Below, piece by piece: positions 1 to 64,000 of a stretch of DNA of 64,000 nucleotides. The notes under the pieces are model-generated. The model searched no databases. It saw only the letters and a list, made by a program, of their open reading frames with translations, and had not been told where the DNA came from. This DNA is from Winogradskyella costae (GTDB taxonomy: Bacteria; Bacteroidota; Bacteroidia; Flavobacteriales; Flavobacteriaceae). The number at the start of each line of letters is the position of its first letter. The first letter of the stretch is position 1. The position numbers and the translations under genes are program-made. The stretch lies in assembly GCF_013403865.1 (NCBI RefSeq), contig NZ_JABFDK010000003.1:124001-188000 (forward strand), read 5' to 3'.

Positions 1-71
1 GTTATGCTTACGCTAATGGAAAATTGTGTGCAGAAGCAGAATTGATGGCGCAAATATCAAAAGTGAAATAA
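1..71 (+). CDS. 3' end of a FabZ-like (probably LpxC-FabZ fusion) gene
   Basis: Only the last 22 codons are in the window; the reading frame starts at base 3 and ends with TAA at 69-71. The tail contains CAEAELMAQI, which resembles the C-terminal strand of FabZ (3-hydroxyacyl-ACP dehydratase). In Bacteroidota FabZ is commonly fused to LpxC and lies directly upstream of lpxA, as here. The product would then act in lipid A and fatty-acid synthesis in the cytoplasm. The call rests on a short tail plus gene order, so the fusion itself is inferred. Confidence 0.6.
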   Translation, partial: YAYANGKLCAEAELMAQISKVK

Positions 72-135
72 AATAAAAACAATATAAGCTTTAAGATACT
101 TAAAGTATTTGATTTTAAAGTATTATTACAATAAG

Positions 136-337
136 TATTAGAAAAATGAACCATACTGAAATCTTAATTAAACTTAGATTCAGTAAAGTTTAAAGGCGAA
201 CACATTTTACCGCTTTATTAAAATAAATATTAGAAAAATGAACCGAGCAGACTTCTAACTTAATGTTAGATTCCGTAGAGTTTAAAGGCGAACACATTTT
301 TACCGCTTTATTAAAATAAATATTAGAAAAATGAACC
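136..337 (+). repeat. Tandem duplication of the lpxA leader, two and a bit units
   Basis: Units run 136-227 (92 bp) and 228-320 (93 bp), and a third copy of the head starts at 321 and runs into lpxA. Each head reads TATTAGAAAAATGAACC, so the lpxA start context occurs three times, with ATG at 146, 238 and 331. The right halves of the two full units are nearly identical; they differ by one T in a T-run. The left halves have diverged. The first two ATGs open frames of only 15 and 6 codons, so only the third leads into lpxA. Confidence 0.9.
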
Positions 338-1116
338 AACCGTTAGCGTACGTACATCCTGGAGCAAAGATTGCAAAGAATGTAGTGATAGAACCTTTTA
401 CAACCATACATAATAATGTAAAGATTGGAGAAGGCACTTGGATTGGAAGTAATGTAACCATTATGGAAGGTGCTCGAATTGGTAAAAATTGTAACATCTT
501 TCCTGGTGCTGTAATTTCTGCCGTACCTCAAGATTTAAAATATAATGATGAGGATACTACTGTTGAAATCGGAGATAATGTAACAATTAGAGAATGTGTT
601 ACTATTAATCGAGGAACAACAGATAAGATGAAAACAGTAATTGGTGACAATTGTTTAATAATGGCGTATTGTCATATTGCTCACGATTGTATTGTTGGTA
701 ATAATTGTATTTTTTCGAATAACAGCACACTAGCCGGTCATATTACTGTTGGTGACTACGTTATTTTAGCTGGTATGACAGCGGTTCATCAGTTCTGTTC
801 TATAGGAAACCATGCTTTTGTCACGGGTGGATCTTTAGTACGTAAAGATGTACCACCTTTTGTAAAGGCAGGAAGAGAGCCATTATCTTATGTTGGTATT
901 AATTCTGTTGGATTAAGACGAAGAGGGTATACCGCTGAAAAAATTAGAGAAATTCAGAACATCTACAGAATATTATATCAAAAAAATTACAATAACACAC
1001 AAGCTGCAGATTTAATTGAAGCAGAAATGGAAGCGACGCCAGAGCGTGATGAGATTCTTCAATTTATCAAGAATTCACATCGCGGTATAATGAAAGGCTA
1101 CTTTAAATCAAATTAA
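331..1116 (+). CDS. lpxA: Acyl-ACP--UDP-N-acetylglucosamine O-acyltransferase LpxA
   Basis: LpxA carries out the first committed acylation of lipid A, moving a 3-hydroxyacyl chain from ACP to O-3 of UDP-GlcNAc in the cytoplasm. The 261 residues match the family length. Hexapeptide repeats of the left-handed beta-helix fill roughly residues 8-190, and the catalytic histidine is probably His118 in HIAHDC. The C-terminal helical part (GLRRRGYTAEKI onward) is present. The gene follows a FabZ-like end and precedes efp, the usual flavobacterial order. The start at 331 gives a normal N-terminus; two earlier duplicated start contexts lie upstream. Confidence 0.95.
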   Translation: MNQPLAYVHPGAKIAKNVVIEPFTTIHNNVKIGEGTWIGSNVTIMEGARIGKNCNIFPGAVISAVPQDLKYNDEDTTVEIGDNVTIRECVTINRGTTDKMKTVIGDNCLIMAYCHIAHDCIVGNNCIFSNNSTLAGHITVGDYVILAGMTAVHQFCSIGNHAFVTGGSLVRKDVPPFVKAGREPLSYVGINSVGLRRRGYTAEKIREIQNIYRILYQKNYNNTQAADLIEAEMEATPERDEILQFIKNSHRGIMKGYFKSN

Positions 1117-1177
1117 ATCTTAATCTGATTTTAATAAAATTAATTACAACTAAATAATAAATAATTAAAAATAACTC

Positions 1178-1744
1178 ATGGCAAGTACTTCAGATATTAG
1201 AAACGGATTATGTATTAGATATAACAATGATATCTACAAGATTGTTGAATTTCTTCATGTAAAACCAGGAAAAGGTCCTGCTTTTGTAAGAACAAAAATG
1301 AAAAGTGTTACCAACGGTAAAGTATTAGATAATACGTTTTCTGCGGGACATAAGATTGAAGATGTTCGTGTTGAAACTCATAAATTTCAATATTTATATA
1401 ATGATGGTGAATTTTATCATTTTATGAATGAAGCAGATTATACACAAATCAGGTTATTAGAATCTGCAATTGATAGAACGGATTTAATGAAAGAAGGAGA
1501 AGTGGTAACTATTCAGATTAATACTGAAGATAATATGCCGCTATCTGTAGACTTACCAGCTTCTGTGGTGTTAGAAGTTGTAGCTACAGAACCAGGAGTC
1601 AAAGGAAATACAGCTACGAATGCTACGAAACCAGCAACTGTTGAGTCTGGTGCAGAAGTTAATGTGCCTTTATTTATTAATGAAGGAGATAAGATTAAGG
1701 TAGAAACAGAAAAAGGAACTTACAAAGAGCGTATTAAAGAATAA
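1178..1744 (+). CDS. efp: Elongation factor P
   Basis: EF-P binds ribosomes stalled on polyproline stretches and promotes peptide-bond formation. The 188 residues show the three-barrel layout: a KOW-like N-domain, a middle OB domain and a C-terminal OB domain ending near VPLFINEGDKIKVETEKGTY. The tip loop reads KPGKGPAF, with Lys32 at the position modified in other bacteria. No EpmA/EpmB-type modification gene is in the window. It follows lpxA after a 61-bp gap, which is the usual order. Confidence 0.96.
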   Translation: MASTSDIRNGLCIRYNNDIYKIVEFLHVKPGKGPAFVRTKMKSVTNGKVLDNTFSAGHKIEDVRVETHKFQYLYNDGEFYHFMNEADYTQIRLLESAIDRTDLMKEGEVVTIQINTEDNMPLSVDLPASVVLEVVATEPGVKGNTATNATKPATVESGAEVNVPLFINEGDKIKVETEKGTYKERIKE

Positions 1745-1789
1745 CTTAGTTTGCAGTTACAGTCTGCTTTTAGCGGACTGCAAACTGAG
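1745..1789 (+). repeat. Inverted repeat between efp and the lpxD-like gene
   Basis: CTTAGTTTGCAGT at 1745-1757 pairs with ACTGCAAACTGAG at 1777-1789 with a single G-T pair. No T-run follows, so it is not a classical terminator. The following bases (GGCTGAAAACTGTAAACTGA) continue the heptamer-like style seen in other gaps of this window. Confidence 0.6.
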
Positions 1790-1811
1790 GCTGAAAACTG
1801 TAAACTGAGAA

Positions 1812-2747
1812 ATGAAATTCCCCAAACCACATACTTTAAAGCAAATTGCAACCTTAATTGATTGTGAATTTAGAGGTTCAGAAGATTTTGAAATCTTAGG
1901 TATTAATGAAATTCATGTTGTAGAACCTGGGGATATTGTTTTTGTAGACCATCCTAAATATTACGATAAGGCTTTAGAATCAGCTGCAACAATAATTTTA
2001 ATTAACAAAGAGGTAACTTGCCCTGAAGGAAAGGCTCTTATAATTTCTGAAGATCCATTTCGGGATTTTAATAAAATCACATCCCATTTTAAACCATTTA
2101 AAGCTTCAAATAGTGCTATTGCTAGTGATGCTATTATTGGAGATGGTACTGTAATACAACCAAATTGTTTTATTGGTAATAATGTAACAATTGGTGAAAA
2201 TTGTGTCATCCATGCTAATGTCAGTATTTATGATGATGCTATTATAGGTAACAATGTTACTATTCATTCAGGAACAGTTTTAGGAGCAAGTGCATTTTAT
2301 TATAAAAACAGACCTGAGGGCTACGATCAATTAAAATCTGGTGGTCGTGTTATTATAAAAGATAATGTAGATATCGGAGCACTTTGTACTATTGATAGAG
2401 GTGTTACCGGAGATACAACTATTGGTGAGGGTTCTAAATTAGATAATCAAATCCAAATAGGTCATGATACTTTAATTGGTAAGAAATGCTTAATAGCTTC
2501 GCAAACAGGTATTGCGGGCTGTGTCGTTGTTGAGGATAATGTTATAATTTGGGGGCAAGTGGGAGTAAAGAGTGGAATCACAATTGCTAAAGGTACTGTT
2601 TTATATGCCCAATCGGGTCTAGGCCAAACGACAGAAGAAGGTAAAACTTATTTTGGTAGCCCTGCCCAAGATGCTAGAACCATGTTTAAAGAAATGGCTT
2701 ACGTTAAGAGAATCCCAGAAATACTTCAAAAACTAAAGGATTTATAA
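1812..2747 (+). CDS. LpxD-like N-acyltransferase, divergent paralogue
   Basis: This is a 311-residue protein with an LpxD-type N-terminal nucleotide-binding domain (about residues 1-95) and a hexapeptide-repeat beta-helix (about 98-280). LpxD adds the amide-linked acyl chain to UDP-3-O-acyl-glucosamine. The likely catalytic histidine is His218 in QIGHD, where typical LpxD has QIAHN. The usual ADGFGY segment is replaced by ASAFYY. The canonical copy is at 42760-43749, so this paralogue may use another acyl donor or sugar. It sits between efp and sucD. Family membership is clear; the exact substrate is not. Confidence 0.8.
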
Positions 2748-2965
2748 TGTCCGTAAGCAACGTTTTTAAAATATTTTATGAGTCAGACCTTGTGAATGAT
2801 GCTTTGATGGTTTCTAGATGTTATTACAATCGCTCACTTTTCGACGCTTTAAGAAGGAAGCAATGAAAAATTTTATCGTAGATTTGAGATTAGTCACCAA
2901 GTTGATAAAACTGATAAAAAAAGCATCAAATTATATAGAGAAATAAAATTATAAAAGAGGTCGCT
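2747..2965 (+). pseudogene. Possible frameshifted remnant of a small gene
   Basis: An ATG overlaps the stop of the lpxD-like gene (TAATG) and opens a 39-codon frame ending with TGA at 2864-2866. A neighbouring frame then continues as protein-like sequence (NEKFYRRFEISHQVDKT, ending YREIKL) to a stop around 2950. The two parts together look like one short gene split by a small indel. I do not recognise the family. It could equally be chance coding in an A/T-rich gap. Confidence 0.3.
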
Positions 2966-2983
2966 TTTGCGTTTAAAATCTCT

Positions 2984-2991
2984 TATTTTTG
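2984..2991 (+). promoter_or_regulatory. Bacteroidota-type -7 box upstream of sucD
   Basis: TATTTTTG fits the TAnnTTTG consensus recognised by the Bacteroidota primary sigma factor and lies 39 bases before the sucD start. No convincing -33 TTTG at the expected spacing was found. Confidence 0.45.
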
Positions 2992-3030
2992 CATAACAAA
3001 ATACATAAAACTTAAAATCAACAATAACAA

Positions 3031-3903
3031 ATGAGCGTTTTAGTTAATAAGAATTCTAAGATTATAGTTCAAGGTTTTACAGGTAGTGAAGGTACATTTC
3101 ACGCTGAACAAATGATTGAATATGGTACAAATGTCGTTGGAGGTGTAACTCCTGGTAAAGGTGGTCAAACACATTTAGACAGACCTGTTTTTAACACTGT
3201 TTCTGAAGCTGTAGAAAAAGTAGGTGCAGATACTACAATTATTTTCGTACCACCAGCTTTTGCTGCTGATGCTATTATGGAAGCTGCTGATGCTGGTATT
3301 AAAGTAATTATTACAATTACTGAAGGTATTCCTGTAGCAGATATGATTAAAGCATCTGACTATATCAAAGATAAAGCGTGTCGTTTAATAGGTCCTAACT
3401 GTCCAGGTGTAATTACTCCTGGTGAAGCTAAAGTTGGTATTATGCCAGGTTTTGTTTTTAAGAAAGGAACTGTAGGTATTGTATCGAAATCAGGTACTTT
3501 AACTTATGAAGCTGCTGATCAAGTTGTAAAACAAGGATTAGGCATTACAACTGCTATTGGAATAGGTGGTGATCCAATTATTGGAACAACGACTAAAGAA
3601 GCTGTTGAATTGTTAATCAATGATCCAGAAACTGAAGCTGTGGTTATGATTGGTGAAATAGGTGGTCAATTAGAAGCAGATGCTGCACATTGGTACAAAG
3701 AAAGTGGTAGTAAAAAACCAGTTATTGGATTTATAGCAGGTGAAACTGCTCCGGCTGGTCGTACGATGGGACATGCCGGTGCTATTGTAGGTGGTAGTGA
3801 TGATACTGCTCAAGCTAAAAAGAAAATTATGAGAGAATGTGGAATTCACGTTGTAGATTCTCCAGCAGAAATAGGAAAGAAAGTTGCTGAAGTTTTAGGC
3901 TAA
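3031..3903 (+). CDS. sucD: Succinate--CoA ligase (ADP-forming) subunit alpha
   Basis: The alpha subunit binds CoA and carries the phosphohistidine of succinyl-CoA synthetase in the citric acid cycle. The 290 residues match the family. The N-terminal CoA-binding Rossmann domain begins with [14 protein letters not shown], and the phosphorylated histidine is His248 in GHAGAIVGG. The conserved GPNCPG and SKSGTLTYE motifs are present. The partner sucC is not in the window, as is usual in Flavobacteriaceae where the two genes are unlinked. It has its own -7 box and is followed by a strong terminator. Confidence 0.97.
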
Positions 3904-3940
3904 TTTTCTCTTAAAATGTAAATAAATACATTTTGATATT

Positions 3941-3980
3941 AATCCATTAGTTATATTTATATAACTAATGGATTTTTTTT
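3941..3980 (+). terminator. Rho-independent terminator after sucD
   Basis: A long stem formed by AATCCATTAGTTATAT and its complement ATAACTAATGGATT is followed by an eight-T run. It lies 38 bases after the sucD stop. Confidence 0.9.
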
Positions 3981-4007
3981 ATCCAATAAATCAACTAAAA
4001 TCAAAAA

Positions 4008-6980
4008 ATGAAACACCATCAAACAATTTTATTATTGTTTATGGCAGCAGCAATTATTAGCTGTAAGTCAGAAAACAATAAAAAGGAAATGGCTTATGCC
4101 ATCTCAACACATCAAGACAATAATGGTTTTAATTACGAAACCGTTGCTAATGACCCAACAGGTTTACGTCTTTATACCTTAGACAATGGTCTAAAAGTTT
4201 ATTTGGGGCAAAATAATGAAGAACCTAAAATACAAACACTTATTGCCGTTAGAGCAGGTTCTACTTATGATCCAGCAGACAATACGGGTTTAGCACATTA
4301 TTTAGAACACATGGTTTTTAAAGGTACTGACAAAATAGGTACCACTAATTATGAAGAAGAATCGAAGCTAATTAAGCAGATTTCAGATTTATATGAAGCG
4401 CATAAAAAGGAACAAGATCCAGAAAAGAAAAAAGCACTTTATAAACAAATAGATGACGTTTCTTTAGAAGCATCAAAATTATCTATTGCTAATGAGTACG
4501 ATAAAATGGTGAATTCATTAGGGGCTGAAGGAACAAATGCCTTTACGTCAAATGAGCAAACTGTTTATGTCAACAAAATCCCTTCAAATGAAGTTGATAA
4601 ATGGTTAAAGATTGAAAGTGAGCGTTTCAGTAAATTAGTACTGCGCTTGTTTCATACAGAATTAGAAGCGGTTTATGAGGAGTTTAATAGAGGACAAGAC
4701 AATGATGGACGTAAGCAATATTTTGCTACTCTTGAAGGTTTATACCCAACACATCCCTACGGAACACAATCTACAATTGGTGTCTCGGAGCATTTGAAAA
4801 ACCCCTCGATGGAAGCTATAAATGCGTATTTCGATAAATATTATGTACCAAATAATATGGCCGTGATTATGGTGGGTGATTTAGATTTTGATAGTACTAT
4901 CAAAAAGATAAATAAAGCCTTTGGAAGTTATGAGAAAAAGGAAGTTATTCATCCTACATTTCCTAAGCTGGCGCCTATTGAGACTCCTGTTAAAAAAGAA
5001 GTTTTAGGCCCAACTTCAGAATCTGTTTATATTGCCTTTAGGTCTGAGGGAAAAGGATCTGATCAAGAGATGATGTTGAAATTAGTGGATTACATGCTCG
5101 CTAATTCTCAGGCAGGTTTAATTGATTTAAACCTGAACCAAAAACAAATGGTTCAAAACGCATCATCTTTCACAAATTTTGATAATGATTATGGTTTTCA
5201 TTTACTTTATGGATCACCAAAAGCAGAGCAATCTTTAGACGAAGTTAGAGATCTTTTATTGGCTCAGGTAGACAAAATTAAAAAAGGAGATTTTGAAGAT
5301 TGGTTGTTAGATGCCGTTATTAATGATATGCGTTTATCTCAAATTCAACAATATGAGAATGGTTCTGCAACAGCTTATGCGTATTTAGATGCGTTTATAG
5401 GTAACCAAGAATGGGATAACCGTCTTAAAATGCTTGATGAGATGAAAAAAATCACCAAGCAAGAAGTTATTGATTTTGCTAATGCATTCTATGGAAATAA
5501 TTATGTAGAAGTTCACAAGCTTAAAGGTGAAGATACATCAATAGTAAAAGTGGAAAACCCAGGAATTACTCCAATTGAATTAAATAGAGGAAAAGAGTCT
5601 GAGTTCTTAAAGTCATTAAACGCTATGGTTTCGCCAGATTTGAAACCTCAATTTATCGATTATAAAACAGCAATTAAGGAATCAAAAATAGATAAAGGAC
5701 TTAAGCTTTCTTATATTGAAAACCCTAATAATGATATTTTTGATTTAAATATTATTTTTGATATGGGTCAAGATAACGATCGCATGGTATCCCTAGCTGC
5801 GGGTTATTTAGATTATCTAGGAACTAACAAATACACTCCAGAGCAATTAAAGCAAGAATTTTATAAAATTGGCGTGAGCTACAATGTGTTTTCATCTAAC
5901 GATAAAACTTATGTTGGTATTTCGGGACTTAAAGAAAATCTAGATGCAGGTTTAGCTTTACTAGAACATTTATGGAATAATGCGGAGCCTAACCAAGAAG
6001 CTTATGAAAAATATGTAGAAAGTATTTTAAAAGATAGAGAGGATGGTAAAACTCAAAAAGGAAATATTTTTTGGAATGGCTTAATGAATTATGGTCAATA
6101 TGGAGATAATTCAAGACTAAGAAATATTTACTCTCAAGTTGAATTAAAAGCTATGAGTCCAACAGAATTAGTGAATAAAATAAAAGAAATGCGTGCTTAC
6201 AAACATCGAATTTTTTACTATGGTAATGCTATAGATGACGTAAAAGTGGCTTTAAATACACATCATAATATTCCTGAAACTTTATTAGATTATCCTGAAA
6301 AAACAGAATATACAAATTTAGAAACAGGTGGCAACGTATATTTTGTAGATTACGATATGGTACAAAGCGAAATTTTATTAGTCGCTAAAGGAGAAGACTT
6401 AGATCCTAGTAAATTGGCAGCATCTGAGTTATTTAATACGTATTTTGGTAGCGGATTGTCTTCAATTGTATTTCAGGAAATTAGAGAATCTAAATCTTTA
6501 GCGTATTCTGCATTTTCAAGTTATAGTAATGCTAACGAAGCAGGGAAACCTAATTACACAATGGCATATGTAGGAACACAAGCTAATAAACTTGAACAGG
6601 CAGTTGGCGCTATGATGGAATTAATGACTAATATGCCAGAGGCAGAAGATCAGTTTAACCAAGCCAAAGAAGCAACTCTAAAGAAAATTGCTTCAGAGCG
6701 AATTACAAAATCTAATATATTCTGGACATATGAAGGTTTGAAAAAACAAGGTATTGATAATGATAATCGTAAAGAAATTTACGATGCTATTGATAATATG
6801 ACAATGGAAGACCTTAAAGCTTTCTTTAACGAAAACATTAAGGGGGAGGAATATAATGTGATGGTTATAGGAAATAAAAAGGATATGGATTTTGACGCTT
6901 TAAGTAAATTAGGAACGATTAAGGAAATGGATATTGATTATCTTTTTAATTACAATCAACCCGAAACATTAAAGCAATAA
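4008..6980 (+). CDS. M16 family zinc peptidase, double-length lipoprotein
   Basis: This 990-residue protein has two M16 (pitrilysin/insulinase) halves. The N-terminal catalytic half carries the inverted zinc motif HYLEH (His97, Glu100, His101), with a downstream acidic region (ELEAVYEEFNRG) supplying the third ligand. A charged, coiled-coil-like insert (YEAHKKEQDPEKKKAL) follows the motif. The C-terminal half keeps the M16 fold (FQEIRESKSLAYS) without a zinc motif, as in other fused M16 enzymes. The N-terminus is a signal peptide with lipobox-like IISC, so it is probably anchored in the envelope and degrades peptides. It is single-gene, flanked by terminators. Confidence 0.9.
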   Translation: MKHHQTILLLFMAAAIISCKSENNKKEMAYAISTHQDNNGFNYETVANDPTGLRLYTLDNGLKVYLGQNNEEPKIQTLIAVRAGSTYDPADNTGLAHYLEHMVFKGTDKIGTTNYEEESKLIKQISDLYEAHKKEQDPEKKKALYKQIDDVSLEASKLSIANEYDKMVNSLGAEGTNAFTSNEQTVYVNKIPSNEVDKWLKIESERFSKLVLRLFHTELEAVYEEFNRGQDNDGRKQYFATLEGLYPTHPYGTQSTIGVSEHLKNPSMEAINAYFDKYYVPNNMAVIMVGDLDFDSTIKKINKAFGSYEKKEVIHPTFPKLAPIETPVKKEVLGPTSESVYIAFRSEGKGSDQEMMLKLVDYMLANSQAGLIDLNLNQKQMVQNASSFTNFDNDYGFHLLYGSPKAEQSLDEVRDLLLAQVDKIKKGDFEDWLLDAVINDMRLSQIQQYENGSATAYAYLDAFIGNQEWDNRLKMLDEMKKITKQEVIDFANAFYGNNYVEVHKLKGEDTSIVKVENPGITPIELNRGKESEFLKSLNAMVSPDLKPQFIDYKTAIKESKIDKGLKLSYIENPNNDIFDLNIIFDMGQDNDRMVSLAAGYLDYLGTNKYTPEQLKQEFYKIGVSYNVFSSNDKTYVGISGLKENLDAGLALLEHLWNNAEPNQEAYEKYVESILKDREDGKTQKGNIFWNGLMNYGQYGDNSRLRNIYSQVELKAMSPTELVNKIKEMRAYKHRIFYYGNAIDDVKVALNTHHNIPETLLDYPEKTEYTNLETGGNVYFVDYDMVQSEILLVAKGEDLDPSKLAASELFNTYFGSGLSSIVFQEIRESKSLAYSAFSSYSNANEAGKPNYTMAYVGTQANKLEQAVGAMMELMTNMPEAEDQFNQAKEATLKKIASERITKSNIFWTYEGLKKQGIDNDNRKEIYDAIDNMTMEDLKAFFNENIKGEEYNVMVIGNKKDMDFDALSKLGTIKEMDIDYLFNYNQPETLKQ

Positions 6981-7002
6981 CATCAAAAGCAATGTTAAAA
7001 TT

Positions 7003-7038
7003 AAACCTCATATTTATGTTAAAATATGAGGTTTTTTT
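7003..7038 (+). terminator. Rho-independent terminator after the M16 peptidase gene
   Basis: AAACCTCATATTT pairs with AAATATGAGGTTT across a short loop and is followed by an uninterrupted T-run. Confidence 0.9.
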
Positions 7039-7206
7039 TATGTCGCACAATTAGTAATTGGTATATTTGAAACTGTTGAATATCTTCCTAATTGTTGGTT
7101 TAAGTGATTTTTAATTTTTTTCAATTTGAAAATAGATAAAGAACATTATTTAAGAAAAACACCTTAGGAATACCAACTTTGAAATAACTAACATAACATA
7201 TTAAAC

Positions 7207-7953
7207 ATGAAACTTTTAGAAGGAAAAACAGCCATAATTACTGGTGCAAGTAGAGGTATAGGAAAAGGAATTGCAGAGGTTTTTGCAGATCATGGGGCAA
7301 ACGTTGCATTTACATATAGCTCGTCGGTTGAAGCGGCTAACGAATTAGAAAAAGAATTAAATTCTAAAGGAGTAAAAGCTAAAGGCTACCAAAGTAATGC
7401 AGCAAATTTTGAAGAATCTGAAAAGCTTGCCGAAGATGTTTTAGCCGAATTTGGAACTATTGATATATTAGTCAATAACGCAGGTATTACAAAAGATAAT
7501 TTGTTAATGCGAATGAGTGAAGATGATTTTGATAAAGTGATTGAAGTGAACTTAAAATCAGTTTTTAACATGACCAAGGCGGTACAACGTACGATGTTGA
7601 AACAACGTAAAGGTTCTATTATAAATATGAGTTCTGTAGTTGGTGTAAAAGGTAATGCCGGACAAACAAATTATGCAGCATCAAAAGCCGGAATTATTGG
7701 TTTTTCTAAATCGGTGGCTTTAGAGTTAGGATCTCGTAATATTAGAAGCAACGTCATCGCACCGGGTTTTATTGAAACAGAAATGACAGCAAAATTAGAC
7801 GAAGAAACTGTAAAAGTTTGGAGAGCAGGTATTCCACTAAAAAGAGGAGGAACTCCAGAAGATATTGCTAATGCTTGTGTGTTTTTAGCAAGTGATTTAA
7901 GTGCTTATGTTACGGGGCAAACACTTAATGTGGATGGAGGTATGCTGACTTAA
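7207..7953 (+). CDS. fabG: 3-oxoacyl-ACP reductase FabG
   Basis: FabG reduces 3-oxoacyl-ACP with NADPH in fatty-acid elongation. The 248 residues carry the classical SDR motifs: TGASRGIG for cofactor binding (residues 12-19), NNAG near 90-93, and the catalytic triad Ser143, Tyr156, Lys160 (YAASK). The C-terminus (YVTGQTLNVDGGM) is typical of FabG. It is not in a fab cluster here, so a role as another SDR reductase is possible, but the match to FabG is close. The next gene begins about 50 bases downstream, beyond a palindromic repeat. Confidence 0.9.
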   Translation: MKLLEGKTAIITGASRGIGKGIAEVFADHGANVAFTYSSSVEAANELEKELNSKGVKAKGYQSNAANFEESEKLAEDVLAEFGTIDILVNNAGITKDNLLMRMSEDDFDKVIEVNLKSVFNMTKAVQRTMLKQRKGSIINMSSVVGVKGNAGQTNYAASKAGIIGFSKSVALELGSRNIRSNVIAPGFIETEMTAKLDEETVKVWRAGIPLKRGGTPEDIANACVFLASDLSAYVTGQTLNVDGGMLT

Positions 7954-7956
7954 ATT

Positions 7957-7980
7957 GTCATGCCTGCGAAGGCAAGAATC
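7957..7980. repeat. Palindromic intergenic repeat, family A copy 1
   Basis: The element TGCCTGCGAAGGCAAGAATC is a degenerate copy of a palindrome found elsewhere as GATTCCTGCCTTCGCAGGAA (42450 and 56301). It lies in the gap between fabG and the VWA gene. Confidence 0.7.
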
Positions 7981-8002
7981 TTATAGTTATTATGAGTTTT
8001 TA

Positions 8003-10036
8003 ATGGATAAACTAACAATTATATACATAACGATTGCTGCAATAACAGCGCTTTTACTAGCGCTGTTTCAGTATTTATATAAATCTAAATTAAAGTCGAA
8101 TCTTAAATACGTGCTTACAGCATTAAGAACGATTTCAATTTTCGGAATTTTACTATTATTAATTAATCCGAAGTTTGAATCTTTTACTTATTTCGACGAA
8201 AAACCAACATTAGTTGTTGCTGTTGATAATTCGGAATCCGTTTCGTATCTAAAGCAAGAGCAACAGGCTAGGGAAGTAGTCGATGTTTTAAATACGAATT
8301 CAGAATTAAAAGAGCGTTTTGATATTCAAACCTATAGTTTTGGAAAATCAGTTGCAGTCTTCGATAGTTTAAATTTTAATGAGCGTCAATCTAATTTGGC
8401 CTTAGCTTTAAAGCAATTTGGTGAAGTATATGCTAATCAAACCGCTCCCATTGTTATTGTGAGTGACGGAAATCAAACCTATGGTTCAGATTATAGCTAT
8501 ACAGCCAAAGGGGTGAAGCAGCCTATTTATCCGATTATACTTGGTGATTCTACAGTATATTCTGACCTAAGTATAAAACAACTGAATGTAAATAGGTATG
8601 TATATCTCAAGAATAAGTTTCCTATTGAGATCATTGCTAATTACAGTGGTAATGATCCCATTACTACAGAGTTGAAAATTTGGTCTGGTAATGCTGAAGT
8701 CTTTAGAAAAACACTTCAGTTTAATGCATTAAAATCTTCTGAAATTATTTCAACCGCGTTAATGGCAAATAGTGTTGGTGTAAAAACTTACAGAGTTGAG
8801 TTGGTGGCTTTAGATAATGAAAAAAACACTGTCAATAACATTAAGAATTTTGGTGTAGAAGTTATCGATCAGAAAACAAATATTGCTTTGGTTTATGATC
8901 GTTTACATCCAGATTTAGGTGCTTTAAAAAAGGCTATTGAAAGTAATGAACAACGCAATGTCTCTATATTTAAACCTAAGGACATTATAAATAAAATTAA
9001 TGACTATCAATTAGTTATATTGTATCAGCCAAATAATAACTTTAATTCAATACTTAAAAAAATTGAAGAACAGAAAATAAATACATTCATTATTTCCGGT
9101 GCAACAACTGATTGGAATTTGTTGAATCAGACTCAAGGATATTTCAAACAAAAAATAACCAATCAAACTGAAAATTTTCAACCAAGTTTAAATCAAAACT
9201 ATGGCACGTTTATCGTTGAAAATTTGAATTTCAATAGTTTCCCTCCTTTAAAATCTGAATTTGGAACACTTCAAATTACAGTGCCGCATGAAACATTATT
9301 GTATAGAACGATAAATGGAATTACAACTGAAGATATATTGTTAGCTACATTCGAAGCCGATGCTACAAAACATGCTATCTTAAATGGTGAAGATGTATGG
9401 CGTTGGCGAGCACAATCCTTTATAAATACAGGTAGTTTTAATGGGTTTGATGAATTTATCAATAAACTGGTGCAATATCTAAGTTCTAACAAAAAAAGGA
9501 AACGTATTAATATCGATTACAAATCCTTCTATAACGGTAATGATGATGTTATAATCTCAGCACAATATTTCAACAAAAATTTTGAGTTTGATAATTTAGC
9601 TTCATTGAGTATTGTACTAAATAATAAGGATGATGATACGACTAAAGAAGTTCCTCTCTTATTAAATAATGGTAATTACACGGTAGATTTAGGTGGTATT
9701 AATGCTGGTTTGTATAATTTTACAATTAAGCATAATACAGAATCAATCTCGGCTTCTGGAAGCTTTCAAATTTTAGAATACAATGTAGAACAGCAATTCT
9801 TAAATGCTGACATTACCAAATTAAAAATCATTGCTAATACGAGTAATGGATCTGCATATTTTCCATCTCAAATCGATAACTTAATTAGTGGTTTAATTAG
9901 TGATAATCGGTATAAAACCATACAAAAAGGCACTAAAAATATTGTACCTTTGATAGATTGGAAATATCTACTTGGTTTAATCGCTTTAAGCCTTTTTATT
10001 GAGTGGTTTATTAGGAAATATAACGGATTAATTTAA
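8003..10036 (+). CDS. Membrane-anchored VWA-domain protein
   Basis: The chosen start gives 677 residues beginning MDKLTI. An upstream in-frame ATG at 7955 would only translate a palindromic repeat. Two N-terminal transmembrane helices (about 5-26 and 38-56) are followed by a von Willebrand A-like domain with an intact MIDAS start, DNSES (Asp75, Ser77, Ser79), and VSDGNQTYG further on. A long extracytoplasmic beta-rich part ends in a last transmembrane helix near 653-673. This resembles the large VWA/BatA-like membrane proteins of Bacteroidota, but no BatA, MoxR or TPR partner is adjacent. Its molecular role is unknown. Confidence 0.75.
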   Translation: MDKLTIIYITIAAITALLLALFQYLYKSKLKSNLKYVLTALRTISIFGILLLLINPKFESFTYFDEKPTLVVAVDNSESVSYLKQEQQAREVVDVLNTNSELKERFDIQTYSFGKSVAVFDSLNFNERQSNLALALKQFGEVYANQTAPIVIVSDGNQTYGSDYSYTAKGVKQPIYPIILGDSTVYSDLSIKQLNVNRYVYLKNKFPIEIIANYSGNDPITTELKIWSGNAEVFRKTLQFNALKSSEIISTALMANSVGVKTYRVELVALDNEKNTVNNIKNFGVEVIDQKTNIALVYDRLHPDLGALKKAIESNEQRNVSIFKPKDIINKINDYQLVILYQPNNNFNSILKKIEEQKINTFIISGATTDWNLLNQTQGYFKQKITNQTENFQPSLNQNYGTFIVENLNFNSFPPLKSEFGTLQITVPHETLLYRTINGITTEDILLATFEADATKHAILNGEDVWRWRAQSFINTGSFNGFDEFINKLVQYLSSNKKRKRINIDYKSFYNGNDDVIISAQYFNKNFEFDNLASLSIVLNNKDDDTTKEVPLLLNNGNYTVDLGGINAGLYNFTIKHNTESISASGSFQILEYNVEQQFLNADITKLKIIANTSNGSAYFPSQIDNLISGLISDNRYKTIQKGTKNIVPLIDWKYLLGLIALSLFIEWFIRKYNGLI

Positions 10037-10046
10037 AAAGAATAGA

Positions 10047-10862
10047 ATGGAGAAATTACCAAAGATTGGATTACCGATTTTAATCGGAGTTGTACTTTTA
10101 ATTATTGTTTTAGCAAAATCTGCTGTTACGCTAGATTCGGGTCATGCTGGTGTTTTATATGAAACACTTAGTGATGGTGTAGATCCAGAAAAAGTACCAT
10201 TAGGTCCAGGTTTTCATGTTATTGCTCCATGGAATAGAGTCATCGATTATGAAACGCGTCAACAAGAAGTTGCAGAAAAAATGGCAGTACTATCTTCTAA
10301 TGGTTTGGATATTAAATTAGACGCCTCTATTCTATACCAGCCCGATGTTAAGAGTTTAGGGAAATTACATAATCAAAAAGGTGAAGATTATTTAAGTCGT
10401 GTGCTTCAGCCAGCGATTAGAAGTGCAGCAAGAAGTGTTGTTGGTAGATACACACCTGAGCAGTTGTACTCTAGTAAAAGAGATGCGATTCAAGAAGAAA
10501 TCTATGAGGAAACTAAAAAATTAGTAGAACCACAGTATATTCAACTTAATGATATTTTAATTAGAGATGTTACTTTACCTCCTACAATTAAAGAAGCTAT
10601 TGAACGTAAATTAAGACAAGAGCAAGAATCTTTAGAGTATGAATTTAGACTTGAAAGTGCTAGAAAAGAAGCAGAAAAAGTAATCATTGACGCACAAGGT
10701 AAAGCAGATGCTAACCGTATTTTAAGTGCTTCACTAACAGATAAAATTCTTCAAGATAAAGGTATTGAAGCGACAGTAAAGCTTTCAGAATCGCCAAATA
10801 GTAAAACGATTATTATTGGTTCTGGTGATAGTGGCTTACCGATTATCTTAGGAAATCAATAA
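10047..10862 (+). CDS. Prohibitin-family SPFH membrane protein
   Basis: The 271-residue protein has one N-terminal transmembrane helix (IGVVLLIIVLAKSAVTL) followed by an SPFH/Band 7 domain (about 25-200) and a coiled-coil region rich in Glu, Arg and Lys (KLRQEQESLEYEFRLESARK). Such proteins form large ring-shaped scaffolds in the membrane and often control membrane proteases. It starts 10 bases after the VWA gene stop, so the two are probably co-transcribed. The protease partner is not visible here. Confidence 0.88.
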   Translation: MEKLPKIGLPILIGVVLLIIVLAKSAVTLDSGHAGVLYETLSDGVDPEKVPLGPGFHVIAPWNRVIDYETRQQEVAEKMAVLSSNGLDIKLDASILYQPDVKSLGKLHNQKGEDYLSRVLQPAIRSAARSVVGRYTPEQLYSSKRDAIQEEIYEETKKLVEPQYIQLNDILIRDVTLPPTIKEAIERKLRQEQESLEYEFRLESARKEAEKVIIDAQGKADANRILSASLTDKILQDKGIEATVKLSESPNSKTIIIGSGDSGLPIILGNQ

Positions 10863-10966
10863 TAAAAGAAACGAATTCTACTAATATGTTAAAAATTTGT
10901 TTTCTTTGAATTAAAATTAGGATTACTAAAATTAAATTAACAATATTTGTAGTAACAATTAGAAAC

Positions 10967-11020
10967 ATGACAACTATTCAATTTCATCATCATTTTCATA
11001 CTAGCAATCAAGCGAGGTGA
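10967..11020 (+). CDS. Histidine-rich leader peptide of the his operon
   Basis: The 17-residue frame MTTIQFHHHFHTSNQAR has four His codons within five codons (10985-10999). It lies 110 bases before hisG and just before a terminator hairpin. This is the architecture of ribosome-mediated attenuation: when charged His-tRNA is scarce the ribosome stalls on the His codons. It was found by direct translation of the leader region. Confidence 0.92.
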   Translation: MTTIQFHHHFHTSNQAR

Positions 11021-11088
11021 ATCTGTATTGAATAAAATCAAAATATATTTTAAAAACCCGTTTGAGCAATCAGATGGGTTTTTTGTTT
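11008..11088 (+). promoter_or_regulatory. his operon transcription attenuator
   Basis: The terminator is an 11-bp stem with a GCAA loop: left arm 11055-11065 (AACCCGTTTGA), loop 11066-11069, right arm 11070-11080 (TCAGATGGGTT), followed by a T-run. An alternative pairing joins TCAAGCG (11008-11014) to CGTTTGA (11059-11065), extended by GG (11016-11017) with CC. It consumes the terminator left arm. The antiterminator strand overlaps the last codons of the leader peptide, so a ribosome finishing the peptide would cover it and allow termination. A ribosome stalled on the His codons would leave it free. Confidence 0.88.
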
Positions 11089-11130
11089 TATAAATTCAAG
11101 CTGAAGTCTTAGACATAATTCAAATTAAAA

Positions 11131-11988
11131 ATGAGTAAATTAAAAATTGCCGTACAAAAATCGGGTCGACTTAATGAAGACTCAATGAAAATTTTAAAAG
11201 AAATTGGTATTTCTGTGGATAATGGTAAAGATCAGCTTAAAGCTTCAGCACGTAATTTTCCATTAGAAGTATTTTATTTAAGAAATGGAGATATTCCACA
11301 ATACTTAAGAGATGGAGTCGTAGATGCAGCTATTATTGGTGAAAATGTCTTAATTGAAAAAGGAAACGATCTTAAAATTGTAGAACGCTTAGGGTTTTCA
11401 AAATGTAAAGTGTCTATTGCGGTACCAAAATCTTCAAAAGCAAAAAGTTTAAAGGATTTAGGTGGCAAACGCATTGCAACATCGTATCCAAATACGGTGA
11501 ATCAATTTTTAGAAAAAGCAGGGGTAAAAGCAAACTTACACATTATTAATGGGTCTGTTGAAATTGCACCAAACATCGGACTTGCAGACGGTATCTGTGA
11601 TATTGTATCGAGTGGAAGTACCCTTTTCAAAAATGGCTTAAAAGAAATTGAAGTCCTTTTGAAATCTGAAGCTGTTTTGGCAACGTCACCTATGATTTCT
11701 GATGAAAATCAAGCCTTGATCGATAAACTTCAATTCCGATTAAAATCAGTTTTAAAAGGAAGAGAAAGCAAATATATTTTATTAAATGCACCAAACGATA
11801 AACTCGATGAAATTATAAGAATCCTACCAGGAATGAACAGTCCGTCTATTTTGCCATTGGCAAGAGAGGGTTGGAGTTCTATGCACTCAGTAATAGACAA
11901 AAATGATTTTTGGAATATTATTGACGAATTGAAAGCGAATGGTGCAGAAGGTATTTTAGTTTGCCCAATTGAAAATATGGTACTTTAA
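11131..11988 (+). CDS. hisG: ATP phosphoribosyltransferase, long form
   Basis: HisG condenses ATP and PRPP, the first and feedback-controlled step of histidine synthesis. The 285 residues are the long form: two periplasmic-binding-like catalytic lobes (LKIAVQKSGRL at the start; the PRPP-binding loop near DIVSSGSTL) and a C-terminal ACT-like regulatory domain (about 210-285). No HisZ partner is therefore needed. It is the first gene of the operon, 42 bases after the attenuator T-run. Confidence 0.97.
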   Translation: MSKLKIAVQKSGRLNEDSMKILKEIGISVDNGKDQLKASARNFPLEVFYLRNGDIPQYLRDGVVDAAIIGENVLIEKGNDLKIVERLGFSKCKVSIAVPKSSKAKSLKDLGGKRIATSYPNTVNQFLEKAGVKANLHIINGSVEIAPNIGLADGICDIVSSGSTLFKNGLKEIEVLLKSEAVLATSPMISDENQALIDKLQFRLKSVLKGRESKYILLNAPNDKLDEIIRILPGMNSPSILPLAREGWSSMHSVIDKNDFWNIIDELKANGAEGILVCPIENMVL

Positions 11989-12004
11989 TAATTTTAGTTA
12001 GGTT

Positions 12005-13291
12005 ATGAAATTATATACAAATCCAGATCAATCAGTTTGGTCCGAAATATTAAAAAGACCAACACAAACGGTTGCAGATATTGAAGCTGTTGTGAATGAG
12101 GTTTTTAACGATGTTTCTAAAAATGGAGACAAAGCTATAGAAAAGTACACATCAAAATTTGATGGTGTAGCATTAGAAGACACTATTGTTTCTGAATTAG
12201 AAATTGAAAAAGCTATTGCTGATGTTTCAGAAGCTTTAAAAACAGCTATTACTTTAGCAAAATCAAATATTGAAACTTTTCATAAAGCTCAAAAAACAGA
12301 TAAAGTTTTTGTAGAAACGATGTCTGGTGTAGAATGCTGGCAAGAGAAACGTCCTATTCAAAAAGTCGGACTCTATATTCCAGGGGGAACAGCACCTTTA
12401 TTTTCAACAGTATTAATGTTGGCTGTTCCTGCTCAAATAGCAGGATGCAAAGAAATTGTCTTGTGCTCACCACCTAATAAAGAAGGAAAAATTGCTAATG
12501 AGATTTTATATGCAGCAAACCTTTGTGGTGTCACAAAAATTGTAAAAGTAGGAGGTATCCAAGCTATTGCTGGGTTAACTTTCGGAACCGATACAATTCC
12601 TCAGGTTTACAAAATATTTGGTCCAGGAAATCAGTTTGTAACCGTTGCCAAGCAATTAGCGACTAAATATGGTGTAGCGATAGATATGCCTGCAGGGCCA
12701 AGTGAGTTGTTGGTAATGGCAGATGATTCTGCAAATGCAGCTTTTGTGGCTTCAGATTTATTGAGTCAAGCAGAACACGGTAGTGATAGTCAGGTGATTT
12801 TAGTTTCAACATCTAAAGCTTTTGCGGATCAGGTTTTGGTTGAAGTTAAAAATCAACTCGCTTTTTTACCAAGAAAAGCCATGGCCGAAAAAGCGATAGC
12901 CAATTCTAAATCTATAGTTGTCGATTCTAATGCCACAGCGATTGACTTAATTAACGACTATGGTCCAGAGCATTTTATCGTAGCTACAACCGATAATGAT
13001 TTTTTTGTAGATAATATAAGCAATGCAGGTTCTGTATTTATCGGGAATTATACACCAGAAAGTGCAGGAGATTATGCTTCTGGTACGAACCATACATTAC
13101 CAACAAACGGATTTTCTAAAGCGTATTCTGGAGTTAACTTAGATAGTTTTCAAAAAAGCATGACGTTTCAAAAAATTTCTAAAGAAGGGATTCAAAATAT
13201 CGGACATGCGATAGAGTTAATGGCTGAAGCTGAAGGTTTACAAGCCCATAAAAATGCGGTAACTTTAAGATTAAAGGAATTAAAAAAATAA
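12005..13291 (+). CDS. hisD: Histidinol dehydrogenase
   Basis: HisD oxidises L-histidinol to L-histidine in two NAD-dependent steps, with a bound zinc. The 428 residues match the family. Recognisable segments are the KVGLYIPGGTAPLFSTVLM region, the NAD-binding core (VGGIQAIAGLTFGT), the zinc-site QAEHGSDSQ and the ASGTNHTLPT loop near the C-terminus. It begins 16 bases after hisG. Confidence 0.97.
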   Translation: MKLYTNPDQSVWSEILKRPTQTVADIEAVVNEVFNDVSKNGDKAIEKYTSKFDGVALEDTIVSELEIEKAIADVSEALKTAITLAKSNIETFHKAQKTDKVFVETMSGVECWQEKRPIQKVGLYIPGGTAPLFSTVLMLAVPAQIAGCKEIVLCSPPNKEGKIANEILYAANLCGVTKIVKVGGIQAIAGLTFGTDTIPQVYKIFGPGNQFVTVAKQLATKYGVAIDMPAGPSELLVMADDSANAAFVASDLLSQAEHGSDSQVILVSTSKAFADQVLVEVKNQLAFLPRKAMAEKAIANSKSIVVDSNATAIDLINDYGPEHFIVATTDNDFFVDNISNAGSVFIGNYTPESAGDYASGTNHTLPTNGFSKAYSGVNLDSFQKSMTFQKISKEGIQNIGHAIELMAEAEGLQAHKNAVTLRLKELKK

Positions 13292-13296
13292 TTTAA

Positions 13297-13340
13297 CGTC
13301 ACTTCGAGTGATTTCGAGGTAGGAGAAATTGTATTGAGAA
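13297..13340. repeat. Palindromic repeat, family B copy between hisD and hisC
   Basis: CGTCACTTCGAGTG at the left and TTGTATTGAGAA at the right are the reverse-orientation ends of the family B repeat (GTTCTCGATACA ... CACTCGAACTGACG) that is abundant after 56 kb. It fills most of the gap between hisD and hisC. Confidence 0.7.
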
Positions 13341-13349
13341 GCAATTAAA

Positions 13350-14396
13350 ATGAAAAATTTCAACTTAAATAATCTCATCAGAGATAACATTAAATCCATC
13401 AAGCCTTATTCTTCAGCAAGAGATGAATATAAGGATATTACTGACGGTATGGTTTTTATTGATGCCAATGAAAATCCTTTTAATACGGATGTGAATCGGT
13501 ATCCAGATCCTCAACAAACCAATGTTAAAGAGCGTTTATCTGAATTGAAACGTATCCCAACAAACAAAATTTTGTTAGGAAATGGGAGTGACGAAGTTTT
13601 AGATTTGATTTTTAGAGCTTTTTGTGAGCCTAATCGCGATAAAATTATCACATTGCCACCAACGTATGGTATGTACGATGTTTTAGCGAATCTAAATGCG
13701 GTTGAAAATATAGAAGTTGAATTGCAGAAAGATTTTCAACCTAACATGGATGAAATATCGAGAGCAGTACAAACGCATACAAAACTCTTGTTTTTATGTT
13801 CACCAAACAATCCTACAGCCAATAGTTTTGATGCGAAAAAGATTGAAGAATTAATTCGTGATTTTGAAGGTCTTGTGATTATTGATGAAGCCTATATTGA
13901 TTTTTCAGCAGAAGACAGTTGGTTAAGTCGACTAGAAGAGTTTCCTAATTTAATAATTACACAAACCTTATCTAAAGCTTATGGTTTAGCAGGGATTCGT
14001 TTAGGGATTTGCTATGCTTCTCAAGAAATTATCGCGGTTTTAAATAAAATCAAACCGCCTTATAATATCAATCAACTCACGCAAATTAAAGCCTTAGAGC
14101 GTTTAAATGCGACATTAGTTGTAGATAATGAAGTAAAAAGCATTATTCTAGAAAGAGGGATATTAAATGAAGCCTTAAAAACTATCGATTTTGTAACGGA
14201 AGTTTATCCTTCTGATGCCAACTTTATATTAGCAAAAGTAGATGATGCTAATAAACGCTATCAACAGTTGGTAGAAAAAGGAATTGTAGTTCGTAATAGA
14301 ACCAATCAACCGTTGTGCGAAAATTGTTTACGATTTTCAGTAGGTACAAAAGAAGAGAATGAGACGTTAATTCAAACATTAATTCAATTATCGTAA
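13350..14396 (+). CDS. hisC: Histidinol-phosphate aminotransferase
   Basis: HisC transfers an amino group from glutamate to imidazole-acetol phosphate, using PLP. The 348 residues form a fold-type I aminotransferase: NENPF near residue 40, the SPNNPT motif (151-156), the IIDEAYIDF strand (178-185) and the Schiff-base lysine Lys209 in TLSKAYGLAGIRLG. The C-terminal Arg-containing substrate motif (CLRFSVGT) is present. Confidence 0.97.
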   Translation: MKNFNLNNLIRDNIKSIKPYSSARDEYKDITDGMVFIDANENPFNTDVNRYPDPQQTNVKERLSELKRIPTNKILLGNGSDEVLDLIFRAFCEPNRDKIITLPPTYGMYDVLANLNAVENIEVELQKDFQPNMDEISRAVQTHTKLLFLCSPNNPTANSFDAKKIEELIRDFEGLVIIDEAYIDFSAEDSWLSRLEEFPNLIITQTLSKAYGLAGIRLGICYASQEIIAVLNKIKPPYNINQLTQIKALERLNATLVVDNEVKSIILERGILNEALKTIDFVTEVYPSDANFILAKVDDANKRYQQLVEKGIVVRNRTNQPLCENCLRFSVGTKEENETLIQTLIQLS

Positions 14397-14401
14397 TTTT
14401 T

Positions 14402-14477
14402 GTCATTCCGTACTTGATGCGGAATTTACAAATATATTATTAATCTAAAATTAGATTTCTGCCAATGCAGGAATGAA
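14402..14477. repeat. Palindromic repeat between hisC and hisB
   Basis: The gap starts with GTCATTCCGTACTTGATGCG and ends with TGCCAATGCAGGAATGA, so the outer parts TCATTCC and GGAATGA are inverted. It is related to the family A palindromes (TCATTCC...GCAGG) with a longer A/T-rich centre. Confidence 0.6.
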
Positions 14478-14485
14478 AGTAACAT

Positions 14486-15619
14486 ATGAAACCAGTATTA
14501 TTCATAGACAGAGACGGAACTTTAATTAAAGAACCTGCAGACGAACAAATTGATGGGTTCGAAAAATTAGAATTCTATCCAAAAGTATTTCAATATTTAA
14601 GCAAAATAGCTAAAGAATTGAATTTCGAAATCGTAATGATTACCAACCAAGATGGTTTGGGGACCGATGTATATCCTGAAAATACGTTTTGGCCCGTTCA
14701 TAATTTCATTCTAAAAACTTTTGAAGGGGAAGGTGTTGTTTTTAAAGAACAATTTATGGATCGAACGTTTGCAAAAGACAATGCGCCTACACGAAAACCA
14801 AATACAGGTTTATTAACCAAGTATTTTTCGGAACCTTATGATCTAAAGAATTCATTTGTTATTGGAGATAGACTTACAGATGTTGAATTAGCGAAAAACC
14901 TTGGAGCTAAGGGGATTTTTATTAATGATAATACCAATTTAGGAACTGATGAAGTTACCGTTAGCAATAAGGATTTGGAAGAATTTATAGCTTTAGAAAC
15001 AAACGATTGGGAAGTGATTTATAAGTTTCTCAAAACTACAGAACGCGTGGGAAGTATTGAAAGAAATACCAATGAAACTAAAATTAAGATCGATTTAAAT
15101 CTTGATGGCACAGGGAAAAGTAATATTGATACCGGAATTGCATTTTTCGATCATATGCTCGATCAGATTTCTCGTCATGGTCAACTCGATTTAAATATTA
15201 AAGTTGATGGGGATTTAGAAGTTGATGAACACCACACTATTGAAGATACAGCTATTGCTTTAGGTGAATTGTTTGCGACAACTTTAGGTAATAAATTAGG
15301 TATTGAACGTTACGGATTCTCTTTACCTATGGACGATTGTTTAGCACAAGTTGGTATTGATTTTGGCGGTCGTAATTGGCTTGTTTGGGAGGCTGAATTT
15401 AAACGTGAAATGATTGGTAAAATGCCAACAGAAATGTTTTTTCACTTTTTTAAATCGTTTACAGACGGCGCAAAGTGTAACCTAAATATTAAAGTAGAAG
15501 GTAATAACGAACATCATAAAATTGAAGCCATTTTTAAAGCCTTTGCTAAAGCGATTAAAATGGCGGTAAAGCAAGATGTAGAAAAAATGATTTTACCATC
15601 AACAAAAGGAATGCTGTAA
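14486..15619 (+). CDS. hisB: Bifunctional histidinol-phosphatase / imidazoleglycerol-phosphate dehydratase
   Basis: This 377-residue fusion carries out steps 6 and 8 of the pathway. The N-terminal HAD phosphatase (about 1-165) has the DxD nucleophile motif FIDRDGTL (Asp8, Asp10) and ends with [17 protein letters not shown]. The C-terminal IGPD domain (about 188-377) shows the metal-binding histidine motifs DEHHTIED and NNEHHKIEA. Fusion HisB is typical of enterobacteria and many Bacteroidota. Both active sites look intact. Confidence 0.97.
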
Positions 15620-15624
15620 AGCCT

Positions 15625-15676
15625 TTAGCTGTTAGCCATTTACTAATAGCCAAAAGCCAAAAGCTAAAAGCAGAAA
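15625..15676. repeat. Heptamer-like repeats before hisH
   Basis: The gap between hisB and hisH is built of short units with a 7-base period: AGCCAAAAGCCAAAAGCTAA is preceded by TTAGCTG, TTAGCCA and AATAGCC. Similar units precede hisA and hisF. The first part can pair with the later part (TTAGC with GCTAA), so a weak hairpin is possible. Confidence 0.65.
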
Positions 15677-15677
15677 A

Positions 15678-16259
15678 ATGAAACTATCAATAGTAAATTA
15701 CGGAGCAGGAAACATTAAAAGCATACAATTTGCTTTTCAACGTTTAGGCTATGATGCAATTTTAACCGATAATCCAGAAGAAATTAGAACATCAGATAAA
15801 GTGATTTTCCCTGGAGTTGGTGAAGCAAGTTCTGCCATGATTAAATTAAGACAAAGTGGGTTAGATCAATTAATTCCAACGTTAAAACAACCTGTTTTAG
15901 GGATTTGTTTAGGCATGCAATTAATGTGTAAGCACTCTGAAGAAGGTGATACACAGGGTTTAGGGATTTTTGATGTGAATGTCAAGCGATTTTCTAATCA
16001 TGTAAAAGTGCCTCAAATGGGGTGGAATACTATCTCTAATCTTAAATCCGATTTGTTTAAAGCTATTAATGAAAAGGAATACATGTATCTTGTGCATAGT
16101 TATTACGCTGAGCAATGTGGTGAATCTATTGCAACATCAGATTATGAATTAGAATATGCTTCTGCATTAGAGAATGACAACTTTTTTGGTGTACAATTTC
16201 ATCCAGAAAAGAGTAGTAAAGCAGGAGAACAATTATTAAAGAATTTTTTAAAATTATAA
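15678..16259 (+). CDS. hisH: Imidazole glycerol phosphate synthase subunit HisH
   Basis: HisH is the glutaminase subunit that delivers ammonia to HisF. The 193 residues form a class I glutamine amidotransferase with the nucleophile Cys77 in GICLGMQLM, the oxyanion region PGVGEA near residue 45, and His175 and Glu177 in FHPEKS. It lies two genes before its partner hisF, with hisA in between. Confidence 0.97.
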   Translation: MKLSIVNYGAGNIKSIQFAFQRLGYDAILTDNPEEIRTSDKVIFPGVGEASSAMIKLRQSGLDQLIPTLKQPVLGICLGMQLMCKHSEEGDTQGLGIFDVNVKRFSNHVKVPQMGWNTISNLKSDLFKAINEKEYMYLVHSYYAEQCGESIATSDYELEYASALENDNFFGVQFHPEKSSKAGEQLLKNFLKL

Positions 16260-16329
16260 AAATAACTTTTCGTTTTTATCTATTAGTCTTCGGCTAATGA
16301 CTAGAAACTAAAGGTTAAAAGCCAAATAC

Positions 16330-17064
16330 ATGAGAATTATACCAGCTATAGATATTATTGACGGAAAATGTGTGCGTTTAACCAAAGGAGATTACGACAC
16401 TAAAAAAATATATAACGAAAACCCACTTGAAGTAGCAAAAGCATTTGAAGATTCAGGTATTGAATATTTACACTTAGTCGATTTGGATGGTGCTAAAGCA
16501 AAGCATATTGTTAATTATAAAGTATTAGAACTTATTGCATCAAAAACAAAATTAAAGATTGATTTTGGAGGTGGTTTAAAATCCAACCAAGACCTAAATA
16601 TCGCTTTTAATTCTGGTGCAAGACAAATTACAGGTGGCAGTATTGCGGTTAGTGACCGTGAAACATTTGAAGGATGGTTATCTAAATATGGACCACAGAA
16701 AATCATTTTAGGAGCCGACAGCAACGATGGTAAAATAGCCATAAACGGTTGGCAAGATAATAGTAAAGAAGAAGTTATTTCGTTTATAAAAGACTATCAA
16801 AGAAAACAGATTAAGTACGTTATTTGTACAGATATTTCAAAAGATGGCATGCTTGAAGGACCTTCAATTGAACTCTATAAAAATATTATTGATGCTTGCA
16901 GTAACAGTAGCGGTGCTCAATCTATAAGTCTTATAGCTTCTGGAGGAGTCTCAGGGATTAATGATTTAGAATTGTTAAAAGACATCGGCTGTGAAGGTGT
17001 TATCATTGGGAAAGCCATTTATGAGAACAGAATAAGTTTAAAGGAATTGGAACGATTTATATAA
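16330..17064 (+). CDS. hisA: 1-(5-phosphoribosyl)-5-[(5-phosphoribosylamino)methylideneamino]imidazole-4-carboxamide isomerase
   Basis: HisA isomerises ProFAR to PRFAR by an Amadori rearrangement. The 244 residues form a TIM barrel with duplicated phosphate-binding halves: the first strand [16 protein letters not shown] carries the general base Asp8, and the matching acid lies in TDISKDGML. The second-half phosphate loop is [11 protein letters not shown]. It resembles HisF, but the PAIDI start and the DISKDG motif identify HisA. Confidence 0.96.
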
Positions 17065-17065
17065 A

Positions 17066-17130
17066 ATAGCAATTAGACCTTTGCCGTTAGCTTTTGGCTA
17101 ATGTCTAAAGGCTAATTCCTAAAAGCCAAA
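17066..17130. repeat. Heptamer-like repeats before hisF
   Basis: The hisA-hisF gap contains GCTAATGTCTAAAGGCTAAT followed by TCCTAAAAGCCAAAG, again with a 7-base period. The first half (TTAGACCTTTGCCGTTAGC) is approximately the reverse complement of the second, giving a possible hairpin. A shorter version (GTCTTCGGCTAATGAC) lies before hisA near 16289. Confidence 0.65.
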
Positions 17131-17132
17131 GT

Positions 17133-17888
17133 ATGTTAACAAAACGAATAGTCCCTTGTTTAGATATTAAAAACGGAAGAACTGTAAAAGGTGTCAACTT
17201 TGTAGATTTAAGAGATGCTGGGGACCCTGTAGTATTAGCAAAGCAATATGCCGATTTAGGAGCAGATGAATTGGTGTTCTTAGACATCGCTGCCACCTTA
17301 GAAAATCGTAAAACCATGCACGATATGGTTTTGAAAGTGGCGGAACAAGTCAATATTCCATTTACAGTAGGTGGTGGAATTTCGTCTGTAGAAGATGTTG
17401 ACGATTTATTACACTGTGGTGCAGATAAAGTCTCTATTAATTCTTCGGCGGTAAAACGACCAGAATTAATTAATGAACTTTCGGATAAATTTGGAAGTCA
17501 ATGTGTAGTTGTTGCTATTGATGCTAAAGAAGTTGATGGGGAGTGGCTTGTACATTTAGCGGGAGGAACTATTCCAACTGCATTAAATTTATTCGATTGG
17601 GCGAAAGAAGTCGAGCAACGTGGAGCAGGCGAAATTTTATTTACATCTATGAATCATGATGGTACCAAAGCTGGTTTTGCAAATGAAGCCTTGTCTAAAT
17701 TGTCAGATTTAGTAAATATTCCGATTATAGCTTCTGGTGGTGCCGGAACTATTCAACATTTTGTAGATACTTTTAAAGACGGAAAAGCAGATGCTGCATT
17801 GGCTGCTAGTGTATTTCACTTTGGCGAAATTCCAATATTAGAATTAAAAGAAGAGTTAAGAATAAAGGGCATACCTGTAAGACTATAG
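17133..17888 (+). CDS. hisF: Imidazole glycerol phosphate synthase subunit HisF
   Basis: HisF is the cyclase subunit that converts PRFAR plus ammonia to imidazole glycerol phosphate and AICAR. The 251 residues form a TIM barrel with Asp11 in [11 protein letters not shown] and the second catalytic aspartate in VVAIDAKEV (near 130). The phosphate loops [10 protein letters not shown] and [11 protein letters not shown] are present. It pairs with HisH. Confidence 0.97.
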
Positions 17889-17945
17889 CAAAAACATCTT
17901 ATAATCACCCGAATAAAATAGTCGATGAGACTAAATAAATATATT

Positions 17946-18545
17946 ATGAACGTAGATTTCAATAAAAATCCAGACGGATTAGTGCCTGCTGTTATTCAAG
18001 ATAATAGTACAGAAAAAGTATTAATGTTAGGTTACATGAATGCTGAAGCGCTCAAAAAAACATTAGAGTCTAACTTAGTTACTTTTTTTAGTAGAACAAA
18101 GCAACGTCTTTGGACTAAAGGAGAAGAAAGCGGGAATGTTTTAAATTTAGTAGATATTAAATTAGATTGCGATAGTGATTCTTTATTAATAAAAGTAAAC
18201 CCTAAAGGCCCAACATGTCATAAAGGAACTGATACGTGTTGGAACCAAGATAATGTAGCATCTTATGGTTTTATTTCTGAATTAGAGAGCACCATTGAAT
18301 CTCGTATAAATGCTGCTGATTCAGAAAAATCTTATGTTGCATCTTTATTTGCAAAGGGGATTAATAAGATCGCTCAAAAAGTAGGGGAAGAGGCTGTAGA
18401 AGTTGTTATTGAAGCAAAAGACGATAATGATCACCTATTTTTAGAAGAAAGTGCAGATTTATTATTTCACTACCTAATGTTATTGCAAGCTAAAGGTTTT
18501 AAAATTAACGATGTAGTGTCAGTACTTCAGGGAAGAGTATCTTAA
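17946..18545 (+). CDS. hisIE: Bifunctional phosphoribosyl-AMP cyclohydrolase / phosphoribosyl-ATP pyrophosphatase
   Basis: The fusion carries out steps 2 and 3 of the pathway. The HisI half (about 1-105) has the metal-site sequence DCDSDS and the cysteines of GPTCHKGTDTCW. The HisE half (about 112-199) has the EEAVEVVIEAKD helix and the EESADLLFHYLML motif of MazG-like pyrophosphatases. I chose the ATG at 17946 (MNVDFNKNPDGL), the usual family start. An in-frame ATG at 17925 adds seven atypical residues. It is the last gene of the operon. Confidence 0.95.
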   Translation: MNVDFNKNPDGLVPAVIQDNSTEKVLMLGYMNAEALKKTLESNLVTFFSRTKQRLWTKGEESGNVLNLVDIKLDCDSDSLLIKVNPKGPTCHKGTDTCWNQDNVASYGFISELESTIESRINAADSEKSYVASLFAKGINKIAQKVGEEAVEVVIEAKDDNDHLFLEESADLLFHYLMLLQAKGFKINDVVSVLQGRVS

Positions 18546-18828
18546 GAAGTTCGGTGTGGCAGCTTCAGGAGGATTTGAATTAATTACAGATTTCTTTTTT
18601 AATAGTAATACAACTGAAGGTATAGATTGAGGATATTACGGTCAATTAAAAAATAATACTGAAGCTAAATTATTCGATGTGAATGGTCGGCTTGTTTAAA
18701 AAAATGTTTCAAATTCTAGCCATAAGAAGCAATCAATTGATTTGAGTCAATTGAGTTCTGGAGTGTATATTGTAAAATTAAGCAATTCTACTACTGAAAG
18801 ACGAATTGAAAAATTAATAATTAGATAA
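18544..18828 (+). pseudogene. Relic of a secreted protein with a T9SS type A sorting domain
   Basis: One continuous frame overlapping the hisIE stop reads as the tail of a secreted protein: KLFDVNGRLV, then IDLSQLSSGVYIVKL, ending RRIEKLIIR. This is the type IX secretion C-terminal sorting pattern (DxxGR, LSSGVYxVKL, basic end). It is broken by TGA at 18628-18630 and TAA at 18697-18699, and there is no start. It is probably the 3' remnant of a deleted gene, left between the his operon and its terminator. Confidence 0.8.
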
Positions 18829-18865
18829 TTCTTATATCTGTAAAAAAAAAAACTACTATTATTAG

Positions 18866-18898
18866 AAACAGCCATAATTGTAAAATTATGGCTGTTTT
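18866..18898. terminator. Terminator hairpin downstream of the his operon
   Basis: AAACAGCCATAATT pairs perfectly with AATTATGGCTGTTT across a 4-base loop (GTAA), with T-rich sequence after it. It lies between the convergent his operon and the DUF5694 gene and could serve both, because the left flank is A-rich. Confidence 0.85.
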
Positions 18899-18924
18899 GT
18901 TTATGCGGTAATATTTAAGAAAGT

Positions 18925-19872
18925 TTATTCACCAGCAAGCACAATTTTTAATTCAGGATAATTAGCTTGTAATTCTTTTTGTAATCCTATAACATGAGAG
19001 GCTCCAACAATAACAATATTCCGTTCTGAATCTGATGACACGACTTGTTCTCCTATGTTTTTTGCCATTCGCATATTGCGTTCATTCCAATAACGTTCAC
19101 CTTCAGTACAACCTTCAGTTTGCACTGCAACGTATGTAAAAGAACTCGATTTATGTAATTGCTCTAAGGATTTTATTTTATTGGTATGTTTTCCTAATCC
19201 TCTAAAAATAGCAGGAATAATAGCAGAATTGTAAGCCTTCTTATTTAGTTTAACATTAATAGCATTATTACGGTTTGCCTGTCCTTCTTTGCTGCATTTA
19301 GACCAAGCATCATGATATTCACCATTGGTTTGTTGGTCGTCCATTGAAGTTAGTCGTTTTATCTCTTTATTTAAAGCGAGTTTAAAAGTTAAGTCTCCGT
19401 CTTCATGTCGTGTTGGTTTTTTAGAGCCATCTATTCCATACTTTTTAATATAAGTGTAGAATTCATGATTGGCATTATCTCTATGGTAAGCAAAAGATGT
19501 AATCATAAAATCTAAATCTTCAGAAGTCATGTCGGAAAATGATTTTTCTAAAATAGCATTGTATTTTTCAATATTTGGAGTAAAAACCTGTTGAATAGAA
19601 TCTGACAAATAATAAAAGGCTTTGTAGTTTTTAGACCAACCTTCTTTTAAGTAGTCCCAACTCAAGGAGTCATTACTACGTGGACTTTCAACATAGATTG
19701 CTGTAGGATTATATTTTTTAGCACGTCTTAACATGGGTTTGTAACTGTTCTTTACAATATTTGGAACCGTATGCATGGTGCCTACAATTAAGATTTCTTT
19801 TTGAGCTTCTTGAGCGTTTCCATTTAATGTTGAAATAAATAATACGATGATTAAAGTGAATAGCGTTCTCAT
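18925..19872 (-). CDS. DUF5694 family exported protein
   Basis: The 315-residue protein has a signal peptide (MRTLFTLIIVLFISTLNGNA, cleavage before QEAQ). Its body resembles DUF5694, a family distantly related to TraB/GumN-type proteins, starting ILIVGTMHTVPN and ending IVIVGASHVIGLQKEL. The two histidine-containing strands (GTMH and GASH) are the characteristic conserved pair. The biochemical role is unknown. It is a single gene on the minus strand, ending against the his terminator. Confidence 0.75.
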   Translation of the reverse strand: MRTLFTLIIVLFISTLNGNAQEAQKEILIVGTMHTVPNIVKNSYKPMLRRAKKYNPTAIYVESPRSNDSLSWDYLKEGWSKNYKAFYYLSDSIQQVFTPNIEKYNAILEKSFSDMTSEDLDFMITSFAYHRDNANHEFYTYIKKYGIDGSKKPTRHEDGDLTFKLALNKEIKRLTSMDDQQTNGEYHDAWSKCSKEGQANRNNAINVKLNKKAYNSAIIPAIFRGLGKHTNKIKSLEQLHKSSSFTYVAVQTEGCTEGERYWNERNMRMAKNIGEQVVSSDSERNIVIVGASHVIGLQKELQANYPELKIVLAGE

Positions 19873-19967
19873 AGTTAATGCGTTTTAGTGTTAAACTTTC
19901 TTGAAGCAAACTTACATTTGAAAATGCTATTAATACAGTATTAATAGGTGTTTGGGGTGAAATGACC

Positions 19968-20759
19968 TTAGTTTGTGGTGGAATTAATCATCGTTTTTAT
20001 ATGAGTCTTATACGTTTTGGAAATGGGTACCTCTACATGATGATTAAGGATTACCAAAAGCTTTCCATTTTCAGTTTTCCAACGTTGAAAATGAAAAGGA
20101 TTAATAAGATAAGAGCGATGTGCACGAAGTAATTCTGGAAATTCCTCTGCAATAACTGATAGCTTATTTCTAATTAATGTTTTCTTTAAGCTAGGGCCTG
20201 AGAGGTGAAAAACTTCAATATAATTGTCTGACGATTGAATGCTAATCACGTCATTTAATTGTAAACGTAATCCTTCATAATTACCTTCTCCTTTAATTTC
20301 AATTTTTTGATCGTCTATTTGCTTTTCATAATATTTTCCGAAACTAAAACGTCCAATTAATATAATTGGCAAAATTGTAGCTACTGCAGGTAGTAAAATT
20401 GCAGTAAGCATATATCCTAAAGTGTAGGGGTTAGGTTCATTAGCTACCACTATATATAAATAATAACAGCGTGCAATTAGGATAGATACTATTGAAAAGG
20501 TGAGTATAAAAACAAGTTCGCTTAAAACCATCCATTGCTTTTTCAACCTCTGATATAAATAGGTTTGAAATGGTAAAAAGAGCAAATAACAAAAGCCGGC
20601 AACTAAACCGTAGCCAGGTAAGTAAATAAGTTTTTCATTAGTAGACAATTGATTGACGTCGAGCGGTTCTGTGAAGTATAAAAATACAAATACCCAAATT
20701 GCCAATAGTAAACTAATTATCACATGGTGTTTAATTAAAGGATCAAACGGATATTTCAT
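19968..20759 (-). CDS. Membrane-bound LytTR-family transcription regulator
   Basis: With the start MKYPFDPLI the protein has 263 residues: four predicted transmembrane helices (about residues 10-145) and a C-terminal LytTR DNA-binding domain (about 165-260; LRLQLNDVISIQSSDNYIEV and LLRAHRSYLINPF). There is no receiver domain, so it is not an ordinary response regulator; it probably senses a membrane signal directly. The annotated upstream ATG (20813) would overlap the preceding gene by 49 bases, whereas this start leaves a 5-base gap. It is probably co-transcribed with the lipoprotein gene upstream. Confidence 0.85.
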   Translation of the reverse strand: MKYPFDPLIKHHVIISLLLAIWVFVFLYFTEPLDVNQLSTNEKLIYLPGYGLVAGFCYLLFLPFQTYLYQRLKKQWMVLSELVFILTFSIVSILIARCYYLYIVVANEPNPYTLGYMLTAILLPAVATILPIILIGRFSFGKYYEKQIDDQKIEIKGEGNYEGLRLQLNDVISIQSSDNYIEVFHLSGPSLKKTLIRNKLSVIAEEFPELLRAHRSYLINPFHFQRWKTENGKLLVILNHHVEVPISKTYKTHIKTMINSTTN

Positions 20760-20764
20760 AGGAT

Positions 20765-21466
20765 TTATTCTTCTAAGCTTTTCATTAAATAATGATAACC
20801 ATAGTAACGACAAGAACCATTGTTGGCACTTACAAACTCATTACTAGTTGAATTTAAAAATAAATAATTTTCAGTATTAGTACAATAATAGTCGCTTAAG
20901 TCTAGGTTGTAAACTTCAAATTCAAACTCGCGTAAACGTCTAACTTGATTGGCATTCAGTTTTTTATTCTTGTGATAATTTGTGTTGATGTAATATTCAG
21001 ATTCTTTTTTATATAATTCTAATTTTGTAATATAAGATAAGAAACAGCCAGAGCTATTTGTGTAAAGATTAAGTATTTCATTTTCTTTTAATGCATCGAC
21101 AAGCAAACAACATTTGGTGTCTTTAATTAAAGAATAATCTAATGAATCTTGATAAAAAATGACTTTAGTATTTTTACTATTTATTGTAAAGTCAATGTTG
21201 TTTTCTTGTTTGTAAAATGTAGAATAAACCAATTTGTAAGGTCCAAAAGGTAGTTTAAAATTAGAATCTGTTAGGCGCTTATAATTATAAATTTCAGAGT
21301 CGTCAATGGATTCTATGATATAACTTCGATTAAGGTTGAATTCTTCAGGTTTATATTTGATGTATAACTCTTCAATTTCAATTTGACCTTTTTTTATTTT
21401 AACCTTTTCCTTTTCGCAATTCATTAAGCTAAAGAAAATGAATAATACGATTAAATTACATCTCAT
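20765..21466 (-). CDS. Hypothetical exported protein, probable lipoprotein
   Basis: The 233 residues begin with a short hydrophobic signal (MRCNLIVLFIFFSLMNC) and a cysteine in a lipobox-like position, followed by charged sequence. I recognise no domain. Cysteine pairs (KCCLL, DYYCTN, GSCRYY) suggest disulphides. It lies immediately upstream of the membrane LytTR regulator on the same strand, so it may be a signal-related or regulated envelope component; that is inference from position only. Confidence 0.6.
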   Translation of the reverse strand: MRCNLIVLFIFFSLMNCEKEKVKIKKGQIEIEELYIKYKPEEFNLNRSYIIESIDDSEIYNYKRLTDSNFKLPFGPYKLVYSTFYKQENNIDFTINSKNTKVIFYQDSLDYSLIKDTKCCLLVDALKENEILNLYTNSSGCFLSYITKLELYKKESEYYINTNYHKNKKLNANQVRRLREFEFEVYNLDLSDYYCTNTENYLFLNSTSNEFVSANNGSCRYYGYHYLMKSLEE

Positions 21467-21534
21467 ATGATTATAATAATCATAAATATAAGCATTGCTT
21501 TTGGAATCGTCAATAAAATTACGTTCTTGTCATT

Positions 21535-22320
21535 ATGTTTGATAAACGCTACTATTATCTTATAAAAATTCAATATTTAGGTTATCGTTTTCATGGTTGG
21601 CAAAAGCAACCTGATGTTAAAACGGTACACCTAATGATAGATCGTACTTTAAAATTTATTTTTCAAGATACGCGGTTTAAAACTTTAGGTGCTGGCAGAA
21701 CAGATGCCATGGTGTCTGCAAATGAAGCCGCTTTAGAGTTATTTGTATATAACGAGCCACTTCAAGATTTCGATGCATTTTTGGATTTATTCAATCTTAA
21801 TTTGCCTCAAGATATTAGAGCTTTATCTATTGAAGAAGTTGATAAGCAATTTAATATTATTCAAGACTCCAAATTAAAGGAATACCATTATGTATTTTCA
21901 GAAGGTCAAAAAAACCACCCATTTTGTGCACCAATTTTAACTACAATTCTTGAGCCGCTTAATGTTGATTTAATGAAACAAGGTGCTAAATTATTTGAAG
22001 GCCATCATAATTTTAAAACCTATTGCTATCGCGCTACAGATAAAGGACAATATATAAGGACAATAGAATATTCAGAAATTGTAGACAACGATATATATAC
22101 AGCCAATTTTTTCCCTGAGAAATCTTATGTATTAAAAGTCGTAGGTAAAGGTTTTATGCGAAACCAAATCCGATTAATGGTTGGCTGCTTAATTAAATTG
22201 GGAAGAGGAGACGTTACTTTAGATTATATAGAAGATACTTTGAAAATGGAAAGTACGGAAGTGATGGATTACATTGCACCGGCCTCAGGGCTAATTTTGC
22301 ATTCTGTAAATTTTGAATAA
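21535..22320 (+). CDS. TruA-like tRNA pseudouridine synthase
   Basis: TruA converts uridines 38-40 of the tRNA anticodon arm to pseudouridine. The 261 residues show the TruA fold: YLIKIQYLGYRFHGWQKQP at the start, the catalytic aspartate in GAGRTDAMVSA (near residue 60), and the C-terminal GKGFMRNQIRLMVGCLI. Classical TruA has AGRTDxGVHA, so two positions after the aspartate are changed here. It may be a second, divergent TruA paralogue rather than the housekeeping enzyme. Confidence 0.82.
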   Translation: MFDKRYYYLIKIQYLGYRFHGWQKQPDVKTVHLMIDRTLKFIFQDTRFKTLGAGRTDAMVSANEAALELFVYNEPLQDFDAFLDLFNLNLPQDIRALSIEEVDKQFNIIQDSKLKEYHYVFSEGQKNHPFCAPILTTILEPLNVDLMKQGAKLFEGHHNFKTYCYRATDKGQYIRTIEYSEIVDNDIYTANFFPEKSYVLKVVGKGFMRNQIRLMVGCLIKLGRGDVTLDYIEDTLKMESTEVMDYIAPASGLILHSVNFE

Positions 22321-22322
22321 AA

Positions 22323-22357
22323 AAAAGGTATTAATTCTATGAATTAATACCTTTTAA
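22323..22357. terminator. Terminator after the truA-like gene
   Basis: AAAAGGTATTAATTC pairs with GAATTAATACCTTTT across a 3-base loop (TAT). Runs of A and T flank both sides, so it could work in both directions. Confidence 0.88.
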
Positions 22358-22566
22358 CAACTTGGTTGGTTATAATTTCTTATAATGAATTAATAACACG
22401 CTGCTATTTAAATTCAAAAATTTAAGAATTCATAAATAAAGAGTTTTACCTTCTATTTCATTACATGGAAAAATACAAAATTGATATTTAGTCACTTTTC
22501 AATGTAAAATTAAATAATAAAGTGTTAATTTCTAAAAGAGCTTAACGAATAAACAAACTCTAATAT

Positions 22567-22788
22567 TTAATCTGCTACGTGCACTTTAGGCTCTTTGTCT
22601 ACAAATTTTCCATTGACAGACTCACCTAAAATGATAACTTCTTTAGAGCGTTCGTACATTTTTATAGCACGATGCATCTGTAATTTAGTACCACTGTAAA
22701 GTTTTACGCCTGATTTTGAGCCTTTGTTTCTAATCTCAATATAGAAACCGTCCTTTAGTGCTGTTGGTCTTGTTGCTGGTCTACCCAT
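22567..22788 (-). CDS. Small conserved-looking protein of unknown function
   Basis: The 73-residue product is basic at the N-terminus (MGRPATRPTALKDGFYIEI) and acidic at the end. No signal peptide or membrane segment is present. The sequence is compatible with a small nucleic-acid-associated protein, but I do not recognise a named family. It stands alone on the minus strand, with a long noncoding region upstream. Confidence 0.6.
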   Translation of the reverse strand: MGRPATRPTALKDGFYIEIRNKGSKSGVKLYSGTKLQMHRAIKMYERSKEVIILGESVNGKFVDKEPKVHVAD

Positions 22789-23124
22789 AAATATAATGTC
22801 TGTTTTAAAAGTTGTGCATAATAGTAAATATTATACGAACTCACAAGTTTATTCGGAAACAATTATTAACCAAGCTATATTTTATAATTTAGGTCGTTAA
22901 CGCTTTTGGTATTTATTTCTTTAAAGGTCATTAAAAAGTGATTTGTATTCTAACGATTAATAGGTATTTGCTTTTAGCTAGAAAAGATCATATTTCTATA
23001 GATAAAAGCTTGTATTTATAGATTAGTGGATACTGATTAGCGTTAAAACTTATCGGATAATAGCCAATCTTATCTTACTATCTTAGTGATATTTGCAGAG
23101 GAAGATAAATAATTCAATACTTAT
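22789..23124. other. Intergenic region upstream of a MscS gene
   Basis: This 336-base divergent gap holds the promoters of the small minus-strand gene and of the MscS gene. Its only recognisable element is the shared upstream sequence at 23042-23095. No small ORF or RNA gene was found. Confidence 0.6.
23042..23095 (+). promoter_or_regulatory. Shared 54-bp upstream element, copy at the MscS gene
   Basis: Aligns without gaps to 24063-24116 at 41 of 54 positions. Conserved blocks are GTTAAAACT, ATAA, AGCCAAT, TATCT, TATC and GATATTTG. The element ends 29 bases before the start codon, so GATATTTG sits where a -7 box would be. Both copies precede genes of likely envelope-stress function. Confidence 0.75.
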
Positions 23125-24024
23125 ATGACGGAGCAATTCAATACAGCATTAGAAAATTTAGTAGATAAATTAATCGGTTGGTTTAATGCGATAATAGAAA
23201 ATATACCAAATTTTATTTTAGCAGTTTTAGTAATGATCGCTTCGTATTTTGCGGCAAAATACGTCAGCCGACTCGTTAGAAGGGTTGTTTCTAATCGTAT
23301 AGAGCAAGATTCTATAAAAAATGCTATGGCTAGAGTAGTAGCTGTATTAGTTGTTGTTTTTGGATTATTTATAGCTTTAGGGGTTTTAAATTTAGGAAAA
23401 GCGCTGACATCATTATTAGCAGGTGCAGGGGTTGTAGGTTTAGCAATTGGTTTGGCATTACAAGGAACTATAGCTAATACATTTGCCGGACTTGTGTTAT
23501 CTTTTAGAAAGAAAATTCAAATTGGAAATTGGGTGGAGACGACCGGATTTGCGGGAGAAGTCATCGATATTAATCTTAAAGATTTTACCCTAAAAGAAGC
23601 AGATAATAATATTGTGATAATTCCAAATAAGACAATTTTAGATAATCCCATGAAAAATTATTCGCTTACCACTAAAATGAGAATTTTTCTAGAATGTGGA
23701 GTGGGGTATGAGTCTGATTTAGAAAAAGTACAAGAGCTTACTAAATCGGTTATTTCTAAGACCTTCGATCAGGTGAAATCACCCGAAGATGTTGAATTTT
23801 ACTATACCGAATTTGGAGATAGTTCCATTAATTATTTATGTCGATTTTGGATCGATGCAGATAGTATTCTCGAGAAATTGAGAGCAAAAACAAGGGCTAT
23901 TATAGAAATTAAAAAAGCCTATGATGCCGAGGGAATTAATATTCCTTTTCCTATTAGAACAGTACAATTTGATAATAAATTAGATATCGGATCTAAAAAT
24001 CAGAACGCTTCAACCTCTGAGTAA
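23125..24024 (+). CDS. MscS-type mechanosensitive ion channel
   Basis: The 299-residue protein is a small-conductance mechanosensitive channel that opens on membrane stretch during hypo-osmotic shock. Three transmembrane helices are visible: about 28-50, 65-90 and the Gly/Ala-rich pore helix (LLAGAGVVGLAIGLALQGTI, about 98-120). The MscS beta domain (VVIIPNKTILDNPMKNYS region) and C-terminal alpha/beta domain follow. It is in the same orientation as the tiny lipoprotein gene downstream, which carries the same upstream element. Confidence 0.93.
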   Translation: MTEQFNTALENLVDKLIGWFNAIIENIPNFILAVLVMIASYFAAKYVSRLVRRVVSNRIEQDSIKNAMARVVAVLVVVFGLFIALGVLNLGKALTSLLAGAGVVGLAIGLALQGTIANTFAGLVLSFRKKIQIGNWVETTGFAGEVIDINLKDFTLKEADNNIVIIPNKTILDNPMKNYSLTTKMRIFLECGVGYESDLEKVQELTKSVISKTFDQVKSPEDVEFYYTEFGDSSINYLCRFWIDADSILEKLRAKTRAIIEIKKAYDAEGINIPFPIRTVQFDNKLDIGSKNQNASTSE

Positions 24025-24062
24025 TGATCGTAGCTCAACGAAGAGGTTCTATTTTTAATTGA

Positions 24063-24116
24063 GTTAAAACTCTTAGTATAAGAGCCAATAGTATCTCTTT
24101 ATCATAACGATATTTG
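24063..24116 (+). promoter_or_regulatory. Shared 54-bp upstream element, copy at the small lipoprotein gene
   Basis: Second copy of the element at 23042-23095 (41 of 54 identical, no gaps). It ends 31 bases before the ATG at 24148, almost the same distance as at the MscS gene. Confidence 0.75.
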
Positions 24117-24147
24117 TGATATACAAAACCATAAAAACCAAAAAACA

Positions 24148-24318
24148 ATGAAAAAATTCAGTTATTTATTTATAGCCTTATTTAGTTTAAGTTTAATGAC
24201 AACGAGCTGTAGAGAACAAAAATCTACAGGTGATAAAATAGAAGATGCGGTTGATGATGCTGGGGATGCAATTGATGATGCTGCTGATGATGTTGAAGAC
24301 GCAGTAGATGACAACTAA
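24148..24318 (+). CDS. Tiny acidic lipoprotein
   Basis: The 56-residue product has a lipoprotein signal (MKKFSYLFIALFSLSLMTTSC) and then a highly acidic, repetitive tail made of Asp-Ala-Asp-type units (DDAGDAIDDAADDVEDAVDD). The tail could form an amphipathic helix. It is followed by a strong terminator and preceded by the same upstream element as the MscS gene, which supports real expression. The family is not one I can name; similar short acidic entericidin-like lipoproteins occur in stress regulons. It is below the length limit of usual ORF calling. Confidence 0.8.
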   Translation: MKKFSYLFIALFSLSLMTTSCREQKSTGDKIEDAVDDAGDAIDDAADDVEDAVDDN

Positions 24319-24342
24319 GAATTAACATTTTAATAGTAAAGT

Positions 24343-24371
24343 AAAGAGCCATCGTTTAGATGGCTTTTTAT
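24343..24371 (+). terminator. Terminator after the small lipoprotein gene
   Basis: AAAGAGCCATC pairs with GATGGCTTTTT across GTTTA (the inner bases pair as GCCATC with GATGGC), followed by T-rich sequence. Confidence 0.85.
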
Positions 24372-24394
24372 ATTTTTATAAAAATATATTTTCC

Positions 24395-25072
24395 ATGAGC
24401 CATTCTATCCCTAAAGAAACCTTTACTTTTTTTAATAAACTAGAGAAAAACAATGATCGCGATTGGTTCAATGAGCACAAAATAGAGTTTAAAACTATAG
24501 AAGCCAAGATAAAAGAAGTCTACAATTATTTAGGCGAATTATTGAATACACACGATCAGATTGAGAAAATCAAAATCTTTAGAATCTATAGAGACGTGCG
24601 CTTTTCTAAAAATAAATTACCATATAAAACACACTTTGGTGCGTCGTTTTCTAGAGTGAAACCAGGATTAAGGGGCGGTTATTATGTGCACATACAACCT
24701 AATAACGAATCTTTCATTGCTGCAGGTTTTTGGGACCCGAGTAAAGAGGACTTATTGCGAATTAGAAAGGAGTTTGAAATGGATGACAGTGAAATGCGCG
24801 CTATTTTAAAAGATAAAACATTTAAAGATTCTTGGGGCGATTTTACAGGAGACGAGCTGAAAACCGCACCAAAAGGCTTTAATAAAGAACATGAAGCAAT
24901 AGACTTAATTAGAAGAAAGCAATTTATCTTCGTTAAAAAATATACGGATAAAGAAGTCCTAGCAGGTGATTTCCTTATTGATGTCAATCTTACTTTTAAA
25001 AATGTTAGACCATTTTTTAATTACATGAGTGATGTGCTCACAACAAATCTAAATGGTGAATCATTATTATAG
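24395..25072 (+). CDS. DUF2461 domain-containing protein
   Basis: The 225-residue protein fits the DUF2461 (TIGR02453-like) family: FTFFNKLEKNNDRDWFNEHK near the start, then IFRIYRDVRFSKNKLPYKTH and GGYYVHIQPNNESFIAAGFW. The family is cytoplasmic and of unknown function. The gene overlaps the end of the convergent GreA-like gene by 6 bases. Confidence 0.88.
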   Translation: MSHSIPKETFTFFNKLEKNNDRDWFNEHKIEFKTIEAKIKEVYNYLGELLNTHDQIEKIKIFRIYRDVRFSKNKLPYKTHFGASFSRVKPGLRGGYYVHIQPNNESFIAAGFWDPSKEDLLRIRKEFEMDDSEMRAILKDKTFKDSWGDFTGDELKTAPKGFNKEHEAIDLIRRKQFIFVKKYTDKEVLAGDFLIDVNLTFKNVRPFFNYMSDVLTTNLNGESLL

Positions 25073-25513
25073 CACAGCTTTAATTTCGTAACTTTTCTCG
25101 TTAAATTTAAATTGATCTCCCTTTTGACGATTTTTAAGAAGTTGTCCTAACGGTGAGGCCAAAGAAATAATGTAATATTCAGAATCTTCCACTTCAACTT
25201 TTCCTAAGCTTAAGGCTATATAAAACGTGATGCTATCCGTTTTTACCAAGCTTCCTAAAACGACATTATCAGACACTAAATTAGGGCGAACTAGTTTTAA
25301 TTGTTCTCGCATTTTATTGGCATCACTTAGATAATTCATATTCTTTTCTAAATCATCTAATAATTTAGAATTTCCAGAATCATCTTCTTCGTTGCTAACT
25401 TTGTCATTGTTTTCAATGGACTCTTTAATTAATTCAATTTCATTTTTGTATCCTAATATGCGTTTATCTGCATATTGCGTACAAAGCTCTAATAGTTGCG
25501 TTTTTATGTTCAT
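25067..25513 (-). CDS. GreA/GreB-like C-terminal domain protein
   Basis: The 148 residues have an acidic, coiled-coil-like N-terminal half (about 1-75) and a C-terminal FKBP-like half resembling the GreA/GreB C-terminal domain (LGSLVKTDSITFYIALSLGK and ISLASPLGQLLKNRQKGDQF). GreA factors rescue backtracked RNA polymerase through an N-terminal coiled coil with acidic tip residues. The N-terminal half here is shorter than in GreA, so the activity may differ. It is followed downstream by a small gene of unknown family on the same strand. Confidence 0.75.
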   Translation of the reverse strand: MNIKTQLLELCTQYADKRILGYKNEIELIKESIENNDKVSNEEDDSGNSKLLDDLEKNMNYLSDANKMREQLKLVRPNLVSDNVVLGSLVKTDSITFYIALSLGKVEVEDSEYYIISLASPLGQLLKNRQKGDQFKFNEKSYEIKAVL

Positions 25514-25524
25514 TTAGATTGAAG

Positions 25525-25941
25525 CTAAACTTCCTGATTAATTTCAGTAGGTGTAAATATTTGAATACTTTGAATTAAACGTTCTTTTACAATAGCCATC
25601 ATGCGTTTGTTTAAAGCCGATGAATTTTGAATATAAATTTCATATTCTTCAACAGTAAACTGACCAATAATCATCCCTTTTAAAGCGTTTCTAAATTTAA
25701 TATCTTTTTGGATGGAGTTAGAGATATAGTTTATTTGTTTTTCCAACGATAAATCATAGAAAACATTTTTGTGTTTTACAATATAATTTTTAAAAACTGC
25801 TATAAGCAAGTCGTGCTGCAACTTAATTATAGGTCGTAACGTTTTATTCTGAAAAGCTTCATCTGCACTTGTGCCATGGTGTATTTTAGCAGATAAAATT
25901 TCGGGCCTTATGGAAAGTAGGTTATTAAATCTTGTAGTCAT
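25525..25941 (-). CDS. Conserved-looking protein of unknown function
   Basis: The 138-residue product is soluble-looking and mostly helical, with no signal peptide or membrane segment. I recognise no domain. It lies 11 bases upstream of the GreA-like gene on the same strand, so the two probably form a transcription unit, which may point to a role near transcription or stress response; that is inference from position. Confidence 0.6.
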   Translation of the reverse strand: MTTRFNNLLSIRPEILSAKIHHGTSADEAFQNKTLRPIIKLQHDLLIAVFKNYIVKHKNVFYDLSLEKQINYISNSIQKDIKFRNALKGMIIGQFTVEEYEIYIQNSSALNKRMMAIVKERLIQSIQIFTPTEINQEV

Positions 25942-26100
25942 AATCTATTTGATTTAAGGATTAATTCTGAATTAAAATTAATGAAATAGGAAATAGGTCT
26001 ATTTGTATAGCTATTATGTTGTTAACGGTCTTATTAACATTTTGTATTCTAATATTGCTAAATCTTATAGAACCACAACCGAATACTGCGTTCTAAATTT

Positions 26101-26108
26101 TATCTTTG
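26101..26108 (+). promoter_or_regulatory. Bacteroidota-type -7 box upstream of the DUF72 gene
   Basis: TATCTTTG matches TAnnTTTG and ends 16 bases before the start codon, giving a very short leader. Confidence 0.45.
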
Positions 26109-26124
26109 AGTAAAATATTGAGTT

Positions 26125-27018
26125 ATGAAGTTCGGACGTGTAGATAACCCTGGAGATATAGATTTCACTTTACCAAAGGATCACTCGGATACTTTAAAAG
26201 TATTACAAAAAAAAACGTCAGAGAATTTCAATGTTTTTGTTGGCTGTGCGAAATGGAATAGAGCAGATTTAAAGGGCTTTTACCCTAGAGGCACTAAAGA
26301 CGAATTAGAATACTACTCACGTCAGTTTAATTCTATAGAATTAAATGCTACGTTTTATAGGATATTTCCTCCCGAACAGTTTTCAAAATGGTATGATAAA
26401 ACACCTCCTAATTTTAGATTTTTTCCAAAAATTAATCAAGAGATTAGTCATTGGAAACGCTTAAGTGAAGATATTACACCAATAGTTGACAACTACCTAT
26501 ATAGTGCTATAAACTTAAGAGAGAAGCTCGGTTGTGTTTTTCTCCAAATGCACAATAATTTTGCACCAAAAGATTTTGATCGTGTTGTAAATTTTGCGCA
26601 AAGCTGGCCAAAGGAAATACCTTTAGCCATTGAGTTTAGGCACACGGACTGGTACAACGATAAGGCTATAGCTGAAGACTTATATCAACTTTTAGAAGAA
26701 AACAACATTTCAAATATCATAGTAGACAGTGCTGGTAGACGCGACATAATGCATATGCGTTTAACTAATTCTAGGGCTTTTGTGCGTTATGTCGGAGCTA
26801 ATCATCAAAGTGATTACGAAAGATTAGACGAATGGGTAGATCGATTAAAATTATGGAAAGCTAATGGTGTAGAAGAAATTGACTTTTTTGTGCATCAGAA
26901 TATTGAAAAAGAATCACCTTTACTATCTACTTATTTTATAAAACAATTAAATGCTGAATTGGGAACGAATTTAAAAATCCCGAACGACACTATAGTTACA
27001 CAACAAAAACTTTTATAA
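26125..27018 (+). CDS. DUF72 domain-containing protein
   Basis: The 297 residues fit the DUF72 TIM-barrel family: VFVGCAKWNRADLKGFYP near residue 35, the ARG-free EYYSRQFNSIELNATFYRIF segment, then FRFFPKINQEISH and IPLAIEFRHTDWY. The family is widespread and cytoplasmic, with unknown function. It has its own -7 box and no obvious operon partner; the thioesterase gene starts 47 bases later and may be co-transcribed. Confidence 0.9.
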   Translation: MKFGRVDNPGDIDFTLPKDHSDTLKVLQKKTSENFNVFVGCAKWNRADLKGFYPRGTKDELEYYSRQFNSIELNATFYRIFPPEQFSKWYDKTPPNFRFFPKINQEISHWKRLSEDITPIVDNYLYSAINLREKLGCVFLQMHNNFAPKDFDRVVNFAQSWPKEIPLAIEFRHTDWYNDKAIAEDLYQLLEENNISNIIVDSAGRRDIMHMRLTNSRAFVRYVGANHQSDYERLDEWVDRLKLWKANGVEEIDFFVHQNIEKESPLLSTYFIKQLNAELGTNLKIPNDTIVTQQKLL

Positions 27019-27065
27019 TAATAAACCTTAGGTCAGAGACTTAGTGGTTAATAACAAAAAAACAT

Positions 27066-27461
27066 ATGAGATTTCACACAAGAAAATGGGTAAAACCGGA
27101 AGATTTAAACCCTAATGGCTCGTTATTCGGAGGACAACTTTTAGCATGGATTGATGAAGAAGCTGCGCTTTATACCATAATTCAATTTGAAAATTCTAAA
27201 ATTGTCACCAAGTTTATATCCGAAATTAATTTTATGAGTTCTGCCGTACAGGGAGATATCGTTGAACTAGGCATTGAGGTAATTAAATTTGGTAAATCAT
27301 CGCTAACCTTAAAATGCGAAGCCCGAAACAAAATGACTAGAGAAACCATATTAACAGTCGATAACATTGTAATGGTTAATTTAGGAGCCGACGGTAAACC
27401 TGCACCACACGGAAAAACTAGAGTTGAGTTTGTTAAAGATAGGCTATATACTGGACTTTAA
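27066..27461 (+). CDS. Acyl-CoA thioesterase of the hotdog fold
   Basis: The 131-residue protein has the hotdog-fold signature LNPNGSLFGGQLLAWIDEEA, with the catalytic acidic residue in the WIDEEA helix, and the hydrophobic strand SLTLKCEARNKMT. This matches YciA/acyl-CoA thioester hydrolases, which cleave acyl-CoA to free acid and CoA. It converges with the MscS-type gene, overlapping its end by 4 bases. Confidence 0.88.
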   Translation: MRFHTRKWVKPEDLNPNGSLFGGQLLAWIDEEAALYTIIQFENSKIVTKFISEINFMSSAVQGDIVELGIEVIKFGKSSLTLKCEARNKMTRETILTVDNIVMVNLGADGKPAPHGKTRVEFVKDRLYTGL

Positions 27462-28696
27462 CTTTTAGTACCTAGAGATAGCTCGTAAATTTCTAAATCA
27501 AAATATTTTACAGAAGCGAGTATATGATCAAAAATATCTCCTAATATATATTCATAGTTTTTCCAACGTTGATCACTGCTAAATGCATAAATTTCCATCG
27601 GAATACCCTGTGAGGTGGGTTCTAACTGACGCACCATTAAAGTCATGTCCTTATTTATGGCCGAATGATTTTCAATATATGTTTGGAGGTATTTTCTAAA
27701 TACGCCAAAGTTGGTTAGATTTCTACCGTTAATTAAAATAGACTTATCTACATTATGTTGCGTATTGTAAGTTTTAATTTCAGTAGCTCGTGTTTTGATA
27801 TACTCAGAAATTAATTCAATTTTCCCAAAACGTTCAATATCGTCATCACTAAGAAAATTAATTGTGGATGTTTTAATAATAACAGAACGTTTAATACGTC
27901 GTCCGCCAGAATCCATCATACCTCTCCAGTTCTTAAATGAATCTGAAATTAAAGCATAAGTTGGAATGGTAGTTATCGTTTTATCCCAATTCTGAACCTT
28001 TACAGTGGCTAGGTTAATTTCAATAACATCACCATCAGCACCATATTTTTCAAATGTTATCCAATCACCAATTCTCACCATATCATTTATGGACACTTGG
28101 ATACTGGCAACAAAGCCTAAAATGGTATCTTTAAAAATTAAGATTATTACCGCAGAAGCAGCACCTAATGTAGTTGCGAATTTTATAAATGAAACCCCTG
28201 TAACAATAGCTAGAATAGAAAAGAATCCAAGAAGCCACGCAAAAATCATAAAGACCTGTACATAGCTGTCAACAGGTTTGTCTTTATAAGCATCTAGAGT
28301 TTTTAAGTAATCTTTTATAGAACTTAGGAAGCTTCTAATAATTTGAAGCGTTAAAACAATGGTTATAACCTTTAGCGTTTTTTCAATAATGTTTTGTGCA
28401 ACTTCAAAATCTGTAAACACCTGAGGCACAAATTCTATGAGAATTAGCAATGGAATAATATGAGCTATATTTCTCGGTAATTTATTGGTGATTAATATAT
28501 TATCAAAATCGGTCTTAGTCCGTTTCGCAACACTTGCTGAAAATCTCCAAAGAAAACGTTTCGTAATATAGTCTACAACAAACGCAATAAGTATTAATCC
28601 TAGCAGAAGACCGAGCATATTGAGATACATCGCCGTATCTTCGGATAGCCCTTTTTCTATTAGAAAATCGTATAAAGTATGTCTTAAGTTAAGCAC
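27458..28696 (-). CDS. Large MscS/YbdG-type mechanosensitive channel
   Basis: The 412-residue protein resembles the YbdG/MscM branch of MscS channels: several N-terminal transmembrane helices, a pore-lining helix (FATTLGAASAVIILIFKDTILG) and the beta domain motif IGDWITFEKYGADGDVIEINL. The extended C-terminus (about 300-412) is characteristic of YbdG. It overlaps the DUF3817 gene upstream by 8 bases, so the two are probably translated together. A second, small MscS is at 23125. Confidence 0.9.
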   Translation of the reverse strand: MLNLRHTLYDFLIEKGLSEDTAMYLNMLGLLLGLILIAFVVDYITKRFLWRFSASVAKRTKTDFDNILITNKLPRNIAHIIPLLILIEFVPQVFTDFEVAQNIIEKTLKVITIVLTLQIIRSFLSSIKDYLKTLDAYKDKPVDSYVQVFMIFAWLLGFFSILAIVTGVSFIKFATTLGAASAVIILIFKDTILGFVASIQVSINDMVRIGDWITFEKYGADGDVIEINLATVKVQNWDKTITTIPTYALISDSFKNWRGMMDSGGRRIKRSVIIKTSTINFLSDDDIERFGKIELISEYIKTRATEIKTYNTQHNVDKSILINGRNLTNFGVFRKYLQTYIENHSAINKDMTLMVRQLEPTSQGIPMEIYAFSSDQRWKNYEYILGDIFDHILASVKYFDLEIYELSLGTKS

Positions 28697-28982
28697 GTTT
28701 TTTGTTTAAGTATTTTTTGTCAATATAGAAGGTTCCAAATGGAATAATAGAAGCGAATAAGACAATCCAAAGTGTACGTGTTGGCCATTTCATATCGCTA
28801 CTGATTAACACAGCAATAACCACATAAGCCATAAATAAAATACCATGTGGCATACCTAATAATTTCACATACTGAGGGTCTTCATATAAGTATTTTACAG
28901 GCGTTGCTATAAACAATAATAGGATATATGAAACACCTTCTAACAAAGCTACAATCCTAAAAACAGGTAATAATTTTGGCAT
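28689..28982 (-). CDS. DUF3817 domain-containing membrane protein
   Basis: The 97-residue protein has three transmembrane helices and the pattern of DUF3817: an N-terminal FRIVALLEGVSYILLLFIATP helix, PHGILFMAYVVIAV in the middle and PFGTFYIDKKYL at the end. The function is unknown. It overlaps the start of the MscS/YbdG-type gene by 8 bases, which suggests coupled expression. Confidence 0.88.
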   Translation of the reverse strand: MPKLLPVFRIVALLEGVSYILLLFIATPVKYLYEDPQYVKLLGMPHGILFMAYVVIAVLISSDMKWPTRTLWIVLFASIIPFGTFYIDKKYLNKKRA

Positions 28983-29116
28983 AACATTAAATTTTGTGCA
29001 AAAATACTCTAGAATTAAGTAATAAGAGAAGATTTTAACAGCTTTTAATAAATTAAGAAAAAACTAAAATTCTATTATTATATTTAGCGATATTTTTAAT
29101 CCATTAGCTTGTATTT

Positions 29117-31585
29117 ATGAGAAAAATTCTAACACTTACATTATGTTCCTTCGTTTTATTGTCTTGTGCAACAGCACAATCAGTAGGTGATAAAAAATCA
29201 AATAGTCAGTCAGCACAGTCAAAAACGCCAGCTCCGAAAAAGAGTGCTAGTAAAATAAAAGATTATGACAAAGTGATTACAAAAGACGCTATTTCAGATA
29301 AGGGACTATTTGATGTGCATGTGGTAGATGAGAAGTACTATTTTGAAATACCAATGGAGCACCTCAATACAGATATGTTATTGGTGAGCCGTTTTGCAAA
29401 ACTACCTTCAAATTTAGGTGGAGGTTATGTAAATGCAGGTACAAAAACCAATACACGAATGATTAATTGGGAACGTTTTAAAAACAAAATTCTTATAAAG
29501 GAAAAATCGTCAAGTGCTGTCGCTTCGGATAGTTTACCTATTAATGTCTCTGTAAAATCTAACAATTACGAGCCTACATTATATGCTTTTGATATTGCTG
29601 CATTTTCTAAAGATTCATCCGCAGTAGTGATTGATGTAACAAGTTTTTATAACTCAGACGTTAAAGCGATCAGCGGATTAGGATCACGATTGAGATCAAC
29701 TTATAAAGTAAAAAATTTAGACAAGACAAGAAGTTTTATTAATTCCGTAAAAAGTTTTCCTGAAAATATTGAAGTGATTCAAGATTTTACTTATAATGCT
29801 TCTAATCCTCCAGTAAATACTGGTGACGAAACGATTAGCATACAAATGAATCAATCGATGATTCTATTACCAAAAACACCAATGCAACCACGTCTTTTTG
29901 ATGAACGCGTGGGGTGGTTTACTTTGAGTAATTATGATTATAGCAGTGAAGAATTAAAATCGGATAGAAAAACGTATTTAAGACGTTGGAAATTAGTTCC
30001 AAAAGATATTGAAGCTTATAATAGAGGTGAGTTAGTAGAACCTATTAAACCTATCGTTTATTATTTAGATCCTGCGACTCCAATGAAGTTCCGATCTTAT
30101 ATGAAGGAAGGTATTGAACTTTGGCAAAAGGCTTTTGAAGCCGCTGGTTTTAAAAATGCAATTATTGCAAAAGACCCACCTACTATTGAAGAGGATCCAG
30201 ATTTTAGTCCAGAAGATATTAGATATTCAGTGGTAAGATACGTCGCTAGTACAACAAGAAACGCAACAGGACCAAGTGTTTCAGATCCTAGAAGTGGTGA
30301 AATTATTGAAAGTGATATTATTTGGTACCATAATCATTTACGTTCGTACCGTAATCGCTACATGTTAGAAACGGGAGCTGCAAATCCGTTAGCTAGAACA
30401 TTAAATACTCCGGACGCAGAAATTGGTGAAATGATGAAAATGGTCATTGCACACGAAGTTGGTCACACCTTAGGCTTACCGCATAATATGAGTGCAAGTT
30501 ATGCTTACGATGTAGAAAGTTATAGAGACGGCAACTTTACACAAAAGAATGGCATTGCAGCGACCATAATGGATTATGCACGTTATAATTACATAGCACA
30601 ACCCGGTGATGAAAATATTAGGTTTATAAGACAGTTAGGACCATACGATCACTATGCTATTAATTTTGGTTACAGATATATTGACGAGACCAAATCTCCT
30701 GATGATGAAAAAGAGACGTTAAATAGTTGGATTATAGAAAAATCTGGTGATGCTATTTATAAATTCGGAGGTCGTGGAAGTTATGATCCCACAGCACAAA
30801 CTGAAGATATAGGGAATAATAGTATTAAGGCAAGTACATATGGACTTAATAATTTAAAAATTGTTGCTAAAAATTTACCAAACTGGACGAGTGATCAAAC
30901 CGATAATTACGAAGACCTAGAAGAACTCTATGGAGAATTATTAAGTGTTTGGAGTAGGTATGTAGGTCATGTGGTAACTCATGTCGGTGGAGTAGTAGAA
31001 GAAATTAAAAATCCATCTCAACAAGGTGATGTCTACAATCCTGTTTCTAAATCTAATCAGAAAGCAGCCTTAAGTTGGCTGCAAACAAATGCATTTGAAA
31101 CACCAAACTGGTTAATAGATAAATCGATTCTTCAAAACATTAATTATGCAGGTTATACTGATCGTATCAGAAGTTTACAGGCAAGACACTTAAATAATTT
31201 ATTAAATTTTGAACGCTTAGGTCGATTAATAGATCACAATGCTTTGGATTCTAAAAATTATTCAGCATTAGAATTATTGAGCGATATTAGAATAGGTATA
31301 TGGTCAGAATTGAAATCGGGAACTAATGTTTCAATTTTTAGACGTAATTTGCAACGTGTTTATTTAGATGCGATGTTCGCATTGATGACGGAAGATTTGG
31401 ATCCAAATCGTAGCAGACAATATTTTAATGTTAATCAGTCGGACGTTAGAGCATTAGTTAGAGGAGAATTAGAAGTTGTAAAGCGCATGCTGAATTCAAC
31501 TTCCAAAACATCAATAAATACAGAGACTAAGTACCATTATCAAGACGCAATAGAACGTATTAATACCATTTTAAACCCAAAATAA
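29117..31585 (+). CDS. Zinc-dependent metalloprotease lipoprotein (DUF5117/DUF4953 type)
   Basis: The 822-residue protein has a lipoprotein signal ending in LLSC, a basic Ser/Ala-rich linker, then the DUF5118/DUF5117 N-terminal region and a metzincin-like catalytic domain with HEVGHTLGLPH (zinc-binding histidines and general-base Glu, near residue 448) and a Met-turn candidate (AATIMDYARY). This is the common flavobacterial family of large envelope metalloproteases. The gene is followed after one base by a DUF4251 gene. Confidence 0.92.
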   Translation: MRKILTLTLCSFVLLSCATAQSVGDKKSNSQSAQSKTPAPKKSASKIKDYDKVITKDAISDKGLFDVHVVDEKYYFEIPMEHLNTDMLLVSRFAKLPSNLGGGYVNAGTKTNTRMINWERFKNKILIKEKSSSAVASDSLPINVSVKSNNYEPTLYAFDIAAFSKDSSAVVIDVTSFYNSDVKAISGLGSRLRSTYKVKNLDKTRSFINSVKSFPENIEVIQDFTYNASNPPVNTGDETISIQMNQSMILLPKTPMQPRLFDERVGWFTLSNYDYSSEELKSDRKTYLRRWKLVPKDIEAYNRGELVEPIKPIVYYLDPATPMKFRSYMKEGIELWQKAFEAAGFKNAIIAKDPPTIEEDPDFSPEDIRYSVVRYVASTTRNATGPSVSDPRSGEIIESDIIWYHNHLRSYRNRYMLETGAANPLARTLNTPDAEIGEMMKMVIAHEVGHTLGLPHNMSASYAYDVESYRDGNFTQKNGIAATIMDYARYNYIAQPGDENIRFIRQLGPYDHYAINFGYRYIDETKSPDDEKETLNSWIIEKSGDAIYKFGGRGSYDPTAQTEDIGNNSIKASTYGLNNLKIVAKNLPNWTSDQTDNYEDLEELYGELLSVWSRYVGHVVTHVGGVVEEIKNPSQQGDVYNPVSKSNQKAALSWLQTNAFETPNWLIDKSILQNINYAGYTDRIRSLQARHLNNLLNFERLGRLIDHNALDSKNYSALELLSDIRIGIWSELKSGTNVSIFRRNLQRVYLDAMFALMTEDLDPNRSRQYFNVNQSDVRALVRGELEVVKRMLNSTSKTSINTETKYHYQDAIERINTILNPK

Positions 31586-31586
31586 C

Positions 31587-32048
31587 ATGAAAAAATTACT
31601 CTTATTAACTTTGCTTTTTAGTATTTCCTTTACATCTTTCGTGACTTCTCAGTCCAAAATGAGCCAAAGAGAAACTTTTGAAACCACTTATCAAAATACA
31701 AAAGCGACAGTTAAAACGCAACATTATCAATTTGTTGCAGACGTGATCTATGATGGCCAACAACGAGAAATACTCAATGGTGACAGCAATCAAATAGATA
31801 TTAATAACCTAAATGTAAAAGGTATTTTACATGGTTTTTCAAAAGATAAAGCAATTTATACTTTAAAAGAGACTAATAGTGATATTAACACAATAGTTAA
31901 CGATGAAAATCAGCAGATTTCTATTGTTGTTAAGATGTCGTCTTATAGTATAAATATTGAAGTGAAACCAAACGGTAATGCATTCTTAACGCTAACAGGA
32001 AATGACATTAGTAAGCAGGAGTACGCTGGTAAATTGGTCAGAATTTAG
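31587..32048 (+). CDS. DUF4251 domain-containing exported protein
   Basis: The 153 residues begin with a signal peptide (MKKLLLLTLLFSISFTSFVTSQ) and fit DUF4251, a short beta-rich periplasmic or outer-membrane-associated family in Bacteroidota. The start lies directly after the metalloprotease stop, so the two are one transcription unit and the proteins may work together. The function is unknown. Confidence 0.85.
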   Translation: MKKLLLLTLLFSISFTSFVTSQSKMSQRETFETTYQNTKATVKTQHYQFVADVIYDGQQREILNGDSNQIDINNLNVKGILHGFSKDKAIYTLKETNSDINTIVNDENQQISIVVKMSSYSINIEVKPNGNAFLTLTGNDISKQEYAGKLVRI

Positions 32049-32142
32049 AATTATTTGACTTTTATATGGTTATTTAGCAAGTAAATTGTGTATTTTCAAA
32101 TAGAATAATGATTAACAATTTAAATATTTGGTATAGATATTG

Positions 32143-32150
32143 TATCTTTG
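32143..32150 (+). promoter_or_regulatory. -7 box and long leader of the cold-shock-domain gene
   Basis: TATCTTTG fits TAnnTTTG. A start of transcription just after it would give a leader of about 140 nt before the ATG at 32303, as is common for thermosensing cold-shock mRNAs. Leader structure was not predicted. Confidence 0.4.
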
Positions 32151-32302
32151 TCATCGGTTCATTGGAGATATACTACACAAATAACATAACTCTTTAAGTT
32201 ATTTTACTAGATTTTAATACTATTCATTGTTAAGTTGATTAACTTGTTTGCATTATAAATATTTTCAAAAGCACACACACATATTAATTTTTAAAACTAC
32301 GA

Positions 32303-32764
32303 ATGGCTAAATCACAACAGACTTTTAGTAAAAGTGAAAAAGAAAAAAAACGATTAAAAAAACGAGAAGACAAGCGCAAGAAAATGGAAGCGCGTAAACT
32401 CAACAGAGATGAAAATGGTTCAGAGGGAATCCCGATTGCTTATGTAGATCATAATGGTAATCTTACAGATACTCCTCCAGATCCAACAATGAAGGTGAAG
32501 GTAAAAGCTGAGAATATTGTTCTTGGTATTCCTACAAAAGAGGAGTCAGACGAAGAACCGTTTGATCCAATCAGAAACGGAAAGGTTTCTTTTTATGATA
32601 ACTCCAAAGGTTTTGGATTTATCATAGATATTGAAACTAATGAAAAGCATTTTACGCACGTCAGTGGAATTATTGACGAAATAGCAGAAAACGATAAAGT
32701 TACTTTCGAATTAGAGAAAGGACAACGTGGAATGAATGCTGTTAGAGTAAAGCAAGCAGAATAA
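32303..32764 (+). CDS. Cold-shock-domain protein with a basic N-terminal extension
   Basis: The 153-residue protein combines a strongly basic N-terminal segment (about 1-35; KSEKEKKRLKKREDKRKKME) and a linker with a C-terminal cold-shock domain (about 88-153). The domain has RNP1-like GKVSFYDNSKGFGFI and a RNP2-like HFTHVS. It should bind single-stranded RNA and may act as an RNA chaperone. It is longer than classical CspA. A short CspA-like protein is at 44388. Confidence 0.88.
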   Translation: MAKSQQTFSKSEKEKKRLKKREDKRKKMEARKLNRDENGSEGIPIAYVDHNGNLTDTPPDPTMKVKVKAENIVLGIPTKEESDEEPFDPIRNGKVSFYDNSKGFGFIIDIETNEKHFTHVSGIIDEIAENDKVTFELEKGQRGMNAVRVKQAE

Positions 32765-32783
32765 TTTTAAATTACAAATATTG

Positions 32784-32820
32784 AAAGCCATTATAGTTTA
32801 CTATAGTGGCTTTTTTTTTT
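32784..32820 (+). terminator. Terminator after the cold-shock-domain gene
   Basis: AAAGCCATTATAG pairs with CTATAGTGGCTTT across TTTA (one G-T pair) and is followed by a long T-run. Confidence 0.9.
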
Positions 32821-32918
32821 TGTTTTGAATTTATCATTTTTATATTTTTTTAAAGTTTTAAAAACCGACCTCTAAAAAACTTCGTAGGTAGAGAAACAAT
32901 TAATTTAAAACTTAAACT

Positions 32919-33494
32919 ATGAAAACGAAAACATTTATTTCAACAGCATCATTAGCTATCGCATTATTATTTGGAACTACAGCAATGGCTCAAACCAAAA
33001 TGAAAAAAGACACAAAGATGGTTGGAGGCGCCGAGATGTACCCTACTAAAGACATTGTTAGTAATGCTGTAAATTCTAAAGATCATACAACATTAGTTGC
33101 TGCTGTTAAGGCTGCAGAATTAGTAGAAACGCTACAAGGCGAAGGCCCTTTTACTGTGTTTGCTCCAACTAATGCAGCTTTTGATAAACTACCTGAAGGT
33201 ACAGTTACATCATTATTGAAACCTGAAAACAAAGGGAAACTTCAATCGGTATTAACATATCATGTCCTTGCTGGTAAATTTAGTGGCAAAGAAATTATGA
33301 AAGCCATAAAAAAAGGTAATGGAAAGGCAACGTTTAAAACAGTTAACGGTGATATGATAACAGCAATGATGGATGGTAAGGCACTAGTTTTAAAAGATAG
33401 TGCAGGTAATAAATCTATGGTTACAATTGCAGATGTTAACCAGTCAAACGGTGTAATTCATGTTATTGACACTGTAGTATTGCCAGGAATGTAA
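32919..33494 (+). CDS. Fasciclin-domain exported protein
   Basis: The 191-residue protein has a signal peptide (about 1-24, ending MAQ) and one fasciclin (FAS1) domain: PFTVFAPTNAAFDKLPEGTV and VLTYHVLAGKFSGKEI, ending in VIHVIDTVVLP. FAS1 proteins are secreted or surface adhesion proteins. It is a single gene with its own terminator. Confidence 0.93.
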   Translation: MKTKTFISTASLAIALLFGTTAMAQTKMKKDTKMVGGAEMYPTKDIVSNAVNSKDHTTLVAAVKAAELVETLQGEGPFTVFAPTNAAFDKLPEGTVTSLLKPENKGKLQSVLTYHVLAGKFSGKEIMKAIKKGNGKATFKTVNGDMITAMMDGKALVLKDSAGNKSMVTIADVNQSNGVIHVIDTVVLPGM

Positions 33495-33558
33495 TTTTTT
33501 TTTACTCAAATAAAGAATTAGTTTGTAATGTTTGGTTGGTGTTAATACTAATTCTTTG

Positions 33559-33589
33559 AAGCACAAGTTTAAACACTTGTGCTTTTTTT
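33559..33589 (+). terminator. Terminator after the fasciclin gene
   Basis: AAGCACAAGT pairs with ACTTGTGCTT across a short loop and is followed by a seven-T run. Confidence 0.9.
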
Positions 33590-33619
33590 ATATATTTATT
33601 TTTTCTTTATCAAATTACT

Positions 33620-34096
33620 ATGCACCCTAAACTAATAGAATCCTCTCAAATTAATGTGATAGGGTTATCTACAAGAATTAAATTACATGAACAACATAAA
33701 ATAGTAGCGCTTTGGAAACAGTTTATGCCAAGAAAACAAGAATTAGATAATTGTGTTTCTGAAAAATTAATAGCTATGCAAGTCTTTAGCTTGGATAAAA
33801 ACGGTGATCCAAAACAGGACTTTGATATTTGGGCATGTGCTGAAGTCGATGATTTTAATTCTATACCACAAAATCTGAAAAAATTTACAATTCCTAGTGG
33901 TAAATATGCCGTGTTTCTTCATAAAGGGACCGATGCTAGGTTGACTTATGAAAACATAATGTCTAAGTGGTTAGAAAATTCTGGCTACGCGATTGATGAT
34001 CGGCCGCATTTTCAGGTGATGGGAGAAAAGTATAAAAATGGTAGTCATGATTCTGAAGAGGATTTTTATATTCCTATAAAATCAATTAAAAGTTAA
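33620..34096 (+). CDS. GyrI-like effector-binding domain protein
   Basis: The 158-residue protein fits the GyrI/AraC effector-binding (SOUL-related) fold: KFTIPSGKYAVFLHKGTDAR and the acidic C-terminal strand EDFYIPIK. Stand-alone members bind small hydrophobic or cationic compounds. There is no DNA-binding domain. It converges with topB, overlapping its end by 11 bases. Confidence 0.8.
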   Translation: MHPKLIESSQINVIGLSTRIKLHEQHKIVALWKQFMPRKQELDNCVSEKLIAMQVFSLDKNGDPKQDFDIWACAEVDDFNSIPQNLKKFTIPSGKYAVFLHKGTDARLTYENIMSKWLENSGYAIDDRPHFQVMGEKYKNGSHDSEEDFYIPIKSIKS

Positions 34097-36320
34097 CTCT
34101 AAAATCACAACCACGCTTATAGTTACTGCAACCGAAAGCAGTTTTACCTTGCAGAACTTGCCCTGTTTTGCATTTCGGACAAACGTCTCCAGCTTTGAGT
34201 GCTGGTTTCTTAATAGTTTGCTTTGGTTCAAACTTCAGTTTAAAGTTGTCCGTAAAACGGAGTAACCCTTCTTGTGAATTTCCTTTAACCTTAAAGCCTT
34301 TTAAGTTTACTGTAGAGCCTTTAGTAATTAACCGAATATATTGTTTTTCAGATATTTTCTTTTCGCCTAAGCTAAATGGTAAGGTAAAATCACAAGACTT
34401 GCTATAAAGACTACAACCATATGCGGTTTTTCCTTTTAAAAGTGACCCCGTTTTACATTTAGGACAAGAACTGCCAACTAAAGCTGTCGTTTTTGTTTTC
34501 GACTTTGATTTCGTTTTCCCAGCAGGCTTGTTGTTAACTGCTGAAATTCGTGTTTGAACCTTTTCACTTCTCACTTCATATACTAAAGCATCAACCATAC
34601 GTTTCATGCCTTTTATAAATGCGCTTGCCGTGTATTCTCCTTTTTCAATATCTTTTAATTGCTTTTCCCACGTTCCAGTAAGTTCTGCAGATTTTAAGAG
34701 CTCATTTTGAATGGTGTCTATCAATTGAATACCCGTAATAGTTGGTAGAATTTGCTTTTTATTTCGTTTAATGTACTTACGCCTAAACAGCGTCTCAATA
34801 ATATTGGCGCGTGTCGACGGACGACCAATACCGTTTTCTTTCATTAAGTCTCTTAGTTCTTCATCTTCAACTTGTTTACCTGCTGTTTCCATAGCACGCA
34901 GTAATGTCGCTTCTGTATATTGGTTGGGAGCTTTAGTCTGCTTTTCTAAAAAGGATGGTTCATGCGGACCTTTTTCACCTTTAACAAAGGACGGTAGTAG
35001 ACTATCTTTTGTTTGACTAGGAACAGTTGAGGCATCTTTCTTCTCAAAAACAACACGCCAGCCTTTAGACAAAATTTCTTTTCCTGTAGTTTTAAAATTA
35101 ACATCAGCTGCTTTTCCGATAACGGTGGTATTGGATACCTTACAATCATCATAAAAAACAGCGATAAAACGTTTAACGATAATATCATAAACTTGCTGCT
35201 CGTTATATTGCAAATGTGTTTGCATCCCTGTTGGAATGATCGCATGGTGGTCCGTTACTTTTTTATCATTAAAGACGCGTGAAGACTTCTTTATCTTTTT
35301 GTTTAATAAGGGGGCTGTAAATGTTGAGTAATCAGTTAATTTAGATAAAATACCATTAACTTTTGGGTACACATCATTCGGTAAAAATGTAGTATCTACT
35401 CTAGGATAGGTTACAGCTTTTTTTTCGTATAATTTCTGTGCAATTTTTAGGGTATCATCAGCTGAAAATCCAAATTTCGTGTTACAGTAAACTTGCAATC
35501 CTGTTAAATCAAATAATTTTGGAGCATATTCTGTTCCTTTCTTTTTAGTGATAGAAACGATTTCAAAGTCGTGCTCTTTAACTTTTTTTGCTAAAATTTC
35601 ACCATCTTCCATTTTTAAAAAACGGCCTTCTTCATAGCTAAACAGCGTATCTCTATAAAGTGTTTGCAATTCCCAATAGGGTTGTGGTACAAAGTTCTCA
35701 ATCTCTTTAAAACGATTTACAAGCATTGCGAGGGTAGGGGTCTGAACACGTCCAACAGACAGTACTTGCTTATAACCGCCATGTTTTACAGTGTAGAGTC
35801 GCGTAGCGTTAATCCCCAGAAGCCAGTCACCAATAGAGCGTGAAAAACCAGCATAATAAAGATTGTCGTAATTTTCAGAAGGTTTAAGATTATTAAAACC
35901 TTCTTTGATGGCTTCAGTTGTTAAAGACGAAATCCAAAGACGTTCTACCTTCCCTTTGTAGTTGGCTTTATTAATCACCCAACGTTGAATGAGTTCTCCT
36001 TCTTGGCCGGCATCACCACAGTTAATGACAACATCTGCTTTGTCAAATAAACTTTTTACAATTTTGAATTGCTTCTTAATTCCATCATTATTAGCCACTT
36101 TAACTTCAAATTTTTCAGGAAGCATAGGTAAGTTGTTTAAATCCCAACTTTTCCAATAGGGTTTATAGTCAACAGGTTCAAATAACGTGCAGAGATGCCC
36201 AAAAGTATAGGTTACAGCGTAGCCATTGCCCTCATAATAGCCATCACGTTTGGTGGTAGCTCCTAACACAGAGGCGATTTCTCTAGCAACACTTGGTTTT
36301 TCGGCAATACAGACTTTCAA
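34086..36320 (-). CDS. topB: DNA topoisomerase III
   Basis: This type IA topoisomerase relaxes and decatenates DNA. The 744 residues have the TOPRIM domain (about 1-140; MKVCIAEKPS and CGDAGQEGEL with Asp103), the cleavage domain with active-site Tyr305 in VTYPRVDTTF, and a C-terminal tail with two zinc-ribbon-like repeats (CPKCKTGSLLKGKTAYGC and CPKCKTGQVLQGKTAFGC). A Lys/Thr-rich linker (AGKTKSKSKTKTT) precedes the tail. It overlaps the GyrI-like gene at its 3' end. Confidence 0.95.
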   Translation of the reverse strand: MKVCIAEKPSVAREIASVLGATTKRDGYYEGNGYAVTYTFGHLCTLFEPVDYKPYWKSWDLNNLPMLPEKFEVKVANNDGIKKQFKIVKSLFDKADVVINCGDAGQEGELIQRWVINKANYKGKVERLWISSLTTEAIKEGFNNLKPSENYDNLYYAGFSRSIGDWLLGINATRLYTVKHGGYKQVLSVGRVQTPTLAMLVNRFKEIENFVPQPYWELQTLYRDTLFSYEEGRFLKMEDGEILAKKVKEHDFEIVSITKKKGTEYAPKLFDLTGLQVYCNTKFGFSADDTLKIAQKLYEKKAVTYPRVDTTFLPNDVYPKVNGILSKLTDYSTFTAPLLNKKIKKSSRVFNDKKVTDHHAIIPTGMQTHLQYNEQQVYDIIVKRFIAVFYDDCKVSNTTVIGKAADVNFKTTGKEILSKGWRVVFEKKDASTVPSQTKDSLLPSFVKGEKGPHEPSFLEKQTKAPNQYTEATLLRAMETAGKQVEDEELRDLMKENGIGRPSTRANIIETLFRRKYIKRNKKQILPTITGIQLIDTIQNELLKSAELTGTWEKQLKDIEKGEYTASAFIKGMKRMVDALVYEVRSEKVQTRISAVNNKPAGKTKSKSKTKTTALVGSSCPKCKTGSLLKGKTAYGCSLYSKSCDFTLPFSLGEKKISEKQYIRLITKGSTVNLKGFKVKGNSQEGLLRFTDNFKLKFEPKQTIKKPALKAGDVCPKCKTGQVLQGKTAFGCSNYKRGCDFRVNF

Positions 36321-36380
36321 AAAATATGAATTTAAGGAGTGCGAAAATACAGAAATTTATAAATGAAAAGCGTATTTTTT

Positions 36381-37307
36381 TTAGAGTTCTAAGACTAATT
36401 TTTGTCCAATTTTTAAAGGAGACGTTTGTTTAATTGCGTTGGTTTCGCAAAGTCTTGATAAAGACATATTATTACGTCTCGAAATGGCATAAAGCGTATC
36501 TCCCTTTTGCACCACATATAGTTTAGGTTGTCTAGCTAAATTTACCAATGCGGCTTCATCTGCTGATTTTATGAGCTTAACCTTGCTCACTGTTCTTGAG
36601 TTGTGGTATCTCGCATGTGTCCACTTTTGAGTTACCCAAACTTGCTCTGATCGAATCGCATTTTTAGAGGAAAAATCAAAAAGATATTCCGGGTGAATCT
36701 GCTCTCCTTTATAACTCAATTCTAAGTGAAGATGGCTACCTCTAGAGTTTCCGGTATTGCCACCTTTTCCTATATATTGACCTTTTGTTATGGTGTCATT
36801 TGCTTTAACATCAATATAAGATAAATGAGCGTAGGTAGATTCTAAGCCATTATAATGACGCACCACAATCGTATTTCCAAATCCATTGGCATATTTAGCA
36901 AAGCGTACAATTCCACTTAATATAGACACCACAGAATCTCCTGTTACTAGATCGATATCAATACCATTATGTGCTCGGCCTCTTCGCCAACCATATCGCG
37001 ATGTCACTACTTTAGTGTGTGGAACTGGAGATGCATAAGTGCTGTCAGTAAAGTTTAATTCTAAAGGAAATTGTTGCACCGTATCCGCGTAAGGATTATG
37101 TAAAGTTGTGTCCCAATGATCTGATTTAATATCAATTTCTGATGCTTTTTTTGCAACTAACGGAATTTCAATAGTTTCTATAATTGGACCTAAATTGAGT
37201 TTATAGGTTGGTAGTTCTATCTTTAATGAAGGTTGTAATGAATCGTTTTGTGCGCTGATAAATAATGAACCATACAAAAGGGCAATACTAAAAAAAATGT
37301 ATTTCAT
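36381..37307 (-). CDS. M23 family metallopeptidase with LysM domain
   Basis: The 308-residue protein has a signal peptide, a central M23 (LytM-type) peptidase domain with the zinc motifs HNGIDID (HxxxD) and SHLHLEL (HxH), and a C-terminal LysM domain (LYVVQKGDTLYAISRRNNM). It should act in the periplasm on peptidoglycan cross-links. Some M23 proteins are inactive regulators, but the metal ligands are present here. Confidence 0.92.
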   Translation of the reverse strand: MKYIFFSIALLYGSLFISAQNDSLQPSLKIELPTYKLNLGPIIETIEIPLVAKKASEIDIKSDHWDTTLHNPYADTVQQFPLELNFTDSTYASPVPHTKVVTSRYGWRRGRAHNGIDIDLVTGDSVVSILSGIVRFAKYANGFGNTIVVRHYNGLESTYAHLSYIDVKANDTITKGQYIGKGGNTGNSRGSHLHLELSYKGEQIHPEYLFDFSSKNAIRSEQVWVTQKWTHARYHNSRTVSKVKLIKSADEAALVNLARQPKLYVVQKGDTLYAISRRNNMSLSRLCETNAIKQTSPLKIGQKLVLEL

Positions 37308-37477
37308 AGAGGGGAAAAATAACCGGATAAAATGATGAAACGTAAATATAGAATAATTATTATTTCAAAGTCAAAATTTTAATTTTTAGATGTTTTTTTT
37401 AACTATAAAAATCTCATTTTCCTGAAATTTGATACGTATCAATTGACCTGAGACTTTTTTTGTGTACCAAAGTGTTG

Positions 37478-37485
37478 TAAATTTG
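37478..37485 (+). promoter_or_regulatory. -7 box upstream of the helicase gene
   Basis: TAAATTTG matches TAnnTTTG and ends 30 bases before the start codon. Confidence 0.45.
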
Positions 37486-37515
37486 CAACTTCTAAAATAA
37501 TCCGAAAAGAAATTT

Positions 37516-39069
37516 ATGTCAGTAACGAAATCAGCTGTTCAAGAAAAAAAAACCGATAAAGAATTATATGACTATCAACAAGGTGCGATAAGCCAGATTT
37601 TCGAAAAGTTTGATTCAGAACGCGACGACTATCACTTATTATATCAGTTACCTACAGGTGGTGGTAAAACGGTTATTTTCTCTGAAATGGTACGTCAATA
37701 CCTTAAAAACCATAATAAGAAGGTTTTAATAATGACGCACCGAGTGGAACTTTGTAACCAAACGTCTAAAATGTTGGATGGCTTTGGAGTGACTAATAAA
37801 GTAGTAAATAGTAAGGCTAATTTAGATGACCAAGCAGAGTACTCCTGTTTTGTTGCTATGGTTGAAACTTTGAATAACCGACTAAATGACAGTATGTTAG
37901 ATATATCTGATGTCGGTTTGGTAATTATTGATGAGGCGCATTATAATTCATTTACAAAATTATTTAAGTTTTTTGAAAAATCATTTATTCTTGGAGTTAC
38001 AGCAACGCCATTAAGTTCTAATAAGGAGTTGCCAATGAAGGATAACTACGATGAACTTATTACAGGAGAAACTATTGAGAACCTTATAGAAAATGAGTTT
38101 TTGGCAAGAGCAGAAACATATGCTTACGATATGGGTTTAACCTCTTTAGAAGTAGGTTCTAACGGGGATTATACGGTAAAATCGTCTGAAGATTTATATT
38201 CGAGTCCTGCAATGCTTCAAAAATTAGTAGATGCTTATAAGAAGCATTCATTAGGTAAGAAAGCTTTAATATTTAATAACGGTATTAACACGTCTATAAA
38301 TGTATATTATGCATTTAAGGAAGCGGATTTGCCGGTTATGCACTTAGATAATACGGCGACAAAGAAACAACGTAAGCAGATTTTACAGTGGTTTCATGAA
38401 ACCCCAGATGCTATTTTAACTTCTGTAAGTATTTTAACAACTGGTTTTGATGAACCTACGATTGATACAATTATTTTAAATAGAGCAACAAAATCATTGA
38501 CTTTATATTACCAAATGATTGGTCGTGGATCTCGTATTTTGAATAATAAGTCGAAATTTACAACTATTGATTTAGGAAACAATTTATATAGATTTGGACC
38601 GTGGGGAGCAGATTTAGATTGGCAGTTAATTTTTAAATCACCCAATTGGTACGCAGATCGCATTAAGGATGATGATGCTATTGAATCTACTTTTAAACAC
38701 GATTTATCGGATGAAGTTAAAGAGGAATTTTCTAAGTCTGAAGACACCTATTTTGACATTAAGCAAACTTATAAAGATGCTGTAGATAGTGGTGAATCTT
38801 CAAAGGTAGTATTAGAACGTTCTATAGAACAACATGCTAAAATTTGCATTGAAAACAGTGAAGACGTTTATGATGCATTAGCCTTGGCAAAATTATTGAA
38901 AGATGACATCAACCAGCGTATTGAAACTTATGCCAAATGTATTAGTAGAAGTACTTATAACTTCCTAAAATGGCTAAAAGATGATTATCAGAAAAAATTA
39001 AGTGCATACTTAAGAACTAATTTTGATGAAAAATTCGAAGAAATACACGGATTTCCACCTGAAGATTAA
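37516..39069 (+). CDS. SF2 helicase of the DEAD/DEAH superfamily
   Basis: The 517-residue protein has all core motifs: motif I PTGGGKT, motif II VIIDEAH, motif III GVTATPL, and motif VI QMIGRGSR in the second RecA domain. The motif II form DEAH and the domain layout resemble restriction-enzyme-R-subunit or UvrB-like helicases rather than RNA DEAD-box enzymes. The C-terminal 120 residues are acidic and unassigned. It is followed by a J-KTSC gene on the same strand, 79 bases later. Confidence 0.9.
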   Translation: MSVTKSAVQEKKTDKELYDYQQGAISQIFEKFDSERDDYHLLYQLPTGGGKTVIFSEMVRQYLKNHNKKVLIMTHRVELCNQTSKMLDGFGVTNKVVNSKANLDDQAEYSCFVAMVETLNNRLNDSMLDISDVGLVIIDEAHYNSFTKLFKFFEKSFILGVTATPLSSNKELPMKDNYDELITGETIENLIENEFLARAETYAYDMGLTSLEVGSNGDYTVKSSEDLYSSPAMLQKLVDAYKKHSLGKKALIFNNGINTSINVYYAFKEADLPVMHLDNTATKKQRKQILQWFHETPDAILTSVSILTTGFDEPTIDTIILNRATKSLTLYYQMIGRGSRILNNKSKFTTIDLGNNLYRFGPWGADLDWQLIFKSPNWYADRIKDDDAIESTFKHDLSDEVKEEFSKSEDTYFDIKQTYKDAVDSGESSKVVLERSIEQHAKICIENSEDVYDALALAKLLKDDINQRIETYAKCISRSTYNFLKWLKDDYQKKLSAYLRTNFDEKFEEIHGFPPED

Positions 39070-39117
39070 AGGTTTATAATAAAAAGAATTAAATATATTT
39101 TGTATTATAAAATAGCG

Positions 39118-39125
39118 TAATTTTG
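39118..39125 (+). promoter_or_regulatory. -7 box upstream of the J-KTSC gene
   Basis: TAATTTTG matches TAnnTTTG and ends 23 bases before the ATG at 39149, so this gene can start independently of the helicase. Confidence 0.45.
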
Positions 39126-39148
39126 CGCCTTATTTTAAAATACTAAAA

Positions 39149-39598
39149 ATGAAACGCATTAGTCAATACAAAAAGCTTTTTTCCATAGAAGATTCAATTA
39201 ATCTTAAAGATTTAAAAAAGACCTATAGAAACTTAGTAAAAGAATGGCATCCTGATAAATTTCAAGATGGAGATGCTGGACAAGAAGAAGCAGAATTAAA
39301 GAGTGTTGAAATCATTGATGGTTATCATTTTTTAGTAAGTATTGCGCCAGAAACCAAAGCAGCAAACTTAGAGGAGTATACTGCAACAATCACAGATTCT
39401 AGCATTGTAGACTTTCAACATAAAGGTTTGTTATTAGAAATTACATTTTTAGATGGAGCCACATACGAGTATTTCGGTGTGCCTAAAGGTGTGTTTATCA
39501 AATTTTTAAATTCAGATAAACAAATGCGTTTTGCTAGACGAAGTATCTTCAATTCTTACATCTATAGAAAGTCTAAGAAAGAACTTCAAGACGCTTAA
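39149..39598 (+). CDS. J-domain plus KTSC-domain fusion protein
   Basis: The 149-residue protein has a short N-terminal J-like domain with the HPD motif (NLVKEWHPDKFQDGD, about 27-41), which normally activates an Hsp70. The C-terminal part (about 78-145; IVDFQHKGLLLEITFLDGATYEYFGVP and RRSIFNSYIYRK) fits the KTSC domain. No DnaK or GrpE gene is adjacent. The helicase upstream and SDR downstream are in the same orientation with short gaps. Confidence 0.8.
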   Translation: MKRISQYKKLFSIEDSINLKDLKKTYRNLVKEWHPDKFQDGDAGQEEAELKSVEIIDGYHFLVSIAPETKAANLEEYTATITDSSIVDFQHKGLLLEITFLDGATYEYFGVPKGVFIKFLNSDKQMRFARRSIFNSYIYRKSKKELQDA

Positions 39599-39628
39599 TA
39601 TAACGCAACACGTAGTCCTTATATAGTT

Positions 39629-41179
39629 ATGAGTAACGATACATCAGAAAAGACAGAAGAGATTTCAATCCAAGAGATTGAAAACTGCATTTCTATTTTA
39701 GAACGGTTAGTTACTGATACGGATCAGATATTCGAAATTCCGAAACCACAGCGTACTGCTCTAATTAAAGCTTCCGGACAATTATCGCGTCCAAGTAGAG
39801 AAGAGTTTTCGCGTCGTAAAAAGGATGCTAAAAAAGCAGAAAAGCGAAAGAAAGCGGCTAGGGATAAAAATGCTCGAAAAGTTACCGGAATTCGTAGTGC
39901 ACGAGAAGCACATGTTTTCGTTGCTCCTAAATTGTTACCAGAAGCCGATTTAAAAGCTAAGGAGCAGTTAGAACTCGAATCTCCAAGAAACTGCTACGTT
40001 TGTAAAACACTATTCACCAAGTTGCATCATTTTTATGATACGATGTGCGAAGACTGTGGTGATTTTAACTATGCGAAACGTTTTCAAACCGCTGATGTTA
40101 AAGGTCAAGTGGCTGTCATTACAGGGTCTCGACTAAAAATTGGTTATCATATTACTCTTATGTTATTACGTGGAGGAGCTACGGTTATTGCGACTACGCG
40201 TTTTCCTGTAGATTCTGCGTTGCGTTTTTCTAAAGAGGAAGACTTTACAGAATGGGGACATCGTCTAAAAATTCATGGTCTCGATTTAAGGCATATCCCA
40301 AGTGTAGAAATCTTCTGTAATTTTATAGAACAACGTTACGAAAAGCTTGATATCCTTATTAATAATGCGGCACAAACGGTGAGAAGACCAGCAGGTTTTT
40401 ACAGTCATTTGATGCCAAATGAAGAACGACCAATAAAAGCATTGCCTAAGTTTGCACGCGATTTATTAAACGATCATACCGAATGCTTAGTGGAGTTACA
40501 AGAATTAACTTCTGGAGCTTCGCCCAATAAAAATATGCCTGTAACTTGGCATGGACCAGAGCCGGGTATTGGTTTGCGTTCATCAGCTAAATTATCGCAG
40601 ATTCCTTATAGTTTTGATAATACATTGGTGTCTCAGGAGGTGTTTCCTGAAGGGAAATTGGATGCCGATTTACAACAAGTAGATTTAAGAAAAACCAACA
40701 GTTGGAGACTTAAATTAGGTGAAATTGAAACCACTGAAATGATTGAGGTACAACTTGTAAATTCTGTAGCACCATTTGTTTTGTGTAATCGTCTATCTGA
40801 AGTAATGAAGAAAGATAACACAGGTAAAAAACACATTATCAATGTTTCAGCAATGGAGGGGAAGTTTCATTCTTTTTTTAAAGAAGATCGTCATCCACAT
40901 ACCAATATGGCTAAAGCCGCTTTAAATATGTTAACGCATACTGCTGCTGGTAGTTTAGCTAAAGAAGGGATATATATGAATGCGGTTGATACTGGTTGGG
41001 TAACTGACGAAGATCCTGCTGAATTGGCAAAACGCAAACAAGACCTACACGATTTTCAACCACCTTTAGATATTGTTGACGGTGCTGCTCGTGTTATGGA
41101 TCCATTATTTGATGGAATCAATACCGGTAAACATTGGTCTGGTAAATTCTTAAAGGATTACCGACCTATCAGTTGGTAG
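39629..41179 (+). CDS. Long SDR-family protein with N-terminal zinc-ribbon-like segment
   Basis: The 516 residues comprise a basic N-terminal extension (about 1-130) with two CxxC pairs (CYVC and CEDC, about 122-145), then a Rossmann SDR domain ([20 protein letters not shown] with GxxxxxG near 170; ILINNAA near 250) and a long insert. At the usual YxxxK position the sequence is TNMAK, so Thr425 replaces the catalytic Tyr while Lys429 is kept. Ser in NVSAMEG is present. It may bind NAD(P) without normal reductase activity. It starts 30 bases after the J-KTSC gene. Confidence 0.8.
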
Positions 41180-41268
41180 GTGAAGTTAAAGTAGAGTTTT
41201 AAATTGAATTCTAGAACCTCATATTTTAATTTTCTACTTAATTCTAAAGAATTACAAAACAGGCGAAG

Positions 41269-41276
41269 TACCTTTG
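41269..41276 (+). promoter_or_regulatory. -7 box that helps place the DEAD-box helicase start
   Basis: TACCTTTG matches TAnnTTTG. Transcription would begin after about 41281, which makes the in-frame ATG-like start at 41274 unlikely and supports the ATG at 41295. Confidence 0.5.
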
Positions 41277-41294
41277 CAACATAATAAAAATACT

Positions 41295-42413
41295 ATGGCA
41301 TCATTTTCAGAATTAGGAATACACAAGAATTATATCAAAGGACTGAAAGAACTTAATATTGTAAATCCAACGGAAATACAAGAATCGGTCATTCCTGTGT
41401 TATTAAAATCTAAAACAGATTTAATAGGTTTAGCACAAACAGGAACAGGGAAAACGGCTGCTTTTGGCTTACCTGTGCTACACGCTATAGATACTAATGA
41501 TTCTGATGTCCAAGCTTTAATTATCGCTCCAACGCGTGAATTGGTACAACAAATACAAAAACAACTCTTCCGGTTTACAAAATATATTGATCAAAAGATT
41601 TTCTCCGAAGGTGTTTATGGCGGTGAAAAAATAGACCGTCAGATTAAAAATCTAACTAGAACAACACACATTGTAGTCGCTACTCCAGGACGTTTACTCG
41701 ATTTAGTAGAACGTGGTGCAGTTGATATTTCAAACGTAAAAATCTTAGTTTTAGATGAAGCGGATGAAATGTTGAGTATGGGTTTTAAAGAAGACTTAAC
41801 CAAGATTTTACAATACAATACTAAGAAAAGAAACACATGGCTATTTTCAGCAACAATGCCAGACGAAATTAAAAACATCGTTAAAAACTATATGGCTAAA
41901 GACGCGGTTCGTGTAGAAGTCAACAAAAATGCTTTGGTTAACGAAAATATTTCACATCACTATATACACACGTCAATAAAAGATAAAGTAAATTTAATCA
42001 CTCAAATCTTAGATAAACGTCAGGATGAACGAGGTATCATTTTTTGTAAAACTAAGGCTGGTACACAAGCGTTAGCACATCAACTACAAAAGGAAGGTTT
42101 TGCTGTCGGCGCTTTAGAAGGTGATATGCAACAAAAGGAACGCGATAAAGTTATGCGCGCTTTTAAGAATGAAAACTTACAAGTTTTAATTTCTACAGAC
42201 GTTTCTGCACGAGGTATTGATGTTAATAATTTAGCTTTTATATTACACCACCAATTACCAGAACATTTAGAGTATTATACCCATAGAAGTGGAAGAACAG
42301 CAAGAGCTGGTAAAACCGGGCAATCAATTGCATTAATTATTCCTGGTGAAATGCAAAAAGTTTTGGATCTTCAGAAGGCATTAGGGATAAGCTTTAAGGA
42401 AATTTCTATTTAG
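41295..42413 (+). CDS. DEAD-box RNA helicase
   Basis: The 372-residue protein (start MASFSELGI) has the Q-motif region, motif I AQTGTGKTA, motif II VLDEADEM, motif III SATM and motif VI HRSGRTARAG. It therefore unwinds short RNA duplexes using ATP, most like RhlE/CsdA-type helicases. The basic C-terminal tail typical of RhlE is almost absent, so it is a short form. The promoter position supports this start over the longer one at 41274. Confidence 0.93.
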   Translation: MASFSELGIHKNYIKGLKELNIVNPTEIQESVIPVLLKSKTDLIGLAQTGTGKTAAFGLPVLHAIDTNDSDVQALIIAPTRELVQQIQKQLFRFTKYIDQKIFSEGVYGGEKIDRQIKNLTRTTHIVVATPGRLLDLVERGAVDISNVKILVLDEADEMLSMGFKEDLTKILQYNTKKRNTWLFSATMPDEIKNIVKNYMAKDAVRVEVNKNALVNENISHHYIHTSIKDKVNLITQILDKRQDERGIIFCKTKAGTQALAHQLQKEGFAVGALEGDMQQKERDKVMRAFKNENLQVLISTDVSARGIDVNNLAFILHHQLPEHLEYYTHRSGRTARAGKTGQSIALIIPGEMQKVLDLQKALGISFKEISI

Positions 42414-42759
42414 TATTATTGTTACATAGTTATTATTCTGTTGTATGGTGGATTCCTGCCTTCTCCGGAATGGCAATCTCAGTATTTTATAGATTGACAT
42501 CACTTTAAGTGTAATTTATTTTTCTAGAAGTTTATCTTAAAAAACCATGTGTTTACAAGCGGTTCTTTATGCAATTTTTCGTGCTTTAAAATTACTTAAA
42601 CTAATGTTTTAGAATATAAGGGCATATCCATACGTATTACGTTCTGTAAAAGACGAGAAATCATTTCAAATGATTGAATTCTTCAAAGCATGACGGACGT
42701 CATTTTCATTTATTAGTATTATATTGTGTGTCTAATAATAAACATACAATTTTATACCC
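42414..42759. other. Intergenic region with one family A repeat
   Basis: This 346-base gap contains a family A palindrome (42450-42477) and a short palindrome ATGACGGACGTCAT near 42692. No ORF or RNA gene was recognised. The 3' part carries the promoter of lpxD. Confidence 0.6.
42450..42477. repeat. Palindromic intergenic repeat, family A copy 2
   Basis: GGATTCCTGCCTTCTCCGGA followed by ATGGCAATC is a slightly degenerate copy of GATTCCTGCCTTCGCAGGAATGAC. A clean copy is at 56301-56325. Confidence 0.75.
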
Positions 42760-43749
42760 ATGATATCATTCACAATAGAAGACATTAACGCCTTTGTAAA
42801 TGGCGAAGTTGTAGGCACAACTACACATAAAATCACAGGATTAGAACAAATTCAAAAAGCGACTGAAAATCAGGCGACCTTCATTGGTAATCGAAAGTTT
42901 GCAGCCCTTTGGAAAGATTCTAAAGCGAGTTTGGCAATTGTAAATGATAACATTGATATTGAACCAGGTGAGAATCGTGTGTTTATAAAAGTAAAGAATG
43001 CCGATTTAACAATGGCCAAATTACTTGAGTCTTTTACGCCTACTACACCTCATTTTGAAACTGAAATTCATCCTTCTGCTATTATTGATTCAACGGCGAA
43101 AATAGGTAAAGGTAGTAGAGTTGGAGCTGGTTCTTATATTGGTATAGATGTAGTTTTAGGTGAGAATGTTACTATCTATCCTAATGTTACTATTTTAGAC
43201 GAAACAACTGTTGGAGACTATACCACAATTTGGTCTGGTACCGTAATTAGAGAGCGTTCCGTTATAGGAAGTCACTGTATTTTTCATAGTAATGTGAGCA
43301 TTGGAGCCGACGGTTTTGGATATCGTCCAAGTGATGATGGTAGAGGCTTAGTTAAGATTCCACATATTGGTAATGTTGTAATCGGTAATGCTGTAGAGAT
43401 AGGAGCCAATTCTTGTGTAGATCGTGGTAAATTCAGTTCTACAATTTTAGGAGATGGCTGTAAGATTGATAACTTGGTTCAAATAGCACATAACTGTGTG
43501 CTTGGCCGCTCTTGTATTATGGCAGGAAGTTCTGGACTTGCAGGTTCAGTAACTTTAGGTGACGGTGTTGTTATAGGTGGTTCAGCGTCTATTAAAGATC
43601 ATACCACAATTCATTCTGGTGCTACTGTTGGTGCTGGTTCTGGAGTTATGAATGATGTCGCCGCCGGAAAAACCGTTTTGGGATATCCTGCAGTTGACTC
43701 TAGAGAAATGTTGAAGCAGTGGGTGGCGCTTAGAAAACTAGCGCGCTAG
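42760..43749 (+). CDS. lpxD: UDP-3-O-(3-hydroxymyristoyl)glucosamine N-acyltransferase LpxD
   Basis: LpxD adds the second acyl chain in lipid A synthesis. The 329 residues match the canonical family: N-terminal uridine-binding domain (about 1-100), hexapeptide-repeat beta-helix (about 105-295), the acyl-site segment IGADGFGY (181-188) and the catalytic His244 in QIAHNC. It is isolated from the lpxA cluster. The divergent paralogue near efp (1812) lacks two of these signatures, so this copy, or one outside the window, is more likely the lipid A enzyme. Confidence 0.92.
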
Positions 43750-43777
43750 ATTAATCATTTTTTAATAAGTACACTGA

Positions 43778-43884
43778 TGTCACTTCGAGTGAAATTCTTT
43801 TTTTTCGAATTTTGTATCGAGAAGTTCTTTAGTACAAATAGTTCTCGATACAAATTTCCTAAGGCAAATTCACTCGAACTGACG
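43778..43884. repeat. Large palindrome made of two opposed family B repeats
   Basis: TGTCACTTCGAGTGAA and TTTGTATCGAGAA (43811-43823) are followed by GTTCTCGATACAAAT (43841-43855) and CACTCGAACTGACG (43871-43884). The two halves are inverted copies of the family B ends. Confidence 0.8.
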
Positions 43885-43917
43885 TTATTATTGTAAAATT
43901 AAACTAGGATTTAAATA

Positions 43918-44181
43918 TTAAGCTGATTTATGCTCTACATTTTGTTTTAATTGTAATAAACCAGCCACCATTCCATCTAATTCGTGTTCTAAGAAGGTAG
44001 CATTTCTTTTACTAAACCCTTTAATGCTATTAGCATATAGCTCTACACCACAATGTTTTATACAAACACTATACGTGTCGTTTTCAGCATCTAGATTAAC
44101 TGAAGTTCTGTAATCGCTTGAGACTAATAACCAGTAACATAAACTATTAATCTGGTTAAACAATGAGAATTTTGTTTCCAT
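43918..44181 (-). CDS. Small hypothetical protein
   Basis: The 87-residue product is soluble-looking with two cysteines in its middle (YSVCIKHCGVEL). No domain, signal peptide or membrane segment was recognised. It is a single minus-strand gene beside a small cold-shock gene. Its start (ATG at 44181) lies inside the region antisense to the leader of that gene. Confidence 0.5.
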   Translation of the reverse strand: METKFSLFNQINSLCYWLLVSSDYRTSVNLDAENDTYSVCIKHCGVELYANSIKGFSKRNATFLEHELDGMVAGLLQLKQNVEHKSA

Positions 44182-44387
44182 AATATCGAGATTTAATAGA
44201 TAGAGGGAGATCTGCGGACAAAGTTATACGCTTATGACTCAGCTGTATAATTTGTTTGTTGTAGTTCTCTGTTTTTTCGATAAGCTGTTTGTAAGCACTT
44301 AAAAATCGGACGATTAACCTTAAATCATTTGTGGCATCATATTTGAATACTACTAAGTAATTATTAAAAATTAAATATAATATTATT

Positions 44388-44579
44388 ATGAGTACAGGAA
44401 CAGTAAAATTCTTCAATGACACTAAAGGTTTTGGTTTTATTACAGAAGAAGGTTCTAACAAAGAACATTTTGTCCATATTTCTGGATTAATCGATGAAAT
44501 TCGTGAGGGAGACCAAGTAGAATTTGATCTTACAGAAAGCAAAAAAGGTTTAAACGCAGTCAACGTAAAAGTTATCTAA
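44388..44579 (+). CDS. Cold-shock protein, CspA-like
   Basis: The 63-residue protein is a single cold-shock domain with RNP1 KGFGFITEE and RNP2 HFVHISG. It binds single-stranded RNA and DNA as a chaperone. About 200 bases separate it from the minus-strand gene upstream, leaving room for a long regulated leader. It has a strong terminator. Confidence 0.95.
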   Translation: MSTGTVKFFNDTKGFGFITEEGSNKEHFVHISGLIDEIREGDQVEFDLTESKKGLNAVNVKVI

Positions 44580-44601
44580 TATATCGCTTAACCTCAGTTA
44601 T

Positions 44602-44630
44602 AAAAGCCCATCACAATGTGATGGGCTTTT
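44602..44630. terminator. Bidirectional terminator between csp and the aldehyde dehydrogenase gene
   Basis: AAAAGCCCATCACA pairs perfectly with TGTGATGGGCTTTT. The symmetric A and T flanks allow termination of both convergent genes. Confidence 0.92.
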
Positions 44631-44654
44631 TACATGATTTATATTGTGATCCTA

Positions 44655-46049
44655 TTATTTTCCGATCATTATAGATTTTACGTTAACGAATTCTTTCATA
44701 CCGAAGCCACCATGTTCGCGTCCATATCCAGAATCTTTAACTCCACCAAAAGGCATATTAGGATAAGCTGTTCCGAATTTATTAATGAATACCATTCCTG
44801 TATCAAAATACTTTTCAGCTAGTTCTATAGCGTGATCAACATCTTTTGAGAAAATACCACCACCAAGTCCAAAGCGACTATCATTGGCAATACGCATGGC
44901 ATCGTCTTCATCTTCAGCTTTGATAAGCGCAGCTACAGGCCCAAAGAGTTCATCATCATAAGCCGGTTGCCCCTTAGTTACATTTTCTAATACCGTAGCT
45001 GGGTAAAAATAACCATCACCATCTGGCATTTTACCACCACAAAGTACTTTAGCTCCATTTTTTACACTTTTTTCAACTTGTTCGTGTAATGTTTCCCTTA
45101 AATCTTCTCGTGCAATCGGGCCTAACTTAGTAGATTTATCTGTAGGATCTCCAAGTTTTAATTCTTTCATTGCTTTTACAAAACCGTCTTTAAAGTCATT
45201 ATATACCGATTCTACAACAATAAAACGTTTTGCAGCAATACAAGTTTCACCATTATTATAAATTCGGCCCATAACACAAGTTTTTACGGCGAGCTCTATA
45301 TCCGCATCTTCAAGCACAATATACGCATCGTTACTACCCAATTCTAGCACTGATTTTTTTAGAGCTTTTCCGGCTTTTTCACCTATAGCTTCACCAGCAA
45401 CAGGACTTCCGGTTAAGGTTATTCCTCTTATTAATTTATGCTTAATGAGTTCATCGGATTGCTCATGATTAATTACCATTACACTAAATAAGTCTTCAGG
45501 TAAGCCTGCTGCTTTGAATATCGATTCTAACAGTTTCGCTGTCCCTGTGACATTAGACGCATGTTTTAATAACACACTATTTCCTGCCATGAGGTTGACG
45601 ATGCTATAACGTATGACTTGATATGATGGGTAATTCCAAGGTTGTATACCATAAATGACACCTATCGGTGCATAGGTAATAATACCTTTGCTACCATCTT
45701 GTAATTCGCGTTCTTCACTTTTAAGGAACTCCGCAGCATTGTCTGCAGAGTAATCACAGATACCCGAACATAAATCAACTTCTTGATGGCTTTGTTTGAG
45801 AAGTTTTCCCATTTCATCCGTCATTAATGCTGCTAATTCCGTTTTATGGTTTTGCAATTCTTTTCCTATTGCTTTTATAATTTTTCCGCGTTCTTCAAAG
45901 GACTTCATCTTCCATTTTTGGAAAGCTTCGTGTGATTTCTTTACTGTTGATTCTACCTGATCATCCGTCATATAGGTATATGATGCTAATTCTTTGCCGG
46001 TGGCAGGATTGGTTGTTGTGAATGTATCTTCTTTTATTTTCGTTTCCAT
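44655..46049 (-). CDS. NAD(P)-dependent aldehyde dehydrogenase, succinate-semialdehyde type
   Basis: The 464-residue protein is an ALDH: catalytic Cys in NNGETCIAAKRF, general-base Glu in LELGSNDAY, and the C-terminal GFGMKEFVN region. Similarity to GabD-like succinate-semialdehyde dehydrogenases is the best fit, so the product would be succinate; the substrate is not certain. It follows an SDR gene on the same strand by 36 bases, so the two probably share a transcript and handle related aldehydes or alcohols. Confidence 0.88.
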   Translation of the reverse strand: METKIKEDTFTTTNPATGKELASYTYMTDDQVESTVKKSHEAFQKWKMKSFEERGKIIKAIGKELQNHKTELAALMTDEMGKLLKQSHQEVDLCSGICDYSADNAAEFLKSEERELQDGSKGIITYAPIGVIYGIQPWNYPSYQVIRYSIVNLMAGNSVLLKHASNVTGTAKLLESIFKAAGLPEDLFSVMVINHEQSDELIKHKLIRGITLTGSPVAGEAIGEKAGKALKKSVLELGSNDAYIVLEDADIELAVKTCVMGRIYNNGETCIAAKRFIVVESVYNDFKDGFVKAMKELKLGDPTDKSTKLGPIAREDLRETLHEQVEKSVKNGAKVLCGGKMPDGDGYFYPATVLENVTKGQPAYDDELFGPVAALIKAEDEDDAMRIANDSRFGLGGGIFSKDVDHAIELAEKYFDTGMVFINKFGTAYPNMPFGGVKDSGYGREHGGFGMKEFVNVKSIMIGK

Positions 46050-46085
46050 AATTTCAATTTCTTTTTTAAGCTTTAATCATTTTTT

Positions 46086-46826
46086 TTATTGTTGTTCGCT
46101 TGGCACCAAATAGATATCATTAATATTTACACGGCTTGGTTGCAATAATGCATAATGAATGGCATTGGCAATATCCTCAGCCTCTAAGGTGGTCATCTCT
46201 TGCATTTTCTTCATCGTCTCCTGAATATCTTCATCTGTAATGGTATCGGTTAACTCTGTAGCCACAGCGCCAGGTTCAATAGACGTTACGTTAATACCAT
46301 ATTTAGGAGCTAATTCTTGTCTTAAGCCTTCCGAAAACATTTTTACCGCCGTCTTAGTGGCACAGTATACGGCACCTCCAGGGAAATACCGATGCGCAGC
46401 CATTGATGAGATATTAATGATATGCCCTCCTTTATTCTCTTTTAGTTTGGGAAGCACTGCGGCCACACCGTTGAGAACACCTTTTATATTAACATCGACC
46501 ATTTGTTCCCATTCATCTGTTTTCAGTTTTTCAACAAAAGACAAGGGCATTAGTCCTGCATTATTAATTAAGCCATTGATTTTGCCATAAGTTTCAATGG
46601 CTTTTGACACCACATGGTCAAAATCTTTCTTTTTTGTGACATCGCCTGAAACGACAAGAGCGGTTCCTCCATCTTTTTCAATAGCCTGTTTTAAATCCTC
46701 TAATTTATCTTTTCGTCTTGCCATTAATACGACTTGAGCTCCATCTTTCGCTAGTTTTTTTGCTGTAGCTTCTCCGATTCCACTTGATGCTCCCGTAATA
46801 ATTATTGTACTATTCTTTAACTTCAT
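46086..46826 (-). CDS. SDR-family oxidoreductase
   Basis: With the start MKLKNSTIIITGASSGIG the protein has 246 residues, the usual classical SDR length. Motifs: TGASSGIG (cofactor), NNAG, catalytic Ser in INISSMAA, and YCATK (Tyr, Lys). It is likely an NADP-dependent alcohol or carbonyl reductase. The longer ATG at 46889 would add 21 residues reaching into the promoter region. It is the first gene of a two-gene unit with the aldehyde dehydrogenase. Confidence 0.9.
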   Translation of the reverse strand: MKLKNSTIIITGASSGIGEATAKKLAKDGAQVVLMARRKDKLEDLKQAIEKDGGTALVVSGDVTKKKDFDHVVSKAIETYGKINGLINNAGLMPLSFVEKLKTDEWEQMVDVNIKGVLNGVAAVLPKLKENKGGHIINISSMAAHRYFPGGAVYCATKTAVKMFSEGLRQELAPKYGINVTSIEPGAVATELTDTITDEDIQETMKKMQEMTTLEAEDIANAIHYALLQPSRVNINDIYLVPSEQQ

Positions 46827-46894
46827 AAGTTCAATTTTTTTAATCCTTAATTTACTGAGCACTAAATTGCAATCTATTGTAGGATTCATTTAAC

Positions 46895-46998
46895 GGTAAT
46901 GTGATAAATATTGCCGTAAATAGAAATAGGGCAGTGGTGAGCGAATTGGATGAGTAATTCTTTCCATTACCATTAATAATATTACCAAATGCGGTAAT
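46895..46998. promoter_or_regulatory. Divergent regulatory region with ATTACC/GGTAAT palindrome
   Basis: ATTACCAAATGCGGTAAT at 46981-46998 is a palindrome of 6-base arms with a 6-base spacer. Further half-sites are ATTACC at 46966-46971 and GGTAAT at 46895-46900. They lie between the divergent SDR and AhpC-like genes, as expected for a shared operator. The regulator is not identified. Confidence 0.5.
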
Positions 46999-47077
46999 GA
47001 ATGCTTTGGGATCTTTTTAATTTTATACCATTGACAAGCTTAAGAATTAAGTTTATATAATTTAAAATATAAAAGAC

Positions 47078-47584
47078 ATGTTAAAACCAAGACAACAAAC
47101 ACCAGATTTAACCATTAGTTTAGTGAACGGTACGGAATGGAAACTGAGCAAACAGAACCCAGATGCCTTTACCTTATTAATTGTTTACAGGGGTCTTCAC
47201 TGTCCGGTGTGTAAAAAATACTTAGAAGAATTACAACCTAAATTGTCCAAGTTTCATGATTTGGGCGTGAATGTTATCGCGGTTAGTAGTGACACCGAGG
47301 CCATCGCGAAGAAAACATACGACGAATGGGATATTGCTGATGTGCCTTTGGGTTATGAGTTCCCCATAGAAGAAGCGCGTAAATGGGGCTTATTTATTTC
47401 GAAAGGAATTAAGGATGAGCCAGAAACGTTTATTGAACCTGGACTGTTTATTATTAGACCAAACCAAGAATTGTATTGTGCATCAATACAAACCATGCCA
47501 TTTGCAAGACCAGAATTAGATGATATTATTAATGCTATAAAATTTGTATTAAATAAAGATTATCCGGCTAGAGGAGAGGCTTAA
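47078..47584 (+). CDS. AhpC/TSA-family peroxiredoxin-like protein
   Basis: The 168 residues fit the thioredoxin-fold AhpC/TSA family, with a CxxC motif at the active-site position (RGLHCPVCKKYL) and the strand NVIAVSSDTEAIAKK. It probably reduces a peroxide or disulphide in the cytoplasm; there is no signal peptide. It is divergent from the SDR-ALDH pair. A possible sigma-70-like TTGACA-TATAAT pair lies at 47031-47061, but Bacteroidota rarely use such boxes. Confidence 0.82.
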   Translation: MLKPRQQTPDLTISLVNGTEWKLSKQNPDAFTLLIVYRGLHCPVCKKYLEELQPKLSKFHDLGVNVIAVSSDTEAIAKKTYDEWDIADVPLGYEFPIEEARKWGLFISKGIKDEPETFIEPGLFIIRPNQELYCASIQTMPFARPELDDIINAIKFVLNKDYPARGEA

Positions 47585-47601
47585 TACTTCTAAACCTATA
47601 T

Positions 47602-47638
47602 AAAACGTAAAGTCGATATTGGCTTTGCGTTTTTATTT
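47602..47638 (+). terminator. Terminator after the AhpC-like gene
   Basis: AAAACGTAAAG pairs with CTTTGCGTTTT (one G-T pair) and is followed by T-rich sequence. Confidence 0.8.
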
Positions 47639-47652
47639 TATATTGATGTCCT

Positions 47653-48528
47653 ATGAACGAAACCAAAACATTTAAAATTAAATACTTACCACGATTATTA
47701 GTGGATACTGGTAAGGCTTGGTTAAACGGAGAACCATTTCAGCTGAGTGCTATTGTGGCATATTACGCTGTGCTTTCTTTACCAGCCTTGGTTATTATTA
47801 TTTTAAAAGTGGTTGGTGCTGTTTGGGGAGAAGAGATTGTAAGAGGAGAGTTGTTAGGTGAGATATCTGGAGCAATTGGAGCAGATGCAGCAGATGCTAT
47901 AAAAACGATGATTGAAAACCAGAGTGGTGAAAAGACTTCAGTATTTGCTACGGTGATTGGTATTGGAACCTTATTGTATGGATCTACAGGAGTGTTTTTT
48001 CAGTTGCAATCGGCCTTAGATAAAATATGGGAGCAAGAGCCAGCGTACAAAAATGATTTTGTAGCTACGTTGATGAGTCGTGTGAAGAGTTTTGGATTTA
48101 TATTAATTTTAGGATTTTTATTGTTAACCAGTTTTGTGTTAACTTCATTGCTGAGCACCTTTAGTAGGCAACTGAACCGATTTTTGCCAGATAATTTATT
48201 CGATTATTTATTTGTAGTAGACTTTTTAGTGTCCTTAACCTTTATTTATGTGTTGTTTGCGACGATGTTTAAGTATTTACCGTCGGCTAAGATTTCATGG
48301 AAATCTGTACGTTCAGGAGCTGCATTAACGACCCTTATGTTTTTAATAGGGAAGTACCTTTTGGCGTTATACTTTAATACTATGGAACCAGGATCGACTT
48401 ATGGTGCAGCAGGATCTATTATTTTAATTATGCTGTGGGTTTCTTATTCCTGTTTAATTTTATTGTTTGGTGCTCATTTTACCAAACAGTATGCGAAGCG
48501 ATTTGTTAAAAATGATCATATCTCTTGA
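47653..48528 (+). CDS. YihY/BrkB-family membrane protein
   Basis: The 291-residue protein has at least six transmembrane helices and the BrkB/YihY pattern: AIVAYYAVLSLPALVIIIL near 35, IGTLLYGSTGVFFQLQSALD near 110, and MLWVSYSCLILLFGAHF near 265. The family is an inner-membrane protein of uncertain transport function; it was once misannotated as ribonuclease BN. It starts 68 bases after the AhpC-like gene, beyond a terminator. Confidence 0.92.
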   Translation: MNETKTFKIKYLPRLLVDTGKAWLNGEPFQLSAIVAYYAVLSLPALVIIILKVVGAVWGEEIVRGELLGEISGAIGADAADAIKTMIENQSGEKTSVFATVIGIGTLLYGSTGVFFQLQSALDKIWEQEPAYKNDFVATLMSRVKSFGFILILGFLLLTSFVLTSLLSTFSRQLNRFLPDNLFDYLFVVDFLVSLTFIYVLFATMFKYLPSAKISWKSVRSGAALTTLMFLIGKYLLALYFNTMEPGSTYGAAGSIILIMLWVSYSCLILLFGAHFTKQYAKRFVKNDHIS

Positions 48529-48581
48529 TGATGATTCTATATCTTGACACCACTAAAATTAAAGACTTTACACATTTATTT

Positions 48582-48614
48582 AAAAGCTTATTCTTAAGAT
48601 GATAGGCTTTTTTT
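48582..48614 (+). terminator. Terminator after the BrkB gene
   Basis: AAAAGCTTAT pairs with ATAGGCTTTT (one wobble pair) and runs into a T-tract. The T-tract overlaps a TTG-initiated extension of the next ORF, which argues for the later ATG at 48628. Confidence 0.8.
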
Positions 48615-48627
48615 GTATTTTAATCGC

Positions 48628-49356
48628 ATGAAATTCTTCAACACAATGCGATTTAAGATGCTAAAAAGTAAACGCTTTTCGAATTATCTCGTTTATGCCA
48701 CTGGTGAAATTATCTTGGTGGTGATTGGAATTCTTATTGCTTTATGGATCAATAATTGGAATACTGAGCAGCAAATAGAGCGCGCCAACAGAAGCTTGCA
48801 GGACAAAGTCTTAGCGCAATTGGAGCGTGATATTATCAGTGTGGATAATTTTAGAAAGGAATTAGATACGTTAGATCATGTGTATTTAAAATATTTGAAT
48901 CGGGATTATGATGAACAGAAAACGGTTGGTAAGAATGTCTTTTCCTTGATACTTTTTGAAGTTACAGAATTAGGTCTAGATACGCAGGCGATTAATTGGA
49001 TTGATAATGCAAAACTTGAAGATTCTAAAACCTCTGAAAAGCTTTTAGATTTAAGTGGCATGTATAAGCTGTATTTTAAGAACATCAACGATATTGAAAG
49101 TATTATTTATAAAAAACTAACGCGTAATCTCGAAATTTTAGAAGCGACACAGCCATGGTATACTGAACTAATTACAGATTTTAACTGTAAAACAGATTGC
49201 GTTACGTATTTGTCTGGTGATGTTGACCATAAAGCAAGAATAGCATCTTTACGTTTTTTATATATTAAAGGGTATGGTGAGATTGCTAATGGCTTCTCAT
49301 ATGATTTGAAGGACATAAGATCAGAATTACAAACTTTGATGCGTACTAAAGAATAG
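48628..49356 (+). CDS. DUF6090 family membrane protein
   Basis: With the ATG at 48628 the protein has 242 residues: a short basic N-terminus, one transmembrane helix (EIILVVIGILIALWINNWN, about 27-45) and a mostly helical extracytoplasmic domain, as in DUF6090 proteins of Flavobacteriaceae. The SNYLVYATGEIILVVIGILIAL segment is the family hallmark. The function is unknown. A TTG five codons upstream lies in the preceding terminator. Confidence 0.85.
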   Translation: MKFFNTMRFKMLKSKRFSNYLVYATGEIILVVIGILIALWINNWNTEQQIERANRSLQDKVLAQLERDIISVDNFRKELDTLDHVYLKYLNRDYDEQKTVGKNVFSLILFEVTELGLDTQAINWIDNAKLEDSKTSEKLLDLSGMYKLYFKNINDIESIIYKKLTRNLEILEATQPWYTELITDFNCKTDCVTYLSGDVDHKARIASLRFLYIKGYGEIANGFSYDLKDIRSELQTLMRTKE

Positions 49357-49784
49357 TGGTGTGCTTATTTTAATTCTATTTTACATAATATAAATTATAG
49401 GACAACTATAGTAGATTTCGAAATGGGGCATTTTGTAGGTATTCACCGTGTTATCTATCATTAATGATGATGTGTTCGCTGATGTAGATTGCGAATGCTA
49501 ATGTATTTATTTATAGGACACCCTTAACGAAATTGATATGACATTTACCCGAATCAGACCTGGCTTTCATACGGAGTTAACCCGAGGTTACTATGGGTGA
49601 ACCTCTTATTAGGTGTCCTTGATAATGGTTTGCGGTATACTGTTCCGTAGCTTGATATGCTTGGCTTGTATGGTTTTTTAGCATTGTCATTTTGATATTT
49701 ATGATGATCAAACGTCTTAAGTCCTTAAATTTGTGCTGTGTTTTATTCTAAAATACCTATTAATACTTACCAAACTACTTAGCA
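49357..49784. other. Intergenic region containing a structured element
   Basis: This 428-base gap has no ORF of note. It holds the 105-nt inverted-repeat element at 49515-49619. The last 100 bases are A/T-rich and probably contain the redoxin promoter. Confidence 0.6.
49515..49619. other. 105-nt inverted-repeat-bounded element, possible structured RNA
   Basis: AGGACACC at the left end pairs with GGTGTCCT at the right end. Inside, two mutually exclusive hairpins are possible: GAGGTT (49584-49589) with AACCTC (49600-49605), or GTTAACCC (49577-49583 region) with GGGTGAAC. The element is more G/C-rich than its surroundings. It does not match tmRNA, SRP RNA or any riboswitch I recognise. A MITE-like mobile remnant is the alternative. 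Confidence 0.5.
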
Positions 49785-50234
49785 ATGACTCATTCTATAC
49801 CTCACATTAATGTTTTAGATTTGGACGGTGTTCCTGTAGATTTAATGCCACTTTATAAGGATAAGATTCTGCTGCTAATTATCTATAACAACGATTGTTT
49901 GGGTTGCACAGGCCGTGCGATTCCTCTGGCTTATGAATTTCAGCAGGAATTTCCTAGTATACACGTGGTTGGTATTCATGCGGATTTTATAGGTCGGACT
50001 GGTGATAAAGCTACTATTAAAGCCATTTTTACTAGTGGTGAGCTTCCTTTTCCGATTTATATAGATCGTGATCACCAAGTTTATGATCAGTTTGCATCTG
50101 AAGGGACTCCGCAATGGGTGTTACTTGCTGCTGATGGAACGATTTTTCGTTCTGTATTTGGCTCTCAGGCGAATGCCAAAAATCGTTTGTATTATGCTTT
50201 GGAAAGTTTGATCACCAACGATACTCCAACTTAA
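49785..50234 (+). CDS. Redoxin-like thioredoxin-fold protein
   Basis: The 149-residue protein has a thioredoxin-like fold with CLGC at the active-site position (YNNDCLGCTGRAIPLA) and an SFxTGELPFP-type strand followed by YDQFASEGTPQWVLL with the cis-Pro before a beta strand. It resembles TlpA/ResA-type redoxins but lacks a signal peptide. It converges with the hypothetical gene at 50245, 10 bases away. Confidence 0.72.
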   Translation: MTHSIPHINVLDLDGVPVDLMPLYKDKILLLIIYNNDCLGCTGRAIPLAYEFQQEFPSIHVVGIHADFIGRTGDKATIKAIFTSGELPFPIYIDRDHQVYDQFASEGTPQWVLLAADGTIFRSVFGSQANAKNRLYYALESLITNDTPT

Positions 50235-50244
50235 TGTCTTTTGT

Positions 50245-51039
50245 TTAAATCACCGCGATGCATTCCATGGCTTGTGCTGTTTTTAAAATCCCCAACGCGT
50301 TATGCTGCTGTTTTAGATATGTGATGCCTAACCAGATGGTTTGTGCCACATGTGTTGGTGTGTTATTTGTATTTGGACTTTGCAATTGTAGACTGATATT
50401 GTGATGTTCTATTTTACATAATAACGGTTGACTATGTACAGTGACACCTAAGGCGTTGTCATTTAGGTATTCTGTAATATATTCATTTTTATTGGGTTGC
50501 CATGCGCTATTTGAAACGGTACTTAAGGCTGCTGTTAATTGAAAATGTGTCGCGTTTTCTGGGATTTGGTTATGGTTATACTGTTCGCTTTTAGGGATAT
50601 TGATTGTGATGATGCTGCGGTTGGTGTTTGAATTCACCACTGCTTTTGCGGTATAGATTTGCTGAAATGGAAGGTCTTTTTTGAGTGGAAACCCGATTAT
50701 AGCGTTCGGATTATTAAACAGATTGGCCTCTCGTTCTCCAAGGGCACCACTCCCCTTTTGGATGACTTTACGGCAACGGCCCGTTAACCGACTTGCCATA
50801 TACGTATCTTGAAATGCTTTACCTGTAGCTCCTAAGCCTCGTCTTATGGCTTTAGATAGTTGGGTTGCAGCTGTGAACTCTTGATTATTACCCTTCACGT
50901 TTACAAAGGCAGGATCTGTATTAATACGTTCACTAGATGGGCCTACGGCTTTGCGCACCACATATTCTCCATTGAGTTGGTAATAGCATCGGCCTTGTAA
51001 TGTGCCTTTGAATTTGAATATGCCTTCTTGTTTAGGCAT
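50245..51039 (-). CDS. Hypothetical protein
   Basis: The 264-residue product has no signal peptide or membrane segment. The N-terminal half is basic and Gly-rich (MPKQEGIFKFKGTLQGRCYYQ, then RGLGATGKAFQDTYMASRLT). The C-terminal half looks beta-rich. It reads as a real gene, but I recognise no family. It is a lone minus-strand gene. Confidence 0.6.
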   Translation of the reverse strand: MPKQEGIFKFKGTLQGRCYYQLNGEYVVRKAVGPSSERINTDPAFVNVKGNNQEFTAATQLSKAIRRGLGATGKAFQDTYMASRLTGRCRKVIQKGSGALGEREANLFNNPNAIIGFPLKKDLPFQQIYTAKAVVNSNTNRSIITINIPKSEQYNHNQIPENATHFQLTAALSTVSNSAWQPNKNEYITEYLNDNALGVTVHSQPLLCKIEHHNISLQLQSPNTNNTPTHVAQTIWLGITYLKQQHNALGILKTAQAMECIAVI

Positions 51040-51384
51040 TTGATTTTGTGTTGGTTATGGTGTTAAAGTTAGTAAAAAAAAGTTATCTAATGCTGTTAAT
51101 TTGTTTAAAGTTAGGGTTTTAGGTGTGTGATTGTAAATCCTCCACAGGATAATTGCATTTTGATAGCTATCGTTTTCGCCAAAATGATATGAGGCCGGAC
51201 TAAACATTGGAACTCTCGGTGTATATGGATCATAAAGTTAAGAACCAAAACGTTTATGAAGACTTATGATATACCATCGCTTTTAGGACTTATTTAACGG
51301 GTTAATGCTTCGTGTGTTACAGTGATTTTTGTAACTTATGGTTTATAATTTGTAATCCTTATTAATCTTAAAAATTAACGTATT
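51040..51384. other. Intergenic region with a self-complementary segment
   Basis: This 345-base gap shows no convincing ORF. Near 51162-51200, CATTTTG and CAAAATG are inverted around GATAGCTATC, itself a palindrome, so a branched structure could form. No known RNA was recognised. Confidence 0.5.
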
Positions 51385-51771
51385 ATGGACTATTATTTTA
51401 GCAAAATCTTAAAAGGTAATTTTAACGATACCGTAGAAAAGGTTACCGCAGCACTTAAAACGGAACAGTTTGGTGTGTTAACGGAAATCGATATTAAAGA
51501 CACGCTTAAAAAGAAGCTGGATGTCAATTTTAATAATTATAAAATCTTAGGGGCTTGTAATCCTCCGTATGCTCATAAAGCTTTATTAGCGGAGAATAAA
51601 ATTGGCACCATGCTGCCTTGTAATGTTATTGTTCAGGAATTAGATTCTGGTGATATTGAAGTGGCTGCTGTTAACCCTATGGCTTCTATGCAAGCGGTGG
51701 AAAATGATGATTTAAAAGTTATTGCTGAGGAGATTACTTTGAAGCTTAAGGGAGTTGTTGAGGGGTTGTAG
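51385..51771 (+). CDS. DUF302 domain-containing protein
   Basis: The 128-residue protein fits the DUF302 family: DYYFSKILKGNFNDTVEKVT at the start, LTEIDIKDTLKKKLDVNF, then ILGACNPPYAHKALLAENKIG and VIVQELDSGDIEVAAVNP. The family has a two-layer fold with unknown function; it is found in sulphur- or stress-related contexts. The gene stands alone and is followed by a heptamer array. Confidence 0.9.
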   Translation: MDYYFSKILKGNFNDTVEKVTAALKTEQFGVLTEIDIKDTLKKKLDVNFNNYKILGACNPPYAHKALLAENKIGTMLPCNVIVQELDSGDIEVAAVNPMASMQAVENDDLKVIAEEITLKLKGVVEGL

Positions 51772-51772
51772 A

Positions 51773-51884
51773 AGTTTGAAGTGTAAAGTTGGAAGTGTAA
51801 AGTGTTAAGTGTGGAGTTTGAAGTGTTCAGTGTTCAGTGTTCAGTGTTCAGTTTTCAGTTTTCAGTGTTCAGTGTAAAGTATTA
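51773..51884. repeat. Heptamer array of sixteen 7-bp units
   Basis: The sequence divides exactly into sixteen 7-base units of the form AGTnTnn. Seven units in a row are AGTGTTC or AGTTTTC (from 51822), flanked by AGTGTAA, AGTTTGA and similar. No intervening spacers occur, so it is not a CRISPR. It begins 2 bases after the DUF302 stop. Confidence 0.9.
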
Positions 51885-51937
51885 ATTTTAAGGTGGTTGG
51901 TTGGTAGTTGGTGGTGGTTTTTTGTAAGCGACTGCGA

Positions 51938-52555
51938 TTAGTAATACAATCTAAAATCCAATACTTTGCAGGCGTTATAATGTCTTTGGTGCAATTCTTC
52001 TACCACAGCAAACATATCATCATCTTCTTTAAATAAATTAAAGAAGGCTTCATCAAGTTTTGTGCTCGCTATGCCATTATAGGGATGACCATAGCCAGAA
52101 ATCGCTTTTGCTCCCGTGATATCTAAAAATAATTGTGCCTCTTCTTCATCTAAATCTAGAAGTTTGGCATTTGAAAAATGTAAAATCTTACCGTCTAATC
52201 GGCCTTCAAAAAGTTCTGCGATTTCCTGTAAACTATAGTAGTAGTCATTTAAACAAATGGTATTGGCTTCTCCCTTAATCACCAAATAGATGATTTCATA
52301 ATCCTTAAAGTTATGATCATCTAATACCAGTGCGTTTAAGCTATCTTCTAATCCTTCAATGGTGTCACACGTTTTATAGATACTTGCTATGCCATAGTTG
52401 AGCGCCAATTGCTCTAAGTTGTGTTGTGCTTCAGTTACCGTGTTGGCGTCTACATCATCTACCCCTTCTAAGCAATAAATAAAGTAATCTGTGTCTGTAA
52501 TCTGTTCTTGTGGTACTTGTGGTCTTTTTTCTAGCAAGCTTCTTAATTTATGCAA
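51938..52555 (-). CDS. Conserved-looking protein, DUF6642-like
   Basis: The 205-residue product is acidic and soluble-looking. Its alternating alpha/beta pattern (TDYFIYCLEGVDD, YEIIYLVIKGEAN, AKAISGYGHPYNG) resembles a CHAT/caspase-like or related fold used in DUF6642 proteins, which are known mainly from Flavobacteriaceae. His and Cys residues at SGYGHP and CKVLDF cannot be assigned as catalytic. It precedes the large A/T-rich region on the minus strand. Confidence 0.6.
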   Translation of the reverse strand: MHKLRSLLEKRPQVPQEQITDTDYFIYCLEGVDDVDANTVTEAQHNLEQLALNYGIASIYKTCDTIEGLEDSLNALVLDDHNFKDYEIIYLVIKGEANTICLNDYYYSLQEIAELFEGRLDGKILHFSNAKLLDLDEEEAQLFLDITGAKAISGYGHPYNGIASTKLDEAFFNLFKEDDDMFAVVEELHQRHYNACKVLDFRLYY

Positions 52556-53147
52556 TGTTTGTACAGTGCGAAATTAATAGAATGCTTTTAATTTTTTTAG
52601 TGGTTTGGGGTGAAATTTTGTTACGGATTATATCCATTTGCTTCTGAAAAAACAAGTTACTGCAGCTTTTGGTGTTACCAATACTATGTCTTTGTTTGAG
52701 ACGTTGAAGGAACGGTGTGGTGTTTATCAGTAGCACATTGTTTTCGGTGATGTATTATTTTCTTGTGTTTATATGATGCGCTTAATCAATTCTTTAAAAT
52801 AGTATATGGTTTTGGAAACAATCCTTTACGCTCGATTTTTAGCGAAATAATATTTGCTAATAACTTTTGTAATTGCATATCGATTGTAAACTATTTGTTG
52901 CAAAATTATTTATAAATACTATAAGGTATAAAAGATTTTATTATTTTAGAATTGTAAAAATTGTCTAATTGTTTTACCAAAAAAATTAAAGTATTATTAT
53001 TAAAAAAAGCTAATAGAAAACTATTAATTTTATAAATACAAATTAGGAATATATTGTAAAAAAAAATATTAAACTTTCAACATAGTTTGTTATTAGAAAT
53101 ACAAATAATAAATCTGGATTTATGTCCTACAAAATAGAATATTTTTA
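52556..53147. other. A/T-rich gap before the 973-residue gene
   Basis: This 592-base stretch shows no convincing gene. It is visibly richer in A and T than most of the window, with homopolymer runs. A minus-strand ORF at 52548-52736 lacks gene-like features. The base composition and isolated gene downstream suggest an insertion zone. Confidence 0.55.
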
Positions 53148-56069
53148 ATGAATAAAGTAGAATTAATAAGACAAATTAGATTTGGGTTTGAGCAACTGAA
53201 AAGTGATAATGGAACTTCTGATTTTGAACATATATGTAGGTTTTTTGCAAGAAGTAGAATTGTTCAAAATGTAATTCCAGCCACAGGTCCAGTTCAATCT
53301 GGTGGAGATCAAGGCAGAGATTTTGAGACTTTTCATTCTTATTTAATAGACAATAACGATAAAAATTTTTCTTTAGCTTACTCAAAGGCTCCTATTGTAT
53401 TCGCATGTTCTCTAGAAAAAAATCCACTCAAGAAAAATGGTAAAATTGATAAGGATGTAAAAACGATATTGGAGCCAAACTTAAGTATTGAACGTATTTA
53501 TTTTTTTAGCGGTATAGATATTCCGGTAGGTCAAAGACATAAAAAAGAAAAAGAAATTAAGATAAATTATAATGTTGACTTAGAAATTATAGATGCACAA
53601 GCCTTATCAGAACATTTATCTGATTCAGACCTATTCTGGGTTGCTAATCAGTATTTGAAAATACCTAATGATTTTTTCCCTAGAGTAACTGAAACTAATT
53701 GGTATAATAATATTTATAAAGAATATAAAACTAGAGAAGTAAAAATAACTTTTGAAGAATTTTCAGATATAAAATCTGCAATTAGACATATTTATAAAGA
53801 TAAGGTTCTAAAAATTGATTTGAATTTTTGGTTAGAACTACTTGATTTGTTTATTTCTGATTCTAGTCCAAGAATTTTAAAGAGGAAAGCGATTTATGAG
53901 AAGTTTGTAACAAAATTAATGGGTCAGAATAATATTAATAATTTAGAAATCATTGTTAGAGATTATTTTAGCGACATTAGGGATTATCCTGATCCAGCAT
54001 CCATGGAAGATGCACAAATATTACTATCTTTTGTTAAAAGCTCAAAATTGATTATTGGAAATGAAATTAGTAATGATGAAATAGATAAATATGCGAATGA
54101 ATTAAACGTCCTATTAGAAAGTGAATTCAATAATACAAATAGTAACAATAAGAAATCTTCTATAATTGAGATTCAAGCTAATATTATTTTAAATGATTTC
54201 GATAATGCAGTTATTAAATATCTTGAAAAATTAGAAGAAATTTTTGAATATGTTCAAGATGCACCTTTTTATCCTTTAGAACGACTTTCAAATAGGATTT
54301 TAGAATCTATTAAGCTTAATCTAGAACTTAAAAATGATACTAGCCTACTTGAAAGTTTCTCTGAAAAATTAGATGGCATATTGGCTGAAAGGTATGGTGC
54401 ATATAGGGCTGGAGAGAACATCAGAGATAGAGTCCAATTATATCTCAAAGCAAATAAAACGGTCAAGGCAATAACCCTTTTGCATCAACTTAAAATGAAA
54501 TGGTTTTCAAATGAAACTTTGAGAGGTTCAATTTTGACGTCTATATTATTATCTGATTGCTATTCAAAATTAAATATGGAATATGCGAGTAAATATTATA
54601 GTATGATTGCTGCAAATATGGCCATAGTTTACAAAGGATCTGCTGATGTATTTGATTTACTACCTTCTGCTTTAAAAAGAACAGCTGATTCCTCTTATAA
54701 TAGTGGGTCTTGGGTTAATTATTTAGATTTAATTGACTTAACAATAAATTCATATCATTTTATAGAAAAGGACTTTGACATCTATAAGGATGACGAAACT
54801 TCAACTCTAATTTATTATCCTGCATTGATTAAACTCTTTTCAAATAAATTTAACCTAACAATAGAAAATTATTTAGATTTTAAATTTAAAAAGCTAGGTT
54901 ATATAGGCGATGAAATTATAGAGTTTTATGAAAAAATAAATGTAGAAGGTAAAGAACTATTTAAAAAAAGCAATATTGTCAGTAGCCTATCAGAACAGAT
55001 TAGAGGTATACCATTTAATGATATAGGGGAATTAAGGGTAATTTCGTTTGAAGCTTTTGGCATTAAATGGAATATTGAATTTAAAAATGATTATATAACT
55101 AATTCTATGGCAGAACAACTTGTCGCTATGCTTCAAGTTTTTCTAGTAGAATTAATAGATGAAGAACTTTTTTTGATAAAGTCAAATGTTCTTGTTAGAT
55201 TCAAAAAAACTAAAAACGATCAACCTCTTTTTACAGAAAAACCATCAAATGAACAAATAATATGGGAAGCCGAAATTCCGTTTTATCAAGGAAATGAATT
55301 AAATAAAATTGAAGAGTGTCAGTATTTTTATTCTGCGTTAATTGGTGCTATTTTAAGACAAATTAGTTTACTCCCCAATAATGAATTTAAAGAAATTATA
55401 GAAAATAAGTTTGGGCAGGGCTTATTTAATAAGGTGACTTTTGGTAATACTTATAATTACTTATATAGAGAATTTATTAGTGAGAATGGTTTTAACGAAT
55501 CCCAAAGAACAAATTTTAGTAATGTTAACATAACTTTAGAATATAGTCTTCCAGAAAACACAAAAGTTCCATGGCCTACTGGTTTATCTAAAACATATTC
55601 AAAAGAAGAGAACCTAACGTACATAAAGAAGAGGTTAGCCTTTACTGCACCTTTAGAAATAACTCTAGAAAAATTAAAAAACAATGATGATTTCATCTTA
55701 ATTATAAATGAGTTTAGAGAGAATTGGTCAGATTGGCATATTTATTTAGCTATAGTAAACATTGTAATTAACTATAAGCTTCAAAAGATTGGTTTAAAAT
55801 TGGATAACCCAGATAAACCCCATGAATTTCAAAAAAAGTATTTAGAATATTCAAGGAAAAAAGAAAGTGAATGGATGATAGAATTACCAATGGGTATTTT
55901 TTCTAAGGAGAATATTGAAAATTACATGTTAAGAACAGGCGTTGTCAGTGTCCTTCCTTCTTATGGACTTCAGAATTTTTCATGTACACCAAATTTAGTA
56001 GCTATTAAAGATTTATTAATCGAACGCTTTAATTTTCTAAAAGATGGAAAGGATCTAACTATTTTTTAA
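53148..56069 (+). CDS. Large protein with restriction-endonuclease-like N-terminus, candidate defence protein
   Basis: The 973-residue protein has an N-terminal domain (about 1-175) that looks like a PD-(D/E)xK or Mrr-type nuclease: FEHIC (Glu27), GPVQSGGDQGRDFETF (Asp54, Asp58) and VFACSLEKNPLKK (Lys91), a pattern seen at the front of large defence proteins. The rest (about 200-970) is mostly helical with TPR-like stretches, for example KAITLLHQLKMKWF. No Walker A motif is present. It is isolated, A/T-rich and next to repeats, consistent with horizontal transfer. Its nuclease assignment is by motif only. Confidence 0.65.
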   Translation: MNKVELIRQIRFGFEQLKSDNGTSDFEHICRFFARSRIVQNVIPATGPVQSGGDQGRDFETFHSYLIDNNDKNFSLAYSKAPIVFACSLEKNPLKKNGKIDKDVKTILEPNLSIERIYFFSGIDIPVGQRHKKEKEIKINYNVDLEIIDAQALSEHLSDSDLFWVANQYLKIPNDFFPRVTETNWYNNIYKEYKTREVKITFEEFSDIKSAIRHIYKDKVLKIDLNFWLELLDLFISDSSPRILKRKAIYEKFVTKLMGQNNINNLEIIVRDYFSDIRDYPDPASMEDAQILLSFVKSSKLIIGNEISNDEIDKYANELNVLLESEFNNTNSNNKKSSIIEIQANIILNDFDNAVIKYLEKLEEIFEYVQDAPFYPLERLSNRILESIKLNLELKNDTSLLESFSEKLDGILAERYGAYRAGENIRDRVQLYLKANKTVKAITLLHQLKMKWFSNETLRGSILTSILLSDCYSKLNMEYASKYYSMIAANMAIVYKGSADVFDLLPSALKRTADSSYNSGSWVNYLDLIDLTINSYHFIEKDFDIYKDDETSTLIYYPALIKLFSNKFNLTIENYLDFKFKKLGYIGDEIIEFYEKINVEGKELFKKSNIVSSLSEQIRGIPFNDIGELRVISFEAFGIKWNIEFKNDYITNSMAEQLVAMLQVFLVELIDEELFLIKSNVLVRFKKTKNDQPLFTEKPSNEQIIWEAEIPFYQGNELNKIEECQYFYSALIGAILRQISLLPNNEFKEIIENKFGQGLFNKVTFGNTYNYLYREFISENGFNESQRTNFSNVNITLEYSLPENTKVPWPTGLSKTYSKEENLTYIKKRLAFTAPLEITLEKLKNNDDFILIINEFRENWSDWHIYLAIVNIVINYKLQKIGLKLDNPDKPHEFQKKYLEYSRKKESEWMIELPMGIFSKENIENYMLRTGVVSVLPSYGLQNFSCTPNLVAIKDLLIERFNFLKDGKDLTIF

Positions 56070-56300
56070 AGGTTATTGTAATATTTAATTCCACATATAC
56101 TTTACATTATGCTCCTATCATCTCGTTATAAAAATTTTTGCAATACTTCCTATATTAAAATTCAAAAAATCGGATTTAATACCATCACTAAAAATGATTC
56201 CTTTTGTAGGCATATGGGATTCAATTTTTAAAGTGTTAGTAGTGTTTATTAAGCCGTAACCTATTATGTGAGTTCATTATTGGTTTCTATTTGATATAGT

Positions 56301-56325
56301 GGATTCCTGCCTTCGCAGGAATGAC
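56301..56325. repeat. Palindromic intergenic repeat, family A clean copy
   Basis: GGATTCCTGCCTTCGCAGGA followed by ATGAC is the clearest family A copy; TTCCTGC pairs with GCAGGAA. Confidence 0.85.
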
Positions 56326-56394
56326 AGATTTTCATTTGTAATACTATTTTCATTAATACTTCCAGTATTGTAATTCAAAAATGCTATTTATTTC

Positions 56395-56594
56395 GTTCTC
56401 GATACATTCTGACGAGAAATGATCGGGACACTCGTACTGACGATTGGTGTTTTAATGATTACTAAATTTTGTTATTGAGAGTTCTCGATACATTTCTTAA
56501 TGCTTCGTTGTACTTCTCATTAAGAAACACTCGAACTGACGTGAAGGTTCTCGATACATCCCGACCAGAAAAGGTCGGGACACGCGAACTGACG
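56395..56594. repeat. Cluster of three family B repeats
   Basis: Each unit starts GTTCTCGATACA and ends CACTCGAACTGACG (one with CACTCGTACTGACG, one with CACGCGAACTGACG). Two inner stem types occur: short TCCCGAC...GTCGGGA, and longer TTTCTTAA...TTAAGAAA. The ends sit at 56395/56442, 56481/56541 and 56547/56594. Confidence 0.9.
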
Positions 56595-56611
56595 GCTGGT
56601 TTTATAAACTC

Positions 56612-59600
56612 TTAAGGTTTCGACACCTTTAACTCACTCAACTTTCTTAAGCGCTCTAATTCAAAAATCAAGGCTAATTTATAAGCACTATCCCTAAAAC
56701 CTGCAAAGCGTCCGGATCCGCCACCATGACCATTTGCAAAGTCGGTTTTTAGTAAGAGGATGTTATCATCGGTTTTAGTCGCTCTTAGTTTTGCGACCAT
56801 TTTCGCTGGTTCCCAGTACCCTACTCTGGTATCGTTGAGTCCAGTGAAAAACAATAGATTAGGATAGTCTTGTGCTTTGATGTTGTCATAAGGACTGTAC
56901 GACTTGATGTATTGGTAAGCTTTTTTGTCTTTTGGGTTTCCCCATTCTTCAAATTCGCCAACGGTAAGCGGTAGGTGTTCATCTAACATGGTGTTAATGA
57001 CATCTACAAAAGGGACGTCTAAGATAACGGTGTTAAAAAGTTCTGGTCGCTCATTAATTACGGCTCCCATAAGTAAACCGCCTGCGCTTCCGCCTTGGGC
57101 TACAATGCTACCTTTGGCGGCATAATTTTCTGCGATGAGGTAGTCTGCACAAGCTATAAAATCGGTGAAGGTATTTTTCTTATTGAATAGTTTACCGTCT
57201 TCGTACCATTCGTTTCCTTTATCATTGCCACCTCTAACATGTGCAATGGCATAGACGTAACCTGCGTTAACCAACTGATGAACGGATGCGCCACCAGGAA
57301 TGCCTTGTCCGGAACCATAAGAACCATATGAGGTGAGGTAGACTTTGTGGTTTTTTCCTTTGTTGGTGCGCCATTTGTGTCGGATGAGCGTTAAGGGAAT
57401 TAGTTGTCCGTCTTTAGCGGTCACCCATTTGCGTTCTACCACATATTTGTAATACGGATGCGTAAGGGGTTTACTGTGTTGTTTTACCAGGCGTTTCTTT
57501 TTGGTGGCCATGTGGTATTTATAGGTGGTTGTTGGCGTTTCAAAGGAACTGTATGAAAACTGTAAACTGTCTGTGGCAAACTCTGGATTATAACCCATAC
57601 CGATGTTGTAAAAGTCTTCTTTGAATTTAATAATATGGCTTTTTTGTGTGGTTTGGTCAATGATTTTGAGTCGTGCTTGTGCGTTTTCTTTTTCATTAAT
57701 GACGACATACTTATCGAAGACCGCAAAATTTTGAATTAGCACGCCTTTTTGATGCGGTATGATATCGGTCCATGTTCCTGATTCGAGGTCATTAACAGGC
57801 ACAGTGGCTATTTTATAGTTGAGCGCGTTTTTATTGGTGAGGATATAGAATAGGTCCTTATGATGTGCGATGGCATAGATATGATTCGTTTCGCGTGGAC
57901 GGATGATTTTAAATTCGCCCATAGGGTTATCTGTTTTTAGATACCAATTTTCGGAAGACGTGCTACTTGATGTGTTTAAGAAAATATAGTCTTTAGATTT
58001 TGATTTGCCGATGGATACACTAAATTTTGGATCTTTTTCTTGGTAGATGATGGCATCGGTATTTGAATTGGTGCCTAAGATGTGACGTTTTACTTGAGAC
58101 GAACGGTAGGTGCCTTTTTCGACATCTACATATAAAAAGGCATTGTTATCTAACCAAACGGTGCCACCTACGCTATTAATAGAATCGTTTAAAAACATTT
58201 TGTTGCTAAGATCTTTTATTTTGAGCATGTAGGCATCTGTACCTGTGGTGTTCTCGTAAACGGTGATGAATTGATTGTTGGGACTTACCGAACCAGGACT
58301 AGCGGTGTAGTAGTCTTTCCCTTTAGCCATTTCATTGACATCTAATAAGACTTCGGTAAGGGTATCTTTGGCGAGGCTTTTTCTGTAATAGATGGGATAT
58401 TCATCATCTTCGGTATAGCTACTGTAATAGCTGTATCCATTTTTTTCAACAGGCAGTGAACTGGTATTCTTCTCGACGGTTTGTACCAAATTTTTGTAAA
58501 TAATACGTTGCGCTTTTTTGAGTGGGATGATATAGTTTTCGGTGTATTTGTTTTCTTCACGCAGGTACTCCATAATTGGTTGATTGTGTTGTGGAGCTTT
58601 GGTATCTTTTAGCCAAGCGTAATTATCGGTATAGGTTTCGCCATGGATTTTAAAACTAGAGCTTATGATATTAGCTTTAGGCTGTGGCATAGCATCATTA
58701 CGAATGTGTTTATCTCTAAATTGTTGTTCTAAAGGTTTTTCGAATTCCATATCCTCTCTAATGGCTGCATCAATGGTAGCTATTGGATTTTTGAGGGTGT
58801 AATTTTGCCAGTATGCCGTATCGTAGTCTAGTGGAAACTCGTATAAGTGATTGGACATGGTGTTAGCGAAATTATCTTCTTTAGGGAATTTCTTGACGTT
58901 TGTAGTGTTGATTTTAGAGGTCTTAAATTCGGATATTGCCGAATAATAGGTTGTGGTTTGGTTGGTACTGTCTTTATAGATGAATTCGTCTTCATGTCGC
59001 ATATTATCAATGTAATACGTTGCTCCTTCTTTCTTGAAGCGTACATCGAGTTTGTAATCGAAATGCTTGACTTGGTTGTATTTGTAGCCGCAGAAGTATT
59101 CTTTGAGTTCGTTAGGTACCATGCACTCGTAACGAACCACAGCGTAATTCTCTGGATTGATATAGATTTTACCTTTGAGTAATTTACGGTTGTTGGCCTT
59201 GCGCCATTGTTTACTACTTCTTTGGTTGGGAGACGCTAAATCATCAAGTTCGTCTTTAGTGGTTTTGGTTTGAAATTCTAAGACATATACCCAATTGCCT
59301 GAGTCGTCTAGTTCTTCGGAAATGGTATAGTTGAAATCGCGTGTTGCCTTTTTACCTAAAAAACTCTCTTGGTATTTTACGCGATTTCGGCCGAATAATC
59401 CTAAAGGACCACCTTCAATATTACCGTGAAAATCGCGCTTGCTCAAACTCGCACTAGATCTAGAATTTATAATGTTGACTTGTTCGTCTTTCAACGTTTT
59501 ATAGTGAAAATGAATACGATGTAAGGAGCTCGCATCGTAGCTAAAGGTACCAGCACTTACGGAAAAATCGTAAGGATTTTGGTAATCTCTCCATTTGAAC

Positions 59601-60151
59601 TTCTTTTTACGGTAAGGCGCTTCATAATACTCACAAGCGGCATCGGTATATTTGATGTATTCCCCATTTTCTTTCATGGTTTCTCGGTAATAGCCTGTTA
59701 TGAGGCTTGGAGTATTGGAGTAATTAGAGGGTATGTTTTTAATCACTTTTCTCAGTAACGACTTGGCGCTAGGTAGTTTTTCTTTTTTCTCTTCTACAAA
59801 GACTTCATCTAGAGACACAGATTCTGGAGTCATGTTAAAGGTGGTACCGTTTAGTGCTTTGAAATCTGAGATGTTAAGTTTTAAATCTTCAAAGCCTAAA
59901 TAGCTGATGGTAATGGTGTAGGTATCGTATTTTTTTGGAATGGTAATTTGAAATTTACCATCACCTTCTGTTACCGTACCTAAACCTACTTTATCTATTT
60001 TTAAATAGGCATAAGGCAATGGAGTGCCATCGGTTTTATCAACGACGGTGCCTTTGATTGTTTCTGATGACGTGGTGTTTGTTTGATTGTTTTGGGCTTT
60101 TGCAAAGGACATTATTAAGCATAGCAATAGTAAGAGCGGTTGAGTTGGCAT
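56612..60151 (-). CDS. Fusion of carboxypeptidase-regulatory-like domain and S9 oligopeptidase
   Basis: The 1179-residue protein has a signal peptide (MPTQPLLLLLCLIMSFAKA), a carboxypeptidase regulatory-like beta-sandwich domain (about 28-110; ETIKGTVVDKTDGTPLPYAY), a long region like Bacteroidota DUF5686-type outer-membrane proteins (about 125-480), then a complete S9A prolyl-oligopeptidase domain (about 490-1170). The catalytic triad is visible: Ser1022 (GGSAGG), Asp1107 and His1142 (ANGHGG). The S9 part resembles oligopeptidase B. The fusion of an envelope module with a peptidase is unusual; frame is open throughout. Confidence 0.85.
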   Translation of the reverse strand: MPTQPLLLLLCLIMSFAKAQNNQTNTTSSETIKGTVVDKTDGTPLPYAYLKIDKVGLGTVTEGDGKFQITIPKKYDTYTITISYLGFEDLKLNISDFKALNGTTFNMTPESVSLDEVFVEEKKEKLPSAKSLLRKVIKNIPSNYSNTPSLITGYYRETMKENGEYIKYTDAACEYYEAPYRKKKFKWRDYQNPYDFSVSAGTFSYDASSLHRIHFHYKTLKDEQVNIINSRSSASLSKRDFHGNIEGGPLGLFGRNRVKYQESFLGKKATRDFNYTISEELDDSGNWVYVLEFQTKTTKDELDDLASPNQRSSKQWRKANNRKLLKGKIYINPENYAVVRYECMVPNELKEYFCGYKYNQVKHFDYKLDVRFKKEGATYYIDNMRHEDEFIYKDSTNQTTTYYSAISEFKTSKINTTNVKKFPKEDNFANTMSNHLYEFPLDYDTAYWQNYTLKNPIATIDAAIREDMEFEKPLEQQFRDKHIRNDAMPQPKANIISSSFKIHGETYTDNYAWLKDTKAPQHNQPIMEYLREENKYTENYIIPLKKAQRIIYKNLVQTVEKNTSSLPVEKNGYSYYSSYTEDDEYPIYYRKSLAKDTLTEVLLDVNEMAKGKDYYTASPGSVSPNNQFITVYENTTGTDAYMLKIKDLSNKMFLNDSINSVGGTVWLDNNAFLYVDVEKGTYRSSQVKRHILGTNSNTDAIIYQEKDPKFSVSIGKSKSKDYIFLNTSSSTSSENWYLKTDNPMGEFKIIRPRETNHIYAIAHHKDLFYILTNKNALNYKIATVPVNDLESGTWTDIIPHQKGVLIQNFAVFDKYVVINEKENAQARLKIIDQTTQKSHIIKFKEDFYNIGMGYNPEFATDSLQFSYSSFETPTTTYKYHMATKKKRLVKQHSKPLTHPYYKYVVERKWVTAKDGQLIPLTLIRHKWRTNKGKNHKVYLTSYGSYGSGQGIPGGASVHQLVNAGYVYAIAHVRGGNDKGNEWYEDGKLFNKKNTFTDFIACADYLIAENYAAKGSIVAQGGSAGGLLMGAVINERPELFNTVILDVPFVDVINTMLDEHLPLTVGEFEEWGNPKDKKAYQYIKSYSPYDNIKAQDYPNLLFFTGLNDTRVGYWEPAKMVAKLRATKTDDNILLLKTDFANGHGGGSGRFAGFRDSAYKLALIFELERLRKLSELKVSKP

Positions 60152-60283
60152 GGATGATTGATTGTTTTTTGTTGATGATTGACTTACAAGGGTTTGATTT
60201 TGTAATAATAGGGTCTTAACATTGACCTTGGTTTACAAATAACATTTTTTTAGGAAAAAAAGTATGTTTTTGGTTGGGTTGTT

Positions 60284-60345
60284 AGACTAGGTTAGATTGT
60301 TAGACTAAGTTAGATTGTTGGATGATTAGATGATTAGATTTTTAG
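60284..60345. repeat. 18-bp-period tandem repeats, first block
   Basis: Units such as TTGTTAGACTAGGTTAGA are repeated with slight changes (TTGTTAGACTAAGTTAGA), then degenerate into GATGATTAGATGATTAGATT. The same series recurs at 60486-60536. Confidence 0.8.
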
Positions 60346-60348
60346 ATA

Positions 60349-60619
60349 GTTTTCGATACAGTTCTTAAGTCTCCGTTGCGCTTCGAATTAAGAACCACTC
60401 GAACTGACGGACGATTGCGGTTCTCGATACATCCCGACGAAATGGTCGGGATACTCGAACTGACGTCAAAGGTTTTGAGGTATTTGTTAGATTGTTAGAC
60501 TAGGTTAGATTGTTAGACTAAGTTAGATTGTTAGATCGTTCTCGATACAGTTCTTAAGTCGTCGTTGCACTTTGAATTAAAAAACACTCGAACTGACGGT
60601 TGGGACACTCGAACTGACG
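60349..60619. repeat. Second cluster of family B repeats
   Basis: Units at 60349-60409, 60420-60465 and 60538-60598 carry the GTTCTCGATACA-type left end and CACTCGAACTGACG-type right end, and a partial right half lies at 60602-60619. The first and third units have a long inner stem (GTTCTTAAGTC); the second has the TCCCGAC...GTCGGGA-like stem. The 18-bp repeats at 60486-60536 lie between them. Confidence 0.88.
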
Positions 60620-60665
60620 TTAATGGTTTTGAAGTATACAGATGAGATCTATGTTCTATATGACA

Positions 60666-61592
60666 TTACTCTTTTAACAAGTCTACCACCTTTTGTATAT
60701 TTTCTTTTGATGCTAAATTGGTACCGCCTGTCATGGTGGTTGCAACACCGCAGATAACACCCCATTTTAGAATGTTGGCAGGAGATAAGTTTTGTGATAT
60801 GGCATAAATTAAGCCCGCTACCATACTATCGCCAGCACCAATGGTACTCTTTACTTTTACGGAAGGTGTATTTTGGTATACGATACCGTTTGCTGAGGCT
60901 AAAAAAGCACCACGAGCACCTAAGGAGACCACCACATATTGTGCCTGTTTGTTATGAATGAGTTGCATGGCAAATGCCTCTTGTTCGGTTTTTGTTAAAA
61001 AGTCTTTGCCAGCTAATTGGGCGAGTTCCCCTTGGTTGGGTTTCATTAGAAATACCGGTTTTTGGAGGCTTGCTTTTAAAGCTTCGCCAGAGGTATCTAC
61101 GATGATTTTGACGTTTTTAGCGGTGAGGCTATCTATGAGTTGGATGTAAAAGTCTGGTGCCATGGTATCTGGAACGCTACCACTCATAATAAGTATAGTA
61201 TCTTCTGTAACTAACTTATTTATAGTGCTTTTAAGGGTTTCTGTTTCAGTAGTACTTAAGCCTTGTCCTGGCATTCCGAAACGGTATTGTAATTCGGTTT
61301 TAGCTTCTACAACTGCTAGGTTTTCACGTGTCCACGCTTCTACAGGTATTGGTGTGATGTTGAGTTGTTCTTCTTCTAATAAGCGTTTTAAGGTGTGGCC
61401 TGTATCGCCACCGCAGGTAAACATACAGTTATTTTTAACGCCTAAAGTATGCAGGACTCTTGAAATATTCACTCCGCCTCCACCCGCTTGAAATTCGATA
61501 GCGTGGCATTTTAGTTTTTGCTCAGGGACTAAATGGTTTATGGTGGCGCTTTTGTCTAATGCTGGATTTATGGTGAGGGTAATGATGTTCAT
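60666..61592 (-). CDS. PfkB-family sugar-phosphate kinase, 1-phosphofructokinase type
   Basis: The 308-residue protein is a ribokinase/PfkB-superfamily enzyme: NPALDKSATI at the start, GGGGVNISRVLHTLG (substrate loop), and the ATP-site GAGDSMVAG with catalytic Asp255. The best subgroup match is 1-phosphofructokinase or 6-phosphofructokinase II (PfkB), which phosphorylate fructose phosphates. No PTS fructose genes are nearby, so PfkB of glycolysis is possible. The substrate is not resolved. Confidence 0.88.
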   Translation of the reverse strand: MNIITLTINPALDKSATINHLVPEQKLKCHAIEFQAGGGGVNISRVLHTLGVKNNCMFTCGGDTGHTLKRLLEEEQLNITPIPVEAWTRENLAVVEAKTELQYRFGMPGQGLSTTETETLKSTINKLVTEDTILIMSGSVPDTMAPDFYIQLIDSLTAKNVKIIVDTSGEALKASLQKPVFLMKPNQGELAQLAGKDFLTKTEQEAFAMQLIHNKQAQYVVVSLGARGAFLASANGIVYQNTPSVKVKSTIGAGDSMVAGLIYAISQNLSPANILKWGVICGVATTMTGGTNLASKENIQKVVDLLKE

Positions 61593-61634
61593 GGCTGTGG
61601 TATGTTGCTTTTTAGTTTATGCTTTTTACTATGG

Positions 61635-61680
61635 TATCTCGATACATCCCGACGAAATGGTTGGGACACTCCAACTGACG
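61635..61680. repeat. Family B repeat between pfkB-like and histidine kinase genes
   Basis: TATCTCGATACATCCCGACG at the left and GGGACACTCCAACTGACG at the right are a degenerate short-stem family B unit. Confidence 0.8.
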
Positions 61681-61689
61681 TCAACGGTT

Positions 61690-63018
61690 TTATTGCGACC
61701 CAGATTTAGGTAAGGTAAAATAAAAGGTGGTGCCACTACCCTCTTCGCTTTCTAGCCATATGCTGCCTTTGTAAAAGGTGATGATTTTTTTTACGATGGA
61801 GAGTCCGATGCCCGAAGACGAGCTGCTACTTTCTAATTTGGTAAAGACCTTGAAGATTCTTTCGAAATAATTGGGTTTAATACCCACACCGTTGTCTTTT
61901 ACAAAGAACTGATACAGATCGCCCTGCTCTGTATAGCCGATTTCTATGGAGCCTTGGTCTTTATCACTATACTTAATGGCATTTTGAATAAGGTTCTGGA
62001 AGACTTGTTTGAACCTCCAGGTATTGCCATATATGTTTGGAAGGTTGTCTTGTACGGTAATGCTGATGTGTGTAGGGATGAGCAACGTTTGTAAAACCTC
62101 TGTGATGAGTGTATTAAAGTTGACCTGTTTGTCTTGTTGTTCTAATTTATCGATGGTAGAGTAATCTAGAATACCTTTGATGAGGAAGTCCATTTTCTCA
62201 ACATTAAACAACACCTGATGCAAGGGTATTAGGTCTTTTTCATTAAAGGCGGCTTTATGATCGTCCATAAACCAACTGATTAAAGTGTGGATATTGATGA
62301 GTGGAGCTTTAAGATCGTGAGACACTACGTGGGCGTATTCGTTAAGCTCTTCGTTTTGCAAGGATAAGTTTTGTAGGAGCTCTTCCTTTTTCTTTTCCTG
62401 TACTTTGATGTGTTCTTCATTCTCTTTACGCTTAATGACATTGACGAGCATATTGGCGTATACAAAAAGAATGTCTTTTTCGTTTTCGGTGTATTTGTTT
62501 AGCTTTTTAACGGCATCGAAACCAATGAAGCCGATGAGTTCTCCGTTTTTAATTTTTGGGATGGTGATAAGACTTTTAATGCCTTGTGGCTCTAGTACGG
62601 CTCTTAGGCCTAGTTCGCCATCTTCGGGTAACTGACTGACATCTTCTACATAAAAAGCGTCTCCTTTTTTGTGTGCTTGGATCCATTGCGGAATGTAATC
62701 GATGGGCACGTTTTGAAGGTTCTGAATTTCGGGCTCTATATCTGCAGCGCACCACTCGTAGGTATTAGAGGTGGTGTTGTCTTTAAAATTATAGGTGAAA
62801 ATATAGCTTCTATCGGATTCTACGAATTCTCCAATTTGTTGCAGTGAGGTGCGGATTAGTGTATCGACATCTGATAAATCGGCATTGATATAGGTGGTAG
62901 AAATGCTTATGAGTAAGTCTTGAAAGCGCAGCTGTCTTTCTATAATTTTATCTTTTTCTAATTGTGTTTGCTTTTCTGTTTCAGAACAGGTACTATATTT
63001 GGGGTCTTTTTGGTTCAT
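61690..63018 (-). CDS. GAF-domain sensor histidine kinase
   Basis: The 442-residue protein has no transmembrane segment. A GAF-like sensory domain (about 35-195) is followed by a coiled coil (about 198-228), HisKA with the phosphorylated His234 (YAHVVSHDLKAPL) and a HATPase domain with N-box QNLIQNAIKYSD, G1 KDNGVGI and G2 SSSGIGLSIV. It should be a soluble kinase of a two-component system. No response regulator is adjacent. The repeat downstream separates it from the PfkB gene. Confidence 0.92.
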   Translation of the reverse strand: MNQKDPKYSTCSETEKQTQLEKDKIIERQLRFQDLLISISTTYINADLSDVDTLIRTSLQQIGEFVESDRSYIFTYNFKDNTTSNTYEWCAADIEPEIQNLQNVPIDYIPQWIQAHKKGDAFYVEDVSQLPEDGELGLRAVLEPQGIKSLITIPKIKNGELIGFIGFDAVKKLNKYTENEKDILFVYANMLVNVIKRKENEEHIKVQEKKKEELLQNLSLQNEELNEYAHVVSHDLKAPLINIHTLISWFMDDHKAAFNEKDLIPLHQVLFNVEKMDFLIKGILDYSTIDKLEQQDKQVNFNTLITEVLQTLLIPTHISITVQDNLPNIYGNTWRFKQVFQNLIQNAIKYSDKDQGSIEIGYTEQGDLYQFFVKDNGVGIKPNYFERIFKVFTKLESSSSSSGIGLSIVKKIITFYKGSIWLESEEGSGTTFYFTLPKSGSQ

Positions 63019-63237
63019 GCGGTTTATTGAATTCTTAAATTTAGGCTGTAAGGTTTTACTAAGGTACTAGTTACCGAGGGATTATAAAAATAGGATTTAG
63101 AAATTTGTCGTCTTTTAACCCCATACACCATGACATCAATGTTGTATTTACTGTAAGAATTAAGAAAATCTTAACCCTCCAAACCCAATAGAACCCTTAT
63201 CTTTATTACAATTTACATTCATTTAAAATCTAAAATT

Positions 63238-64000
63238 ATGAAACAAACTATAATATTATTTACAGCCTTATTATTAAGTACGGCGTCTTATGCTCAATTT
63301 CAGGTATCTGCGAGTGGTGGCTATGCCATAGGTAGCGCCGGAATGAAACTAGGTGAAACTCTAACTTTTGAAGGCACAGAGAATTCTTACGGCAGTTATG
63401 GGGAAGGTTTAAATGCGCAGTTACGCGGGACTTATTTTTTTAATGACAGTTTTGGTGTGGATTTGAGCTTGGGTTATCTCCATGGCTCAGATCAGACGGT
63501 AACTAAAGTAACGTTACCTTACACTGAAGTTGATGCGATTGCTAGAGCGCGTGCCTTTGGTGCTGCAGCTTCTATTGTTTATAAATTTAATTCTAACGTC
63601 TATGGGCGTATAGGAGCCCTTGTAAAATTAGGAGGTAAAACAGAAGCCGTTGTGCATCAGCAAGCCGATTTTACGCAGGCTGAAGCCGATGCTATTGGTG
63701 TGCCATTTGGGTCGTATTCTGAAACGAACTATGTTGAAGATTACCATGGCCAGTTTCCATTAGGTTTTGTAGCTGCACTTGGTTACGAGTATCCTATAGA
63801 TACCAATTTTAGTGTTTTTGCGGAAGCTGAATATTACGGAATTAGTTTAAAACGAAAAGATTCTGAAATCACAGCATTTAATACCAATGTGGTGTTACCA
63901 GATGGAACGGTTGCCGTAGAAGGCCTTTATACATTGAATAATTTACCAGAAGGGACCAACAGAACCACGACCTATGTTGATGAGTTACCTGCAGGTAATA
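63238..64000 (+). CDS. Outer-membrane beta-barrel protein, 3' end missing
   Basis: The open frame starts with a signal peptide (MKQTIILFTALLLSTASYA) and continues past the window end, so 254 codons are visible. The body alternates glycine-rich and aromatic strands typical of Bacteroidota outer-membrane porin-like barrels (VSASGGYAIGSAG, LRGTYFFNDSFGVDLSLGYL, LGYEYPIDTNFSVFAEAEYYG). Function is unknown. It is transcribed away from the histidine kinase gene; a promoter must lie in the 219-base gap between them. Confidence 0.85.
   Translation, partial: MKQTIILFTALLLSTASYAQFQVSASGGYAIGSAGMKLGETLTFEGTENSYGSYGEGLNAQLRGTYFFNDSFGVDLSLGYLHGSDQTVTKVTLPYTEVDAIARARAFGAAASIVYKFNSNVYGRIGALVKLGGKTEAVVHQQADFTQAEADAIGVPFGSYSETNYVEDYHGQFPLGFVAALGYEYPIDTNFSVFAEAEYYGISLKRKDSEITAFNTNVVLPDGTVAVEGLYTLNNLPEGTNRTTTYVDELPAGN

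Follow-up and report, generated by a model that had tools for sequence, protein, structure and literature searches.

A solitary A/T-rich gene of Winogradskyella costae encodes a candidate ATPase-free nuclease sensor-effector

A stretch of 64,000 nucleotides from Winogradskyella costae (contig NZ_JABFDK010000003.1; the whole stretch is referred to here as the window) contains a long gene standing alone, which raises the question of whether a single protein could serve there as a complete defence system. The original prediction had proposed a self-contained sensor-effector with a nuclease-like N-terminus. The reading favoured by the present analysis, to which a probability of about 0.6 is assigned, is that the 973-aa protein is a single-gene, ATPase-free nuclease sensor-effector directed against phages or plasmids, with a trigger, oligomeric state and activity that we infer.

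The ORF was found intact at exactly 53148–56069 on the plus strand, with an ATG start and 973 codons translated, in agreement with the coordinates and length claimed earlier. The start codon is supported because the N-terminus of the nearest homologue (L018) aligns from its first residue. In a genome scan, 134 relatives were confirmed; of the 80 retained, 76 had no stop codon inside the match, and the ORF therefore lies far beyond chance. The description of an isolated gene in an A/T-rich gap beside repeat arrays also held: 592 bp separate it from the DUF6642 gene to its left and 542 bp from the peptidase gene to its right, GC content was 0.27 in 53001–55000 compared to 0.38–0.40 in 56001–63000, and tandem arrays lie on both sides (51767–51875 and 60279–60540). 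Dispersed TTCTCGATACA repeats occupy 56396–56558. The sole ORF of the left gap is a mechanical one of 62 aa at 52548–52736 on the minus strand. No RNA element reached Rfam thresholds within 51000–57000. Coordinates of all features are collected in Table 1.

Table 1. Features of the 973-aa gene and of the segment that holds it (positions in the window; architecture C denotes six relatives in which a divergent body follows the same nuclease).
Feature	Position	Strand	Evidence
Whole gene, nuclease-helical sensor protein (candidate)	53148..56069	+	ORF; loci of 80 relatives; AlphaFold2
N-terminal effector domain, residues 1-181, predicted PD-(D/E)xK nuclease (core to about 172)	53148..53690	+	VIA structural matches
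Glu27, in helix 23-37 ahead of the sheet	53226..53228	+	63/63; architecture C 6/6
GGDQGRDFE, residues 52-60, with D54/D58/E60 as putative metal-binding acids	53301..53327	+	Family alignment
Residues 88-90, where the third strand ends, (S/T)-x-(Q/E) replacing (D/E)-x-K	53409..53417	+	Family alignment
Lys99, putative relocated catalytic lysine, at start of next helix	53442..53444	+	63/63; architecture C 6/6
TPR-like helical superhelix, residues 185-617, putative sensor	53700..54998	+	AlphaFold2, Foldseek, VIA
Alpha/beta module, residues 629-711	55032..55280	+	DSSP on model
C-terminal helical region, residues 718-961, variable	55299..56030	+	DSSP on model
Inserted segment holding the 973-aa gene alone (approximate bounds)	52635..56268	.	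Sister-genome alignment (G005, G033)
Left anchor, DUF6642 gene	51938..52555	-	Pfam E 7e-88
Right anchor, prolyl-oligopeptidase (S9) gene, CarboxypepD_reg-like N-terminus	56612..60151	-	Pfam

The fold of the N-terminus was assessed by structure prediction. The full-length AlphaFold2 model reached a pLDDT of 90.6 and a pTM of 0.86. When the N-domain was compared by VIA, the matches were led by Avs4 (8dgf, Z 10.8, spanning 151 residues of the 181-residue domain model), AspBHI (Z 9.8), MspJI (Z 9.4) and FokI; the 11 top rows were nucleases or restriction and nicking enzymes, all of which we take to be PD-(D/E)xK enzymes. Z values under about 8 may reflect a common arrangement, and 7 of the 999 chains reached 8 for this domain. 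MspJI was also matched within the full-length model, over residues 2–171, at Z 10.2. Foldseek alone gave no match at E ≤ 0.001, either for the full model (best 1.9e-3) or for the N-domain (best MspJI, 0.096). The order of elements in the AlphaFold2 model (H23-37, E42-44, E59-61, E83-88, H99-108, E116-121) contains the alpha-beta core of the PD-(D/E)xK superfamily. In the domain modelled alone, residues 46–57 and 60–68, which carry the acids, fell below pLDDT 50, and this region was better in the full-length model, with block means of 63–76. Residues 1–172 are accordingly predicted, on the basis of these models, to fold as a PD-(D/E)xK nuclease. The earlier proposal of a nuclease-like N-terminus had named a predicted fold of another kind as its refutation, and the prediction returned a nuclease-like one.

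The motifs GGDQGRD and VFACSLEK, from which that proposal started, are present at residues 52–58 and 84–91. In the family alignment, E27, T46-G47-P48, G53-D54, D58 and K99 were invariant. D54 and D58 were present in 63 of 63 members and E60 in 62, with D58 and E60 providing the second-strand acid of the superfamily; since the genome scan was keyed on the GGDxGxD stretch, selection partly accounts for how conserved this stretch is among the 62 genome loci, with E27 and K99 lying outside the scan patterns. The three acids were also invariant in the 8 rows of alignment A1, gathered without the motif pattern, and in 6/6 architecture-C relatives. Asp58, singled out before as a key acid, was thus confirmed as fully conserved and is joined by E27, D54 and E60. 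The choice of Lys91 as the catalytic lysine did not survive: this position is K in only 35 of the 63 members, compared to all 63 for K99. At the third strand, residue 88 was S or T in every member (63/63), and residue 90 was Q in 42, E in 13, D in 3, N in 3, K in 1 and T in 1 (n = 63); it is K in five of the six architecture-C relatives. The canonical (D/E/Q)xK of the third strand is absent from the family (n = 63), with the invariant lysine at 99 instead. Judged from the model, we claim that the domain has a PD-(D/E)xK fold and would work like one, as a non-canonical member of the superfamily.

The remainder of the protein is predicted to be largely helical. Foldseek ranked 6mfv, a STAND-TPR structure, first for the full model (E 1.9e-3), and the VIA rows for the superhelix span residues 177–600. 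No fold match is claimed for the alpha/beta module. Mean column entropy in the C-terminal region ranged from 2.2 to 3.0 per 40-residue block, and overall the effector was conserved whereas the body was variable (mean entropy 1.83 vs 2.57). The statement that the helical part lacks any NTPase motif was borne out, as a Walker-A-like motif occurred in 0/63 family members and the 973-aa protein matched no P-loop model of Pfam, NCBIfam or PADLOC. The Pfam scan likewise found no DNA-reader or modified-base-reading domain in it.

Modularity was observed among the relatives. The same body was recognised in five proteins (E 3e-92 to 2e-159, with a profile built without them), none of which matched the nuclease profile; at their N-termini, Cap4_nuclease was above the Pfam cut-off in two and just below it in two, and a weak LmuA match alone was found in one. 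Conversely, the six architecture-C relatives combine the same nuclease (E 8e-16 to 4e-23) with a divergent body. The occurrence of one body with a Cap4/DUF4297-type nuclease, and of one nuclease with another body, indicates that effector and sensor are modular.

Full-length members were found in Bacteroidota, Actinomycetota, Pseudomonadota, Chloroflexota and archaea. Sixteen plasmid records matched; in 10 of them the match covered 80% or more of the query, although in two of the 10 (L011 and L013) it involved only the body. Seven of the 16 were predicted to be conjugative. When E. coli was searched with the DNA of the Rahnella member at blastn sensitivity, nothing matched. A housekeeping role with vertical inheritance had been named beforehand as evidence against a defence function. 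The gene proved sporadic and not of a housekeeping kind, being found in 0 of 59 other genomes of the genus, and across the phylum the body profile matched 3 of 395 genomes: the genome of origin and two others in which the architecture differs. The tree clusters strongly by phylum, its phylum labels needing 10 changes, which is the minimum, whereas shuffling gave a mean of 31.5; there is therefore no evidence of rampant transfer between phyla, and that idea was not supported. Where the flanks were long enough to compare (62 loci), the gene had a lower GC content than its surroundings in 52 cases. Sporadic presence together with lower GC marks the gene as accessory, as had been supposed.

Comparison with sister genomes placed the gene in a variable slot. 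Alignment to G005 and G033 ends at 52634 and 52633 and restarts at 56269 and 56481, respectively, and in the junction comparison the window sequence diverges from about 52620. The DUF6642 protein is 94% identical in G005 and 92% in G033. Between this gene and the prolyl-oligopeptidase gene, G005 carries CBASS genes with NucC, and G033 carries a class II pAgo (pAgo_II) with Aga; in a third sister species (G041), Gabija (GajA/GajB) lies nearby. A prolyl-oligopeptidase match at E ≤ 1e-100 was found in 9 of 68 genus genomes including its own. The 18–19 kb stretches of the eight others contained no exact empty site, and among them a DUF6642 gene stood beside the slot only in G005 and G033; in these two and in the genome of origin, the slot holds an insert. 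At the insert ends, the search for direct repeats gave a 7-bp match alone, which was taken as chance.

Homologues were also sought in defence settings, as originally suggested, and such settings were found beyond the slot. The L036 homologue has LmuA-LmuC-LmuB (Lamassu) upstream at a distance of about 170 bp, and the L055 homologue has IetA-IetS, also upstream, at about 120 bp. Neighbours of plasmid homologues included Shedu, ABC-3C with a reverse transcriptase, and AbiE, as well as transposases, integrases and Tn7-like genes; in 6 of 15 plasmid regions viewed, no annotated gene was recognised as defence. PADLOC matched 52 families among 94 proteins around 13 loci, each in one member among the matches listed (25 of 52), and 29 families among 109 control proteins, where those listed (25 of 29) included type IIG restriction enzyme, DrmMI, PsyrT and mad2/mad3 models. 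This comparison, of the first 13 of 20 loci with the first 13 of 20 same-contig controls, is small and counts families rather than loci; one locus (L058) is a broken homologue, ORF calling is crude in GC-rich contigs, and matches are tied to a specific locus for L036, L055 and L025. A conserved operon partner was considered and rejected, the largest neighbour cluster occurring in just 5 of 80 loci. The idea of a self-contained protein is in keeping with this solitary ORF, which has neither a recurrent partner nor a Walker A motif; sensing would be a task of its body.

Database searches gave little further identity to the protein. No match was found in PADLOC, NCBIfam or PDB sequences, and Pfam returned two chance-level rows only (E 0.46 and 7.5). 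Profiles of the N-domain and of the body yielded nothing meaningful when searched against PDB sequences. PHROGs gave one weak match (E 0.0095), phage records none, and the viral structure library none at E ≤ 0.001. A scan of viral contigs confirmed no relative, at low reach because it was keyed on peptides of this one protein. No description of the family was found in a literature search that had most subscription papers and supplements outside its range, so the nuclease-helical sensor family provisionally looks undescribed. In the figure legends of DefensePredictor, TPR appears among the domains of validated or predicted systems.

When known systems are considered, Avs4 (AVAST type 4, PDB 8dgf) is alike in its N-terminal effector, the nuclease of which is the best structural match to the N-domain, in its long C-terminal part and in its defence setting. 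It differs by a mid-protein STAND ATPase, with a Walker A motif missing from the present family (0/63), and by its length (1534 residues in 8dgf_B, compared to 973 here), and the present protein matched no PADLOC model. Avs proteins end in a C-terminal repeat sensor; a TPR-like superhelix is predicted here, and homology is not claimed. DSR2 is described as a tetramer that a phage tail tube protein activates; a single chain combines an N-terminal effector with a sensor region formed by its middle and C-terminal parts, and no ATPase domain is named there (PMC10981675). The present protein shares this NTPase-free, single-gene layout, with sensing a putative function of its body, which is likened to that of DSR2 by layout alone and not by homology. 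Its effector has a predicted nuclease fold, not that of a SIR2 NADase, and no SIR2 model was matched. AspBHI and MspJI share the fold of the catalytic domain, whereas the nuclease here is N-terminal on a TPR-like body, its lysine apparently moved to K99, and no DNA-reader domain was recognised. Lamassu LmuA and CBASS Cap4 are represented by the DUF4297-type nuclease that precedes the same body in relatives (2/5 above the Pfam cut-off), but the N-domain of the 973-aa protein itself had no DUF4297/Cap4 match in Pfam or PADLOC, and the insert contains no SMC-like or cyclase gene.

A mechanism may be proposed on these grounds. Prediction and comparison support an N-terminal PD-(D/E)xK nuclease of Avs4/MspJI type, with E27, D54, D58, E60 and a relocated K99, that is followed in the same protein by a TPR-like superhelix lacking an NTPase, an alpha/beta module and a tail of helices. 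The body would keep the nuclease silent, probably as an oligomer, until its variable helices bound a component of the invader, for which a phage protein is the likeliest candidate, as it is for DSR2 or Avs. Binding would bring the nucleases together and lead to cutting of DNA, either that of the invader or both genomes as in Avs1–4, the latter resulting in aborted infection. Activation would be driven by ligand binding alone and would be ATP-independent because the STAND ATPase is missing. A wider claim, held tentatively and at somewhat less than even odds, is that this is an unnamed bacterial and archaeal family of ATPase-free pattern-recognition nucleases: a fast-evolving TPR-like receptor would sense a component of the phage directly and, with no STAND-type ATP switch involved, free an N-terminal DNase swapped between Avs4/MspJI-like and Cap4/DUF4297 types, with its catalytic lysine relocated.

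Several other readings were weighed. The protein could be a modification-dependent, type IV-like restriction enzyme whose body reads modified bases or ends of DNA and whose MspJI/AspBHI-like nuclease cuts with no protein trigger. After Avs4, the nearest solved relatives are indeed AspBHI, a modification-dependent restriction enzyme according to its structure title, and MspJI, another such enzyme, and the gene is solitary, with no methyltransferase-like ORF noticed beside it. Pfam and PADLOC, however, revealed no known DNA-reader domain, and the body is a predicted TPR-like superhelix, usually a protein-binding fold. That body also occurs with a Cap4-type nuclease, which fits a sensor better than the DNA-reading half of a restriction enzyme, and this reading is considered unlikely. 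The same standing is given to an anti-plasmid role, or more broadly to competition between mobile elements or an addiction-like module, in place of anti-phage activity. The 16 plasmid records, seven predicted conjugative, and the transposase, integrase and Tn7-like neighbours agree with it, but the gene is flanked by two genes whose linkage is preserved in sister genomes, and the slot between them contains CBASS or pAgo there. Lamassu and IetAS are found next to homologues, although Lamassu and pAgo systems are also reported to act on plasmids, and no antitoxin partner recurs in the 80 loci.

Replacement of the third-strand (D/E)xK by (S/T)x(Q/E) would suit a catalytically dead or repurposed regulator, in which the N-domain binds DNA or protein without cutting. 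This is judged quite improbable, as E27, D54, D58 and K99 are invariant in all 63 members and in the six divergent proteins, five of which have K at residue 90, and relatives carry a Cap4-type nuclease in place of the N-domain. Proteins of signalling and assembly often have TPR-like bodies, as the VIA matches illustrate, but a housekeeping or cell-biological TPR protein with no immune role is regarded as very improbable, given the sporadic presence, insertion in a defence slot and defence operons as neighbours.

The favoured reading, that of a nuclease sensor-effector, concerns an unannotated family that joins the nuclease effector of Avs4, the ATPase-free sensor layout of DSR2 and effector exchange on one receptor body. 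The slot between DUF6642 and prolyl-oligopeptidase is a usable defence hotspot for mining the genus. If the family is defensive, it would be a simple, single-gene model for studying how a nuclease is turned on by a helical receptor without ATP hydrolysis, and it would give a role to "hypothetical" proteins in many bacteria and some archaea, some of them on conjugative plasmids.

Prediction and comparison together support the reading of the window protein as the product of a solitary gene in a defence location, in which a nuclease-fold effector, exchangeable within the family, is joined to an NTPase-free helical body. GC content was 0.27 within the gene versus 0.38-0.40 to its right, which agrees with the A/T-rich setting of the original prediction. 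Direct searches of Pfam, PADLOC, NCBIfam, PDB sequences, phages and viral contigs yielded no family match for the protein.

Positions of the features in the window, in the predicted protein and in the loci of sister genomes
Feature	Position	Strand	Description
Window-protein gene	53148-56069	+	ORF, ATG start, 973 residues
TPR-like superhelix	residues 185-617		AlphaFold2 model
Alpha/beta module	residues 629-711		AlphaFold2 model
Helical tail	residues 718-961		AlphaFold2 model
Array of 7/14-bp units	51767-51891		AGTGTTC / AGTGTAA type; directly left of DUF6642 gene
TTCTCGATACA-core repeats	56396-56558, 60421-60549, 43813-43852		clustered on both sides of prolyl-oligopeptidase gene
Slot cargo of G005	L118:5957-14428		CBASS locus, by profile matches
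Slot cargo of G033	L122:9760-12926		pAgo_II (3e-256) and Aga (4e-85); class II pAgo with 'Aga_Unknown' partner

Relatives were collected in two ways. Plain tblastn matched 16 plasmid records, of which 10 cover at least 80% of the query, and the first protein alignment (A1), which joins the window protein to seven proteins from plasmids, was built from this source. Two peptides conserved in A1 (ATGPV... and D[QG]G[RK]D...) then served as keys for scanning 84,980 species genomes, and 134 relatives were confirmed in this way; the best 80 of these were retained, and a stop-free match was present in 76 of the 80 loci.

AlphaFold2 modelled the window protein from a 63-row alignment with a pLDDT of 90.6 and a pTM of 0.86. 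Residues 1-172 run in the order helix, helix, strand, strand, strand, helix, strand, which is that of the PD-(D/E)xK core, and the N-terminal part of the whole model aligned with MspJI at Z 10.2 (143 residues, 3.7 A). When the N-domain was modelled alone (pLDDT 83, with residues 46-57 and 60-68 below 50), structure-alignment ranking (VIA) placed the Avs4 N-terminal domain first (8dgf residues 2-183; Z 10.8, 151 residues, 4.0 A), followed by AspBHI (9.8), MspJI (9.4 and 9.0) and FokI (7.6); R.BspD6I and N.BspD6I reached Z 7.3-7.4, while Shedu, at 6.3, lay in the range of unrelated rows. Foldseek was weak both for the N-domain (best match MspJI, E 0.096) and for the whole model (best match a TPR-containing STAND protein, E 1.9e-3). 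Because Foldseek alone is weak, the predicted PD-(D/E)xK fold of residues 1-172 rests jointly on model topology (AlphaFold), VIA ranking and residue pattern, and the nuclease-like N-terminus proposed originally is borne out at this level.

E27, T46, G47, P48, G53, D54, D58 and K99 are invariant in all 63 rows, and E60 and D103 are conserved in 62 each. As the genome scan was keyed on residues 45-61, invariance there in the 62 genome loci arises partly by selection, from which E27 and K99 are free. The same residues, with E60 and with the exception of D103, are also invariant in A1. Six divergent relatives all keep E27, D54, D58, E60, S88, K99 and D103. Lys91, the catalytic candidate of the original prediction, must be given up, since lysine occupies this position in only 35 of 63 rows. 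The strand-3 site reads (S/T)88-x-(Q/E)90, and residue 90 is lysine in five of the six divergent relatives. This residue pattern suggests a putative PD-(D/E)xK active site with the lysine relocated to K99, which opens the following helix, and with E60 possibly substituting for the strand-3 acid. Lysine relocations of this kind occur in the PD-(D/E)xK superfamily.

Two profiles, one of the nuclease domain and one of the body from which the test proteins had been left out, defined three architectures. Architecture A combines window-type nuclease and body. Architecture B (loci L011, L012 and L013, genomes G076 and G933) has a window-type body (E 3e-92 to 2e-159), and the nuclease profile was unmatched in these proteins; Cap4_nuclease scored above the Pfam cut-off in L012 and G076 and slightly under it in L013 and G933, while L011 gave only a weak PADLOC LmuA match (E 2e-4). 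Architecture C (L014-L017, L128 and L151) has a window-type nuclease (E 8e-16 to 4e-23) and a divergent body that nevertheless matches part of the body profile (E 1e-8 to 3e-17). Immune sensor-effectors typically exchange effectors on a common receptor. Mean entropy was 1.83 in the nuclease domain versus 2.57 in the body, the nuclease thus being better conserved, with the caveat of keyed-scan selection. On a conjugative Agrobacterium plasmid, an architecture-C relative (L016:2148-5563) adjoins TniQ/TniB/Mu-type transposase genes and is possibly Tn7-like cargo. The Bradyrhizobium plasmid homologue (L003:6971-9915) is annotated as an overlapping ORF pair with the nuclease part separate from the body part, either a split gene or a frameshift.

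The gene occupies a variable slot between the DUF6642 and prolyl-oligopeptidase genes. The latter was found at E <= 1e-100 in 9 of 68 genus genomes, own included. Similarity to the closest genome, G005 (97% over the peptidase gene), ends at 52634 and restarts at 56269; for G033 the limits are 52633 and 56481. Within the stretches compared around the peptidase gene, the genomes that keep the DUF6642-peptidase linkage are three, the own genome, G005 and G033, with different cargo in each. Both sister cargoes are known defence systems. That of G005 comprises a cyclase (5e-70), a fused E1-E2 gene with a JAB part (2e-271), a gene matching the NucC effector model (7e-95) and a second cyclase-like gene with an N-terminal extension (3e-31); genes for a DUF2779 protein and a WYL regulator also lie in the insert. 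The linkage was not seen in G041, where two Gabija genes, GajA (7e-284) and GajB (7e-234), are encoded a few genes off, with orthologues of the window genes at 50245 and 47653 on either side. The remaining five peptidase-bearing genomes have other surroundings, in which no defence system was recognised by eye. The dispersed repeat, with seven exact copies of its core in the window versus 0.02 expected, flanks the right side of the slot and may help its exchange. The array to the left is unlike CRISPR, its units being head-to-tail without spacers.

Homologues elsewhere also have defence neighbours. LmuA, LmuC and LmuB (Lamassu) lie about 170 bp upstream of one (L036), and IetA and IetS about 120 bp upstream of another (L055). 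Among 15 plasmid regions viewed by their annotated genes, a homologue adjoins, in one region each, Shedu and a restriction endonuclease; ABC-three-component genes and a reverse transcriptase; a CHAT protein, a HEPN protein and a restriction endonuclease; AbiEi/AbiEii; an ATP-binding protein with an S8 peptidase; and DUF4433 and macro-domain genes, which we take to be DarT/DarG. A nucleotidyltransferase-HEPN protein and HipA stand beside the homologue in one region, and HipA occurs in two more. In six of the 15, one of which lists two genes only, no annotated defence gene was recognised. In a matched test on 13 of 20 loci, 94 neighbour proteins matched 52 families and 109 control proteins matched 29. 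The 25 neighbour families listed include LmuA, LmuB, IetA, IetS, AbiD, RmrA, ShosA, PDC-S39, PDC-M59A and a BrxH/DpdJ-like helicase; the 25 control families listed include a type IIG enzyme, DrmMI, PDC-M23B, PsyrT, SngC, mad2/mad3 and the helicase models BrxH, DpdF and HamB. Most control matches presumably reflect shared generic domains, and the test is supportive of a defence setting rather than a rate.

By record title, relatives occur in Bacteroidota, Actinomycetota, Chloroflexota, Pseudomonadota, Acidobacteriota, candidate phyla and archaea (Methanosarcina, Methanosarcinales, Bathyarchaeota, Hodarchaeota). The closest, from a Flavobacteriales MAG (L018), shares 55% identity. The protein was absent from all 59 other genomes of the genus, and among 99 genomes including its own only G076 also matched, via the body alone. 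With the body profile, the phylum gave matches in 3 of 395 genomes, own included (the other two being architectures B and C). For the class of the Mesorhizobium locus the figure was 3 of 337 and for that of the Pedobacter locus 4 of 345, centre genomes included; two of these four are the same places as in the phylum count. In Planosporangium (G507, C4:42426-48129), diverged body-family copies form a tandem pair. In 52 of the 62 loci where enough flank was available, the family gene was lower in GC than its surroundings. Phylum labels cluster on the 63-row tree (10 changes, the minimum possible), which is explained better by ancient spread with sporadic retention afterwards than by steady transfer among phyla.

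None of the sequence libraries searched covers the family, and no description of it was met in the literature surveyed. The DefensePredictor study validated 42 E. coli systems, many of which contain PD-(D/E)xK nucleases, and mentions TPR domains in its figure legends (PMC13092281); a similar architecture may be among its systems. DNA of the Rahnella member gave no blastn match in 5,426 E. coli genomes.

Two other functions were weighed against defence by a sensor-effector. Restriction by a protein that itself reads the DNA is a less likely alternative, and so, to the same degree, is an activity directed against plasmids. The family is classed as a predicted effector plus repeat sensor that would work like Avs and DSR2 in outline, and belongs to neither, because the STAND ATPase of Avs and the SIR2 domain of DSR2 are absent. 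DSR2 forms tetramers, and a phage tail tube protein is bound by its C-terminal sensor (PMC10981675); Avs1-4 sense phage packaging proteins, whereupon their nucleases cut phage and host genomes (PMC12931631). With DSR2 and Avs1-4 as models, the sensor-effector would form an oligomer in which the body holds the nuclease in an off-state; the variable helical parts would bind a trigger, the nuclease would then cleave DNA, and the outcome would be abortive infection.
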